Positions 1-50,420 of a stretch of 50,420 bases of DNA are shown here, in pieces. The notes beneath the pieces were generated by a model. It did not search any database. It was not told where the DNA came from and worked only from the letters and a program-made list of their open reading frames with translations. Both the position numbers and the translations under genes were made by a program. Source of the stretch: Cyanobacteria bacterium FACHB-471 (GTDB lineage Bacteria > Cyanobacteriota > Cyanobacteriia > Elainellales > Elainellaceae). Within the stretch, counting starts at the first letter, position 1, and every line of letters begins with the position of its first letter. The DNA lies in contig JACJOC010000110.1 of NCBI GenBank assembly GCA_014695345.1, forward strand, positions 1-50,420, given 5' to 3'.

Positions 1-83
1 CAGGCGACACAGATGTGATTTTGCTTGCCTCTCTTCTTTCCATTCTTACGGATGTGAGTGGAACCGCATTCAGGACATTGCAT
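1..83 (-). CDS. IS1-family transposase N-terminus (InsA-like zinc finger), partial
   Basis: The first 27 codons read MQCPECGSTHIRKNGKKRGK and then continue to a second Cys pair, C-V-A-C, at the window edge. This CxxC zinc-finger start with a basic linker is typical of the InsA/N-terminal part of cyanobacterial IS1 transposases. A ribosome binding site (GGGGAAG) lies just upstream of the ATG. The rest of the gene is outside the window. It sits 12 bp from the stop codon of the broken TIR-TPR gene, and the TPR reading frame loses its motif just before this point, so the insertion probably truncated that gene. The outer end of the IS is not defined; I place it by inference near bases 95-115. Confidence 0.75.
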   Translation of the reverse strand, partial: MQCPECGSTHIRKNGKKRGKQNHICVA

Positions 84-94
84 TGAAACTTCCC

Positions 95-804
95 CTAATT
101 CATACCTCCATTCTGCAACGCCAAAAAGTCAGGTTTGAGTTGAATTGCCTGATCATAGTCCTTGATTGCCCCCTGCTTGTTGCCTAAGCCAGAGCGGTCA
201 TTTCCTCGACTGTTGTAGGCATTCGCAAAGCCAGTCTTAAGTTTGATGGCTTGGGTGAAGCCATCGAGTGCTGCTTGATAATTCTTCAGTTCATACTCAG
301 CCTTAGCCTAGCTGTAGCAGGCATCAGCATCGAAGGAACTGAGTTGCATCATTTCAGTGCTAGTTGTAGAGGGTGAACTGTCCCTCAGTTCTTCTTGTGG
401 TCTTTCACCTGTGATTCCCCAAATCATCAGTCCTAAATCAGTTGCATCCTCAGTGTCGCTGAAATTAATCCATCTGAGTTGTTGCAAAAATGGAAGACTG
501 TCCGGCACTTTGCTAACACCAGAAAGCAAAACAGGAATGACAGTTGTGCCCCTTCTCACACCCTGAGAAAAGAACACCTGGATCTCCCATTCTTGACAGC
601 TTCCTACTCCATCTGCCCCAAGAGTAATAGTGGCAGTTTTTACCGTAGGAATGGCTTGTTGAAACGATCTCCCTGGGGGAATTTGTTCTTCATCAATCCA
701 AGGTTTTAGACCCCGTTCTTTGAGCTTGTTGCTAATTTGATGCACCGGCGGTTTATCACCGCTGTGGAGAGCTAAAAAACATCAAATGGGTAGTCCGTAC
801 TCAT
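95..804 (-). pseudogene. TIR-TPR protein, broken by a frameshift, a stop codon and an IS1
   Basis: The intended start is ATG at 804 (MSTDYPFDVF...). The frame hits TAG at once because the T run at 774-779 has six Ts; with seven the reading continues as FLALHSGDKPPVHQ and into the long downstream frame (KERGLKPWIDEEQIPPGRSF), a normal TIR domain. A second lesion is a TAG at 308-310. Reading through it gives AKAEYELKNYQAALDGFTQA followed by about two TPR repeats, ending in TAG at 95 beside the IS1 gene. So three separate events have damaged one TIR-TPR protein. A slippage-corrected homopolymer could rescue the first lesion but not the TAG. Same strand and order as the TIR/nSTAND/TPR genes upstream, and probably once part of that operon. 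Confidence 0.85.
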
Positions 805-1090
805 GAATTGATTAGAACCCAAGTTTGTATCTTAATATACGATTCGATTGCTTACTGAGAAGCAAAATTGTTTTGCCCTCTCAACTGCACCTCCTGCCGA
901 TCCTATTCGTCCTGGATAGTAAAGTCAATTTACAGCACCTTGCGTCAGCATCGCTCAGCTTTCGTCTGTCGCTGGATTGAGCGAAGCCGAAACCTGCTCT
1001 CACAGCACGGTAGTTTGTTATTGGGTCAATACACAAGATATTAATGCATTATCAGAAGTAATCGGTGTAAAAAATAGGTAATGTGCTGAG

Positions 1091-1711
1091 TTAAGTTTGC
1101 GTACGTCTACACCGTGTAAAGGCTTCTCCTGCTCGTTGAGCTTCTTCCTGTTGTCCGGTTGAGGCATAGAGGTTGAGCGCCCTTTGTATATAATTGAGTC
1201 CACGACTGCGGCTATTGATATTACTAGGCGGACGGCATAAGCGAATTCCTGTGTCGAGTAGCTCATCGGCTTCTTCTTCTTCCCCAGGGCGTTGGCGGCT
1301 CAGCCAGTTTGATAACACCCGATCGGCATCTAATTCAACGGCTCGAAGAGAATCTTCCATTGCTGCTTCGATATTGTAGATCGCATCATATGCGGCAGCC
1401 CGCCACAAATAAGCATCACTATCGTCTGGGTTTAGTTCAATCGTACGGCTTAAAGCAGCGACCGCCTCTTCATAGCGACCGCGATCCATCAGTTCTAACC
1501 CTAAGTGATAGCAAGCTTCAGCCTTAAGCTCAGTATCTATTGCGATCGCCTCCTGCTGACACAAAGCTGTCTCAGGTGGTTCTATTAATGTGCTCGGTTC
1601 ATTGGAAGTGGTTTGAGCTATTCCAGCAGATGTGAGATTCAACCAAATTAACAACGCCACAATACCTATTTGGCGGGTTAATTGAAGGTGTTTACTCTTG
1701 AGTCTGTTCAT
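1091..1711 (-). CDS. Exported TPR-repeat protein
   Basis: 206 aa. The N-terminus has a basic start, a hydrophobic core (residues about 14-25) and an Ala-rich end (SAGIAQ), i.e. a signal peptide, so the protein is probably exported or anchored. Residues about 60-130 contain TPR-type helices (EACYHLGLELMDRGRYEEAV, then ELNPDDSDAYLWRAAAYDAI). The C-terminal 60 residues have one more helical pair. TPRs are protein-interaction scaffolds; no catalytic motif is visible. The start lies 36 bp after the stop of the nSTAND-WD40 gene on the same strand, which suggests co-transcription. Specific partner unknown. Confidence 0.75.
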   Translation of the reverse strand: MNRLKSKHLQLTRQIGIVALLIWLNLTSAGIAQTTSNEPSTLIEPPETALCQQEAIAIDTELKAEACYHLGLELMDRGRYEEAVAALSRTIELNPDDSDAYLWRAAAYDAIYNIEAAMEDSLRAVELDADRVLSNWLSRQRPGEEEEADELLDTGIRLCRPPSNINSRSRGLNYIQRALNLYASTGQQEEAQRAGEAFTRCRRTQT

Positions 1712-1747
1712 AGATTGCCAGATGAGGTAGAGCAGCCAATGAGAAAT

Positions 1748-4700
1748 TTAGAAGCGATCGTTGCTACAGATAGGTAAATTGCCTTCACTCAGGCTAGGAT
1801 TCCTCTGAATATAGGCAAATGCCCACTGGCAACCTCGCTGAATCAAATTATCCAGATCCAAATTCCATAAAATAACAGATTTGTCAGCACTCGCAGAGGC
1901 AAGAGTTTTACCATCAGGGCTAAAGCTTAAGCTATAAACAAAGCTACTATGTCCTTCAAGAGTGCGTATCAAAGTTCCTTCCCTTCGGCTCCAAAGTCTC
2001 ACAGTATTGTCATAGCTGACAGAAGCAATAGTATTCCCGTCGGGGTCAAATGTTACGTCACTCACTGCATCTTCGTGTCCTCGTAGAGGCGGAGTGATTA
2101 GCTGACCATCACTGAGCCGCCACCGTCGGATAGTTCTATCGGCACTGGCAGAAACTAGCTCTCGACCATCAGGGCTAAAACTAACGCTGTATACCCAATC
2201 TTCATGCCCACTTAAAGTGTGTAGCAACCGACCCTCTAACGTCCAGATTTTAGCGGTATTATCTGCACTTGCAGACGCAACTTGCTGACTATCAGGGTTA
2301 AATGCAACTCCAAGAACCGCTTCATCATGCGCTTGAAAGGTATGCTGCAAAGTGCCATCGATATTCCATAAAGTGACAGTACTGTTTGTGCCAGCAGCAG
2401 CGATGAGTTGACCGTTAGGGCTAAACACCACCTTTGTCGCTACATTATCATCCTGTCCAGAGTCAGAATTAATCATGTTCAACGTTTGTAGAGAGTTAAG
2501 TTCACCAATCCTCCAAAGCTTGACTGTACCATCCAGGCTACTGGTTAAAAGGTATTGGCTATCTGGACTAAACGCTGTGCTCAGAGCAGTGTCGCTATGT
2601 TCTTCTAAAAGCTGAGAGGTTCGAGTTGCTTTATTCCATAAAGTGATCACACCGTCTTCGTGAGCATAGGCAATGAATCGATTGTTGGGACTAGTGCTAA
2701 TGCTCCTAATTTCTTCAGAACGACTGGGCAATCGTTCTAGAGTTGTATGTGCCCTAGCCCATAAACGAATAGTATTGTCAAATCCCGACGAGACGAGTGT
2801 TTGACCATCAGCGCTAAAATCTACACTGAGGATGCTTTGGCGGTGCCCTTGAAGCGTGTCTAGCAAGTCGCCAGTGTTTGCATCCCATAGCTTAATCGTT
2901 CTGTCGGCACTGGCAGAGGCGATCGCGCGACCATCCGGGCTAAACCGAACGCTGTAAATGCGATCGCCATGTCCCGCCAGTGTTCTGACCAACTCACCAT
3001 CAACTCGCCATACCTTAACCTGATTGTCGTTTCCCACAGAAGCAATGAACTGTCCATCCGGGCTATAAACAATATCTTGAACACTTTCGCCATGATCCCA
3101 ACTGTTTAACTCATTTCCATTAAAATCCCATAGCTTGATGACACCATCTGCATCGGCAGAGGTAAGGCGATCACCCGTGGCGTTAAAATTAACCGCTCTT
3201 ACCAAATTACTGTGTCCTTCAAATGTTCTAATCAACCTGCCGTTTAGATCCCAAAGTCTCATGAGATTGTCCTTATAAGCTGCGACGATTACACTACCAT
3301 CGGGACTAAAGCTAATGTCTTCAATATCTAGCGTAAATTGATCACCAGTATCTTGTGTACCGATGGTTCTGATTGACGAACCGTCTAATCGCCATAGCTT
3401 AATCACATTATCAGCACCCGCAGAAGCTAGTAGCGATTGAGTTGGGCTAAATGCAACATCAAAAACAGCGCCCCTATGCCCCTGAAGAGTTTGGGAAGAG
3501 TTGCTATCTAAAGACCATAGTTTGACTGTAAAATCACCGCCACCAGAAGCAATCCAACGTCCATCTTGGCTAAAGCTAGCGCTGTAAACCTTTCTTGTAC
3601 TGTCACGGTTAGCTTCTGCTTGAGTGCTATGAACTAAGCGATCGCGTTCTTGAATACTGTAGATAATTTGACGCAGCATGACAACCGTTGATAATCGGTT
3701 TTCAGAGCTGATATTCTGAGCTTTTTGGACTTGTTCAGCTGCCTGTAATGCCGTTATCAAGGCAGAAAGCTGATCATTTAGGGCGAAAGATGCTCCAGCG
3801 TTAGATACACGACCAAGGAGCTGGCTATTCTCAGATTCAATCTGAGCTTTTTGGGCTTTAGCATATTGAATAGATGCAATAAAGGCACCGATGCCAACCA
3901 TGAGAGAAAGAATGATCAGTGTAATTCCAATTCGTCTTTCACGGTTAAGCTCGCGCAGTCGCTTTTGCTGGCTCTTGTTAAGAAAATCAAGCGCCTCTTG
4001 AAAAATCGATCCTGGGCTTACTTGAGGGTTATATCGCCTTGCCCAAACTGTGTCAGGTTGTTGTTCTTTTTGCCATGTTAATGCACTGGCTAAGTCAATA
4101 CCCGTCCATAACTCTCCTCGCATATTCTGATAGAGAAGGGTTGCTTGAATGAGACGATGATAGGCTTCTACCGATTCTGCTTCTTCTGCCACCCATTGCT
4201 TTAATTGCTGCCACAGTCGAATCAAACTTTCATGAGAGATGTCTAGTACAGAATTGACAGTCAACGTTTCAGCGTCGTAAATCGATGGCATCAAAAACGA
4301 TCGCCCCTCTGCCCGAAATGCGTTAACGACATTAATCACATTAGCTTCTGTTGCGTTTGCAATCGCACAAATTTCGTCTAGCCGGGTTGGATCGCGGATG
4401 TCTTGCCCATCAGGTGTGCGTTTGGTGAGCCGCTTAAATAGAACCTCAGCGATCGTTTGTTGCTCTTGTGTTAACTCATTGAAGATAGCATCTGCATGGT
4501 TGGAAAGAGCATGATCCATTCCTCCAGTTGCTTGATAGTGTTGCAGATCGATCGGTTCATTAAGCTGGTGTTCTGTCGCCCAGATATTCCATGTTCGCAT
4601 CAGTGCGTGCTGCAAAATTGGCAACTGATCAGAATTATCGCCCACTGTATTGAGCAGTCGGTTGACAAGGCGAGGAGTAATGGTGGCACCGCTAACTTCA

Positions 4701-5461
4701 ACAGGCCGCTCGATCGCATCTCGAATTTGGCTGCGAGTCATGCGAGGGATTAAATATTGTCCTTCATTGATGGCTTCGGGCAAATCTCGAAACTGAGAAC
4801 ACTCACCTAAAAAATCCGAGCGCATGGTGAGAACCACATAAATCGGAAACTCATCTTGTTTCTTGGTTGCTTCAATTAAAAGTTTGACGAATGCGGCTGC
4901 TTCATTCACTGCATCTTGTCTTACATGTTCTGTAGATTGTTGTGAAAACGTTTGCTTAAATCGAAACAGTTCCTCAAACTGATCAATGACAATCAGTAAT
5001 TTCATATTGTCTGGTAATCTGGCTCGCCATACGGTTTCGATTAATCCTCTAGAGCCGCGTCTTAGCAATGCTTCAATGATGTCAAAAGACAAGTCAGCAG
5101 ATGTTAATTCGGTTTCATTTGTTCTGTCTAATGAGTTGTCTGAATTAACTCTCAACTCTTGTATTTTGTTTAACTCAGTTGCTAGGTTGCCAACTGGGTC
5201 GTTTTCAGGACGTGCGATCGCAACTCGCCAATGAGTGTTTGATTCAATCGTGTTATCTTCTAAAGCAGGTAGCAACCCTGCTCGAATTAACGATGATTTT
5301 CCACTTCCAGAAACGCCTACAACAGCCAAGAATCGAGTCTGAGTGAGAATGCGAAGTAGCTCGTTTGTTTGCCCCTCTCGACCATAAAATAGATTCGCTT
5401 CAGCAAACGTAAAGGGTCGTAATCCTGGAAATGGGTTTGAGGGTATTTGCTGTCCAACCAT
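1748..5461 (-). CDS. nSTAND ATPase with transmembrane segment and 14 WD40 repeats
   Basis: 1237 aa. It opens with NPFPGLRPFTFAEANLFYGR, the signature start of the nSTAND1 family, followed by a Walker A loop (GVSGSGKSS, residues 49-57, Lys55) and a Walker B (LLIVIDQFEELF). A helical region is followed by one hydrophobic span at about 508-532, then a coiled region. From about 620 to the end there are 14 blades ending in LW-x-D-type strands, enough for two seven-bladed propellers. STAND proteins are NTP-driven switches in which the repeats sense a ligand and the N-terminus passes on a signal; this is family knowledge. It lies 28 bp downstream of the TIR gene, so TIR and STAND are probably made together. 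The fused effector domain often seen at the N-terminus is absent, so the separate TIR protein may be the effector. Confidence 0.9.
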   Translation of the reverse strand: MVGQQIPSNPFPGLRPFTFAEANLFYGREGQTNELLRILTQTRFLAVVGVSGSGKSSLIRAGLLPALEDNTIESNTHWRVAIARPENDPVGNLATELNKIQELRVNSDNSLDRTNETELTSADLSFDIIEALLRRGSRGLIETVWRARLPDNMKLLIVIDQFEELFRFKQTFSQQSTEHVRQDAVNEAAAFVKLLIEATKKQDEFPIYVVLTMRSDFLGECSQFRDLPEAINEGQYLIPRMTRSQIRDAIERPVEVSGATITPRLVNRLLNTVGDNSDQLPILQHALMRTWNIWATEHQLNEPIDLQHYQATGGMDHALSNHADAIFNELTQEQQTIAEVLFKRLTKRTPDGQDIRDPTRLDEICAIANATEANVINVVNAFRAEGRSFLMPSIYDAETLTVNSVLDISHESLIRLWQQLKQWVAEEAESVEAYHRLIQATLLYQNMRGELWTGIDLASALTWQKEQQPDTVWARRYNPQVSPGSIFQEALDFLNKSQQKRLRELNRERRIGITLIILSLMVGIGAFIASIQYAKAQKAQIESENSQLLGRVSNAGASFALNDQLSALITALQAAEQVQKAQNISSENRLSTVVMLRQIIYSIQERDRLVHSTQAEANRDSTRKVYSASFSQDGRWIASGGGDFTVKLWSLDSNSSQTLQGHRGAVFDVAFSPTQSLLASAGADNVIKLWRLDGSSIRTIGTQDTGDQFTLDIEDISFSPDGSVIVAAYKDNLMRLWDLNGRLIRTFEGHSNLVRAVNFNATGDRLTSADADGVIKLWDFNGNELNSWDHGESVQDIVYSPDGQFIASVGNDNQVKVWRVDGELVRTLAGHGDRIYSVRFSPDGRAIASASADRTIKLWDANTGDLLDTLQGHRQSILSVDFSADGQTLVSSGFDNTIRLWARAHTTLERLPSRSEEIRSISTSPNNRFIAYAHEDGVITLWNKATRTSQLLEEHSDTALSTAFSPDSQYLLTSSLDGTVKLWRIGELNSLQTLNMINSDSGQDDNVATKVVFSPNGQLIAAAGTNSTVTLWNIDGTLQHTFQAHDEAVLGVAFNPDSQQVASASADNTAKIWTLEGRLLHTLSGHEDWVYSVSFSPDGRELVSASADRTIRRWRLSDGQLITPPLRGHEDAVSDVTFDPDGNTIASVSYDNTVRLWSRREGTLIRTLEGHSSFVYSLSFSPDGKTLASASADKSVILWNLDLDNLIQRGCQWAFAYIQRNPSLSEGNLPICSNDRF

Positions 5462-5489
5462 TCACTCAAGTCTCTTATTCTGACGGCGT

Positions 5490-6920
5490 TTATGACAGAA
5501 GACTACCTAATTCATCGGGCAAACACTCTGCCGTCTGATAAATAACCCGCACATCCTTCATAGTTCTGACGCGTCCGCTCTTGGGTTCGATGCCGTCAAA
5601 ATAAACGATCTTCAGTTTTGTCCCCTGTTCATCAGCTTTCCGAATATCTTTCAGCATGAATGTGACCCAATCTAAACTGGCAGAGTGGCAATAAACAATG
5701 ACAGTATCGCAATCGATAAGGCAGGTCTTATGATACTTTTCTCGATTAGACTCTTCCAGGTCAAATAGGGATGTATTCACCTCTTCAAAATCTTGATCAA
5801 ACAAGTAATCTTCTAATGTTGCAACTGAGAGGCGATCGCACTCATGGTGGATCAAATAAACCCGCCGAATAGAGCGTTGCTCATTTACACGAATCAACGA
5901 ATGCAATTTGTCTTGGATATATTCTTTGAAGTTTTCTAGAGGAGTTTGGATAAATTCATCGGAGTTTTGCAGAGCTTCAATGAGATGAATCTGGGCTTTT
6001 TCAATGGAATGTTGGTTAGTTTCAATATTTAATGCAGGCGGCAGCCAGATTAGGCGGGTAAATTTAGTTGTTTCTTCACTTCGAGCATTTGCCAGTTCAG
6101 CTTGAATTTGAATAACCGATCGACCCAACGTTTCCGCTTCAGGAATTGCACCATAACGTTCACCCAAGATGTGAATTGAGAGAACGCAATGGCTTAAATC
6201 ATCTTGAACCCTAGCTGTTAAACGAGAATTGTAGGGCAATGGCATTTGGGGAAGAACGGTACAGCCCCATTGTTCCAATTCACGTCTGAGCTTATCTCTA
6301 TTCTCTTGTTGATCTTCAGTTGTTTCTGCTAGATAGACCGCGATCTCAGCCGGGAATAGCGCTTTAGGACGTTGCCTGACAGCGCTACTGTCTATTGACT
6401 CTAGCAATTCTGCAATTTCTTCAGAAACATCTTTTATGCGTTGCAAAAACTGCTCTTTTGTTTCTTGCCATTCAGGTCTGTATTCTCGAATTCGATTGCC
6501 ATCCTTAACCTCATAAAAGGGATAGCCTAGTAGTTCCTGAAACTCTGATGGCTTTTGATCCCTAGGTTCAGGTAAATTTTTAATGACTTTACAAATGGGC
6601 AATTTGCGATAGGATTCCAGCTTAAATTTTTCTAAAAAAACTCGTGCTTCTTCCTGGCACCACTCTGATTGTACATACCCCTTTGACATTACAGCTAATA
6701 GAATCTGCGATCGCCTCACCTCCTCTGCAATCGTAGGGGTTAAACGCTCATATCCACGTATCTTATTCTCATCTCGAAAAATGTTAGGTTGCCGTCCCAA
6801 ATCACCCCACAGATAACTTTTGAGATATTCATACAACGCCGTGACCCACTGACCTTCGGTCCGATCAGGGTCAATCACCTGGTTATCGCTCCACGCATAA
6901 CTAATGAAAACGTCTGTCAT
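5490..6920 (-). CDS. TIR-domain protein with middle DUF4062-like and C-terminal TIR-like regions
   Basis: 476 aa. Residues 1-about 150 are a TIR domain starting MTDVFISYAW. Motif QSEWCQEEARVF (84-95) matches the W-C-x-x-E active-site strand of TIR NADases, with Glu91 the expected catalytic residue. Residues about 205-340 (DKLRRELEQWGCTVLP, then HCVLSIHILGERYGAIPE) look like the DUF4062/SIR-TIR type signalling fold. Residues about 355-476 form a third alpha/beta domain (RRVYLIHHECDRLSVATLED, DTVIVYC) that I read as TIR- or receiver-like. Cytoplasmic; no signal or membrane segment. First gene of a minus-strand operon with the nSTAND-WD40 gene. NAD hydrolysis or a scaffolding role in a defence or stress-response complex is likely but inferred. 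Confidence 0.85.
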   Translation of the reverse strand: MTDVFISYAWSDNQVIDPDRTEGQWVTALYEYLKSYLWGDLGRQPNIFRDENKIRGYERLTPTIAEEVRRSQILLAVMSKGYVQSEWCQEEARVFLEKFKLESYRKLPICKVIKNLPEPRDQKPSEFQELLGYPFYEVKDGNRIREYRPEWQETKEQFLQRIKDVSEEIAELLESIDSSAVRQRPKALFPAEIAVYLAETTEDQQENRDKLRRELEQWGCTVLPQMPLPYNSRLTARVQDDLSHCVLSIHILGERYGAIPEAETLGRSVIQIQAELANARSEETTKFTRLIWLPPALNIETNQHSIEKAQIHLIEALQNSDEFIQTPLENFKEYIQDKLHSLIRVNEQRSIRRVYLIHHECDRLSVATLEDYLFDQDFEEVNTSLFDLEESNREKYHKTCLIDCDTVIVYCHSASLDWVTFMLKDIRKADEQGTKLKIVYFDGIEPKSGRVRTMKDVRVIYQTAECLPDELGSLLS

Positions 6921-7150
6921 CCGTATCGAGTTATTTGAGTGTAATTTGTACCAACAATTTTAGGGATTTTCTAAAAGATTTGATAGTGTTATTCTCGACA
7001 CAGGTATTTACTTGTAGTCTAGGTTAAGATATCAAGGATCTTTCTCTTTTGAGACTGTCTAGAGTTTAGCGAGCGTTAGAGAAAGTTTAGTGGGTGTTGA
7101 AGAATTTTGAGCAAAAGCTTCAAAGTATTTGACAGTTTGGGTGTGCTTCT

Positions 7151-10100
7151 ATGAAATCTACCATCTTTGGTGTTGCAGTCATCACTGCAATGGGTCTGCA
7201 ATTTGCGATCGCTCTCCTTCCCGCTTATGCAGATCCGGTGCCTGCACGAAACGCCACAGGAACCCGTGTACAACTTCGAGATGGACGCTTTGATATTGAG
7301 GGTGGGCGATTATCAAGCGATCGCACCAATCTGTTTCACGATTTTGAACGCTTTAATCTCAACCGCAATCAGGTTGCCAATTTCCTTTCTAATTCAGAGA
7401 TTCGCAATATTTTCTCACGGGTTACAGGTGGGGATGCGTCTTACATTAACGGGTTATTGCAGGTCAGTGGCGGCAATTCTAATTTGTACTTAATCAACCC
7501 ATCAGGAATCCTATTTGGACCGAATGCCCGTTTAGACGTACCTGCCTCGTTTACTGCCACAACCGCGACAGGAATTGGTTTTGGCGATATCTGGCTGAAT
7601 GCACTCGATAGGGGTAATTATGAGGCATTAGTAGGTAATCCCAGTGCGTTTTCGTTTGCGACTATGCAACCAGGAGCGATCGTCAATGCCGGAAATTTAG
7701 CTGTGTCACAAGGACAACAGTTGATGCTCCTAGGGGGTACTGTGATCAACACAGGTACCCTCTCAGCACCGGGTGGAAGCATCACGATCGCCGCTATTCC
7801 GGGAGAAAATCGAGTTCGACTCAGCCAGGACGGAATGCTACTAAGCCTGGAATTGGAATTGCTTGGAACTGACACCACTGAGAGTAGCAGCGCCCTACCC
7901 TTTACGCCGCTCTCACTCCCTGCCTTGTTAACGGGAGGTAATGTTGATGGGCCAACCGGCGTGACGATTAACCCAGATGGTACGGTGCAATTAACGGGAT
8001 CAGGAATTACCCTACCCACCAATCCTGGAACTGCGATCGCCTCTGGCACAATTGATGCCTCTAATCAAACTATTTCCTCAGCCACCCAAACCCCAGAGAT
8101 TAACGTGTTGGGCGATCGCGTTGCGCTCCTGAACACGACTCTCAACGCATCCGGCATCAACGGGGGTGGCACTGTTCGCATTGGTGGAGATTACCAGGGA
8201 CAGGGCACTGTTTTTAATGCATCACGCACCTTTGTTAGCTCTGGCTCGGTGATCAATGCAGATGCGATCGCTCAGGGTAATGGGGGGCGCGTCATTGTGT
8301 GGGCAGATGAGGTAACAGGCTTTTATGGCAACATCACTGCTAGAGGTGGATTAACCCTCGGCAATGGTGGGTTTGTTGAAATCTCAGGATACGAAGACTT
8401 AATTTTTCGAGGTACGGCTGATCTCAGTGCTACAAATGGCAATGTTGGTACATTACTGCTCGACCCCACTAACATTGTTATCGCTGATGGTGTCGCCGCT
8501 CCCGACGATGCTCAAATTGACGATAACCTCATTTCGAGTGGTGATGCTGGCGAAACGTTCACAATTTCTGAACAAAGGATTGAACGTCTAGCAAGTGGTG
8601 CAGATGTTCGTCTTGAAGCAACGAACAACATCACAATTAACGATCTAACTGATAATAGTCTCAATATTGCACAGAGCATCGGCAGCCTTGCTTTTATCGC
8701 CGATGCTGATGAAGATGGTTTTGGCTCTTTCTCAATGACTCGGACAGATGAGATCGTTGCACCTGCAAGAAACGTTACGATCTCGGGCGTGGACATTACC
8801 CTGGGAAGACTGGATACAGGGGCTTTCGCTCGCGATTCGGGTTCAGTAACTTTGAATGCAACGAGAAATATCGTAGCAGGTGAAATAAATACTGTATTCA
8901 GGGGGGCAGGAGGACTCAGTGGAGGAGCCATTAACCTCACAGCAGGAGAAAGTATCACCATTCAGGCACAAGGTGACAGAGTTTCAACTGCTGGATTATT
9001 CTCTTCATCTAATAGCGGAAATGGAGGAGATATCACCCTTAGAGCAAATGGCGATATTTCTTTCCTAACCTGTGCCCAAAGCGGTATTTGCATCCAGACT
9101 GGTAATAGCGTTTCCATTCCAGGATTTCGTAGTGGTAGTCTCACTTTAATTGCTGATGCTGATAGAAATAGCTCCGGCTCCCTCGTGGTACCTCAAACAT
9201 CGAGAATCGTTGTACCTGGAAGGGATGTCAACATTTCATCGACGGACATTATTCTTGGGGAACTTCTTACAGACACGTCTACTACTGATGCTGGTTCAAT
9301 TACTTTAGACGCAACTGGCAATGTTTCATTAGTATCACTCGACTCAACTACCCAATCTAGCGACTTAAATAATCCCCGTAGGGCAGGTAACATCACAATC
9401 AACGCAGGAGGAACAGTTGATATTGGAAACCGCTTACGTGCTTGGTCAGATACTGGTAGTGGTGGCATTGTTAGAGTCGAGGCAAATAGCGGTATTTTCA
9501 TCAATCGCTCAGGTCTAAATTCGAGAAGTGCTGGTATTGAAACCTTTACAGAACAAGGCAACACAGAAGGTGAAACTATATCAGTTGTTGGAGATAGTGG
9601 AAATATCACCTTAATCAGTGGTGGTGAGATTAATGTTGCAGGTAGGCTGAATGCATTTAATGTTTTTGGAAGACCAGGAAATATTACTTTGAGAGCAGTT
9701 GGAGATATTACAACACGCCGGTTAAATACGGAAGGACGGTTTGTGGAGAGTGGCACTGTTCAAATCACAAGTACTGCTGGTTCTATTAACACTAATCTTG
9801 GAACGATCAACTCTTCTTCTCGTAATAGCAGTGGAGGAAGGGTTTCCATTAATGCTCCTCAAGGAAATATTACAACAGGTACTATTAACACTCAGGGGGC
9901 GATTAATGCAGGAGGTGAAGGAAATTCAGGATCAATTACGCTAACAAGTGGTGGTAATATCAATGCGACTTCAGGAACTTTAAATTCTTCATCTTCAAAT
10001 GGTAATGCTGGAGCCATAACCTTCAATGCAAGTGGAACGATTCAAACAGGGGCTTTGAATACTAGTGCTGTTGACGGTCAAAGCGGCTCGATCGCGCTCA

Positions 10101-12535
10101 GAGGCACTAGCATTCGCACAGGCAACCTTAATGTCTTTGGGGCCTTGCAGCTGGGAGGAAATATTTCTCTGCTCAGCGATCGCGGAATCACAACTGGCAA
10201 CATCAATACATCTGGTGCTGGAAGAAGTGGAAATGCAGTACTGCGTAGCGATCGCGGCTCAATCAGAACTGGAAATATTAATACCTCTAGTGCAGCAAAT
10301 GGAGGAACTATTTCTGGAGATGTCACGGTTGCAGCACAAGGCCGTATCACCACAGGAGGAATCAATTCCAGTAGCAATCAGGGTAGAGGGGGAACGATTA
10401 CCCTCACAGGAATTCAAGGTAATTTGCCCCAGGAAATCAGTACAGGAAACCTTAATTCCTCTGGAGAAACAGAAGGCGGCGATATCACGGTTGAAGCATT
10501 GAACAGCATTACGACAGAGCGCATCAACACCAGTAGCAATGAAGGAAATGGAGGAAATGTAACCCTCGACCCGATCGATTTCATTCAAGTTACTAGCATC
10601 AATGCTCAGGGTGGCACCAATGGTACTGGAGGAAATGTTACTGCCACCACAAATGGACTTTTTCGAGCAACCGGAACATTTAGAGCCAGTAATGGAGTTC
10701 TTGCCAGCATCTCTACTGCAGGAGGGGTAGGCGGTGGCGATATTACCCTTACCTATGATCTGGGGCTCCTGACCCCTTTCATCGTTGGCGACGCTGCTTT
10801 AAATGGCACTCAAGGAGCAATTACCAGTGGTGAATTCACTATTCCTGTGAATCTCGATGTGGAAAATCCATTTTCAACCACGACAGGAAATATTAGGTTA
10901 ATTACAACTCCTGGTCCCTTTGAGAGTCCCATTGAGCCAGAATTGCCGCAACCGTTAGACGACGAGCCGATTCCTCTAGAACTACCTCAACGAATTGCCC
11001 CCGATTTACGAGCTGAAGGATTTTTCCCAGAACCGGAACCTCGATTTACCAATGAATTTGAGGAATCTATCGACTTACCAGATACCCCAGTCAGAAGTGT
11101 AGAGTCGGCTCGCCAAACTCTCGACGAGGTTGAAGCAGCAACTGGGGTTAAGTCTGCATTACTCTACATTTACTTTAAGCCTGAAAGTCTATCCAACACG
11201 GGTGGAGAATCGGCAGACACTCAAGCATCAACCGATTCTCCGGATTCATTTCCGCCGCAGCCTACCGATCGCCTTGCACTCGCAATTGTCACGTCTGCTG
11301 GATATACTCAGATTCCCCTAGCAGAAGTGGTAACGCGATCGCAAGTTGATGAAGTTATTCAGCAATTCATCGATCAAATTAGAATTTCTACACAAACAAC
11401 GGATACGGTAGAAAGAGATAGCGATGATTATCTTGTGCTTGCTCAACAGCTTTACCAATGGTTTATTTCGCCCTTAGAAGCCAAGTTACAGTCGGAGGGT
11501 ATTCAAACCATTGCGTTTATTCCCGATGCGGGAGTGCGTTCCGTTCCATTTGCTGCTTTACATAATGGCAATCAATTTTTAATTGAGAAATACAGCATGG
11601 GGTTAATGCCAAGCTTTAGCTTGACAGACACGCGCTATAGCGGTGTTAATAATGCCCAAATTTTAGCAATGGGAGCATCAGATTTTGTTGATTCGTCTTC
11701 TTTATTGCCGTGGGCTAGAGATCCATTTGAATTTCAAAATCGGTCGCCCTTACCCTCTGTCCCTGTTGAGCTAGAGGAAGTCGACCAATCCCCATGGACA
11801 AGTCTAATCTTTCTCAACAACAGCTTTGTCCCCGAAAATTTACGATTACAGCGATCGTTACATCAATCCCAAAATCCTTTTCCGATCGTTCACTTAGCTA
11901 CTCATGCAACGTTTAGTCCAAGTACGCTCGATCGGTCGTATATTCAGTTCTGGAACATCCGTCTGCGGCTCGATCAGCTACATGCACTAAATTTAGATAG
12001 TCCACCATTAGAACTATTGGTGCTAAGTGCTTGCCAAACGGCATTAGGTGATGTAGCTGCAGAGTTTGGATTTGCCGGAATGGCAGTCAAAGCAGGTTCA
12101 AAATCAGCATTAGCCAGTTTGTGGAATGCCAGCGATTTGGGCTCTTTAATCTTAATGCGCGAGTTCTACCGGCAATTAGCGACTGCCCCTACGAAAGCTG
12201 TAGCCCTGCAACGGGCACAACAGTTGCTGCTTCTTAATCCAACTCAATTGACCAATAGCTTAGATGAATTACAGCAGGAACTTATTACTCTCTTAGAGAG
12301 TGATCGTAACCAATTTGAGCAACGTTTGTTAAACTACACACGCTTTTTGCAGCAATCTCAACAATTATCAGATGAAGAACGAGTACGATTCGAAGAGGAA
12401 GTAATCAGAGTGAGAAATGATTTATATGAGTTAGAGGCGCTTTTGAACACAGAAGAGTCTAAGAGAAGTCTATTGGAGAGCTTAAGCCATCCATTCTATT
12501 GGTCAACCTACACAATGGTTGGCAGCCCTTGGTAG
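7151..12535 (+). CDS. Secreted filamentous-haemagglutinin-type protein with C-terminal CHAT protease domain
   Basis: 1794 aa. It has a signal peptide (cleavage expected after AYA, residue 27), then a haemagglutination/TPS domain (about 35-200: NLYLINPSGILFGPNARLDV), as in two-partner-secreted exoproteins. Residues about 210-1200 are low-complexity right-handed beta-helix repeats rich in Gly, Ser, Asn and Thr, with recurring ITTGNINTSS-like units. After a Pro/Glu-rich linker (about 1255-1300) comes a CHAT domain (about 1330-1794). The caspase-like dyad is visible: HLATHA (His1581 or His1585) and LSACQTA (Cys1628). Family knowledge places CHAT among caspase-like peptidases. Such FHA-CHAT fusions are known in cyanobacteria with unknown targets. 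The gene is divergent from the TIR operon over 230 bp. No TpsB-type outer-membrane transporter is seen in the window. Confidence 0.9.
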   Translation: MKSTIFGVAVITAMGLQFAIALLPAYADPVPARNATGTRVQLRDGRFDIEGGRLSSDRTNLFHDFERFNLNRNQVANFLSNSEIRNIFSRVTGGDASYINGLLQVSGGNSNLYLINPSGILFGPNARLDVPASFTATTATGIGFGDIWLNALDRGNYEALVGNPSAFSFATMQPGAIVNAGNLAVSQGQQLMLLGGTVINTGTLSAPGGSITIAAIPGENRVRLSQDGMLLSLELELLGTDTTESSSALPFTPLSLPALLTGGNVDGPTGVTINPDGTVQLTGSGITLPTNPGTAIASGTIDASNQTISSATQTPEINVLGDRVALLNTTLNASGINGGGTVRIGGDYQGQGTVFNASRTFVSSGSVINADAIAQGNGGRVIVWADEVTGFYGNITARGGLTLGNGGFVEISGYEDLIFRGTADLSATNGNVGTLLLDPTNIVIADGVAAPDDAQIDDNLISSGDAGETFTISEQRIERLASGADVRLEATNNITINDLTDNSLNIAQSIGSLAFIADADEDGFGSFSMTRTDEIVAPARNVTISGVDITLGRLDTGAFARDSGSVTLNATRNIVAGEINTVFRGAGGLSGGAINLTAGESITIQAQGDRVSTAGLFSSSNSGNGGDITLRANGDISFLTCAQSGICIQTGNSVSIPGFRSGSLTLIADADRNSSGSLVVPQTSRIVVPGRDVNISSTDIILGELLTDTSTTDAGSITLDATGNVSLVSLDSTTQSSDLNNPRRAGNITINAGGTVDIGNRLRAWSDTGSGGIVRVEANSGIFINRSGLNSRSAGIETFTEQGNTEGETISVVGDSGNITLISGGEINVAGRLNAFNVFGRPGNITLRAVGDITTRRLNTEGRFVESGTVQITSTAGSINTNLGTINSSSRNSSGGRVSINAPQGNITTGTINTQGAINAGGEGNSGSITLTSGGNINATSGTLNSSSSNGNAGAITFNASGTIQTGALNTSAVDGQSGSIALRGTSIRTGNLNVFGALQLGGNISLLSDRGITTGNINTSGAGRSGNAVLRSDRGSIRTGNINTSSAANGGTISGDVTVAAQGRITTGGINSSSNQGRGGTITLTGIQGNLPQEISTGNLNSSGETEGGDITVEALNSITTERINTSSNEGNGGNVTLDPIDFIQVTSINAQGGTNGTGGNVTATTNGLFRATGTFRASNGVLASISTAGGVGGGDITLTYDLGLLTPFIVGDAALNGTQGAITSGEFTIPVNLDVENPFSTTTGNIRLITTPGPFESPIEPELPQPLDDEPIPLELPQRIAPDLRAEGFFPEPEPRFTNEFEESIDLPDTPVRSVESARQTLDEVEAATGVKSALLYIYFKPESLSNTGGESADTQASTDSPDSFPPQPTDRLALAIVTSAGYTQIPLAEVVTRSQVDEVIQQFIDQIRISTQTTDTVERDSDDYLVLAQQLYQWFISPLEAKLQSEGIQTIAFIPDAGVRSVPFAALHNGNQFLIEKYSMGLMPSFSLTDTRYSGVNNAQILAMGASDFVDSSSLLPWARDPFEFQNRSPLPSVPVELEEVDQSPWTSLIFLNNSFVPENLRLQRSLHQSQNPFPIVHLATHATFSPSTLDRSYIQFWNIRLRLDQLHALNLDSPPLELLVLSACQTALGDVAAEFGFAGMAVKAGSKSALASLWNASDLGSLILMREFYRQLATAPTKAVALQRAQQLLLLNPTQLTNSLDELQQELITLLESDRNQFEQRLLNYTRFLQQSQQLSDEERVRFEEEVIRVRNDLYELEALLNTEESKRSLLESLSHPFYWSTYTMVGSPW

Positions 12536-12568
12536 AACCAGCGCCGTTGGTTATAAAATTTAGGGTAG

Positions 12569-12626
12569 GCGTCAGATTAATGTGCAATAGGCACACATTG
12601 CCATCTATTCCACATCAATCTGACGC
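12569..12626. repeat. Imperfect inverted repeat (22-nt arms, 14-nt loop)
   Basis: The arms at 12569-12590 (GCGTCAGATTAATGTGCAAT...) and 12605-12626 pair with a few mismatches. The structure lies just after the CHAT gene and could act as its transcript end, but no T-run follows. The same unit interrupts the small minus-strand frame at 12615-12746, whose last codons come from the right arm, so it may be a small mobile palindrome of the kind common in cyanobacteria. Confidence 0.55.
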
Positions 12627-12746
12627 ACCACCGGCCCAAGCACCTTCCCAAAACTTTTCTCCAGCCTTTTCAGAAGCTTTTTCTCCAAATTTCATCAGAA
12701 AAGGCAGGAAGGGAACCAGGAAAGCGATTAGAAGCGCAATATCCAT
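12615..12746 (-). CDS. Small Lys/Glu-rich protein with hydrophobic N-terminus, possibly truncated
   Basis: 43 aa: MDIALLIAFLVPFLPFLMKF, then GEKASEKAGEKFWEGAWAGG and a stop. The hydrophobic start followed by GEKA-x-EKAGEK repeats resembles small cyanobacterial proteins often found beside TIR, CHAT and STAND genes; this is from memory and no family name is claimed. The frame ends inside an inverted repeat, so the original protein may have been longer. The ribosome site is weak (AGGG about 10 nt upstream). The rest of 12750-13180 shows no recognisable gene. Confidence 0.45.
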   Translation of the reverse strand: MDIALLIAFLVPFLPFLMKFGEKASEKAGEKFWEGAWAGGASD

Positions 12747-13027
12747 TTGGGTTTTACCCTAGTTAAGAGTTTGGAGGAATGCTAAGTGCCATCAGACACT
12801 GAGATATCGAAATTCCTTAGCTGAACCAAGGCTAAACAACGTAAAGCTTCACGAAAGCTAAGGTCATCAGCTTGTTAGATACTGGGACGATTGCACCTAC
12901 AGCGGACTACTAACTTCGAAGTCAACAGTTTGCGCCCAACTCTTTCGGGTAGATAGTTCAGGTAGAAGTGAAGACCATCTCTTAGACAAGACAACCTACT
13001 GTACTAGTCGCTCTAGGTAGCCTATAA

Positions 13028-13065
13028 GGGTTAGTTATGAGACGGCTATTTGGCTGTTTCAACCC
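13028..13065 (+). other. Candidate structured RNA hairpin
   Basis: An outer stem GGGTT/AACCC (13028-13032 with 13061-13065) encloses a 6-nt bulge and an inner 8-bp stem (GAGACGGC with GCTGTTTC, including G-U pairs) over a 6-nt loop. The GGGTTAGTT lead and nested stem recall the anti-repeat stem of Cas12k tracrRNAs, but no cas12k gene or CRISPR array is present. This is shape similarity only. It may be a transcript-end relic or chance. Confidence 0.25.
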
Positions 13066-13182
13066 CAAATCGGCTTGAACAGTTTGATCGCAACGAGCCT
13101 GTATTATAGTAGTAACAGGTCTTTCAGGCTTTGCTCTACCAATGTGGTACTCAATGTAGCGTTAATGCTTGTAGATGGAACT

Positions 13183-13284
13183 TTTGGACAATAATAGATT
13201 GTCAAAGGCTGTATGAAGCACGATCGCCCCAACGGTAAAATCGGCATTTGAGCGATCGCTTTGGACACTAATAGCTTGTCAAAA
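13183..13284. repeat. Pair of 24-bp direct repeats resembling TnsB-type end sites
   Basis: Copies at 13183-13206 and 13260-13283 read TTTGGACAATAATAGATTGT and TTTGGACACTAATAGCTTGT, each followed by CAAA, with 22 of 24 bases identical and 77 bp between starts. On the other strand they have the form TTGACA-N9-TGTC, similar to the spaced TnsB-binding sites in Tn7-like and Cas12k-associated transposon ends of cyanobacteria. They lie 150 bp from a TnsD/TniQ C-terminal fragment. The link to a transposon end is inferred. Confidence 0.4.
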
Positions 13285-13317
13285 TTGCCACTTAAAGATT
13301 GTTGTTCCAGATTTGTG

Positions 13318-13392
13318 ATTTAAGGCATCCTTTTGCCGCTCCGGCAAAAGGATGCCTTAAATATGAAGCGGCAAAGGAATGCCTTATTATCA
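13318..13392. repeat. Perfect 21-bp hairpin with a second partial copy of its right arm
   Basis: Arms at 13318-13338 and 13342-13362 are perfect complements (ATTTAAGGCATCCTTTTGCC... with a 3-nt loop). A third segment at about 13368-13390 (GCGGCAAAGGAATGCCTTAT) is a near copy of the right arm and could pair with the left arm instead, giving two exclusive structures. It may terminate transcription of the TnsD fragment or be a MITE-like palindrome. Confidence 0.5.
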
Positions 13393-13436
13393 ATCGATGA
13401 GAGTCAGTAGGCTCTTCTAAATTTCAAACCAGCGCT

Positions 13437-13931
13437 CTATTTCTTCAAACCAAGATTTTTTCGTGTTTCTTGTAAAACCCCACGAACCTTTTTATGTCTG
13501 AGATGACCTGGCTTAGTAAGATGTTCAGATACGCGAGCCTCTGAAGGGTAGACACCTTGACTGTTAAGCCGGAGAACTACCTGTCTTACTTCCTCACAAC
13601 ACTTATCGACAGAGTTCAGATAACGAACCCGCTCATATTGGTCATACTGGGTAGAAATGGCGCGACATAAATCTTTAAAGTTTCGGTTAAGAGTTTCCCG
13701 ATGGTAACCTAAATCCCTTGCTGTTGCTTCGAGCGACGGTGGTGGAAGTTTGTGGTTTAGGAGAACTTTTTCTAGTTGAGAGCGAACCTGTTCATGGTTA
13801 ACTAGTTTGATAGCAGCTCTATGCTTCCTCTGCTGGCAACTTTTAGGTAGAAGTCTCACGGAACTGTCAGTTATTTCAATTACATCTTGCGTAAGCAGTT
13901 CAAGAACTGAACCGTTCTCCCTGTAGACCAA
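13437..13931 (-). pseudogene. TnsD/TniQ-like C-terminal fragment
   Basis: 164 codons remain. Residues about 66-93 form a helix-turn-helix (SLEATARDLGYHRETLNRNF), followed by KDLCRAISTQYDQYERVR and a second winged region (LNSQGVYPSEARVSEHLTKP, then GHLRHKKVRGVLQETRKNLG). This repeated YPS/PG-LR pattern is the C-terminal DNA-binding part of TnsD-type target-selection proteins of Tn7-like elements. The N-terminal TniQ zinc-binding part is missing. Its first codons overlap in another frame with the truncated lipB, so the start codon at 13931 is lipB sequence and the gene is joined to lipB by a deletion. If translated it could only bind DNA. It could also be a related helix-turn-helix protein. Confidence 0.6.
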
Positions 13932-14267
13932 AGGCTGCTAGCACCCGAATCAACACTTCTTCCAGCTGTCGTAGGTACCAGTGCAAATCCTGCTGGTAGT
14001 AGCGCAGATTCAAAATTGGGTAGCCGACGATTTGACCGGGGCAATGGTAGGTTACTTCCCCCCCACGCTCAACCCGACAAACTTCTATATCTGATGCATC
14101 CGGGTCAAATTTCACAAAGTCTAACGTTGCTCCTTGTCCCAAAGTGTAGACAGGCGGATGCTCTAGCAACAGCAGTACATCATCCAGTCCGGGCTGACTG
14201 CATCAAGCGGAGAGGAGCGATCGCTGCCCCGATAAAGCAGTTGAGTAGGATACAAGCTCCGGTTCAT
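13915..14267 (-). pseudogene. lipB: Truncated lipoate biosynthesis octanoyltransferase (LipB)
   Basis: The frame below 14200 reads [20 protein letters not shown] and then the [20 protein letters not shown] motif, both diagnostic of LipB, which transfers octanoate from acyl carrier protein to lipoyl domains. Homology stops after FGLQGER near 13915, where TnsD-like sequence begins, so roughly the second half, with the catalytic Cys/Lys region, is gone. At the 5' end the likely ATG at 14267 (MNRSLYPTQLLYRG) is out of frame with the LipB core and part of the N-terminus is deleted. It cannot make a working enzyme. The cell must have another lipB or scavenge lipoate. Confidence 0.8.
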
Positions 14268-14307
14268 AGAGTAAACACCGACGGGAGCAAGCATCAGTTG
14301 ATGAAGG

Positions 14308-14364
14308 AAACGCAGCGCTGTTCATAGAGAGAGACAACCACTCTTCTAAACGCCGCATTTCTGA
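14308..14364 (-). pseudogene. 57-bp copy of part of an HNH endonuclease gene
   Basis: This stretch matches 16593-16649 of the intact HNH gene at 55 of 57 bases and encodes RNAAFRRVVVSLYEQRCV in the same orientation. Immediately outside, the two sequences differ completely. It is a recent short duplication or a surviving piece of a second HNH gene. The rest of 14268-14506 shows nothing recognisable. Confidence 0.8.
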
Positions 14365-14506
14365 ATGTAACGCACGAATTTACTCAAATGTTGTTGTTCA
14401 GACAAAATAGCTATAGAACCCTTGCTATCCAAACCCGTGGGACCAATTCGCCTGAGCGAAAATGCTTCATAGATTGCGACGTTTAATATGCGAACGTACA
14501 TCTGTT

Positions 14507-16093
14507 TTATGAAGTGCGATCGGGTTGCCCTTGCGTTTCGTTCATCTGGTTGAACTGCTCCAACATCTGGCTTAAGTACTCTAACATCTGATTGCGAAGC
14601 GTTTGTGCTTGCTGAGAATACTGTTGGGCATGATCGGGTTGCCCTTGCATTTCATAAAACTGGGCCAACTGAGTTAACAGATGAATTTTTTCCGGTGAAA
14701 AGTCGTCGGTTTCGTATAAACTCAGTGCCTGTTGGTAGGTGGCTAATGCCTGTTCTGCCTGTCCTTGTTTTTCATAAACTGAACCCAGGTCAAGCATAGT
14801 TTGGGCAATCTCACCTGTCTGTCCTCCGTATTGCTGCTCGAGTTCTTGAAAGGCTGTTAATGCTTGTTGGTATGTCGTCAAAGCCTGCTCGAGTTGTCCA
14901 ATCGTTTGATACAGGTTTCCCAGGCTCGCGAGTGATGTTGCCCGTTCTAGGGAAAATGTTTGGTCTTGAACCAGTTCTGTATAGCGTTCCTGATAAGGAA
15001 TAGCGGGTGCTATCTGTCCTTGTTGGGTGTAAGCAAATACGATTGTAGGCAGCAGATATTCCAGCCCTCCACCAGGGTGTTGACCTGCGATCGCTACGGC
15101 TCGATCAAAATAGCTCCTAGCTTGTTCAAGCTGTCCGATTGTGAGGTAAAAATCGCCCACTTCTTTCAGGAAATTGGCTTTTCGAGATAGGTTCTCCCCT
15201 ATGAACTCATCAGTCGATGCTTGAGTGAGCGTTGTTTCTGCTTGTTGAGCATAGTCTGCTGCTAAATCTGCTCGTTCCTGTGCTTGATACAGCGTGCTGA
15301 TGTTATCGAGGGTGAGGACGCGATCAACGGTTTGAAAGTCGTCTGATTGTTCTGCAACGGCGGCTAATCCTTGTTGATAGGCGGCTAGAGCTTGGTCAAA
15401 CTGTTCCTGTGCCTGATAGATCATGCCTATTTGATTGAAGATTCTAGGTGCATCGTAAGGACTGCTCCCTACCTCCGTGTAGATTGCGATCGCCCGTTGA
15501 TAGGCAGCGAGGGCTTGTTCCGTTTGTCCGGTAGTTTGGTAAGCCGTTCCCAGATGCCCCAACGTTGATGCTTCCTCCTGGGGCAGGTTGGCTTGACGGT
15601 TGATCTCGATCGCCTGTTGATATGCTGCAAACGCCTGTTCAGGGTTTTCAAGCCACATCTGAATTAAAGCCATCTGGTTAAGCACCTCACTGGCTTCAAA
15701 CAGTTGAGCTGTGCGATCAGCAGGAGAAATAATACTTCCTTCATAAATGTCTAATGCTTGTTGGTAGTAGGTTAAAGCACGTTCTAGATCTCCTTGTGTT
15801 TCAAAGCTGGATGCAATACTTTTCAGCAAATCTGCTTCTGCGACGCGATCGCCTCTATCCCGCAATTGCTGCAACAAACGTTCAAACAAAGCAATGCCTT
15901 CTTCCGGGAAACCGGATGATATTAAGCTATCAGCCTGTAAATAAAGCTGTACGGTGGGATTGCTGAGATCCGGAAAAGCTTGAGCAAGTGCCTGAGAAGA
16001 CCCCGAAATAGCAGCGTAATCGATGTAGAACGTCGGTAGGGCGATCGCTAGGGGTAGGGTGAGCGCCAGGGAGAGCAGTTTGGGGAAGTACAT
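14507..16093 (-). CDS. Exported tetratricopeptide-repeat protein
   Basis: 528 aa from ATG 16093. That start is chosen because it gives a signal peptide (MYFPKLLSLALTLPLAIALP, then a long Ala/Ser stretch ending ALAQA); an earlier in-frame ATG at 16294 would bury it. From about residue 45 to 515 there are about ten TPR units of the type LEQALTTYQQALTAFQELEQ, with Gln-rich helices. No enzymatic domain is visible. The C-terminal 30 residues are Gln/Met-rich. TPR proteins with signal peptides act as periplasmic or surface scaffolds; the partner is unknown. No operon partner: upstream HNH ends 168 bp away. Confidence 0.75.
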   Translation of the reverse strand: MYFPKLLSLALTLPLAIALPTFYIDYAAISGSSQALAQAFPDLSNPTVQLYLQADSLISSGFPEEGIALFERLLQQLRDRGDRVAEADLLKSIASSFETQGDLERALTYYQQALDIYEGSIISPADRTAQLFEASEVLNQMALIQMWLENPEQAFAAYQQAIEINRQANLPQEEASTLGHLGTAYQTTGQTEQALAAYQRAIAIYTEVGSSPYDAPRIFNQIGMIYQAQEQFDQALAAYQQGLAAVAEQSDDFQTVDRVLTLDNISTLYQAQERADLAADYAQQAETTLTQASTDEFIGENLSRKANFLKEVGDFYLTIGQLEQARSYFDRAVAIAGQHPGGGLEYLLPTIVFAYTQQGQIAPAIPYQERYTELVQDQTFSLERATSLASLGNLYQTIGQLEQALTTYQQALTAFQELEQQYGGQTGEIAQTMLDLGSVYEKQGQAEQALATYQQALSLYETDDFSPEKIHLLTQLAQFYEMQGQPDHAQQYSQQAQTLRNQMLEYLSQMLEQFNQMNETQGQPDRTS

Positions 16094-16260
16094 GAGTTGT
16101 TCTAGATAGGGTGATGAATAGTTGTTGGAGAGAATGATGTATAGAGATATACCAAACTTACTGGAAAATTTGGCTGCAAGGTTTTTGCTTAACGGAAGTA
16201 CTGTTAGCAATTGCAGGGATATAGCTACGCGATCGCCCTCCCACCAGATAAAACAGCAGA

Positions 16261-17214
16261 TCACGAGGCAATCTTCCAATAGTTGCGATGCCATTTCAGA
16301 GCATCGATTCTCGGTTGATACTCAAGGTGAGTTGGCATCAGGATCTGTTCTCCATGAAACTCCCGGATTGACTTTGTATCCCTTGGAGTTTCTTCATAAA
16401 ATCGGTCGCCAGGTACAACAATCCTGTAGCTGTCATCAATGCCAAACCAACCGTGGTCAAACGCCCAGTGGTGGTTTTTGCAGAGAGAAATACCGTTATC
16501 AAAGCGATCGTCCCGAAATTCAGAAAACGGCTTGATGTGTGCGCCGTCTACAACATTCTGATTGTGCTGACTAATCACTTTCAGCTTGCAGAAAACGCAG
16601 CGCTGTTCATAAAGAGAGACAACCACTCTTCTAAACGCTGCATTTCTGATAAATATTTTTTCTTCATCCTTTAGATCTTCTATCTTATAAACCGCTCCCC
16701 CTTGTTCAGAGAGCTTACGCTGAACGTTCTCAAACTCATCTACTTCATAGAGTTGCTGAAGCTGAATTTCTTGATGAGGAAACCATGTTTGAATCAGGAT
16801 ATTCGCCAATTGAAGCCGTGCAGCAGGGGATTGCAATAGCTCAAATAGTTCAGGATCAGTATAGGCGCATCTCACAGCATTTCGTAGAGCCGACAAGCTT
16901 GGTTTGATGGAAGCAAGGTTTCCCTCATAGCTCATATTAGGAGCCAAGTGCCAAAATTTATCGCCTGTCAGGTGAAAGAACGGAAGCGCAATATTGGACT
17001 GATGATGAGTTGTGACTAGGTTAGACCAGTATTTCAAGAAGGTAGCGATTAGCTCTGGAGAAAGGTAAATCTGATTGGTCTGAATCTTCCTCTGTTCAAT
17101 CAGTTCTATAACCGCGAGTAATAGGATCGGTTTGTGCGGAGCGTTCACCCCATTATTTCGGTTAACGTTGAGCTTTGCGAACTTTCTAGCGTAGTAATTA
17201 AGGTCTTTTTTCAT
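16261..17214 (-). CDS. HNH endonuclease (restriction type)
   Basis: 317 aa. The C-terminal domain has the HNH layout: Cys206-x2-Cys209, then VVDGAHIKPFSEF (His226), then NGISLCKNHHWAFDHGWFG (Cys245, His248/249). This matches the HNH_2 type of putative restriction endonucleases, in which a metal-bound His-Asn-His site cuts DNA. The N-terminal 160 residues (RNNGVNAPHKPILLLAVIEL...) are the helical region usual in this family. No methyltransferase or specificity gene is nearby, so it may be a solitary, modification-dependent or anti-phage nuclease. Part of the coding sequence is duplicated at 14308-14364. Confidence 0.85.
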   Translation of the reverse strand: MKKDLNYYARKFAKLNVNRNNGVNAPHKPILLLAVIELIEQRKIQTNQIYLSPELIATFLKYWSNLVTTHHQSNIALPFFHLTGDKFWHLAPNMSYEGNLASIKPSLSALRNAVRCAYTDPELFELLQSPAARLQLANILIQTWFPHQEIQLQQLYEVDEFENVQRKLSEQGGAVYKIEDLKDEEKIFIRNAAFRRVVVSLYEQRCVFCKLKVISQHNQNVVDGAHIKPFSEFRDDRFDNGISLCKNHHWAFDHGWFGIDDSYRIVVPGDRFYEETPRDTKSIREFHGEQILMPTHLEYQPRIDALKWHRNYWKIAS

Positions 17215-17551
17215 CGCTTGTGATCAAGTTCCTCTCAGCCATCTCCAAAATATGCAGGGGAATCTTAAAACCCATCAGCTTGTTAGATTTCTTTAACCAG
17301 GTGTCCGCTGAAAAATCCTTCCTCGTGAATCGGAGGAGCTTCAGGATGACTTGTTAGCTAGAACTAACAGAGTGATTACAAACTAGCTAACCTGCTTGGT
17401 GCTTCTTCAAGCCAACGATTGACAAGTATTTTCCTCCCTTGAGGAATTGCTAATGGGCATTTGGTCTAGCTAGTAGCGATCGGATTGGAGATGGAATGTT
17501 TTAGTTAAGCGTTGCTCTCAGATGTAGGGAAGTTAAAACCTTGCATAAGAT

Positions 17552-17695
17552 TTAGAACAAAGGCTGATTTATGCGAACTTGACATGGAAGATAGGTCAAC
17601 CTCACAGGTGCAGTAGCATCTTCCCATACTCGCTCTAACAACTCTATCCCATTGGTACCAATGACCTCTGCATACTCTTTGCGAACAGCAATTCC
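17552..17695 (-). pseudogene. Possible transposase relic
   Basis: A minus-strand frame reads GIAVRKEYAEVIGTNGIELL and then ERVWEDATAPVRLTYLP before a stop. The pattern recalls the central part of a large cyanobacterial transposase family, but I cannot name it with confidence. No start codon or flanking domain remains. The remainder of 17215-17726 shows no gene; it contains scattered CTTGTTAG words but no array. Confidence 0.3.
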
Positions 17696-17726
17696 TTAAT
17701 TTAAACGAATAATAAAACCTATCTAC

Positions 17727-18341
17727 CTAATCTAATATTGGACAGGCTTGCAATGCCGTCTGAACAACTTGTAGGAGTTCCGTGCGACTGGCCCCACCTG
17801 CTGCTTGCACAGACAGTCCAGAGTTGACCGTGAGTACAAAGCGGGCAAGGTCGGCAGGGTCAGCATCAGGCGGCAAGTCCCCCTCAGATGCCGCCCGCTC
17901 GAAGCGATCGCGGATAGCAAGCTCGTCTGCCGCTCGGCGTTCTACCAATTCCTGATGGAGCGGATCATCTGGATCTGCAAAGGTGAGCAGACTCTGTGCA
18001 ACCAAACAACTGGACGGATTGTTTGGATTGGTCACTAATTCCACAACGCCCTGCATTATCCGCTCGATTACTCTCCGGGCAGTAGGTTCCTCAAGGGCAT
18101 CCCGCACGTACGTAGTGCGCTGATCGCGATAGCGGTCGAGTGCCTTGCGGAATAAAGTCTCCTTGTTGCCAAAGGCGGCGTAAAGGCTCGGACGGTTAAT
18201 GCCCATCGCCTCAGTCAGATCGGTGAGCGATGTACCCAAATAGCCCTTGCGCCAGAACAGAAGCAAAGCCTGCTCTAAAGCGATGTCAACATTAAAAGCG
18301 CGAGGACGACCCTGCACACCATGGGATTTTTTAGTTTCCAT
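17727..18341 (-). CDS. TetR/AcrR-family repressor
   Basis: 204 aa. The N-terminus has the TetR helix-turn-helix (residues about 15-60: FNVDIALEQALLLFWRKGYL, then TSLTDLTEAMGINRPSLYAA and FGNKETLFRKAL). The helical C-terminal half binds a ligand in this family. The gene is divergent from the first dehydrogenase gene, with operator-like palindromes between, so it most likely represses itself and the dehydrogenase operon until an unidentified small molecule binds. Codon use is GC-richer than in the flanking cyanobacterial genes, like the dehydrogenases. Confidence 0.9.
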   Translation of the reverse strand: METKKSHGVQGRPRAFNVDIALEQALLLFWRKGYLGTSLTDLTEAMGINRPSLYAAFGNKETLFRKALDRYRDQRTTYVRDALEEPTARRVIERIMQGVVELVTNPNNPSSCLVAQSLLTFADPDDPLHQELVERRAADELAIRDRFERAASEGDLPPDADPADLARFVLTVNSGLSVQAAGGASRTELLQVVQTALQACPILD

Positions 18342-18405
18342 ACCGTTCAGTATAAAACTTCCTTGACAGTCTGAGAAGGCTCATACTAATCTGTACCAAT
18401 CGGTA
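18341..18405. promoter_or_regulatory. TetR operator-like palindromes and promoter
   Basis: Two 12-bp sites with TACC-N4-x-GTA symmetry are seen: TACCGTTCAGTA at 18341-18352 (touching the tetR start codon) and TACCAATCGGTA at 18394-18405. Between them a promoter-like pair for the plus-strand operon is visible, TTGACA at 18363-18368 and TACTAAT about 15 nt later. The layout suits a repressor that closes both divergent promoters. Binding is inferred. Confidence 0.5.
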
Positions 18406-18449
18406 AATAAATCGCCGATTTGGTAGTAATACACCTAACGGAGTACATC

Positions 18450-19217
18450 ATGACGACAACCCTTGCAGGCAAAGTTGCACTGGTAACGGGTGGTTCTCGC
18501 GGTCTAGGAGCGGCGATCGCCTCGACGCTGGCTGCTCAGGGTGCTGACGTTGCGATCAGCTATGTCATGTCAGCAGAAAAAGCGGAGGCGGTTGTTCAGG
18601 AGTTGAAAAAGACAGGCGTGCGCGCCATCGCGATCAAAAGCGACCAGTCCGACCTGTCGTCCGCTAAATCTTTGATCGACACCGTCGTCTCACACTTCGG
18701 CAGGCTCGACATCCTCGTGAACAATGCGGCGATCGCCGTGCAAGGCAAGACGGTCGACGATCCCGATCTCGACACGGTTAATCTCGATCGCCAGTGGCAG
18801 ATCAACGTCATGGGCGCGGTGGCAACCACACGCGCGGCAGCGCCAGTGCTGACGGATGGCGGACGGATCATCTTCATCGGCTCGCTCCTTGGCAGCCGCG
18901 TCCCGTTTGCCGCCGTCGCCGACTATGCGGGGACCAAGGCGGCCATCGCCGGATATGCGAAGGGCGTCGCCCGCGATCTTGGCGGACGCAATATCACAGT
19001 CAATACCATCCAGCCCGGGATCATGCCGACCGACATGGCGGCAGAGGCGCGCGACACACTCCCCGACGCGGTCATGGACGCGGTCATGGACCTGCACCCC
19101 ATCCGTCGGATTGCGACGCTCGAGGAAGTTTCGGCTGTCGTTAGTTTTCTGGCGGGGCCCAACGGGGGCTATATCACCGGCGGCGTGATCGATGTCTCCG
19201 GTGGACTGCAAGTCTGA
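18450..19217 (+). CDS. Short-chain dehydrogenase/reductase (classical SDR)
   Basis: 255 aa. Start at ATG 18450 is preceded by an AACGGAG ribosome site; an upstream in-frame GTG is ignored. Cofactor loop TGGSRGLG (13-20), NNA at 91-93, catalytic Ser145, and Tyr159-x3-Lys163 (YAGTK) are all present, as is an SDR C-terminal TGGVIDVSGG. Such enzymes reduce ketones or oxidise alcohols with NAD(P)H; the substrate is unknown, with 3-oxoacyl-ACP reductase-type homology. The sequence is clearly GC-richer than its surroundings, with proteobacterial-looking codons and a 12-bp tandem duplication (GACGCGGTCATG twice, near 19065-19088). Probably acquired by transfer. First gene of an operon under the TetR. 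Confidence 0.9.
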   Translation: MTTTLAGKVALVTGGSRGLGAAIASTLAAQGADVAISYVMSAEKAEAVVQELKKTGVRAIAIKSDQSDLSSAKSLIDTVVSHFGRLDILVNNAAIAVQGKTVDDPDLDTVNLDRQWQINVMGAVATTRAAAPVLTDGGRIIFIGSLLGSRVPFAAVADYAGTKAAIAGYAKGVARDLGGRNITVNTIQPGIMPTDMAAEARDTLPDAVMDAVMDLHPIRRIATLEEVSAVVSFLAGPNGGYITGGVIDVSGGLQV

Positions 19218-19266
19218 TCGATGGCACAGACCAAAGTACTTACATTTGCAAGATAAGGAGAAAGAG

Positions 19267-20235
19267 ATGGCAGAAATGTTTGGTGCAAAATCAACCGCCG
19301 ATGAAGTGCTGTCCGGCGTTGATCTAATGGGAAAGCGATTTCTGATAACGGGTGCCTCATCGGGCATTGGACTTGAAACCGCACGTTCGCTGGCGGCTCA
19401 TGGGGCTAGCGTCGTTGGTGCCGTCAGAGATATTGGCAAAGCTGAGCTGGCCACGGCAACAGTCCGTAACGCCGCGTCGAAAGGCGGCGGTAGCCTGGAA
19501 CTCATCAAGCTCGACTTGGCATCCTTGCAGAGCGTCCGTGCCTGTGCGGATAAACTGTTGGCAGATGACCGACCGTTCGATGCCATCATCGCCAATGCTG
19601 GTGTTATGGCAACACCGTTCAGCCGCACGGTGGACGGCTTCGAAGTTCAGTTCGCGACCAATCATCTTGGCCATTTCGCCCTGATCAATGGGATCGAGCC
19701 GCTGCTCGCCGATAATGGACGGCTGGTAGTCCTGTCGTCGCTGGCGCATCGCGGTGCCGATATCGACTTGGACGATCCGAATTTTGAGCAGCAGGCGTAC
19801 GATTCATGGGTTGCCTACAGCCGGTCGAAAACCGCCAATTCACTGTTCGCTGTGGAGTTTGACAGGCGGCATCGCGATCGCGGCATTCGGGCTGCTTCGG
19901 TGATGCCCGGAAACAGTCTGACGGATCTACCCCGCCATCTCTTCCCGGAGGAGTTGCAGGGACTTTTGCAGACTGTTGACGCAGCGCGCACCGAAGCGGG
20001 TCTGCCGCCGAAAGAGTTGAAAGAAATTCCGCAGGCAGCCGCGACATCGGTTTGGGCCGCAGTCGTGGCGAATAAAGACGAGATCGGTGGACATTATCTC
20101 GAAGATTGCGCGATCGCGCCGATCAATGACACGCCCAACCCGTTTGCCGACGGTGTCAGGTCGTATGCGCTCGACGCGAACAAAGCTAAGCAGCTTTGGG
20201 CAAAAAGCGAGGAATTGGTCAGCGCTGTGTCCTAA
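19267..20235 (+). CDS. Short-chain dehydrogenase/reductase (retinol-dehydrogenase-like)
   Basis: 322 aa from ATG 19267, preceded by AAGGAGAAAGAG. TGASSGIG (28-35), NAG (110-112), Ser157/158 and Tyr184-x3-Lys188 (YSRSK) are intact, giving a complete active site. Length and layout fit the longer SDR group resembling WW-domain oxidoreductases and retinol dehydrogenases. It follows the first dehydrogenase by 49 bp and shares its high GC content, so the two were probably transferred together. Substrate unknown. Between 20236 and 20462 no gene is convincing. Confidence 0.88.
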   Translation: MAEMFGAKSTADEVLSGVDLMGKRFLITGASSGIGLETARSLAAHGASVVGAVRDIGKAELATATVRNAASKGGGSLELIKLDLASLQSVRACADKLLADDRPFDAIIANAGVMATPFSRTVDGFEVQFATNHLGHFALINGIEPLLADNGRLVVLSSLAHRGADIDLDDPNFEQQAYDSWVAYSRSKTANSLFAVEFDRRHRDRGIRAASVMPGNSLTDLPRHLFPEELQGLLQTVDAARTEAGLPPKELKEIPQAAATSVWAAVVANKDEIGGHYLEDCAIAPINDTPNPFADGVRSYALDANKAKQLWAKSEELVSAVS

Positions 20236-20462
20236 AGGTTATCGCGCAAGAATTTGACAAAACACCCTAAGAATCTGAAAGAAACCGAGCATTGGAATTC
20301 ACTACGCTTAAGTTAAATCAAACGAGAAGCAACATTTTCAGGAGAACTCAACGCCTAACATTAATGTCGGTTAGGGAAACCCTGCAATGTCTCCAGTCGT
20401 TCGTCGGCTTGGCTGAGGAGAATGATGCGTTGGTAGAGAGAACACTCTGTTAAAGCATCCAC

Positions 20463-21248
20463 TTGAACAGAGGAGAGATTCAGATATCAGCCAAAAATAA
20501 AGCCATCTTAGAAGAGGCAAACGCGGCGATCGCTGCAGGCAACTATGAAGGATTCTTGTCATTCTGCGCTGACGACACGAAATGGACGTTTGTAGGCGAT
20601 AAGACCCTCAACGGAAAAGAAGCCGTTCGCCAATGGATGGCAACGACATACGTAGAGCCGCCAAAGTTTATGGTGGCTGACTTAATCGCTGAAGGTGATT
20701 TCGTCACGGCACTCGGTGACATTACAGTGAAGGATGCAGACGGGAAGGCGGATCATTACTCGTACTGCGATGTCTGGCGCTTTCGCGACGGTGAAATTGT
20801 TGAATTAAGGGCTTTCGTCATCAAAACCGAGAGCAAGGATAACACCATGAATAAGCCCGAGTTTTTTGTCACCCCCGGTTATGGGGAATACATGCTGAAT
20901 GAATTGCATTACTCGCAAGCGGTAAAAATTGGCAATCGAGTGGAGACATCAGGTCAAGGTGGTTGGGATGACGATCTGCAAATTCCCAAATCGCTCGGAG
21001 ACGAGATTGCCCAAGCGTTTCGGAACGTAGAGCGAACCTTGGCGACTGCTGGTGCGGGTTGGGAGCATGTTGTCCACATCAATTCTTACCATGTTGGAGG
21101 GTTTCCCCCTGAAGTTAACGATGTGATGGTCAAGCTATTTCGTCATTACATGCCCAACCACGCCCCAATTTGGACAGAGGTAGACGTCGCGGCGCTTGGA
21201 CTTCCAACGATGCGGATTGAAATCCGCGTTACTGCAATTGTTCCGTAA
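20463..21248 (+). CDS. SnoaL-like/NTF2 domain fused to a RidA-family domain
   Basis: From a TTG at 20463, 261 aa. Residues about 8-128 are a SnoaL/NTF2-like alpha+beta domain (LEEANAAIAAGNYEGFLSFC, then WRFRDGEIVELRAFVIK). Residues 129-261 (MNKPEFFVTPGYGEYMLNEL...) are a RidA/YjgF domain, a family that hydrolyses reactive enamines/imines. The internal ATG at 20847 has AAGGA upstream and could be a separate start, so these may be two proteins. The first start is odd. The good ribosome site AGAGGAGAG (20469-20477) points to 20484, where ATA stands instead of ATG, in phase with SAKNKAILEE. The TTG has no ribosome site. The first half may be poorly translated. Confidence 0.7.
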   Translation: MNRGEIQISAKNKAILEEANAAIAAGNYEGFLSFCADDTKWTFVGDKTLNGKEAVRQWMATTYVEPPKFMVADLIAEGDFVTALGDITVKDADGKADHYSYCDVWRFRDGEIVELRAFVIKTESKDNTMNKPEFFVTPGYGEYMLNELHYSQAVKIGNRVETSGQGGWDDDLQIPKSLGDEIAQAFRNVERTLATAGAGWEHVVHINSYHVGGFPPEVNDVMVKLFRHYMPNHAPIWTEVDVAALGLPTMRIEIRVTAIVP

Positions 21249-21254
21249 GTTTCG

Positions 21255-21280
21255 CCTAAGCGGCAGCGCTGCCGCTTAGG
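21255..21280. terminator. Perfect 26-nt palindrome after the SnoaL-RidA gene
   Basis: CCTAAGCGGCAGC is followed directly by its exact complement. It starts 6 bp after the stop codon and lies between converging genes. No T-run follows, so it may act as a bidirectional stop or mRNA-stabilising hairpin, or be a repeat. Confidence 0.45.
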
Positions 21281-21390
21281 TTGTATCGCAAAAACTGGTC
21301 AGGCAAAGCAGCAGCACGCTTCTTTCACACAGTGTTGAAAGCTAACCACGTCACTCAACCACGCGTGACCTGTGCTGCTCTTTCCAAAAG

Positions 21391-22294
21391 TTAGTTTTTT
21401 AGCTCGCTACATTCAGCAATAAAATCAACAAAGGTTCGCACTTTCGATGAAAGATATTTGCGGCTAGTATACACGGCATAAAGCATGCTAGCTGGCAAAC
21501 GATAATCCAGCATCACCCTCTCTAGATGTCCGGCAGCAATATCGTCTTCAATCAACCAAGTTGGTAAGAATGCTAGACCCATTCCATCCATTACCGCGTT
21601 GTGCATCAGATTTTCATTGTTAGTCCGCAGCACCGACGAATCAATCTTAACGCTCTCTTTCCCCGTTAATCCTTCAAGGGGTAGTTCACCTTCGGAAAGT
21701 GACAAATATGAATAAGTGATCATAGCGTGCTGCGATAAATCTTTCGGCTTTAAAGGGTATCCAGCCTTGCGAAGGTATGACGGAGAGCCTACCAGGTAAA
21801 ACGGAATAGATGCAATTGGATGGGCAATCAGGTTACTAGGAGGAGATTGAGTCACTCTCAATACCAAATCAAACCCTTCCTCTACTACATTAACCATTCG
21901 CCCACTTAAGTCAATGTCTAGAGACTGCGGCAAACTGTGCCTGATAATTAGCAAGTATCTTCGTAAATGTGCGATTGGCAAACCAGACGGGGGCACTAAT
22001 TTTTAGCACCCCACTCGGTACAATTGTGGCTCGGCTGACTGTTGCTTCTACTTCATCCAGGCTATCCAACATCTCGCAACATTGTTCAAAATAGACTTTC
22101 CCGATTTCAGTCAAACTTAAATGCCGACTGGTGCGATTGAGCAAGCGACCGCCTAAGTGCTGCTCTAGGTGCATAACGTGTTTGCTAGCCATTGCGGGAG
22201 ACATTTCCATGCGATCGGCGGCAGCAACAAAGCTTTTCAGTTCTACAACTCTGCGAAACACGCGCATGCTCACTAATGTATCCATTTTGCCCAA
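21391..22294 (-). pseudogene. LysR-family regulator, frameshifted
   Basis: The first 110 or so residues carry the LysR winged helix-turn-helix (MDTLVSMRVFRRVVELKSFV, then AAADRMEMSPAMASKHVMHL). The frame ends at a stop near 21911. The missing ligand-binding part continues in another frame as LDIDLSGRMVNVVEEGFDLV to 21391 and is otherwise complete. Removing one C at about 21931 (plus strand) restores FPQSLDIDLS, so a single-base insertion is the likely cause. This is either a real mutation or an assembly error. The gene is divergent from the extradiol dioxygenase, which LysR regulators of aromatic genes commonly control. Start may be 22285 rather than 22294. Confidence 0.85.
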
Positions 22295-22412
22295 GCATCA
22301 TCAACTAATAAGAAATGATGGATCAATATTTTGCCTATTGATGAACTAATAGTATACGAATATAGTGAGTTATATCGGCTACGGAGTCATAACCATCAAA
22401 CAGAATTTAGAT

Positions 22413-23231
22413 ATGATGATGCCTAAATTTCCGACCTACTTTGTTTCTCACGGTGGTGGACCCTGGCCCTACATGAAAGACCAATTGGGTCAAAAGTTCG
22501 ATCTGCTCGAAACTTCGTTACAGGATATCCCTCGCCAGTTAGGAGCGACACCCAAAGCAGTGCTAATGATTTCGGGGCATTGGGAAGAAGAAGACTTTAC
22601 TGTTTCGGCGAGTCCAAATCCTCCAATGATTTACGATTATTCAGGATTCCCTGCGCATACATACGAAGTTAAGTATAGTGCTCCAGGCTCACCAGAATTG
22701 GCAATTCGCGTCCAATCGCTGATTCAGAGTGCTGGATATTCAGCCCATCTTGACCCGAAACGCGGCTTTGACCACGGTACTTTTACGGTGATGTACCCCA
22801 TGTATCCGCAAGCACAGATTCCTGTCGTTCAGCTTTCGCTCAAGCGAAGCTATGACCCGGAACTTCATTTGGAAGTAGGACAAGCATTGGCTCCATTGCG
22901 AAAGGAAGGTGTACTCATTATTGGTAGCGGATTGAGCTATCACAATCTCAGGAATTTTGGGCCAAATGGTGCAGAAGCATCACAGCGATTTGATGATTGG
23001 CTTCAGCAGACCCTGGTGCAATCTGAGCCAACACAGCGAGTTGATAAACTTATCCATTGGGCTAAAGCCCCTGCTGCACGATTAGCTCACCCACAGGAAG
23101 ACCATTTACTACCGTTGATGGTCGCAGTTGGCGCAGCCCAAAACGAGCCAAGTGTTTGTGTTTATCATGATGAAAATAACTTTGGCGGTATTGTTGCGTC
23201 TAGTTTCCGATTTGGTAACGTCGCAGCATAA
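22413..23231 (+). CDS. LigB-family extradiol dioxygenase (4,5-DOPA dioxygenase-like)
   Basis: 272 aa from ATG 22413; two further ATGs follow and an in-frame GTG lies at 22365, so the start is uncertain. It carries the class III ring-cleaving dioxygenase pattern: SHGGGPW (His13), ISGHWEEEDF (His56), FDHGTFTVMYP (His121) and GSGLSYHNL. His13 and His56 are the expected metal ligands. Family members cleave catechols such as DOPA using Fe(II) or Zn(II). The natural substrate is not shown. Its divergent LysR regulator is broken, so control may be lost. Confidence 0.88.
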   Translation: MMMPKFPTYFVSHGGGPWPYMKDQLGQKFDLLETSLQDIPRQLGATPKAVLMISGHWEEEDFTVSASPNPPMIYDYSGFPAHTYEVKYSAPGSPELAIRVQSLIQSAGYSAHLDPKRGFDHGTFTVMYPMYPQAQIPVVQLSLKRSYDPELHLEVGQALAPLRKEGVLIIGSGLSYHNLRNFGPNGAEASQRFDDWLQQTLVQSEPTQRVDKLIHWAKAPAARLAHPQEDHLLPLMVAVGAAQNEPSVCVYHDENNFGGIVASSFRFGNVAA

Positions 23232-23460
23232 TTCTGGATTGGTCTCTATTGCATTACCTGAAAAATGGAATTGTACCCATACCGGATTAATTCATCCCGC
23301 AATTATGCAACGCACAGCAGTGTCCGCTCATCCTGATCTCGTCTCGATTATTGTTCCTGTGCTGCGTGGCAGAGGTATTGACGGCCTGCTTCTATCCATC
23401 AAAGGAAGACTAAAAGCCGCAAGCCATTGAGTTTGAATCTCGTAAACACTACATCAGCAA

Positions 23461-23601
23461 ATGCCTCGTTCGTACTTGAAGGCTGCTGAGGTTGAGCAGT
23501 ATAAGGAGGCGATCGCCCGTGCCAAGGAACTGAAGCGTCTGAAGCGGGAGATTGAGGTGCTACGGCAGAAGATTGAGAGAGTCGAGCAGTTGGGTAGATA
23601 G
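23461..23601 (+). CDS. Small coiled-coil protein
   Basis: 46 aa starting MPRSYLKAAEVEQYKEAIAR. From residue 8 to 44 it is a continuous charged heptad-rich helix, suited to a coiled coil. A ribosome site is not evident. No family recognised. The rest of the gap 23232-23712 holds nothing I can name. Confidence 0.4.
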   Translation: MPRSYLKAAEVEQYKEAIARAKELKRLKREIEVLRQKIERVEQLGR

Positions 23602-23712
23602 GTGGGGCGATCGCCGGTTTTTCAAAACTCTGGCACCCTTAGCAGAGTATCCCTAATGGAGTGGGTGACTGCTCCACTGAGTTTAACTACAGCCCCTGCA
23701 GTTAGGTAGAAG

Positions 23713-24639
23713 CTATAGCCAAAGCTCTGCCTGCTTCTTTTTCAGGCTTTTAATATGACGGATGATGACTGCCAAAGGATTAATCCCCTGTATAAGTAGC
23801 AACCCTATCCAGCAAAGCAGTTTGAGTTGGCTAAAAGCGGAAGGACGAGTGAGGCTTTCGTGGATAGCAATTCGGGCTTCATCCAAAAAGCTGTCGTATT
23901 CCTCCACAATTGGAGCGTCATGAAAGACCCGCCCATTGATGCCGTTAACACCGCTCACCCAATGGTTTCCCATCTGAATTCTGTCGAGCTGAGCAACTTC
24001 AAGGTGATAGAGGTCATGATAGTGAATCCAAACGTTTCGGACTTTGACCCCTCTCTTACCGACTTTGATTGGAATCAGGCTAATACTGCCTAGTCTATAC
24101 TTCAGGCTCACTGTTTTGGCATGATTGGTGCCATTTGCTAGCCAAACTTTCGCCAGAGCAAGCAGCTTTCTGTGATAGTGAGTACACCAGACGGCGAATT
24201 TTCCTTTTCTGCCTGATATCAATAGTTGATTCTGGTTTTGCTGAGAAACGAGTGGAGTGTTGGAGGGGTCGTCTAACAACAGGAAAAGATAGTAAGGAAA
24301 TCTGGTAAAGCAGAGTGGCGATCGCCTCAAATGCTGATGCTCCCTTTGAGTGAGGCACTCTTTAAACTGTTGTTTGAGGTCGTGACGATACCGAGCTAAA
24401 GTATCTGCGGATAGGCGATCGCGTCGTCTATAAACAGCAAAAGCGCGCAACAACAGTCGTTTTATTTGAGATGCAACCTGTTCATCCAGTTTTTCCTCTG
24501 CCCACAGCGCTATCTGCAGCGTGTTTTGCTGTCGCTTTGAGAGGGGATTTGCATTGAGCTGATGCTGTTGTGAAGCAGCAGGGTGTTTGGTGGAAACTAA
24601 GCATTGATTTAAACAGTGATGAGAAAGGTAGCCAATCAT
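23713..24639 (-). CDS. Hypothetical protein of unknown function
   Basis: 308 aa. I do not recognise it. The first 140 residues are basic and helical (SKRQQNTLQIALWAEEKLDE, RRRDRLSADTLARYRHDLKQ). The middle (QNQNQLLISGRKGKFAVWCT to KVRNVWIHYHDLYHLEVAQL) looks alpha/beta. The C-terminal 35 residues are hydrophobic (LLCWIGLLLIQGINPLAVII) followed by a Lys-rich tail, so it may bind a membrane. No nuclease or kinase motif is visible. It stands alone. Confidence 0.55.
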   Translation of the reverse strand: MIGYLSHHCLNQCLVSTKHPAASQQHQLNANPLSKRQQNTLQIALWAEEKLDEQVASQIKRLLLRAFAVYRRRDRLSADTLARYRHDLKQQFKECLTQREHQHLRRSPLCFTRFPYYLFLLLDDPSNTPLVSQQNQNQLLISGRKGKFAVWCTHYHRKLLALAKVWLANGTNHAKTVSLKYRLGSISLIPIKVGKRGVKVRNVWIHYHDLYHLEVAQLDRIQMGNHWVSGVNGINGRVFHDAPIVEEYDSFLDEARIAIHESLTRPSAFSQLKLLCWIGLLLIQGINPLAVIIRHIKSLKKKQAELWL

Positions 24640-24863
24640 GCTGGATTCAAAACTCTACTATCTTTCTCTCAGGAGAAACGCTGTTTTTTGGGTGATAGCT
24701 TAAGTCCAAGACCTAAATACGGGTATGTTTAGCAAACGCGAGTCGATGTTCTAACTAGACTGGCGGTAACTATATCAGTAGGGCGATTTCATCAGCAATG
24801 AATTTGGTCAAAATAAGGAAACTGGATCAAGATTAGTTGTTTTGGGTTAGTGAACTTCTGTAG

Positions 24864-25307
24864 ATGAAGGAATTTGATTACTCGCTCGATTTCAAGGCGA
24901 TCGACTTTCGCCAGCATCCAGAACTGTACCGGATCGGTCGAGGCGAACAGGGCGTTTTGCTAGTTGAACCCTACAAGAGCGAGATTTTGCCCTACTGGAG
25001 ATTCAAAACCCCAGATATTGCCCGTCAATCTGCTGACAAAATCTACAGCCTATTTCTCCAATACAAGGCGGAGGGCGATTTCGTTGGTATGGACATGGCA
25101 CGAAAGTTTTTGCAGATGGGGTATACCAGAGCGCGTCGCTATGCCAACCACAAGTCAGGACGCAAGTATGCAGCAGGTTCCAAAACGGTTCTACCCCGTG
25201 AAGAAGATCCAATCAAAGCTGAATCTGCCAAGATTTTCTATGAAAAGTGGCAATTGGTGAAGGCAGATCCAGAGTATTTACGATTAGCTACATACCACCG
25301 CGACTAG
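24864..25307 (+). CDS. DUF4385-family protein
   Basis: 147 aa with the strongly conserved motifs of DUF4385: FDYSLDFKAIDFRQHPELYR, GRGEQGVLLVEPYKSEILPY and MGYTRARRYANHKSGRKY. Function is unknown in all members I recall. Full length compared with the family. It stands alone, and its 3' side abuts the scarred end of the homogentisate operon, 43 bp before the acyl-activating enzyme relic. Confidence 0.9.
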   Translation: MKEFDYSLDFKAIDFRQHPELYRIGRGEQGVLLVEPYKSEILPYWRFKTPDIARQSADKIYSLFLQYKAEGDFVGMDMARKFLQMGYTRARRYANHKSGRKYAAGSKTVLPREEDPIKAESAKIFYEKWQLVKADPEYLRLATYHRD

Positions 25308-25350
25308 TATGAACGCCCTTGACAGTTTTTGCGACACAACCGCCCAGCTT

Positions 25351-25437
25351 GCCAGTCGCGAAGGTGGTTTCATACAGCAACTGATGTAGCGGAAATGGAT
25401 GACTGGGTTGCAGTAGCTGGTGCGTCCAGTGATGTTC
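25351..25437 (-). pseudogene. Relic of a second acyl-activating enzyme gene (N-terminal piece)
   Basis: A short frame reads HQLLQPSHPFPLHQLLYETT and matches residues about 45-65 of the intact acyl-activating enzyme (LLTPKHPFSLHELLYKT). DNA identity is only moderate, so it comes from a diverged paralogue and is not a recent copy. No start codon, and homology is lost on both sides. It lies just beyond the operon's last gene. Confidence 0.6.
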
Positions 25438-25449
25438 TCACTTAGTGCT

Positions 25450-25488
25450 GCCGATCGCGCTCTAGCCCATCCCAAAAGACGGCGATCG
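25450..25488. repeat. 39-bp repeat, copy at the 3' end of the acyl-activating gene
   Basis: 38 of 39 bases match 29637-29675 in the HDO gene, same orientation. Both ends carry HIP1-like GATCG/GCGATCG words. In this copy it is read in a different frame, provides the last codons (SPSFGMG) and the stop of the acyl-activating enzyme, and extends past it. Confidence 0.9.
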
Positions 25489-27582
25489 TGTTATACGCTC
25501 CCGCAACACCCGACGCAGGACTTTCTGGGAGGCGGTGCGAGGTAAGGACTCCACGATGACGAGATCGCGCACTTTAAACAACGGATTAAGCTGCTGGGCG
25601 ATCGCCTGCTGGCACTGCGTCTGTAAGGCTGCTGACGTTAGCTCAGTCCCTAGTCGTACAACGGCATAGATAACCAGTTGGCTTGGTCCCCCTGCCGGAG
25701 GCGAGACCGCGATCGCTGCCGTTTCCTGAATCTCCTCTAGCTGATTGAGCACCCGTTCAATCTCAGCCGAACTGACCTTAATGCCGCCTAAGTTCATCGT
25801 GTCATCCACTCGACCACAGACGCGGTAGTAGCCGTTGTCCAAGCGTTCTAGATAATCACCGTGTCGCCGTAGGGGAGTCATGGATGCAGCAGCACCAGCC
25901 GGTAAATTGCCCCTGGACGGGTCGTTCGGCAATCCCTTCCACCGGGGAGTGTCAGCAAAATATACGTGATGGTGGTCTTGGTTGAGCAGGGTTGTGGAAA
26001 GGCCCATCGCAGGGGGCACAATAAACGCTTCTCCTTTGTCAGTAGGTTGACCGTTTTCATCGAGCAGCACTACATCCAGACCCAAGGCGGGAGTGGTAAA
26101 GGTTGCTGGCGCACAGGGTTGAACCAGCGTCCCAGTGATGTAACCACCGCCAATTTCAGTGCCGCCGCAGTACTCGACAATGGGACGATAGCCAGCTAGC
26201 GACATTAAATACAGCATGTCCTGTGGATTCGCACATTCTCCAGTCGAGCTAAACGCTTTGATGGCGCTCCAGTCCAGTCCCTCCATGCAGTAAGTCGTTC
26301 TCCAGACATTGACCAAACTGGGGACAACTCCCAACATCGTCACCTTCGCTGCTTGAATAAATTCGCCGTAGCCGCGAGTGGTGGGCGCACCATCGTACAG
26401 CGCGATCGTCGCTCGGTTAATCAGGCTGGCGTAGATCAGCCACGGTCCCATCATCCAGCCTAAACTGGTTGACCAAGCCAGCACATCTCCTGGATGCAGG
26501 TCGTGATGCAAATGACCATCCGCAGCACACTTAATTGGGGTGGTTTGCGTCCAGGGAATCGCTTTCGGATCGCCAGTTGTACCCGAGGAGAACAAAATAT
26601 TGGTGGGGTCCATAGCCGATCTTGGTACCGCGTTAAAGGTGTCGTTCTGGCTGAGAAAATTGCGCCAGGTCAAATCTTCTGGGCGGACCACTACAGGATC
26701 AGCACATTCAGAAAGCACGATCGCCAGGGGCGCGTTGGCTGCTATCACTTTGTGGTAGAGCGGCAGGCACTTGCCCCCCCGGTACATCACATCTTGGGTA
26801 AAAATTGCCCTGGCGTGGGCGATTCGCAGCCGTGCGGCGATTTCTGCTGGTGCAAAGCTATCGGCGATCGACACGACGATACAACCTGCTTGGACAATGC
26901 CCAGGTAAATTGCCACGGACTCAGGCGTCATCGGCAGATCAATGGCGATCGCCTCCCCCGGTTGCACTCCCAATTCCACCAAACCATAAGCAACACGGTT
27001 GGCAAGGCAGTGTAACTCCTGATAAGTCCACATCCCCAGTGACTTACTGCGGGATTGCCGTTCTGAGCTAAAGATAATCGCTGGTGCAGTGGCAGAGGCT
27101 TGAAAACAGCTTTCGACAATATTGAGGCGAGCATCAACCAACCATTGCGGAGATTCCACACCTTGAGATAAATCGACAATCTGGCTGTAAGGCTGCTGTA
27201 GGCGAATGCCGAGCCGTTGCACCATCCGGTCCCAGAATTTAGCCCGGTTCTCGATAGACCAGGTGTGCAGTTGTGAGTAAGTCCTCAGTTGTAATGCCTG
27301 CATCAAGGCAACAATATTGGTAGACTGAGCTTGCATTTGCGTCGGGAACCAAGCCGGGGGCATTTCCTGGGTTACATCCCAATCACAGAAAGCTGTTTTG
27401 TACAACAATTCGTGTAGGGAAAACGGGTGTTTGGGTGTTAGCAAATGCTGAGTCAGATCTTGCCAGCAGGCGATCGCAGGTAGCGTTGCGAGGGATTGGT
27501 TAATGTAGGGCAGGATTTCAGTAGCGGTCTCTGCTGTCACATCGCAGGCGATGATCTGCTCCAGGGAAAGTTGCTTTGCCAT
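25462..27582 (-). CDS. Acyl-activating enzyme (AMP-forming CoA ligase), AAE17/18-like
   Basis: 706 aa. This is an ANL adenylating enzyme that forms acyl-AMP and then acyl-CoA. ATP loop FSSGTTGDPKA (331-341), the YCGGTE motif, GRVDDTMNLGG, and the C-terminal catalytic Lys687 (RTASQKVLRR) are intact. The roughly 160-residue N-terminal extension (HPFSLHELLYKTAFCDWDV) and the motif ADSFAPAEIAARLRI match, from memory, the plant peroxisomal AAE17/AAE18 group rather than ordinary acetyl-CoA synthetases. The final residues SPSFGMG come from a copied piece of the HDO gene and replace the natural tail. Last gene of the operon; it starts 2 bp after the PLP enzyme. Substrate unknown: acetoacetate from the homogentisate pathway or an organic acid from the branch enzymes are options. 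Confidence 0.88.
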   Translation of the reverse strand: MAKQLSLEQIIACDVTAETATEILPYINQSLATLPAIACWQDLTQHLLTPKHPFSLHELLYKTAFCDWDVTQEMPPAWFPTQMQAQSTNIVALMQALQLRTYSQLHTWSIENRAKFWDRMVQRLGIRLQQPYSQIVDLSQGVESPQWLVDARLNIVESCFQASATAPAIIFSSERQSRSKSLGMWTYQELHCLANRVAYGLVELGVQPGEAIAIDLPMTPESVAIYLGIVQAGCIVVSIADSFAPAEIAARLRIAHARAIFTQDVMYRGGKCLPLYHKVIAANAPLAIVLSECADPVVVRPEDLTWRNFLSQNDTFNAVPRSAMDPTNILFSSGTTGDPKAIPWTQTTPIKCAADGHLHHDLHPGDVLAWSTSLGWMMGPWLIYASLINRATIALYDGAPTTRGYGEFIQAAKVTMLGVVPSLVNVWRTTYCMEGLDWSAIKAFSSTGECANPQDMLYLMSLAGYRPIVEYCGGTEIGGGYITGTLVQPCAPATFTTPALGLDVVLLDENGQPTDKGEAFIVPPAMGLSTTLLNQDHHHVYFADTPRWKGLPNDPSRGNLPAGAAASMTPLRRHGDYLERLDNGYYRVCGRVDDTMNLGGIKVSSAEIERVLNQLEEIQETAAIAVSPPAGGPSQLVIYAVVRLGTELTSAALQTQCQQAIAQQLNPLFKVRDLVIVESLPRTASQKVLRRVLRERITRSPSFGMG

Positions 27583-27584
27583 CG

Positions 27585-28850
27585 CTACCCCCTGTCCAGG
27601 TGAAAGTGTGACGTAGTAATCTCATTCAGAGCTTTCAGCAAACGATTCACTTCAGCCTCGGTGTTGTAGTGGACGAGTCCAATACGCACAAAGCCACCGC
27701 TTGCTTCAAGCTCTAGCCGTTGCGTCAGTCCCAACGCATAGAAGTTGCCATGCCAGACAAAAATTCCCCGATCGCCCAATTCTTTTGCAACCGCGTAGGG
27801 AGTCTGCCCCTTCAAGCGCAGGGCAACGGTGGGAGTGCGCCAGCTAAAGCGACTCGGTTCCGTAATGCCGTAAATGGTCAGCTCTGGAATTTGTAACAAT
27901 CCCGGAATCAACAGTCGGGCTAACTTCCGTTCATAGTGCTGGATTGCTTCCATCGCTTGTATCAGGGCAGCCCGATTCCCCAACTGGGGTGAAATCTGAT
28001 GACCGAGTTCGGTCAGATAATGCAATGTTGCAATCAGCCCGGCCATGCCTTCATGGTTCTGGGTGCCTGTCTCCCAGCGACCGGGAGCACCGTCGGGGGC
28101 GGGTCGCACCTTATAAGGAAGAAGCCGCGCCAGATGTCTCCGTTTGCCGTATAGAATGCCAATGTGAGGACCAAAAAACTTATAGGCAGAACAAGTGAGA
28201 AAATCACAATCCAGTGTCTGCACATCGATCGGTCCGTGGGGCACATAGTGAACCGCATCAACAAAAACTAAAGCTCCCACCGCATGGGCAAGGCGCACCA
28301 CGGCAGCTATATCATTAATCGTGCCGACGGCATTAGAGGCATAGCCGATCGCCACCACCCGTGTCCGCTCATTTATCATTTGTTCCAGACTATCCATGTC
28401 CAGCGTACAATCCTGGGAATTAATATCGACCACACGAAGGACTACGCCCTCCGCTGCCAAGGTAGACCAGGGTGTGACATTGGCATCATGATCCAGCCGG
28501 GTAACAATGATTTCATCTCCCGGTTGCAGCTCTCGTCCGATCGCCCGACTGATGGCAAAGGTCAGGGTTGTCATGTTCGCCCCAAACACGACTTCGTCTG
28601 CATCGCAACCCAGCAGACTTGCGACAGCCGAACGGGCAGAGGCAATCAGACCATCGGTCTGGGCACTGGTCAGAAAGGCTCCGTGGGCATTGGCGTTGGA
28701 ATGCAACAGGTAGTCGCCCATTGCTGCGATCGACGTTCGTGGCACCTGAGTCCCACCGGGACCATCAAAGAAAACAATGGGTTGACCGTTGAGTTCCTGC
28801 TGAAGTGCCGGAAATTGCTCACGAATCCAGTCCAGATCGAGAGAAGTCAT
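27585..28850 (-). CDS. Class V PLP-dependent aminotransferase/cysteine-desulfurase-like enzyme
   Basis: 421 aa. The sequence has FFDGPGGTQVP at 27-37, a motif of the cysteine-desulfurase-like subfamily typified by TIGR01976, His121 (RLDHDANV), Asp198-x-x-His201 and Lys224 (SAYKFFGPH), the expected Schiff-base lysine. The conserved Cys loop of true desulfurases is not obvious, so sulfur transfer is doubtful. A lyase, racemase or transaminase acting on an amino acid is possible. It follows the 2-oxoglutarate enzyme by 40 bp and precedes the CoA ligase by 2 bp, so it belongs to the same operon and may act on its neighbour's amino-acid product. Confidence 0.85.
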   Translation of the reverse strand: MTSLDLDWIREQFPALQQELNGQPIVFFDGPGGTQVPRTSIAAMGDYLLHSNANAHGAFLTSAQTDGLIASARSAVASLLGCDADEVVFGANMTTLTFAISRAIGRELQPGDEIIVTRLDHDANVTPWSTLAAEGVVLRVVDINSQDCTLDMDSLEQMINERTRVVAIGYASNAVGTINDIAAVVRLAHAVGALVFVDAVHYVPHGPIDVQTLDCDFLTCSAYKFFGPHIGILYGKRRHLARLLPYKVRPAPDGAPGRWETGTQNHEGMAGLIATLHYLTELGHQISPQLGNRAALIQAMEAIQHYERKLARLLIPGLLQIPELTIYGITEPSRFSWRTPTVALRLKGQTPYAVAKELGDRGIFVWHGNFYALGLTQRLELEASGGFVRIGLVHYNTEAEVNRLLKALNEITTSHFHLDRG

Positions 28851-28890
28851 AACGATCTCCTAATATAGAATTGCCTCGTGCTGCCAACCA

Positions 28891-29598
28891 TTAGTTTTTT
28901 CCAGGCATTAATCCAGGGCAGGTGAAAACAAAGACATCCCGAATGCCCTGTTTAATGGAGCTGGTTTTGATTTCAGAAGTGAAATGGAAAAATTGTCGAT
29001 CGCTGAATACCAGCAGTTCATCCGGATTGAGAATTTTGTCAAAAATTGGCTGCTCCTGCCTGGATCGATAAAGATGAGTTTCTCCACCTTCAACACCTCT
29101 CCGTTGGACGCAGAAAATTCCCACCAGATCGACCCCATCCCGGTGAATTCCTTCAGGAGCTGGACTTCCCATGTGCTGGCTGGAACTGGTAATGCGAATC
29201 TGGTGAACGCCAATCTCGTTGGCTGTTGAGCAAAGTTTGCAGAATTCAAAGAACTCTAAAACCGTTTTTTGAAAATCCTCCAGCTCAATCAGGGCATCCG
29301 CTAACTCTGGATACTCTCTGACAACATTACCCAGCAAAGGATTGTAATCTTTGGTCTGAAAAAAGAGTCTATGCGGTAAATGAACCAGACGATCGGCTTC
29401 AACTCTAAAGTGAGATAAACGCCGGAAACGATAACTGCCTTTCAGATAAGGATCAACAGGAAGATCATCAAAGAATGGCTTCAGTTTATCTATGTCAACA
29501 GTAGTCAGCGCTTCTAATGCATAACTGGTAAAAGAGTTAACATTCTGGTTCTTCAATGACAAAAGCATTCTTTCAGCCTCCTGGCTCGATGATTTCAT
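28891..29598 (-). CDS. PF10014-type 2-oxoglutarate/Fe(II) dioxygenase (amino-acid hydroxylase-like)
   Basis: 235 aa. The facial triad is His152-x-Asp154 (GIHRDGVDLVG) and His205 (FFHFTS), with Arg220 (GIRDVFVFT) for 2-oxoglutarate. Order, length and the GGET and SDRQ motifs match the family of L-isoleucine 4-hydroxylase (IDO), whose members hydroxylate free amino acids. Substrate cannot be read from sequence. It follows the HDO gene by 18 bp and is the fourth gene of the operon. A second oxygenase beside the HDO suggests successive oxidation of one amino acid. Confidence 0.85.
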   Translation of the reverse strand: MKSSSQEAERMLLSLKNQNVNSFTSYALEALTTVDIDKLKPFFDDLPVDPYLKGSYRFRRLSHFRVEADRLVHLPHRLFFQTKDYNPLLGNVVREYPELADALIELEDFQKTVLEFFEFCKLCSTANEIGVHQIRITSSSQHMGSPAPEGIHRDGVDLVGIFCVQRRGVEGGETHLYRSRQEQPIFDKILNPDELLVFSDRQFFHFTSEIKTSSIKQGIRDVFVFTCPGLMPGKN

Positions 29599-29616
29599 TG
29601 CACTGACAGTTCAAAA

Positions 29617-30537
29617 TCAGGCGTAAATGGCGTTTAGCCGATCGCACTCTAGCCCATCCCAAAAGACGGCGATCGCCTCTAAGATTTCCTGACCGCCCTG
29701 GATAAACTTGGCTCGATCGAATCCCGCTTGGAAATAGACCGCTTCCAGTTCTTCCAGGGTGTGTCCGGCATGTTGGGCTTCCACGCGGTTGTGCCAGGTG
29801 AAGAATGCCAGTCGCAGTTGGGGATGACGCAGTTGTTTAATCTGCATCAAGCCATCTTCTAACTCTTGCCAAAAGCCTGCTGCTGCCCAATTTTCTACGG
29901 CAAAGCTGGCACCTTCGGCAATATTGGTATCGTCACTGCCGTAGAGGCGTTGCAGTTCATCACAGAAGTGCAGCGTGGTGGCGCTCCCGTGCTTCCGTTG
30001 ACCAATGTCTTCATAGTGCAACCCCAGCCCCTCGGCTACGGCAGTCAGCCACTCAAAATGAGCCGCCCGGAAGCGACAAATACCACCATCTACCGTTCCT
30101 TCGGTGCTGACAAATTCCGGATCACCTTCTCGATCTTTTTCCTCGTCTGTTTGAGTCATCTGGGTACCCGCCGTGCCACTCAACTTGCGATAAATCACGC
30201 CCAGTTCATTCAGCAAAATCTCCCGACTGGCACGAGACTGTTGCAGGGTGGGCGAGTTGATCACTTTCAACAGGGCTGCAACTAAGAATTGATTGGAAAA
30301 GACAGAAAATTGCTGGATAAAATACCGCAATTCCTCATCGGTCGCGTTGCCTGCCTGAAACCAGCGTGTGTAGGCATTGTCGGTGAGGATGCGGTCCTGA
30401 AAAATGACCCGATCGACCTGATTGAGAAAATCTTGAAATTCATTCACCCGCGATCGCGTTAACTCTCCTTTCTGTAACCGCACTTGGATTCTGGGAGAGA
30501 TCGTCAGTGAGTGAGCGTTAGGGGTAAGAGTGACCAT
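29617..30537 (-). CDS. Haem-oxygenase-like di-iron oxidase (HDO family)
   Basis: 306 aa, all-helical. Likely iron ligands are Glu111 (LLNELG), His160 (RFRAAHFEW), Glu215 (AVENWAA) and the motif HNRVEAQHAGH with His249, Glu253 and His256. The spacing H-x3-E-x2-H equals that of H311, D315 and H318 in the SznF HDO domain, with Glu for Asp. Other relatives are UndA, BesC and CADD. HDOs do N-oxygenation, oxidative C-C cleavage or desaturation on amino and fatty acids. Here it lies 3 bp after hmgA, with 18 bp to the next gene. Its 3' 39 bp are duplicated at the operon's end. Confidence 0.8.
   Translation of the reverse strand: MVTLTPNAHSLTISPRIQVRLQKGELTRSRVNEFQDFLNQVDRVIFQDRILTDNAYTRWFQAGNATDEELRYFIQQFSVFSNQFLVAALLKVINSPTLQQSRASREILLNELGVIYRKLSGTAGTQMTQTDEEKDREGDPEFVSTEGTVDGGICRFRAAHFEWLTAVAEGLGLHYEDIGQRKHGSATTLHFCDELQRLYGSDDTNIAEGASFAVENWAAAGFWQELEDGLMQIKQLRHPQLRLAFFTWHNRVEAQHAGHTLEELEAVYFQAGFDRAKFIQGGQEILEAIAVFWDGLECDRLNAIYA
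29637..29675. repeat. 39-bp repeat, source copy at the 3' end of the HDO gene
   Basis: This segment is coding in the HDO gene (AIAVFWDGLECDR). The near-identical copy at 25450-25488 is read in another frame. Since the reading here is a natural protein end, this is the likely source. Confidence 0.85.
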
Positions 30538-30540
30538 AAA

Positions 30541-31713
30541 TCAACTGCTCCTTCGATCAATTGTCCAACTGTAGGCATACTGACAGTCTTCTAATGCGAT
30601 CGCCTGCTGAGTGAACTGCAATGGGCGAAACGTGTCGATCATCACCGCCAGTTCGTCCGTCCGGTCCTGACCGATCGAGGCTGCATACTTTCCGGGATGG
30701 GGACCGTGGGGTAGACCGCTGGGATGCACCGTGATTGACGATCTCTCTATCCCGTTACGTGACAGAAAATTCCCTTCCACGTAATACAGCACTTCATCTG
30801 AATCGACATTGGAGTGGTTGTAGGGAGCGGGAATTGCCAGCGGGTGATAATCCAATAGTCGCGGCACAAACGAGCAGATCACAAATCCTGGTGCTTCAAA
30901 GGTTTGATGAACGGGTGGCGGCTGGTGAACTCGTCCAGTAATCGGTTCAAAGTCAGCAATGTTGAAGGCGTAAGGATAGAGATGACCATCCCAACCCACT
31001 ACGTCCATTGGATGATGGTGATAGGTGTAGGCTGTGATGCGATCGCGCGCTTTCACCCGGACTTCAAACTCACCCACCTCATCGCGAGGAACTAATGCTT
31101 CGGGTGGTCGCAAGTCCCGCTCCCCGTAAGGTGAGTGTTCTAAAAACTGTCCCTCACGATTGAGGTAGCGGGTCGGTGGGGTAACGTGTCCCTGAGCCTC
31201 AATCACCAGCAGCCGTTGGAGAACGTCCACATTGGGCAGGAGACGCCAGATCACGCCTGTGGGAATCACCAAATAATCTCCAGGGCGATAGTGTAGTAAG
31301 CCGTATTGGCTCTCTAACACACCGCTGCCGTCGTGGACAAACATCACCTCATCCCCATGAGCAGAGCGATACCAATAGGACATGGGTTCTGTCGGCTGCG
31401 CCACCGAGATACAGATATCCGCATTTGCCAGCAGGGGGATGCGAGACGAAATGGCATCGCCTGCACTCATGCTTTGGGCAGTGCGTAAATGGCGGGGCTG
31501 CAAAGCGACAGGTTGCTCATATTCCAGGGCAGTTGTTTGCACTAGCCGCACGGCATCTACCTGAGTAGGTGGGTGCAGATGATAGAGCAGCGATTGAATT
31601 CCCGTAAAGCCATGTATTCCCATCAGCTCTTCGTGGTACAACGAGCCATCCGGTTGACGGAATTGCGTATGGCGCTTCTTAGGAATTGTGCCGAGACGGT
31701 AGTAGTACGTCAT
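30541..31713 (-). CDS. hmgA: Homogentisate 1,2-dioxygenase
   Basis: 390 aa, the short bacterial form (the human type is about 445). It opens the homogentisate ring to maleylacetoacetate using Fe(II). The typical start YYRLGTIPKKRHTQFRQPDG is present. The expected metal-site block PYNHSNVDSDEVLYYVEGNF gives His300 and Glu307 (with Asp306 beside it), and HPSGLPHGPHPG gives His330/336/339. The spacing of the first ligands is one residue longer than in the human enzyme, so the exact Glu/Asp ligand is uncertain. It lies 32 bp after hppD and 3 bp before the HDO gene. Confidence 0.9.
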   Translation of the reverse strand: MTYYYRLGTIPKKRHTQFRQPDGSLYHEELMGIHGFTGIQSLLYHLHPPTQVDAVRLVQTTALEYEQPVALQPRHLRTAQSMSAGDAISSRIPLLANADICISVAQPTEPMSYWYRSAHGDEVMFVHDGSGVLESQYGLLHYRPGDYLVIPTGVIWRLLPNVDVLQRLLVIEAQGHVTPPTRYLNREGQFLEHSPYGERDLRPPEALVPRDEVGEFEVRVKARDRITAYTYHHHPMDVVGWDGHLYPYAFNIADFEPITGRVHQPPPVHQTFEAPGFVICSFVPRLLDYHPLAIPAPYNHSNVDSDEVLYYVEGNFLSRNGIERSSITVHPSGLPHGPHPGKYAASIGQDRTDELAVMIDTFRPLQFTQQAIALEDCQYAYSWTIDRRSS

Positions 31714-31745
31714 GGTTCTGTACCGTTTTGCTCAACTGCTGCCCC

Positions 31746-32837
31746 TCATAAATTGCCGCGCAATGCCTGTTCTCGCTCGATCGCCTCAAACAGGGATTTG
31801 AAATTGCCTTCTCCAAAGCTTTGCGCTCCGTGCCGTTCAATGATTTCAAAAAATAGGGTAGGACGGTCTTCAACGGGTTGCGTAAATATTTGCAAAAGAT
31901 ATCCCTCGTGATCGCGATCGACAAGGATTCTCAGATCTGCTAGTTGGTCAATCGGTTCATCAATCTCGCCCACGCGGGTGGCTAAATCGTCGTAATATGT
32001 GGTGGGAATTCGGAGAAATTCAACGCCAGCTTCGCGTAACTGAGTGACGGTTTGAATGATGTTGGCGGTCGAGCAGGCAATGTGCTGAACTCCTGGTCCT
32101 TGATGGTATTCCAGGTATTCTGCAATTTGGGATTTTCGCTTGCCTGGAGCAGGCTCATTGATCGGTAGTTTGATTTTGCCAGAGCCGTCCTGCACCACTT
32201 TAGACATCAGCGCAGAGTATTCAGTAGAGATCGCTTTGTCGTCGAAATGTACCAGTAGCTCAAAGCCCATCGTGTCCGCAAAGAACTTAACCCAGTGCTC
32301 CATGGCACCCAGTTCAACATTGCCGACAACGTGATCAATGGTTTGCAGCCCGGCTGAGTGATTACGACGCCTAACGGGTTGCGGCTGAAATTCCGGGGCA
32401 AAAATGCCGTGATACTCGGTGCGATCGACAAACTTGATCAGCACATCGCCATAGGCACGGATAGCGGCATAGCGCAATAAGCCATGCTCATCCTCAGCAG
32501 TGGTAGGAGGAATAACACCGATCGCCCCGTGTGCCGTCACGTGCTTATAAGCGGCGATCGCATCGGGTACCGCCAGGGCAATCACTGCCACATGATCACC
32601 ATGTTTCAGCACACGATGAGCCATCAGGTGGTCAGGACCGACTGCTGTACTGAAGACGAAGCGAATATCGCCTTGCTCCATTACATAAGAGGCAACTTTA
32701 CGGCTACCGGTTTCTAACCCGCAATGAGCGGTATTGGTAAACTCAAATAATGTTTCATAAAACTTGGCGGCTTGCCACGCATTGCCTACATAAAACTCAA
32801 GGTGATCGAAGCCAAGGACAGGAAAAAAATCAGTCAT
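31746..32837 (-). CDS. hppD: 4-hydroxyphenylpyruvate dioxygenase
   Basis: 363 aa. The enzyme converts 4-hydroxyphenylpyruvate to homogentisate with Fe(II) and O2. The C-terminal vicinal-oxygen-chelate half has the complete triad: His169 (TIDHVVGNVE), His252 (GVQHIA) and Glu331 (LFFEIIERHG). The ending GEGNFKSLFEAIEREQ is diagnostic. A strong ribosome site GGGAGGAA precedes the ATG. In cyanobacteria HPPD usually feeds tocopherol synthesis; here it is the first gene of an operon with hmgA, so tyrosine breakdown is the likely use. Confidence 0.95.
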   Translation of the reverse strand: MTDFFPVLGFDHLEFYVGNAWQAAKFYETLFEFTNTAHCGLETGSRKVASYVMEQGDIRFVFSTAVGPDHLMAHRVLKHGDHVAVIALAVPDAIAAYKHVTAHGAIGVIPPTTAEDEHGLLRYAAIRAYGDVLIKFVDRTEYHGIFAPEFQPQPVRRRNHSAGLQTIDHVVGNVELGAMEHWVKFFADTMGFELLVHFDDKAISTEYSALMSKVVQDGSGKIKLPINEPAPGKRKSQIAEYLEYHQGPGVQHIACSTANIIQTVTQLREAGVEFLRIPTTYYDDLATRVGEIDEPIDQLADLRILVDRDHEGYLLQIFTQPVEDRPTLFFEIIERHGAQSFGEGNFKSLFEAIEREQALRGNL

Positions 32838-33458
32838 GTGATTCCTCCCTCTATTAGGAAGAATTGATTATTTGTAGCGATTGAAGACAAATGTTAAAGA
32901 ACAGATTACAGACATTGCATGCAAAACTTGCGCGAGGCGATCGCGACCAATTTCAACAAAAAATACTCAACAAATTTCGATTCAAAAATTGTTAAGTCAA
33001 TCACCGAGTTCAAAACACTAGAAAGCTTGCAAACTCTCTATCATTCTTTGAGGCGAGTGGCTTAACTTAAACTGAGAGTCCATAAGTAAATTATAGATTT
33101 ATTGTCTAGGTTCGCCCAATTGAAGTAACTAATTATTAAGGCTATCTTGACGTCTATCACTAATAGAATAGCTATAATTCCTGTCTGCTTTATACGTCTA
33201 CAGAAGCAAGTTTTTCAATTGGTTCAGTGCGATAAAAAGTTAATCACATTGTTAATAGAAATTTGATCAGAATGTCGAATTTCTGTTGCAAAACTGTACA
33301 AATTATTTGCAAACTTTTTTATCCAAAACGCCTAACCTCTCTAGCGCTAGATGGAGTTAAGCAAAAACTCGACTATGATTAAATTCTCATTGGTAGCAAC
33401 ACTCACTCTTCACTACTCTTTCCTGCTGCCTGATGTTTGAAAAGAGGAGATACATCGC
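32838..33458. promoter_or_regulatory. Divergent intergenic region between the hppD operon and the 296-aa/fahA genes
   Basis: A 621-bp AT-rich stretch with no gene. A TATAAT at 33173-33178 could serve the plus-strand genes, with TTGACG 20 bp upstream, which is longer than normal spacing. Four TTGCAAA-like words occur near both ends. No regulator gene is present in the cluster and no known operator is recognised, so the divergent promoters would need an external regulator. Confidence 0.45.
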
Positions 33459-34349
33459 GTGTTACTCTCCCTTAAACAACTGCTCTCGGCGATCGTAGAT
33501 TATGCTGGATTGTTTCCTCCTGCCCAGTTGAGTCTACCCGAAGCGCTAGCAACCTACGATCGCGCTTGGTCTTCTCCCCATCACTGGATGCTTGGTCACT
33601 TTGTGGTACCAGCCTCACGATTACCTGAACTAATTCAACTTTTGCCAGGCTTGCCTAGTCGGAGCAGTTCCTCTCAGCCCTGGACACTGAGCGTCATTCT
33701 TTCGTCAAACTGGGTAGCCGAACTTGAGCAGATTCACCAGCTCAGCCATGCCACTAGCCAAATTTTGATTCGCGCCTTGGAGGTTGCACCGTTACCACCA
33801 GACAAGATCCAGCAGGTTTACCAGCATTTACCGACAGAAGTAACCGCTTTCTTTGAAATTCCGTTTGGTGTGGATTTGGCACCTTACCTGAAAATTTTGC
33901 AGCAGCCCGGTACTGCTGCAAAACTGCGCACAGGCGGACTCACCCACAATGCCTTTCCTGACGGCAAACAGCTTGCTCAGCGAATACTATCTCTAGCCGA
34001 AGCTCAGATTCCCTTGAAAGCTACAGCGGGATTACATCATCCTTTGCGAGGTCAGTACTGCTTAACCTCTCAAGCTGACAGTGCCCCCGCCACCATGCAT
34101 GGTTTTTTAAACGTACTGTTGCTGGCAGCTTTGGCTTATCAAGGCAGTATTAGTGGTGATGAAGCAGTGGCAATTTTGGAGGAGCGATCGCACCACTCGT
34201 TCCAGTTCACCGATACGACTATCCATTGGCGGAAACACTCCCTTACCTTGTCTGAAATTGAACGCTCCCGGCAGCAGTTCTTCCACTCGTTTGGTTCCTG
34301 TTCGATTCAGGAGCCGATTGCCGATCTTGATCATCTGGAACTCCTATGA
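33459..34349 (+). CDS. Unnamed protein coupled to fumarylacetoacetase
   Basis: 296 aa from GTG 33459, preceded by AGAGGAGAT. I recognise no named family. Conserved-looking motifs are AGLFPPA (16-22), KLRTGG (155-160), PLKATAGLHHPLRG (185-198) and HGFLNVLLLAA near 215. A Lys/His-rich pattern on an alternating alpha/beta plan suggests a barrel enzyme. The last codon overlaps the fahA start in ATGA, so the two are translationally coupled. Since a GST-type maleylacetoacetate isomerase is missing from the cluster, this protein is a candidate for that step or for handling the pathway's products. That role is inference. Confidence 0.75.
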   Translation: MLLSLKQLLSAIVDYAGLFPPAQLSLPEALATYDRAWSSPHHWMLGHFVVPASRLPELIQLLPGLPSRSSSSQPWTLSVILSSNWVAELEQIHQLSHATSQILIRALEVAPLPPDKIQQVYQHLPTEVTAFFEIPFGVDLAPYLKILQQPGTAAKLRTGGLTHNAFPDGKQLAQRILSLAEAQIPLKATAGLHHPLRGQYCLTSQADSAPATMHGFLNVLLLAALAYQGSISGDEAVAILEERSHHSFQFTDTTIHWRKHSLTLSEIERSRQQFFHSFGSCSIQEPIADLDHLELL

Positions 34350-35656
34350 TTTGTGCTATTGATGCCACTCACGATCGAAACCTACGAAGCTGGGTTGAGT
34401 CAGCAAACACAGCCGACACGGAGTTCCCCATTCAAAATTTGCCGTTTGGGGTATTTCAAAGATCGGGCAGCAGTGATGCACCGCGAATTGGGGTGGCGAT
34501 CGGCGATCAGATTTTAGATTTGGTTGCATGTCGCACCCTTGGGCTATTGGCAGCCCTGCCTGAGTCTCTACAAGTCGCCTGTGCAGCGCCAACTTTAAAT
34601 GCTCTGATGGCGATGGGGAAAACAGCCTCATTACCGTTACGCCATCATCTAAGTCAATTACTGCGAGCAGGTCAGCAGCCAGAAGCCGCCAGACAAATCC
34701 TCGTTCTCAGGACAGATGTGCAGATGCAGTTGCCTACCACGATTGGGGACTACACGGATTTCTATGCCTCAATTTTTCACGCTACGAATGTTGGCAAGCT
34801 GTTTCGTCCTGACAATCCACTATTACCGAACTACCAATATGTGCCGATCGCTTACCACGGGCGAGCCTCGTCCATTGTACCCAGCGGTACTCCGATTCAG
34901 CGCCCCTCTGGTCAACAGAAACGCCCTGAGGATAAAGCTCCCAACTTTGGTCCCTCCCAAATGTTGGACTACGAGCTGGAAGTGGGATGCTTTGTCGGGA
35001 TGGGGAATGTCTTAGGAGAAGCGATCGCCCTGACTCAAGCCGAAGACCATCTGTTTGGACTTTGTCTGGTGAATGACTGGTCAGCGCGAGATATTCAAGC
35101 CTGGGAGTATCAACCCCTTGGACCCTTTTTAGGTAAGAGCTTTGCCACAACGATTTCTCCCTGGGTAGTGACGATGGAGGCGCTTGCACCCTTTCGCGGC
35201 TCTGCCTTTACCAGAACCTCTGATGCCCCAGAAACCTTACCCTACCTCACGGACTCGGTCAATCAAGCGCAAGGTGGCATAGCTCTGACCTTGGAGGTGT
35301 TCCTGACTTCTGCTCAGATGCGTCAAGCAGGAATTGCCCCTTTGTGCCTGAGCCGTAGTCCGTTTCAACAGATGTATTGGACCGTGGCGCAAATGCTCAC
35401 CCATCACACCAGCAACGGCTGCAATCTTCGTCCTGGAGATTTGTTAGCCAGTGGCACTGTTTCGGGCGCTGACGCTGGTACTCAGGGGTGCTTATTAGAA
35501 ATCACCCAGCGCGGCAAGCAACTCCTGACGCTACCCACTGGTGAAGTGCGATCGTTCCTTCAAGCTGGGGATGAAGTAACATTTCGGGGGTATTGTGACC
35601 GGCAGGGTTATCCCCGAATCGGATTTGGTGAGTGCCGGGGACAGATGATTAGTTAG
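34346..35656 (+). CDS. fahA: Fumarylacetoacetase
   Basis: 436 aa. It hydrolyses fumarylacetoacetate to fumarate and acetoacetate, the last step of tyrosine breakdown. The metal and catalytic residues align by spacing with mouse FAH: Asp138 and His145 (DYTDFYASIFHATNVG), Glu210 and Glu212 (DYELEVG), Asp244 (NDWSARD). The offset of 7 between Asp and His and of 34 between the first Glu and Asp244 agree exactly with the mouse enzyme. The length is near that of the eukaryotic form. It overlaps the upstream 296-aa gene by 4 bp. Confidence 0.95.
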   Translation: MICAIDATHDRNLRSWVESANTADTEFPIQNLPFGVFQRSGSSDAPRIGVAIGDQILDLVACRTLGLLAALPESLQVACAAPTLNALMAMGKTASLPLRHHLSQLLRAGQQPEAARQILVLRTDVQMQLPTTIGDYTDFYASIFHATNVGKLFRPDNPLLPNYQYVPIAYHGRASSIVPSGTPIQRPSGQQKRPEDKAPNFGPSQMLDYELEVGCFVGMGNVLGEAIALTQAEDHLFGLCLVNDWSARDIQAWEYQPLGPFLGKSFATTISPWVVTMEALAPFRGSAFTRTSDAPETLPYLTDSVNQAQGGIALTLEVFLTSAQMRQAGIAPLCLSRSPFQQMYWTVAQMLTHHTSNGCNLRPGDLLASGTVSGADAGTQGCLLEITQRGKQLLTLPTGEVRSFLQAGDEVTFRGYCDRQGYPRIGFGECRGQMIS

Positions 35657-35700
35657 CTTCATCGTTCATCATTATCCTCTGCCAAAAACAACTCACAAGT

Positions 35701-36099
35701 TTAAGCATAAACAAAAGGAATCAGCTTTTGTTTGAGCCAAACGTCGTCCCAAGCATGCAAATAAAGTGGATCAGGATGAAGCGCAATAGCACGATCGTAG
35801 GCTTCCAAAGCAGAACCTTGCGCCCCCATCTCTGCTAGCAAAAGTCCTCGGTTAAACCAAGCTTGATGGTAGGTCGGATTAAGTGCGATCGCCCTATCGT
35901 AACAACTGAGTGCCTCAGCTTGACGCTGCAACGCACTTAACGCATTAGCACGATAATTCCAGGTTTGACAGTTCTTGGGTTCAAGGCTTAAGGCACGATC
36001 AAATGCAGCGATCGCTGCTTGATATTGTTCCGCCCCACAAAGAGCACAACCCTGTGCTTGCCAGTCAGACGGAGAATAGATATCTTGTACAGAATTCAT
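35701..36099 (-). CDS. Cytoplasmic TPR protein
   Basis: 132 aa with three consecutive TPR units (residues 10-115: YQAAIAAFDRALSLEPKNCQ, EALSCYDRAIALNPTYHQAW, SALEAYDRAIALHPDPLYLH). No signal peptide. Convergent with fahA. Function beyond protein binding not predictable. Confidence 0.7.
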   Translation of the reverse strand: MNSVQDIYSPSDWQAQGCALCGAEQYQAAIAAFDRALSLEPKNCQTWNYRANALSALQRQAEALSCYDRAIALNPTYHQAWFNRGLLLAEMGAQGSALEAYDRAIALHPDPLYLHAWDDVWLKQKLIPFVYA

Positions 36100-36618
36100 A
36101 GTTTATACCTTTGGTGACTCTCTGATGACTCTGCTTGGAACAATGCGGTTTGGGTGGGCGATCGCTGAATTGTACCTTCTCCGTATCCTAAGTCGTACTG
36201 GCTGAATGGCTCTGGGTCATCTCTAGTGAATCCTTAGAGCGACTCAGCAACTATCCTCTTTGCCACGACTAACCCAATCCTCCTCACCTATCCTGGGAAC
36301 GTTGCTCACTCTTCCTATTCTGGGCACTGCAAACAATTAACTTGGGTCTATAGTTTGAGCACTTTCTCTTATTTTGGCGCGATTGCTGATCAGTTGGCTC
36401 AACCATTAGACAGTTTTAGCCGAACAGCCCAGACTACTGCATAAACAAAGTGGAAGTGTCACACTTGTTAAGACGACAAACAAGATGTTACTCGACACAA
36501 GAATTATCGTGCTTATTCTTCAATTTCTCCGATCAAGTTGACAATACCTCGCTTAGTGGTGCAGAAAACTTTTTGAGGACTCATGAATGAAATGTTGCAT
36601 AGCTTCACCACAGAGTAT
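36100..36618. other. Intergenic stretch with no feature seen
   Basis: 519 bp between two minus-strand genes. I find no convincing reading frame, repeat or RNA structure. It probably holds the promoter of the small TPR gene. Confidence 0.5.
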
Positions 36619-39600
36619 TTATTCGGGAGAGCAGTTCAGCCTACTACGCAATTCTGGATGCTGAGTGAAGTAGGGGCTTAGCCAGGAGCAACCTTGTTCT
36701 AGGAGAGTTGATAATTTTGGAATCTGCCACTGATACACCCTATTGCTATTGCCAACGCTAAAGATCGATTGTCCATCATCACTAAAGCTGACATTTTGAA
36801 TGGACTGTGGAAGTGTGATGTCGCTCATCAATTGCCCTTCTACTGTCCATAGCCTCAATGTGTTGCCGGCAACAGTGATAAAGCTATGGCTATCGGGACT
36901 AAACATAACGCGGTAAATGGAGTCTGTATGTGCTGTAAAGTCATTTAATAAATGCCCTTGGCGATCCCAGAGTTTAATATTGCCGTTTATCCCAGTAACT
37001 GCAAAATACTCTCCATTTGGGCTAAATTCAATCGCGTAAGCTTCGGGTTGAGATTGATCCAGCGTTTTGACTAGCTTTCCTTGAGCAGTCCAAATTTTTA
37101 CAGATCCGTCATAGCCTGTGGTAATCAAGTGTTGCTCATCGGGGCTAAACTGCATGGCGATAATGCTCGACTCGTGAGCTTTCACAGTTGCCAAAACGTC
37201 TCCACTTGCAGACCATAACCTCAGGTTTCCGTCCGTTTGACCTACTGCAAAATAATTGCCGTTGGGGCTAAGACTTGAAGTACTGATAGATGTTTGGGAC
37301 GACAAGTGAGTTTGCAATAGTTGCTCTCCTTGACGATTCCAAAGGACAATCTGGTTGTTGTTGGCAATGCCTGCGATATAGCTACCATCATGGCTGAGGG
37401 CAAGGGAACTAATGTAGGGGAGGCTACCTGTTAACTCCTGAAGGAGTTGACCTTCTGAATTCCATAGGCGGATTAACCCCTCTTCTCCGGCGATCGCCAC
37501 TACCTGACCATTCTGACTAAATTGAGCATGAGGATGAGATTGCCCAGATACATCTAGCGTTGCTACTTGCCGCCCTGCCATATCCCACAGCTGAGCCTTG
37601 CCTGCCGTATCGATACCAATCACGCGATTAGTTTGCTCGTTTAGATCTGCTATTGGCATCAAGCCAGACGTAGCCCCTTGTAGCGGATACTGGTTTGGGC
37701 TTTGCAGGTTCCATGTTTGAATCGTGCCAGCAGTTGAAAAGGTGAGCAGGCGATGCGAAGCAGTTCCCCCTTCGGGGTCATCGCCCTCTGGAGCAAACCA
37801 GGCATTGAGAATTCGACCTTGTCCTCGCACAATTGAAACGCTTGGCTGAGATGATTTGACTTGTTGCCGCAGGTAAATATTGCCAGAGTAATCGCTAAAG
37901 ATGAGATGATCACCTTGCGGACTGACCTGCAAGTTTGGCTGCATTGGAGTGATTTGTGAATCAGGACGGACGTTAGGCACCTTTGGAGAGTGTTGTTCTC
38001 CAGTAGGTGTCCAATGGCTCACCTCACCATTGACGGTAATTACAACGATTTCATCGCTGGATATAAACTGAGCATCAGCAATTGATTTGTATAAACCATT
38101 GCCGTCATCCGAAAACCTAATCTCGCCAAGGCGATCGCCATCCAGCGTCCACACTTGAGCGATGCCATCCATGCCGACGGTAAGTAAATGCTGATTATTA
38201 GGGCTCCAGTGCATCTTCTCGTGAGGAGAGGCTTTGAAACTGGCTAGAGTTTGACCGTCGCGTGACACAATTTTTACATTGCCTCGCTCGTCAATTGCCG
38301 CCAGATGTTGTCCATCCGGACTGAAGTGAACTGCATGAAGATTGCCCTCAAAGCCCTCCACTTTGAACTGGTAGCGTCCTTGAGATGACCAGATATCGAT
38401 GGCTCCAACGCTAGCTACGGCTAGCCATTTACTATCGGAACTAAATGCTAGAGCCCACACTGAACGGTTTTCAGGCTGTTGAAATTCTTGCAGGCGATCG
38501 CCCTGTCGATTCCACAGTCGGATCTTGCCATCATATCCAGCAGTGGCAAACATTTGACCATCAGGGCTAAACTGCATTGCTAACTCACTTCCACCATGAT
38601 TTCCTAAATCAGCAATCAAGATTCCTTGAGTCGTCCACAGTTGGGCTTTAGGTGGTTTCCCAGTAGAGTCAGAGGCAGAAGCCGTTAACACCAATTCTCC
38701 ATCGGGGCTAAATTGGGCTGCACCTAGATCAGACGGAAAGCCTGTCACTCGATTTTGTTCATGAATCTGGTTTAGAACAGTGTGCAAAGCCAGAACGGGA
38801 CTGGTCGCCGGATATTCAGATAGGGAATGATTGCCTTTCACCAGTTGATTAAGTTCTGCTCCTGCCTCCATTGCCGCCACCAAAGCATCCAGTTGAGAGG
38901 TCTCAAACTGTCGCAGAACGCTCATTCCCTGTTGCTCTAAACGTGTGCCTGTTAAAGCAATTTGCTGTTTTTGTAGGGCAATACTGGCAAATGTCCCTGC
39001 GATCGCGGCTCCTATCATAGAAACAGCTAGCACCAGTGAACCAATTTGAATTCGGCGCTTTGCTTTGTGGTTAGCGATCGTCAAAATTTGATTCGCTTTG
39101 GCGATCGCTTCCTTTTCCTGTTTTTCAATATCCCAGCCAATTTGAACCTCTAACTTCTCTAGTTGAATCGTGCGATTTTCAGCGTCCTGACTTGCCGCCA
39201 AAAATCGGTAATCCTCATCGCTCAAGCTTTTGCCTGCCGACCAGTTCAGCGCTTCTCGTAGCGATTGTCCTCGCAGTAAGCGAGAACTGTCTTCGCGGTT
39301 AGAAGCGATCCAGGCGGCGATCGCATCGTTGTAAATCCGCAGATTACCCAACTGCTCACTCACCCAATCGGCATCAAACACCGTTTCATAAATCCGGTTA
39401 GCGACCCACAGTTTGCCCTGGCGCTGCACCACCAAACCCGACAGTTTCAGCGCCATTTGCTCCGCCGAATCATCCGCCAGAATCGATCGGTCGGGAGCCA
39501 GCAAGATCTGTTGATAAAGCCCCAATAGTCGCCCTGCTCGTTGCTCATTGCGGAGGAGGCGATCGCGTATAGTTTTCAGATGTTCTGGATAGTCCTGCGC

Positions 39601-40461
39601 TTCCCAGTTGGTGAGAAGATGAGTTTGAATCAGGCGATCGACATCACTTTCTCGCTCTTTTACTGATAGCTGACACACCTTTTGAGTAAGGAATGGCTGT
39701 CCACCCGTCCAGCCCAGGATGTTACGCAACGAAGCTTGAGGGTGGTCAACAGCTTCTGTTAAACCATCTGCTAAGAGTTGTGCCTCATGCTCTGCAAACC
39801 CATACAAATCGATCGCTCGACCAATGTTGAAAGGAGTGCGTTTGGTATCGCTGATCAAATCACTAGGGGTAGCAACTCCCAACAAGGCAAACGTGAGACG
39901 ACGATAGGCTGGATGATGGGCTCGTTTGTTGTAGCAGGCGCGGATCAGCACAAAGAAATCGTCTAGTGAGTCCCGAAAACTGAGAACACTGTCGATCTCA
40001 TCAATAAAGATGACAATCGGTTGAGACTGCTTGAGTAAAATCTCTTCGAGCAGTTGGCTGAACCGCTGAACGGGTGAAAGGGAGCCGCGATCGCTCCACC
40101 AGGTCATAAACTCTCTGGAGCTAAACACGTTCAGGTTACTCACGAGCTTATAGGCAACGCCGCCATACCACTGCTCTAGTGATACTTGATTGCCAATATC
40201 GGAAATGTCGATCGTGACACAAGCAACTCCCTCTGCCTGTAAGCGATTCATCACCTGCACCTGAAGGCTCGATTTACCCATCTGGCGCGAATTCAACACA
40301 TAGCAAAACTCTCCTGCCTTCAGCCCCTCATAAAGATCAAGGTCAGCCTGCCGCTGAACATAGGTAGGAGCATTCTCGGGTAATGTGCCGCCCGCCTGAT
40401 AGTAGGAAGCGATCGCTCCTTCAGAGAAACCGTTTTGTATCGCCTTGTTGTGTGCCGTCAT
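36619..40461 (-). CDS. AAA-like ATPase with transmembrane segment and about 16 WD40-type repeats
   Basis: 1280 aa. The N-terminus is the AAA_35-type ATPase common in cyanobacteria: [20 protein letters not shown], Walker A SRQMGKSS (58-65, Lys63), Walker [11 protein letters not shown] (Asp154, Glu155). A hydrophobic segment lies at about 470-497. From about 580 to 1255 it has about 16 WD-type blades ([18 protein letters not shown]). It follows the same ATPase-membrane-propeller plan as the nSTAND gene at 1748-5461 but with a different ATPase. Probably a membrane-anchored signalling switch. Divergent from another AAA_35 gene. Confidence 0.88.
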
Positions 40462-40679
40462 AGTGTTGAGACGCTAAGTGAGAGAAATAGATTCTGGTGT
40501 AAACCTGTCTTCTCCTATGAAACTAGGGCAGTTGATGAGTTCAAGCAGGAGAACTTTGCGCTGCGATTGACTTGCTATCGACTTTATCGACATACTATCG
40601 GGTTTATCTCATTGGTCATAATTGAAATTGCCAGTACAGAATTCTGGATTGCCAGGTTCGTTCCCCCTACCTCCTGACC

Positions 40680-42476
40680 ATGCCGCGATCGCTTAAACTC
40701 CGTCAGTCCTGCATCTCCCACGTTAAGCTGTCTCTGTTGCGAAACGGCTTTCCCAGTCAACGACTGCTGGCAGATCAGCTTGAGATTGCCCAATCAACAG
40801 TTAGCCATTTCCTCAATGGTAAACCTGTCGATTTTGTCAATTTTGTAGAACTCTGTCAGACGTTGGGGCAAGACTGGCGTGATCTGGCAGATTTAGGAAC
40901 AGAACCGCAAGGAGAACAGCAGGAAGCGAACAGACAGGATGCTGTAACTGTTTTAATCAGTGGAGACGCAAGTTGTGCCGAGTTAATCACGCAGCTCCAG
41001 CAGGCTTTTACTCAGACGCAGCATCGAGTGACGATCGCCCCAAGAGGGGAACAGCTTCGCTTCGCCCCCACCCCTCTTCTATCCGTCGAAAACGTTCAAT
41101 CCTCTGACTACTGGCTGCTACTGTTAACAGAACAATCTGCTGTTAGTGAAGCAACACTGGCAAACATTCAGCTTGCTCAGGAGTTACAGAAGACGCAACA
41201 GCCCACAATTTTACCAATTCTGATCGATTTACCCTGGATGCAGCAGTTGCCGTTTGACCTGTTGGGCTATTTGCAAGACAGACAGCCCTGGCAATGGCAG
41301 ACAACCGATGCTCCCACCCGATTAGCAGCAGCACTGTTGGAAGTTTGGGATCAGCGCCGCAAGTCATTTCCTGTTAACCCTGAATTTGCTATCTCCTGGA
41401 CAAAGATTACAGGTTCCAGTTCTCATGTGCCTGTTCCACCCTTGCCCAGTGCGGCTCCTGAAATTCCTGGTGGGCAGATGGACCTTGCATCACGGTTTTA
41501 CATTGAGCGGCCACCCATTGAATCACTTTGTTATGAAGCGATCGCCCAACCGGGTGCATTGATTCGGATTAAAGCTCCTCGTCAGATGGGCAAAACCTCA
41601 CTCATGGCTCTCATTCTGCATCAGGCAAAACAGCAAGGATCGCGAGTTGTACCGCTCAGCTTTCAGCTTGCCAATCAGCGTAGTCTCACCAACTCAGATA
41701 CATTTCTCCAATGGTTTTGCGCCAGTGTGAGTTTAGAACTGGGGCTCCTCGATCCAGACCAACTCACCAAACATTGGCAACTTGCCGACCTGATTGGCAG
41801 CAACCAATGCTGCAAAGCTTACTTTGAACAGTATTTGCTGCCCAGCCTTTCGGCTCCCCTAACGTTGGGGCTGGATGAAGTCGATCGCGTATTTGCGAAC
41901 CTTGAAATTGCTGATGATTTTTTTGGCTTGCTGCGTGCTCTGCATGAAGAAGCAAAACGGCGAGAGATTTGGAAAAACATTCGTCTGGTCGTGGTACATT
42001 CCACCGAAGTTTACATTCCGCTAGATGTAAACAAATCTCCGTTTAATGTCGGACTACCGATTGAGTTACCGGAGTTCACACTGCCTCAGGTTGAGGAACT
42101 GGTGCAGCGACATGGTCTTTCCTGCCGCTCCAAAGATATTCAAGCTCTAACGGAGGTGATCGGGGGACATCCATTCTTAGTGCGATTGGCACTGTATGCG
42201 ATCGCCCATCAATCTTTGAGTTTTGAGCAGCTACAAGATACATCTACGACAGACCGCATCTATGCAGACCATCTTCATCGTCACCTCAGCAATCTCGAAC
42301 GCAACCCCGCTTTAATGCAAGCATTTCGGGAGGTTGTCTTACACAATAGATCCGTGCGGCTCCCCTCCGAACAAGCGTTCAAACTGGATAGTATGGGTCT
42401 TGTCAAATTAACAGGTAATGATGTGGTGGTTAGATGTCAGCTCTATCGCGATTACTTCCATCGTTGCCTAAATTAG
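40680..42476 (+). CDS. HTH - TIR-like - AAA-like ATPase signalling protein
   Basis: 598 aa. Residues about 22-60 form a helix-turn-helix (SQRLLADQLEIAQSTVSHFL). Residues about 88-205 (VTVLISGDASCAELITQLQQ, DYWLLLLTEQSAVSEATLAN) look like a degenerate TIR-type domain with no W-C-x-x-E motif. Residues 266-598 are an AAA_35-type ATPase with APRQMGKTSL (Lys305) and LGLDEVDRVF. The ATPase is closely related in style to that of the divergent WD40 gene 218 bp away. A regulator or ATP-dependent switch controlling its neighbour is plausible but not shown. Confidence 0.82.
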   Translation: MPRSLKLRQSCISHVKLSLLRNGFPSQRLLADQLEIAQSTVSHFLNGKPVDFVNFVELCQTLGQDWRDLADLGTEPQGEQQEANRQDAVTVLISGDASCAELITQLQQAFTQTQHRVTIAPRGEQLRFAPTPLLSVENVQSSDYWLLLLTEQSAVSEATLANIQLAQELQKTQQPTILPILIDLPWMQQLPFDLLGYLQDRQPWQWQTTDAPTRLAAALLEVWDQRRKSFPVNPEFAISWTKITGSSSHVPVPPLPSAAPEIPGGQMDLASRFYIERPPIESLCYEAIAQPGALIRIKAPRQMGKTSLMALILHQAKQQGSRVVPLSFQLANQRSLTNSDTFLQWFCASVSLELGLLDPDQLTKHWQLADLIGSNQCCKAYFEQYLLPSLSAPLTLGLDEVDRVFANLEIADDFFGLLRALHEEAKRREIWKNIRLVVVHSTEVYIPLDVNKSPFNVGLPIELPEFTLPQVEELVQRHGLSCRSKDIQALTEVIGGHPFLVRLALYAIAHQSLSFEQLQDTSTTDRIYADHLHRHLSNLERNPALMQAFREVVLHNRSVRLPSEQAFKLDSMGLVKLTGNDVVVRCQLYRDYFHRCLN

Positions 42477-42483
42477 CACATCA

Positions 42484-42714
42484 TCATAAGCTCTGCTTCA
42501 AGGCATACCCTAGAAGTGTTGTCTCTTTTTGTGTTGATCCTTCAATGTCAGCCGCACATCTAACTCCACCAGAATGCTGAATTGCTGACTGTAAGCGGGT
42601 TGCATTTTGTTGATAGGACTTGTGACTTAACACTTGCTGAATGACTCTTCGCAATTTTTGGGCAGTCAGATACCCCCAGTGAAGCTGGTAGCTCGATGAG
42701 TGTGGCCGTCTCAA
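42484..42714 (-). pseudogene. C-terminal fragment of a MGT-type glycosyltransferase
   Basis: About 60 codons are recognisable: TAQKLRRVIQQVLSHKSYQQ, NATRLQSAIQHSGGVRCAAD. This is the last part of MGT/UDP-glucosyltransferases (usual end: GGV-x-RAADIIE). The catalytic part is absent, and the IS200 element abuts the upstream side. A non-functional remnant. Confidence 0.6.
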
Positions 42715-42745
42715 AGGCGGATGTCCCCGCTGAGGGCTTATCTGT

Positions 42746-43159
42746 TCAACTGTTAGAATTGCCCGCCTTTGTTGGCATCTCTTGTTCGCGGATGCAGTGA
42801 CGTACTGCTTCTAGTTCAAACCCAACCGTTGACACTGCGTATCCTCGTGCCCAGAAATTTTCACCATTGGAATTGCGTTGCTTGCCACTGAATTGACGCG
42901 CACTCGCACTCGCACTCTTGCCTTTGAGAAACCCAACTATCGATGCTACTGCATACTTTGGTGGAATTTCAAGGCACATATGAACAGAGTCTGGCAACAG
43001 ATGCCCCTCAATAATACGACACTCTAGCTCATGAAAAATGGGACCGAGAAATTTACGAATCTCTCCGAATATCGCCTTACGACGATATTTGGGTATGAAT
43101 ATGATGTGATACTTGCAGTCCCACTTGGAGTGGGAAAGGCTTTGATACAATTGCGACAT
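42746..43159 (-). CDS. tnpA: IS200-type transposase TnpA with lost catalytic residues
   Basis: 137 aa, full-length. Y1 transposases need a His-x-His metal site and a tyrosine. Here the motif EGHLLPDSVHM has Ser58 where the family has His (normal DHVHM), and RHCIREQE has Cys122 where the family has the nucleophilic Tyr (normal Y-I-R-x-Q). Both are single-codon changes. The frame is open otherwise. It is probably inactive, though it might still bind its hairpins. The KSASASAR stretch replaces the usual KSAIHIAR because of a GCACTC tandem repeat. Confidence 0.8.
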   Translation of the reverse strand: MSQLYQSLSHSKWDCKYHIIFIPKYRRKAIFGEIRKFLGPIFHELECRIIEGHLLPDSVHMCLEIPPKYAVASIVGFLKGKSASASARQFSGKQRNSNGENFWARGYAVSTVGFELEAVRHCIREQEMPTKAGNSNS

Positions 43160-43167
43160 GATATTCT

Positions 43168-43203
43168 CTCCTACGGTTTTGCTTCACCAAGCCACCGTAG
43201 GAG
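43168..43203. repeat. IS200-type left-end hairpin
   Basis: CTCCTACGGT at 43168-43177 pairs with ACCGTAGGAG at 43194-43203 over a 16-nt loop, just upstream of tnpA. Hairpins here are bound by TnpA and also shield the start region. The rest of 43206-43569 holds no recognisable gene. Confidence 0.6.
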
Positions 43204-43569
43204 TTACTTTACTGCTGCAACGCTCAAAGCTGGTCGAGTCGCACTGGTCGAACCAGTGGCTTACCTCAAGAATTCAGTTAATCGTTTATTCTTCACTAGT
43301 TTCTGTGACAGAGCCCTCTTACCCCACCACTAGTCTATTTTTGCGACACCCCCTCAATCTGTAGATTAGCGTTACTTATTTGAAAAGCGCGTCAGTTTTA
43401 GGAGCATCTAAACCAATCAGGAGAGTTTCATCGTCAACGCGATGACCTTAGAGTATTTGAATATAAACCCTGAGCACATTGCATGAATGCCATTTTTAAC
43501 CGCGACATTTGTCATGTGCCCATAGGGGGCTATTGTTGTGAATAGGGTATAGGACAGTGTGTAGAGAGC

Positions 43570-44250
43570 CTAGTTCTTAGAATCTTCAAGCCAGGTCAGG
43601 TGGGAATTGGCAAGAATCGCTGCTTGGGTGCGATCGCGTAAGTTCAATCGACCTAAGATGTGAGTGATGTGATTTCTAACGGTTCCTTCCGAGAGGTGAA
43701 GGGATTGAGCGATTTCTCGATTGCTAGAACCTACTGCAATCAGTCGCAAGATTTCTCGCTCTCTCGGGGTCAGCTCTGTCAGCCCTGGCGGTAGTTCTGG
43801 TTGCTCAGGCTCCTCTGTTAAAGGTGCCTGGGAGATTAAATTCTCCAAGATTCCGGGTCCAAATTGGGTGTAACCTTTGTAGATTGACCGAATTGCCTCT
43901 GCCAGCTCCTCTGAAGGCATATCTTTTAACAGGTATCCCTTTGCTCCAAATCTCAATGCCTCCGCGACATATCGAGTATCATCAAAGGTTGTCAACACCA
44001 AAATCTTTGTTCCTACAAACGTTTGACAAATCATTTGAGTCGCTGTTACCCCATCCATGATGGGCATTCGGATGTCCATCAGAACAACATCTGGCTGATC
44101 AGACGAAGCCCACAGGGTTTTCAACTGCTGAATGGCTTCCTGTCCATTACTGGCTTCTCCTACGATCCGAAGATCGGGCTTAGTCTCTAAAAGAGTCTTT
44201 AAGCCCCGTCGAACAATCTCTTGATCTTCTACAAGCAGTACTTTAATCAT
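43570..44250 (-). CDS. NarL/FixJ-family response regulator
   Basis: 226 aa. A receiver domain (residues 2-120; Asp8/9, phosphoacceptor Asp59 in VVLMDIRMP, Lys108) is followed by a LuxR-type helix-turn-helix (about 155-220: LTPREREILRLIAVGSSNRE, LHLSEGTVRNHI). It starts 5 bp after the stop of the histidine kinase and is its natural partner. Output genes unknown; the divergent solute-binding/kinase genes are candidates. Confidence 0.92.
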   Translation of the reverse strand: MIKVLLVEDQEIVRRGLKTLLETKPDLRIVGEASNGQEAIQQLKTLWASSDQPDVVLMDIRMPIMDGVTATQMICQTFVGTKILVLTTFDDTRYVAEALRFGAKGYLLKDMPSEELAEAIRSIYKGYTQFGPGILENLISQAPLTEEPEQPELPPGLTELTPREREILRLIAVGSSNREIAQSLHLSEGTVRNHITHILGRLNLRDRTQAAILANSHLTWLEDSKN

Positions 44251-44255
44251 AAGTC

Positions 44256-45356
44256 TTAAGCAGTTGGGAAAAATGCACTAATGTGGCAGCCTCTGTTTAA
44301 TTCACTGATGATCTCTAGGTGACCTCCTAGTGCCACGGTTCGCTCACGCATTCCTTGAAGCCCAAAGCCAGTTCTATTCTCCCTGACTCGAAACCCTTTG
44401 CCGTTGTCTTGAAGCGACAGCGACAAACCGGAAGCGTTGGTATGAATTTGGATTTGCACAGCGGTTGCCTCCGCGTGCTTACAAATGTTTGTCAGCCCTT
44501 CTTGCACAATGCGATATACAGCAGTATTAATTTGAATGGATAAGGGATGAGACAAGTTAATGCGACACTCTGGCAGAATTCCAGTGGTGCGGTGAAATTC
44601 TTGAGTTAGGGTGGCGATCGCTGCCTCTAACAATTGTCCCTTAAGCGGGTCTGATCGCATATCAGATACTGATTGTCGCACTGCTTTGAGCGCTTCTGAA
44701 CCTAGCTGTTTTGCCTCCTTAAGAAACGTGTAAGCCCTATCTGGAGCTTCTTGCCATAGCGTTAGAGCTGTTTCCATCTGAATATTTAGCGCCACGAGTG
44801 CGTGCCCTAGTGAATCATGAATATCGCGGGCAATTCGGTTTCGCTCCTCTAGAGTTGCCATCTCTTTTATTCGCTGGTTCAAGGTTTGCTCGTGTTCTAG
44901 CGATCGCCGCAAGTTTGCCTCTGTTTGCTGTAAGCAAATGTTCTGAGCTTGAAGCTGTGTTTGCAGTCTGCGGAGTGTAAGCTGGTTCTCGATTCGAGCA
45001 AGCACTTCTTCTACTTGAAATGGCTTTGTGACATAATCCACTGCTCCTAATGAAAAGGCTCTTACCTTATCCAAAGTCTCGTTTAAGGCGCTAATGAAAA
45101 TAATTGGGATTTCTTGAGTGCTAGGGTTGTTCTTTAAGTGCTGACAAACCTCATATCCATCCATTCCTGGCATATAGATATCAAGCAAAACCAAGTCAGG
45201 AGGCTGGGCTGACGCACCCATCAACGCTGTTGAGCCGTTTGTTACGCTCCGGACCTCGTACCCCTGCTCTAGGAGTAGGGTCGATAAAAAGCGTAGATTA
45301 TCTAGCGTATCATCGACGATGAGAAGATCTCCCTTAGAAGATGAAGTGTGGTTCAT
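44256..45356 (-). CDS. REC - histidine kinase (HisKA_3/DesK-type)
   Basis: 366 aa. An N-terminal receiver domain (9-125, Asp59 in LVLLDIYMPGMDG) is followed by a coiled coil and the NarX/DesK-type dimerisation motif ERNRIARDIHDSLGHAL with His180, then an HATPase_c domain (LQDNGKGF, GFGLQGMRER). No membrane segment: soluble and itself activated through its receiver, so it probably takes a phosphate from another kinase. Candidate upstream kinase: the hybrid kinase at 47271-49730. Forms a two-gene operon with the response regulator. Confidence 0.92.
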   Translation of the reverse strand: MNHTSSSKGDLLIVDDTLDNLRFLSTLLLEQGYEVRSVTNGSTALMGASAQPPDLVLLDIYMPGMDGYEVCQHLKNNPSTQEIPIIFISALNETLDKVRAFSLGAVDYVTKPFQVEEVLARIENQLTLRRLQTQLQAQNICLQQTEANLRRSLEHEQTLNQRIKEMATLEERNRIARDIHDSLGHALVALNIQMETALTLWQEAPDRAYTFLKEAKQLGSEALKAVRQSVSDMRSDPLKGQLLEAAIATLTQEFHRTTGILPECRINLSHPLSIQINTAVYRIVQEGLTNICKHAEATAVQIQIHTNASGLSLSLQDNGKGFRVRENRTGFGLQGMRERTVALGGHLEIISELNRGCHISAFFPTA

Positions 45357-45739
45357 AGTCTGCGCCTACTTATGGCTCATGAGGAATTGAGATGATTCAG
45401 CAGTAGAAATGCTGACTTAAATCTGTAATTTTCGTTACAAAATACAATACTTTTTGAAATAGGTGATATCTAAGATCAGTAATTTGTGGAACTACGCCTA
45501 TTTCCAAAAAATCATCACCAGCTAATTTACATTCTCAGTGAACGCTGTGGCTAAGAATTAAAACAATTTAAACACTCGCTCTCACGTGTTTATTCTACAA
45601 CTGTGATTGCGATCGCCATCCAGCAGGGCTCTGCCTAATCAAACCAATTTTCTATACTAAAACTTGATTACGACCCAAACTCACTTAATTTACCTCTTTT
45701 TTCAAGCATCACTGAATAAAAGACTGAATAGAAGAGATT
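45357..45739. promoter_or_regulatory. Divergent intergenic region of the sensory locus
   Basis: 383 bp, AT-rich, no gene or array recognised. It must carry promoters for both the kinase/regulator pair and the solute-binding/hybrid-kinase pair. No clear inverted repeat for the NarL-type regulator is visible. Confidence 0.4.
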
Positions 45740-47212
45740 ATGCATACAGAAATAACATGCACGTATAACAGTATGAATAGACAAGTTGCTAGCGTTAGTA
45801 ATTTTCTGCGTAGAAAGACCAGTCGTCGAATGAGGCGATTTTATCAATACACGCTCATAGCGTTGGTATTGGGTGTTATCATCGCTGCCTGTACTAATAG
45901 CGAACCAAGCGCTATAGTCACCGATACGCCTAATCATAACGCAGCTCTAACAATCTGGTGGGACAAGGGCTTTAATCTAGAAGAAGATGAAGCCATTCAG
46001 CAGGTTGTGAACGATTGGAGTAAGCAACACAACGCGCCTGTTGAGCTTTCCTTTTACACAGCAGATGATTTGTCACAAAAAGCGCAGAGAGCACTGCAAG
46101 CGGGCAATCCACCAGACATTATGATGAGCAATAGTGCTGGCAAGTCCCTGATCCCTCGTCTTGCATGGCAAGGAGAACTGGCTGATGTTTCTGATGTCAT
46201 TGAACCAGTCCAGCAGCTATATCCAGCTTCAGTTCTAGACTCTGTCGCTCTCTACAATAATACGAACCAAAAACGTAGTTATTACACAGTGCCGATTTCT
46301 CAGTCAAACATTTATATCTTTTACTGGCGAGATCTCATTCAACAAGCAGGCTTTCAGGAAAGCGATATTCCTCAAGACTGGGACACCTTTTGGGCATTCT
46401 GGCAGCAAGTGCAGGATAACCTCCAGAATCAGCCAAACCAAACTATTCATGGATTAGGTTTTTCCTACTCAGTTGCATCTGGTGATACTTACTCCATGTT
46501 TGAGCATATTTTAGAGGCACACGATGTGCAACTATTAACTCCTAATGGAGATCTTTTGATTGAAAACCCCCAAACACGTCAGGGTATCATTGATAGTTTG
46601 AGGTGGTATACACAATTTTATCAGCAAGGGTACGTTCCATTAGGGTCTGAAGATTGGAGAAATTCTGATAACAACACTAATTTGCTCAATCGTACTGTGA
46701 TAATGACCCCAAATGCATCGCTTTCAATTCCTGCTACTGTCCGTCAAGATACTGACACCTATCAAAACAAACTTGGCATCCTGGAATTTCCTAATAAACC
46801 CAGCGGGCAACCGATGCGGTACTTGGATGATATTAGGCAAGCTATAGTATTTGCAGATTCTGAAAATCAGAAAGCAGCGAAAGAATTTCTCTCATACTTA
46901 ATTCAACCTGAGGCAATTGAGAACTATCTCAAAGCGGCGGGAGGGCGAAATTTACCCGTTATGACTTCTATTTTAGAAAATTCATTTTGGACAAACCCTG
47001 CTGATCCCCATCTCTCAACAGCAACCAAAATCCTACTTGAAAAACAATCTCGTCCATTCTATTCGATTTATCACCCTGCCTACAGTTTGGTTGTTCAAGA
47101 GAACGTTTGGGGTCAAGCTATTAATCGCATCGTGGTCGATCGTGTCTCTCCAGAGCAGGCTGCCGATGACGCAATTCAGCAAATCCAGCAGATTTTCGCT
47201 CAGTGGCAATGA
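45740..47212 (+). CDS. Solute-binding lipoprotein (extracellular sugar/carbohydrate type)
   Basis: 490 aa from ATG 45740, which has AAGAGA just upstream; ATG 45830 (MRRFYQYTLIALVLGVIIAA) is an alternative that fits better as a lipoprotein signal. The lipobox is IIAAC (Cys51 from the first start). The rest is a type-1 extracellular solute-binding fold (ALTIWWDKGFNLEEDEAIQQ, then RALQAGNPPDIMMSNSAGKS), usually for sugars. No ABC permease or ATPase gene is nearby, so it probably feeds a ligand signal to the hybrid kinase 58 bp downstream and is not part of an importer. Confidence 0.85.
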   Translation: MHTEITCTYNSMNRQVASVSNFLRRKTSRRMRRFYQYTLIALVLGVIIAACTNSEPSAIVTDTPNHNAALTIWWDKGFNLEEDEAIQQVVNDWSKQHNAPVELSFYTADDLSQKAQRALQAGNPPDIMMSNSAGKSLIPRLAWQGELADVSDVIEPVQQLYPASVLDSVALYNNTNQKRSYYTVPISQSNIYIFYWRDLIQQAGFQESDIPQDWDTFWAFWQQVQDNLQNQPNQTIHGLGFSYSVASGDTYSMFEHILEAHDVQLLTPNGDLLIENPQTRQGIIDSLRWYTQFYQQGYVPLGSEDWRNSDNNTNLLNRTVIMTPNASLSIPATVRQDTDTYQNKLGILEFPNKPSGQPMRYLDDIRQAIVFADSENQKAAKEFLSYLIQPEAIENYLKAAGGRNLPVMTSILENSFWTNPADPHLSTATKILLEKQSRPFYSIYHPAYSLVVQENVWGQAINRIVVDRVSPEQAADDAIQQIQQIFAQWQ

Positions 47213-47270
47213 GCCAAGGAAGAGGTTGAAGAATATTTTTCACATGCTTTAAAATTTTAGGAGAGCTGCG

Positions 47271-49730
47271 ATGAGATTCTGGAACCAAAACATTACGAAT
47301 AGAGTCTCTAGCTCCTTTTTACTGCTTTCTCTTGTAACGGTCGGTGTTGTTGGAGGAGTTGCTTTTACCAGAGCCAGAGAAGCATTAAAGCAAGCAACCT
47401 TTAACCAGCTTAATGTTACAGCCAACTCAAAAGAAGAAGAAATGTCTCGTTGGTTTGAGGACCAACAAAGGGATGTTTTGTTGATGACCCAGGTTCCCAA
47501 TATTCAGGATGATCTAGGAATACTTCTTTCTGAGCGTTCTGACGCAAATTACACTGCAGCTCATGAGGAACTTTCAGACTACTTAACAAAATTCGTTCAG
47601 CTCAAACCTAGTCTATTAGAAGTCTCCATTTTGGATTCTAGCAATCGTATTGTTTTATCAACGAATAGAAGCCGTGAGGGTAGATATGAGGTTCTAGCTA
47701 GTGTTACTTATCTTGATCACGTTGAGCCAGGAAACACTTTTGATCCAATCTTTTATGTTTCATCAACTACAGGAAAACCATCTGTTACATTAGCAGCGCC
47801 ATTGCGCAATGAATTAGGCACTCGTCGGGGGTTAATTTTGGCTCACCTAAATCTAGATCGAATTGATCAAATTGTGCGAGAACGTACTGGTTTAGGTAGA
47901 AGTGGTGAAACCTATTTGGTCGGCTCATTCAGCAGTGAGACGATGTTCATTTCCAGAGAACAGTCGCGATCGCAAACCGTTCTACCAGAAATCAGCAGCC
48001 ACGGAATTGACGCAGCAATGCACGGGATTAGTGGCTCTGGGCTTTATTCAAACTATGCAGGTGTGTCTGTAATTGGAGTATATCGCTGGCTCAACGACCG
48101 TGACATTGCTCTGCTAGTGGAAATGGAGCAAAACGAGGCATTTGCTCCTGCTCGTCAGTTAGCAGGAACAATCATGTTGGTAGGATTAGCGTCAGCGGGA
48201 ATTTTGGCGATCGGGGTTTATTGGCTGGCGCAACAGCTCCAAATTTCTCGCAAGCAGCTAGAAAATTATAGCCGTCAGTTAGAGCAAAAAGCTCAGGAAG
48301 CAGATACCGCGAACCATGCCAAAAGCCAGTTTCTTTCTAACATGAGTCATGAGTTTAGAACGCCACTCAACGTCATTCTAGGCTTTACTCAACTCATGGC
48401 TCGCAGTACCTCTCTCAATCCAAAGCAGCAAAACTATCTCAACACCATCAGCCGTAGCGGTGAACACCTGCTCAACTTGATTAATGATGTGTTAGAAATG
48501 TCTAAGATTGAGGCAGGCAGAGTTGTTTTAAGTGAGAGTAATTTTAACCTTTATGATCTGCTAAATTCGCTTCAGCAGATGTTTCACTTCAAAGCAGAGT
48601 CTAAAGGCTTACAGCTCGTTTTTGAACTGGACCCAGATCTACCTCAACATATTCGTACCGATGAGAGCAAACTGCGTCAGGTCCTAATGAATTTGCTGAG
48701 CAACGCAATTAAGTTTACCCAAACGGGACGTGTAATACTCCGGGTGAAACAAGTTGAAGAGCCAGAAAAAGATGTAGAGCATTCTCAGCGCTCAACTACT
48801 ACATCTTTGCAGTTTGAGGTCGAAGACACTGGACCTGGCATCTCCCCTGAAGCAATAAAAATCCTCTTTGAGCCCTTTGTGCAGAGCGAGACGGGGCGCG
48901 ATTCACAAGAAGGAACTGGACTTGGCTTATCTATTAGCCAGAAGTTTGTACGCCTGCTGGGAGGTAGAATTTCAGTCACCAGTCGCGTAGGTGCAGGATC
49001 AGCTTTTGGATTTGTAATTCAAGTTTGCCAGGTTGAACCGGAGCAAATTCAGATTCAAGTGCCCAATCGTCAAGTGATTGGCTTAGAAGCTGGACAGCTC
49101 AACTACCGCATCTTAGTAGTAGAAGACAACTTGAGTAATCGTCAGCTGCTTGTAGAGTTGTTAACCCCAATTGGTTTTGAGGTCAAAGAAGCAACTAATG
49201 GAGAGGAGGCGATCGCCTTATCCAAAAGCTGGTTACCTCATCTAATTTGGATGGATATGCGAATGCCAATTGTAAACGGGTACAAAGCAACCCAACAGAT
49301 TAAAGCAGCAGGTACACCAGCACCAATAGTCATTGCGTTAACAGGCAGTGCATTTGAAGAAGAACGCATCGTTGCCTTATCCATTGGTTGCGATGATTTT
49401 GTTCGCAAACCCGTACGGGAGGAGATTATTTTTGAGAAGATGGCGCAATATTTGAATGTACGCTATGTCTACGCTACAGAACCGCAAAATCAAACAGTAC
49501 AACCTTATCTTCAGGCTCTCACTCCTTCAGATCTAACAGTAATGCCATCTGAGTGGATAGAGCAATTACATCAGGTTGCGACTAAAGTGAATGCAAAACA
49601 AGTCATTGCCTTGATACAACAAATTCCTGCTAAGAATGCTAACTTAGCTACTCACTTAACCTATCTGGTCAACAACTTTAGGTTTGAAGAGATTATTAGT
49701 TTATGTTGTGTTGGACAAGCTAAAAGTTGA
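47271..49730 (+). CDS. Membrane hybrid histidine kinase with extracytoplasmic Cache-type sensor
   Basis: 819 aa. A hydrophobic segment (15-33), a periplasmic dCache-type sensor (about 40-290, including GLGRSGETYLVG), a second membrane segment (about 299-319), HisKA with His360 (FLSNMSHEFRTPLN), HATPase_c (DESKLRQVLMNLLSNAIKF, GTGLGLSISQ) and a C-terminal receiver with Asp662 (LIWMDMRMPIVNG). No HAMP is visible. It is co-directional with the solute-binding lipoprotein gene (58-bp gap) and likely reads its ligand state. It may pass phosphate to the divergent REC-kinase or NarL-type regulator, which is inferred. Confidence 0.92.
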   Translation: MRFWNQNITNRVSSSFLLLSLVTVGVVGGVAFTRAREALKQATFNQLNVTANSKEEEMSRWFEDQQRDVLLMTQVPNIQDDLGILLSERSDANYTAAHEELSDYLTKFVQLKPSLLEVSILDSSNRIVLSTNRSREGRYEVLASVTYLDHVEPGNTFDPIFYVSSTTGKPSVTLAAPLRNELGTRRGLILAHLNLDRIDQIVRERTGLGRSGETYLVGSFSSETMFISREQSRSQTVLPEISSHGIDAAMHGISGSGLYSNYAGVSVIGVYRWLNDRDIALLVEMEQNEAFAPARQLAGTIMLVGLASAGILAIGVYWLAQQLQISRKQLENYSRQLEQKAQEADTANHAKSQFLSNMSHEFRTPLNVILGFTQLMARSTSLNPKQQNYLNTISRSGEHLLNLINDVLEMSKIEAGRVVLSESNFNLYDLLNSLQQMFHFKAESKGLQLVFELDPDLPQHIRTDESKLRQVLMNLLSNAIKFTQTGRVILRVKQVEEPEKDVEHSQRSTTTSLQFEVEDTGPGISPEAIKILFEPFVQSETGRDSQEGTGLGLSISQKFVRLLGGRISVTSRVGAGSAFGFVIQVCQVEPEQIQIQVPNRQVIGLEAGQLNYRILVVEDNLSNRQLLVELLTPIGFEVKEATNGEEAIALSKSWLPHLIWMDMRMPIVNGYKATQQIKAAGTPAPIVIALTGSAFEEERIVALSIGCDDFVRKPVREEIIFEKMAQYLNVRYVYATEPQNQTVQPYLQALTPSDLTVMPSEWIEQLHQVATKVNAKQVIALIQQIPAKNANLATHLTYLVNNFRFEEIISLCCVGQAKS

Positions 49731-50095
49731 GAATCATCATACTGATTCCGATGAACTACCTCAATCTTTGCCTGATAATTGCAGTCATCCTGAGTGTAGT
49801 AACGCTGTTTAAGCCACACTAAAGCGTCCTGTTTAGAGTGGAAGTGCCAATATATCTCCGTAGTTGGGTCGTACACTTCAAGGTATAAGTTGCGTTGGCG
49901 ATCGCATTTACAAACAAGTTGAGACTCGTCATTTATGCCAAGTGTACTGACAAAAACTCTATAAAGACTTGAGCAAACTTGTAAGAAACGCTCGCCCTTT
50001 AAAGAGCGCCAGAATTTTGATGCTTTTGATCTGTAAGATCGTGAGTTTGGATTAGAGGAATTTGTGTTAGAAGAAATGGAATGGTGAAGCGACAT
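49661..50095 (-). CDS. Small cyanobacterial hypothetical protein
   Basis: 144 aa, overlapping the end of the hybrid kinase by 70 bp in the opposite direction. The first 30 residues are Ser/Asn-rich. The middle (CKCDRQRNLYLEVYDPTTEI, YWHFHSKQDALVWLKQRYYT) is compact and resembles small conserved cyanobacterial proteins; no function known. No operon partner. Confidence 0.6.
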   Translation of the reverse strand: MSLHHSISSNTNSSNPNSRSYRSKASKFWRSLKGERFLQVCSSLYRVFVSTLGINDESQLVCKCDRQRNLYLEVYDPTTEIYWHFHSKQDALVWLKQRYYTQDDCNYQAKIEVVHRNQYDDSQLLACPTQHKLIISSNLKLLTR

Positions 50096-50365
50096 GAAAT
50101 TTTCCTTTGCTGCTTAGCCTAGAGAAGGCATGAAAGTTTGGTCTGTTGTGAAATTCTCAAGTTAGAACCCAGTGACACACTAGCTTGCCGTTGATAACGT
50201 GCCATTGGACCGTCAGACGAGATCGAGTAGGTTGAGGAGTTAATGAGTCACGGTTAGTGGTCGTTGCTTTTGTTAGTTCTATTAATGTGTGAGGTATGGG
50301 AAGTACCTATTAACCCGGCAACTTAAGAGGGTGCAGAGGGAAGGGGCAATTCGTAGAATTGAAGT

Positions 50366-50420
50366 ATGAATAAACCTGATGCCCGCTTACTTAATCCCAC
50401 GACTCAAGATTATCTGCGAC
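50366..50420 (+). CDS. IS630-family transposase N-terminus, partial
   Basis: 18 codons are visible: MNKPDARLLNPTTQDYLR. This is the start of IS630-type transposases in cyanobacteria (helix-turn-helix begins shortly after). It runs off the right edge. The 270 bp before it holds no other gene and likely contains the element's left end. Confidence 0.65.
   Translation, partial: MNKPDARLLNPTTQDYLR

What the first reader, a model, noticed from the sequence alone, without database searches (positions are those of the whole stretch)
25462..35656. Homogentisate operon with four extra enzymes: candidate undescribed branch pathway
Seen: hppD, hmgA, an HDO, a PF10014-type hydroxylase, a class V PLP enzyme and an AAE17/18-like CoA ligase form one minus-strand operon with gaps of 32, 3, 18, 40 and 2 bp. 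An unnamed protein and fahA are divergent. Known: hppD, hmgA and fahA make the tyrosine catabolic route. The other four are not part of any textbook version. Inference: either they handle a product or precursor of homogentisate metabolism, or they make a modified amino acid or organic acid from tyrosine-derived carbon. Two oxygenases acting on amino-type substrates plus a PLP enzyme plus a CoA ligase is a plausible oxidise-cleave-activate chain.
Basis: partly seen in the sequence, partly recalled or inferred. Interest (0 to 1): 0.85.

Follow-up and report, generated by a model that had tools for sequence, protein, structure and literature searches.

The report
Tyrosine-degradation operon with unrecognised enzymes
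In this cyanobacterium, genes for breaking down the amino acids phenylalanine and tyrosine sit with two uncharacterised proteins that look like unrecognised enzymes for the first and fourth steps of that well-known pathway.

Summary
The genes are as described: six minus-strand genes (hppD, hmgA, HDO, PF10014 2OG oxygenase, class V PLP enzyme, acyl-CoA ligase; gaps 32, 3, 18, 40, 2 bp) and a divergent pair (P0007, fahA). The "one branch pathway" reading is not supported. HDO lies beside hppD in 44 of 45 cyanobacterial and 12 of 14 planctomycete-type loci. Of 47 HDO+ genomes searched, 43 carry HPPD over cut-off and none classical phenylalanine hydroxylase, PAH. In a Planctomycetota draw, HPPD+ genomes have PAH (11), HDO (2) or neither (5), never both. 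Best reading: HDO is a pterin-independent Phe 4-hydroxylase. P0007, a DERA-like barrel with two invariant lysines, sits between hmgA and fahA in five loci of another group; canonical MaiA is missing from 39 of 40 genomes searched: a candidate glutathione-independent maleylacetoacetate isomerase. The ligase sits where true acetoacetate-CoA ligases close other homogentisate operons. The 2OG-PLP pair is a separate module, mostly found elsewhere though recurring near the operon's ligase end, probably a hydroxylate-then-cleave step on an amino acid. All functions are inferred from genomes; nothing was assayed.

The parts
31746..32837 (-). hppD, 4-hydroxyphenylpyruvate dioxygenase (P0006)
   Evidence: TIGR01263 418.8 bits over cut-off 277
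30541..31713 (-). hmgA, short homogentisate 1,2-dioxygenase (P0005)
   Evidence: PF20510 over cut-off, TIGR01015 weak; near HDO and hppD in 44 of 45 cyanobacterial loci
29617..30537 (-). HDO (P0004): heme-oxygenase-like dimetal oxygenase, proposed Phe 4-hydroxylase
   Evidence: model pLDDT 85.5; folds FlcD, BesC, HrmI, CADD, VIA Z 18.8-20.3; E215 and H249-x3-E253-x2-H256 align with BesC; co-occurs with HPPD, not found with PAH
28891..29598 (-). PF10014 2OG/Fe(II) amino-acid hydroxylase (P0003), first gene of an inserted two-gene module
   Evidence: PF10014 215.8 bits; next to the PLP gene in 25 of 29 other fetched loci; GC 43.2% against 49.8-54.2% for the other genes
27585..28850 (-). class V PLP enzyme (P0002), FGM3-like; proposed retro-aldol lyase
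   Evidence: TIGR01976 over cut-off; best PDB sequence match FGM3, E 2e-59
25462..27582 (-). acyl-CoA ligase (P0001), proposed acetoacetate--CoA ligase
   Evidence: best NCBIfam PRK03584; TWWQTETGG of acetyl-CoA synthetase is EYCGGTEIGG here; true AACS in the same slot in other groups
32838..33458 (.). 621-bp divergent intergenic region, presumed promoters
   Evidence: position only; consensus scan no better than chance
33459..34349 (+). P0007: DERA-like barrel, proposed maleylacetoacetate isomerase
   Evidence: model pLDDT 94.3; VIA Z 13.8 to DERA; between hmgA and fahA in five loci of another group; K155 and K187 invariant in 39 of 39
34346..35656 (+). fahA, fumarylacetoacetase (P0008)
   Evidence: TIGR01266 531.3 bits over cut-off 375.3; start overlaps P0007 by 4 bp

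Best explanation
The locus is a full Phe/Tyr catabolic unit plus an inserted amino-acid module. Proposed route: Phe -> Tyr by HDO (O2 and two electrons, no pterin); Tyr -> 4-hydroxyphenylpyruvate by an aminotransferase (not in this operon; one follows the ligase in some relatives); -> homogentisate by HppD; -> maleylacetoacetate by HmgA; -> fumarylacetoacetate by P0007; -> fumarate + acetoacetate by FahA; -> acetoacetyl-CoA by the ligase, split by thiolase. Shown: gene order, co-occurrence, predicted folds, conserved residues. Inferred: every reaction of HDO, P0007 and the ligase. My separate estimates: HDO acts in Phe/Tyr breakdown 0.88, is a Phe (or phenylpyruvate) 4-hydroxylase 0.55; P0007 is the isomerase 0.6; the ligase takes acetoacetate 0.75; the 2OG-PLP pair is an independent module 0.75 (lowered on recheck because it recurs near the ligase end), cleaving a gamma-hydroxylated amino acid 0.5.
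For: HDO beside hppD, same strand: 44 of 45 cyanobacterial and 12 of 14 planctomycete-type loci, in different gene orders. HPPD over cut-off in 43 of 47 HDO+ genomes, including 18 of the 21 'others', of which only L093 has hppD beside HDO; in Planctomycetota at large HPPD is in 18 of 199 (17 over cut-off). PAH in 0 of those 47. Planctomycetota draw: of 18 HPPD+ genomes 11 have PAH, 2 HDO, 5 neither, 0 both; PAH lies near hppD/hmgA in 5 of the 11. In 194 Cyanobacteriota 5 have HDO (2 of them remote relatives) and 7 PAH, none both; two genera of family f33 carry one each. P0007: order hppD-hmgA-P0007-fahA in L226, L227, L230, L232, L233; MaiA over cut-off in 1 of 40 genomes. Of six hppD-linked ligases from other groups five are over the AACS cut-off. 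Thiolase is next to the ligase in five cyanobacterial loci.
Against: No assay of any kind. PAH/HDO exclusion follows clades, so the Fisher value (11/16 against 0/13, p 1.3e-4) is not corrected for descent; within the one draw it is 11/16 against 0/2, p 0.14. PAH 0 of 36 in the window's family includes HDO-less genomes too, so it does not discriminate. Three genomes with a strong HDO show no HPPD (G253, G261, G462). Six of 11 HPPD+PAH+ Planctomycetota have PAH far from hppD, and seven PAH loci of Cyanobacteriota had no hppD/hmgA in the stretch fetched, so the slot swap is seen only in part of Planctomycetota. The review section read names no arene hydroxylase among HDOs. The HDO's first metal-ligand pair is not settled. 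P0007 is also present in the one genome with MaiA (G240); GST-type matches occur in all 27 cyanobacterial entries; the five genomes with P0007 between hmgA and fahA were not searched for MaiA. The ligase and its cyanobacterial orthologues tested fail the AACS cut-off.
Confidence: 0.55

Rival explanations
1. HDO works in Phe/Tyr breakdown but on another step or side product, for example an oxidative entry from Tyr or another aromatic amine or acid, or clearance of a toxic quinone; PAH is absent from these clades for unrelated reasons.
For: Linkage and co-occurrence alone do not name the substrate; five of 18 HPPD+ Planctomycetota have neither PAH nor HDO, so Phe hydroxylation is not obligatory.
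Against: PAH and HDO were not found together in any genome searched for both, and PAH takes the same neighbourhood in some relatives.
Confidence: 0.27
2. One reading: HDO, 2OG enzyme, PLP enzyme and ligase form one undescribed branch pathway from tyrosine-derived carbon.
For: They are contiguous here with gaps of 2-40 bp. Of 20 stretches fetched around relatives of the 2OG gene, 4 also hold the ligase and 2 HDO/hmgA, and an aminotransferase related to the one behind the ligase is in 6.
Against: 2OG and PLP occur in 3 of 45 cyanobacterial HDO loci and never between HDO and ligase there; 16 of the 20 fetched stretches hold neither ligase nor HDO; in 5 of 23 loci the pair is followed directly by an SDR and glycine C-acetyltransferase instead; the near relative G220 (HDO 93% identical) keeps the operon without the pair and has its own pair on another contig.
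Confidence: 0.1
3. HDO is a CADD-type self-sacrificing p-aminobenzoate synthase that merely sits beside tyrosine genes.
For: CADD is among the closest folds (Foldseek rank 1, TM 0.80 by target).
Against: TIGR04305 21.8 bits against cut-off 200; no lysine is conserved in 93% or more of 81 sequences, though CADD gives up a Tyr and a Lys; linkage to hmgA has no reason on this view.
Confidence: 0.04
4. P0007 is not the isomerase but a hydrolase, aldolase or helper acting near FahA; isomerisation is done by one of the many GSTs or spontaneously.
For: GST-type matches in all 27 cyanobacterial entries searched, below the MaiA cut-off in 26; DERA-like folds usually cleave C-C bonds (general knowledge). 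G398 (L245), a planctomycete with hppD-hmgA, has a P0007-like piece 3.8 kb from hmgA whose context is unresolved.
Against: Exact slot between hmgA and fahA in a second, distant group; none seen in loci where a short FAA hydrolase replaces FahA (L228, L240, L241, and 0 of 14 planctomycete-type HDO loci).
Confidence: 0.35

Closest known systems
Homogentisate pathway operons (phhA, hpd, hmgA, maiA, fahA; gene set recalled)
   Same: hppD, hmgA and fahA are present and recognisable
   Different: no PAH and no canonical MaiA in this genome; HDO and P0007 are proposed in their places; a CoA ligase is added
HDO superfamily (UndA, BesC, SznF, CADD, AetD, PolF)
   Same: fold, and Glu plus H-x3-E-x2-H aligned with BesC
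   Different: a separate family, 11-18% identical to the solved chains shown, in primary catabolism; the review section read lists no arene hydroxylase
Biopterin-dependent phenylalanine hydroxylase (PF00351)
   Same: overlapping genomic slot and exclusive distribution in the Planctomycetota searched
   Different: no sequence match; different fold
Maleylacetoacetate isomerase MaiA (zeta-class GST)
   Same: proposed step
   Different: P0007 is a DERA-like barrel, no GST match
Acetoacetate--CoA ligase (TIGR01217)
   Same: best-scoring kind of family; same operon slot as true AACS elsewhere
   Different: below cut-off; longer N-terminus
FGM3 (fusaoctaxin pathway) and PF10014 hydroxylases such as IDO/HilB
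   Same: PLP enzyme's best PDB match is FGM3; 2OG enzyme is PF10014
   Different: substrate unknown; the Tyr proposed as base in FGM3 appears to be Phe here, numbering uncertain

Membership tests
HDO superfamily | heme-oxygenase-like helical fold | tested here: met
   VIA Z 18.8-20.3 to FlcD, BesC, HrmI, CADD; Foldseek E 4e-5 to CADD
HDO superfamily | alpha-2 carboxylate and alpha-3 His/carboxylate/His ligands | tested here: met
   E215, H249, E253, H256 align with Glu, His, Glu, His of BesC (weak profile match, E 0.94); each conserved in at least 80 of 81. That these are BesC's ligands is recalled
HDO superfamily | alpha-1 Glu and His ligands | tested here: inconclusive
   E111 invariant; its His partner may be H160 after an insertion; no coordinates to measure
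HDO superfamily | bound dimetal site | not testable with these tools
   -
Pfam PF14518 Haem_oxygenas_2 | gathering score | tested here: not met
   17.1 against 28.9 bits; matched at E<=1 by 31 of 47 members
CADD pABA synthase (TIGR04305) | family cut-off | tested here: not met
   21.8 against 200 bits
Phenylalanine 4-hydroxylase, PF00351 | biopterin hydroxylase domain | tested here: not met
   no PF00351 match for P0004
Phenylalanine 4-hydroxylase, activity | Phe to Tyr | not testable with these tools
   distribution only
MaiA (TIGR01262) | family cut-off for P0007 | tested here: not met
   no NCBIfam match at E<=0.001
DERA / class I aldolases | TIM-barrel fold like DERA | tested here: met
   VIA Z 13.8, rmsd 3.5, 216 aligned; the first 33 rows are titled DERA or aldolase, or are entries and designs that I recall as DERA; Foldseek alone gave none at E<=0.001. 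A shared fold shows no function
DERA / class I aldolases | Schiff-base lysine pair | tested here: inconclusive
   K155 and K187 invariant in 39 of 39; match to DERA K167/K201 is by recalled motif, not superposed
Acetoacetate--CoA ligase TIGR01217 | family cut-off | tested here: not met
   220 against 520.9 bits
HPPD TIGR01263 / FahA TIGR01266 | family cut-off | tested here: met
   418.8 over 277; 531.3 over 375.3
HmgA TIGR01015 | family cut-off | tested here: not met
   54.7 against 510.75; PF20510 met
HilB, NF042428 | family cut-off for the 2OG enzyme | tested here: not met
   42.1 against 350; PF10014 met
TIGR01976 cysteine desulfurase-like | family cut-off | tested here: met
   481.1 over 352.35

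The most novel reading that the evidence does not exclude
The HDO family is an unrecognised, pterin-independent dimetal phenylalanine 4-hydroxylase spread over cyanobacteria, Planctomycetota and several little-known phyla, and P0007 is a Schiff-base, glutathione-independent maleylacetoacetate isomerase. Both would be non-orthologous replacements inside a textbook pathway, and arene hydroxylation would be a new reaction for the HDO fold.
Probability: 0.37. Interest if true: 0.87.

Novelty: new variant of a known kind. Interest (0 to 1): 0.72.

Why it matters
Phe to Tyr is generally credited to pterin-dependent enzymes (general knowledge). A dimetal HDO doing it would add a primary-metabolism role and arene chemistry to a superfamily known for natural products, and would explain how HPPD-bearing cyanobacteria without PAH feed Phe into homogentisate. 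P0007 would fill the isomerase hole of the pathway. Both are testable in laboratory E. coli. The work also places the divergent CoA ligase at the end of the route, and sets apart a 2OG-PLP module of unknown substrate that recurs across cyanobacteria.

Tried and rejected
Tocopherol supply was rejected as the reason for the linkage: the same HDO and hppD linkage occurs in Planctomycetota, and 7 of the 15 cyanobacterial HDO+ genomes searched have a second HPPD scoring about 270-330 bits besides the operon copy. CADD-like pABA synthesis: rejected as above. Searches of solved structures by sequence with the HDO alignment gave nothing significant. Foldseek for P0007 gave no PDB match at E<=0.001. 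Promoter and terminator scan: chance level. Literature: searches listed no paper that I recognised as being on an HDO phenylalanine hydroxylase or a non-GST maleylacetoacetate isomerase; I saw listings only, plus passages and section 4 of PMC13108848 and passages of PMC10367076. The library is open-access PMC only and the terms were few, so this does not show absence from print. The guanitoxin enzyme GntC was considered for P0002 and dropped (32.1 bits against 415).
Full report
OBSERVATION. Domain searches agree with the names given, with three remarks: hmgA is a short divergent form, the CoA ligase scores best with acetoacetate--CoA ligase models but below their cut-offs, and the unnamed protein P0007 matches nothing in Pfam or NCBIfam. 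The HDO (P0004) gave one match in the genome. Its model (pLDDT 85.5) has the heme-oxygenase-like dimetal oxidase fold: Foldseek E 4e-5 to CADD, VIA Z 18.8-20.3 to FlcD, BesC, HrmI and CADD. A weak profile alignment pairs E215, H249, E253 and H256 with Glu, His, Glu and His of BesC.

NEIGHBOURHOODS OF THE HDO. The one scan of genome contigs gave 120 relatives; the best 80 loci were kept. I sorted them by record title into 45 cyanobacterial (with L049, titled Gracilibacteria but probably a mislabelled MAG), 14 planctomycete-type (with L071, titled Chloroflexi) and 21 others. HDO lies within 3.5 kb of hppD on the same strand in 44 of 45, 12 of 14 and 1 of 21. The cyanobacterial miss, L047, begins 332 bp before HDO; of the planctomycete misses L062 ends just behind HDO, L080 has no such excuse. 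The order is hppD-hmgA-HDO in cyanobacteria and HDO-hppD-short FAH-hmgA in most of the planctomycete loci looked at. Two remote Cyanobacteriota genomes have a 32-33%-identical relative of HDO beside FAH and hmgA. Other neighbours in cyanobacteria are amino-acid catabolic: an Lrp/AsnC regulator, thiolase, class I/II aminotransferase, threonine ammonia-lyase, an acyltransferase of the glycine C-acetyltransferase kind, serine dehydratase, indoleamine 2,3-dioxygenase; one member of each cluster was annotated.

HDO, HPPD AND PAH. I took 47 of the 80 HDO+ loci (15 cyanobacterial, 11 planctomycete, all 21 others) and searched their whole genomes. HPPD is over cut-off in 43 of 47: 15 of 15, 10 of 11, 18 of 21; two more have matches below cut-off. 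PAH (PF00351) is in 0 of 47. It is also in 0 of 36 genomes of the window's family, of which 10 have HDO, so that result does not discriminate. In one draw of 199 Planctomycetota, HPPD occurs in 18 (17 over cut-off), PAH in 17, HDO strongly in 3; G303 at 2e-27 and two marginal matches (G412, G456) were set aside, and none of the six has PAH. Of the 18 HPPD+, 11 have PAH, 2 HDO, 5 neither and none both. PAH lies near hppD/hmgA in 5 of those 11 (G445, G330, G291, G415; G384) and far away or on another contig in 6; near hppD is where HDO sits in its own genomes. Pooling HDO+ Planctomycetota (13) against HPPD+ HDO- ones (16): PAH 0 of 13 against 11 of 16, Fisher p 1.3e-4; in the draw alone p 0.14. 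Neither is corrected for descent. In 194 Cyanobacteriota, 5 have HDO (two of them remote, E about 1e-20) and 7 PAH with no overlap; none of the 7 belongs to the window's class; family f33 has one HDO+ and one PAH+ genus. Those seven PAH genes had no hppD/hmgA within the stretch fetched. The simplest reading is that HDO replaces PAH. Whether the substrate is Phe or phenylpyruvate cannot be told.

P0007. Its model (pLDDT 94.3) is a barrel; VIA ranks deoxyribose-phosphate aldolases first (Z 13.8, rmsd 3.5, 216 aligned), while Foldseek alone gave no match at E<=0.001. It is in 35 of the 45 cyanobacterial loci and none of the 14 planctomycete-type ones. In five loci of the 'others' (L226, L227, L230, L232, L233; three titled Krumholzibacteriia or Krumholzibacteriota, two 'bacterium') the order is hppD-hmgA-P0007-fahA, and in four of these a ligase follows. 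K155 and K187 are invariant in 39 of 39 sequences of both groups; they recall the two lysines of DERA (from memory, not superposed). Where a short FAA hydrolase stands in for FahA (L228, L240, L241, planctomycete HDO loci), no P0007 was seen in the stretch; a P0007-like piece in the planctomycete stretch L245 is unresolved. MaiA is over cut-off in 1 of 40 genomes searched (41 asked, one not held; at least three entries look like duplicates); the exception, G240, also has P0007, and GST-type matches occur in all 27 cyanobacterial entries. The five genomes with the hmgA-P0007-fahA order were not searched for MaiA. I propose P0007 as the isomerase, perhaps through an imine that lets the C=C bond turn. 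That mechanism is inference.

THE LIGASE. It is on the same strand within 3.5 kb of HDO in 27 of 45 cyanobacterial loci and somewhere in the locus in 31. Of six hppD-linked ligases from other groups, five (L227, L228, L232, L233, L151) are acetoacetate--CoA ligases far over cut-off; the sixth (L244), 45% identical to the window's, is below it like the window's. Two cyanobacterial orthologues (L022, L055) are also below it. The Trp of the acetyl-CoA synthetase motif TWWQTETGG is Gly here (that this Trp limits the acyl pocket is recalled). Acetoacetate is FahA's product. A thiolase is next to the ligase in L023, L026, L027, L053 and L060.

THE 2OG-PLP PAIR. P0003 relatives are in 60 of 388 genomes of the class at E<=1e-20. 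Of 29 other loci fetched, 25 have the PLP gene next door; more distant relatives in L198-L200 do not. Of 23 stretches examined (20 fetched around the 2OG gene, 3 known HDO loci), 5 (L185, L187, L190, L194, L040) have an SDR dehydrogenase and glycine C-acetyltransferase directly behind the pair. Against simple independence: of the 20, 4 (L188, L191, L192, L195) also hold the ligase, 2 (L191, L192) HDO and hmgA, and 6 an aminotransferase like the one behind the ligase. So the pair belongs to the same kind of catabolic island but is not part of a fixed set. The window's 2OG enzyme is 56-68% and its PLP enzyme 64-72% identical to those of the fetched loci, although HDO is 93% identical to G220's; G220 (by matching coordinates the genome of L022) has the operon without the pair and its own pair on another contig. 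So the pair probably arrived here separately. PF10014 contains amino-acid hydroxylases such as HilB (PMC3684760, listing only), and the PLP enzyme's best PDB match is FGM3, which does a retro-aldol on gamma-hydroxyarginine (PMC10367076, passages; the position of the hydroxyl is partly recalled). A hydroxylate-then-cleave step yielding alanine and an aldehyde or ketone is my guess; the putative FGM3 base Tyr looks like Phe here.

VERDICT. An ordinary pathway, two probably unrecognised enzymes, one divergent enzyme at the end, and a module that joined it. The claim with the widest reach, HDO as Phe hydroxylase, rests on genomic exclusion and linkage and needs one auxotroph test.

Noticed in passing
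Cyanobacterial HDO+ genomes: Seven of 15 have a second HPPD scoring about 270-330 bits besides the operon copy (about 415-440), perhaps the tocopherol one.
   Followed up: partly
window:28891-29598: The 2OG gene is 43.2% GC while the other genes of the locus are 49.8-54.2%, fitting a separate arrival; its PLP partner, though, is 53.8%.
   Followed up: no
L036:13333-14562 and five similar loci (L039, L042, L044, L065, L079): An indoleamine 2,3-dioxygenase gene (Pfam on the L036 copy only) follows the CoA ligase: aromatic amino-acid breakdown islands.
   Followed up: no
L187:8177-10656: HglS (2-oxoadipate dioxygenase/decarboxylase) and an aldehyde dehydrogenase, probably lysine breakdown, beside the 2OG-PLP module.
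   Followed up: no
L089:9410-10813 (also L085, L087): An Lrp/AsnC regulator directly before HDO in Vampirovibrio-titled loci, without hppD nearby, though HPPD is in the genome.
   Followed up: partly
G210:C97 (L020, L021; L075 looks like the same place): HDO and hppD appear broken by frame errors or stops; decay or assembly error, not resolved.
   Followed up: no
window:36619-42476: Large WD40/AAA_35 protein and a divergent AAA_35 protein with a weak, sub-cut-off TIR match beside the operon.
   Followed up: no
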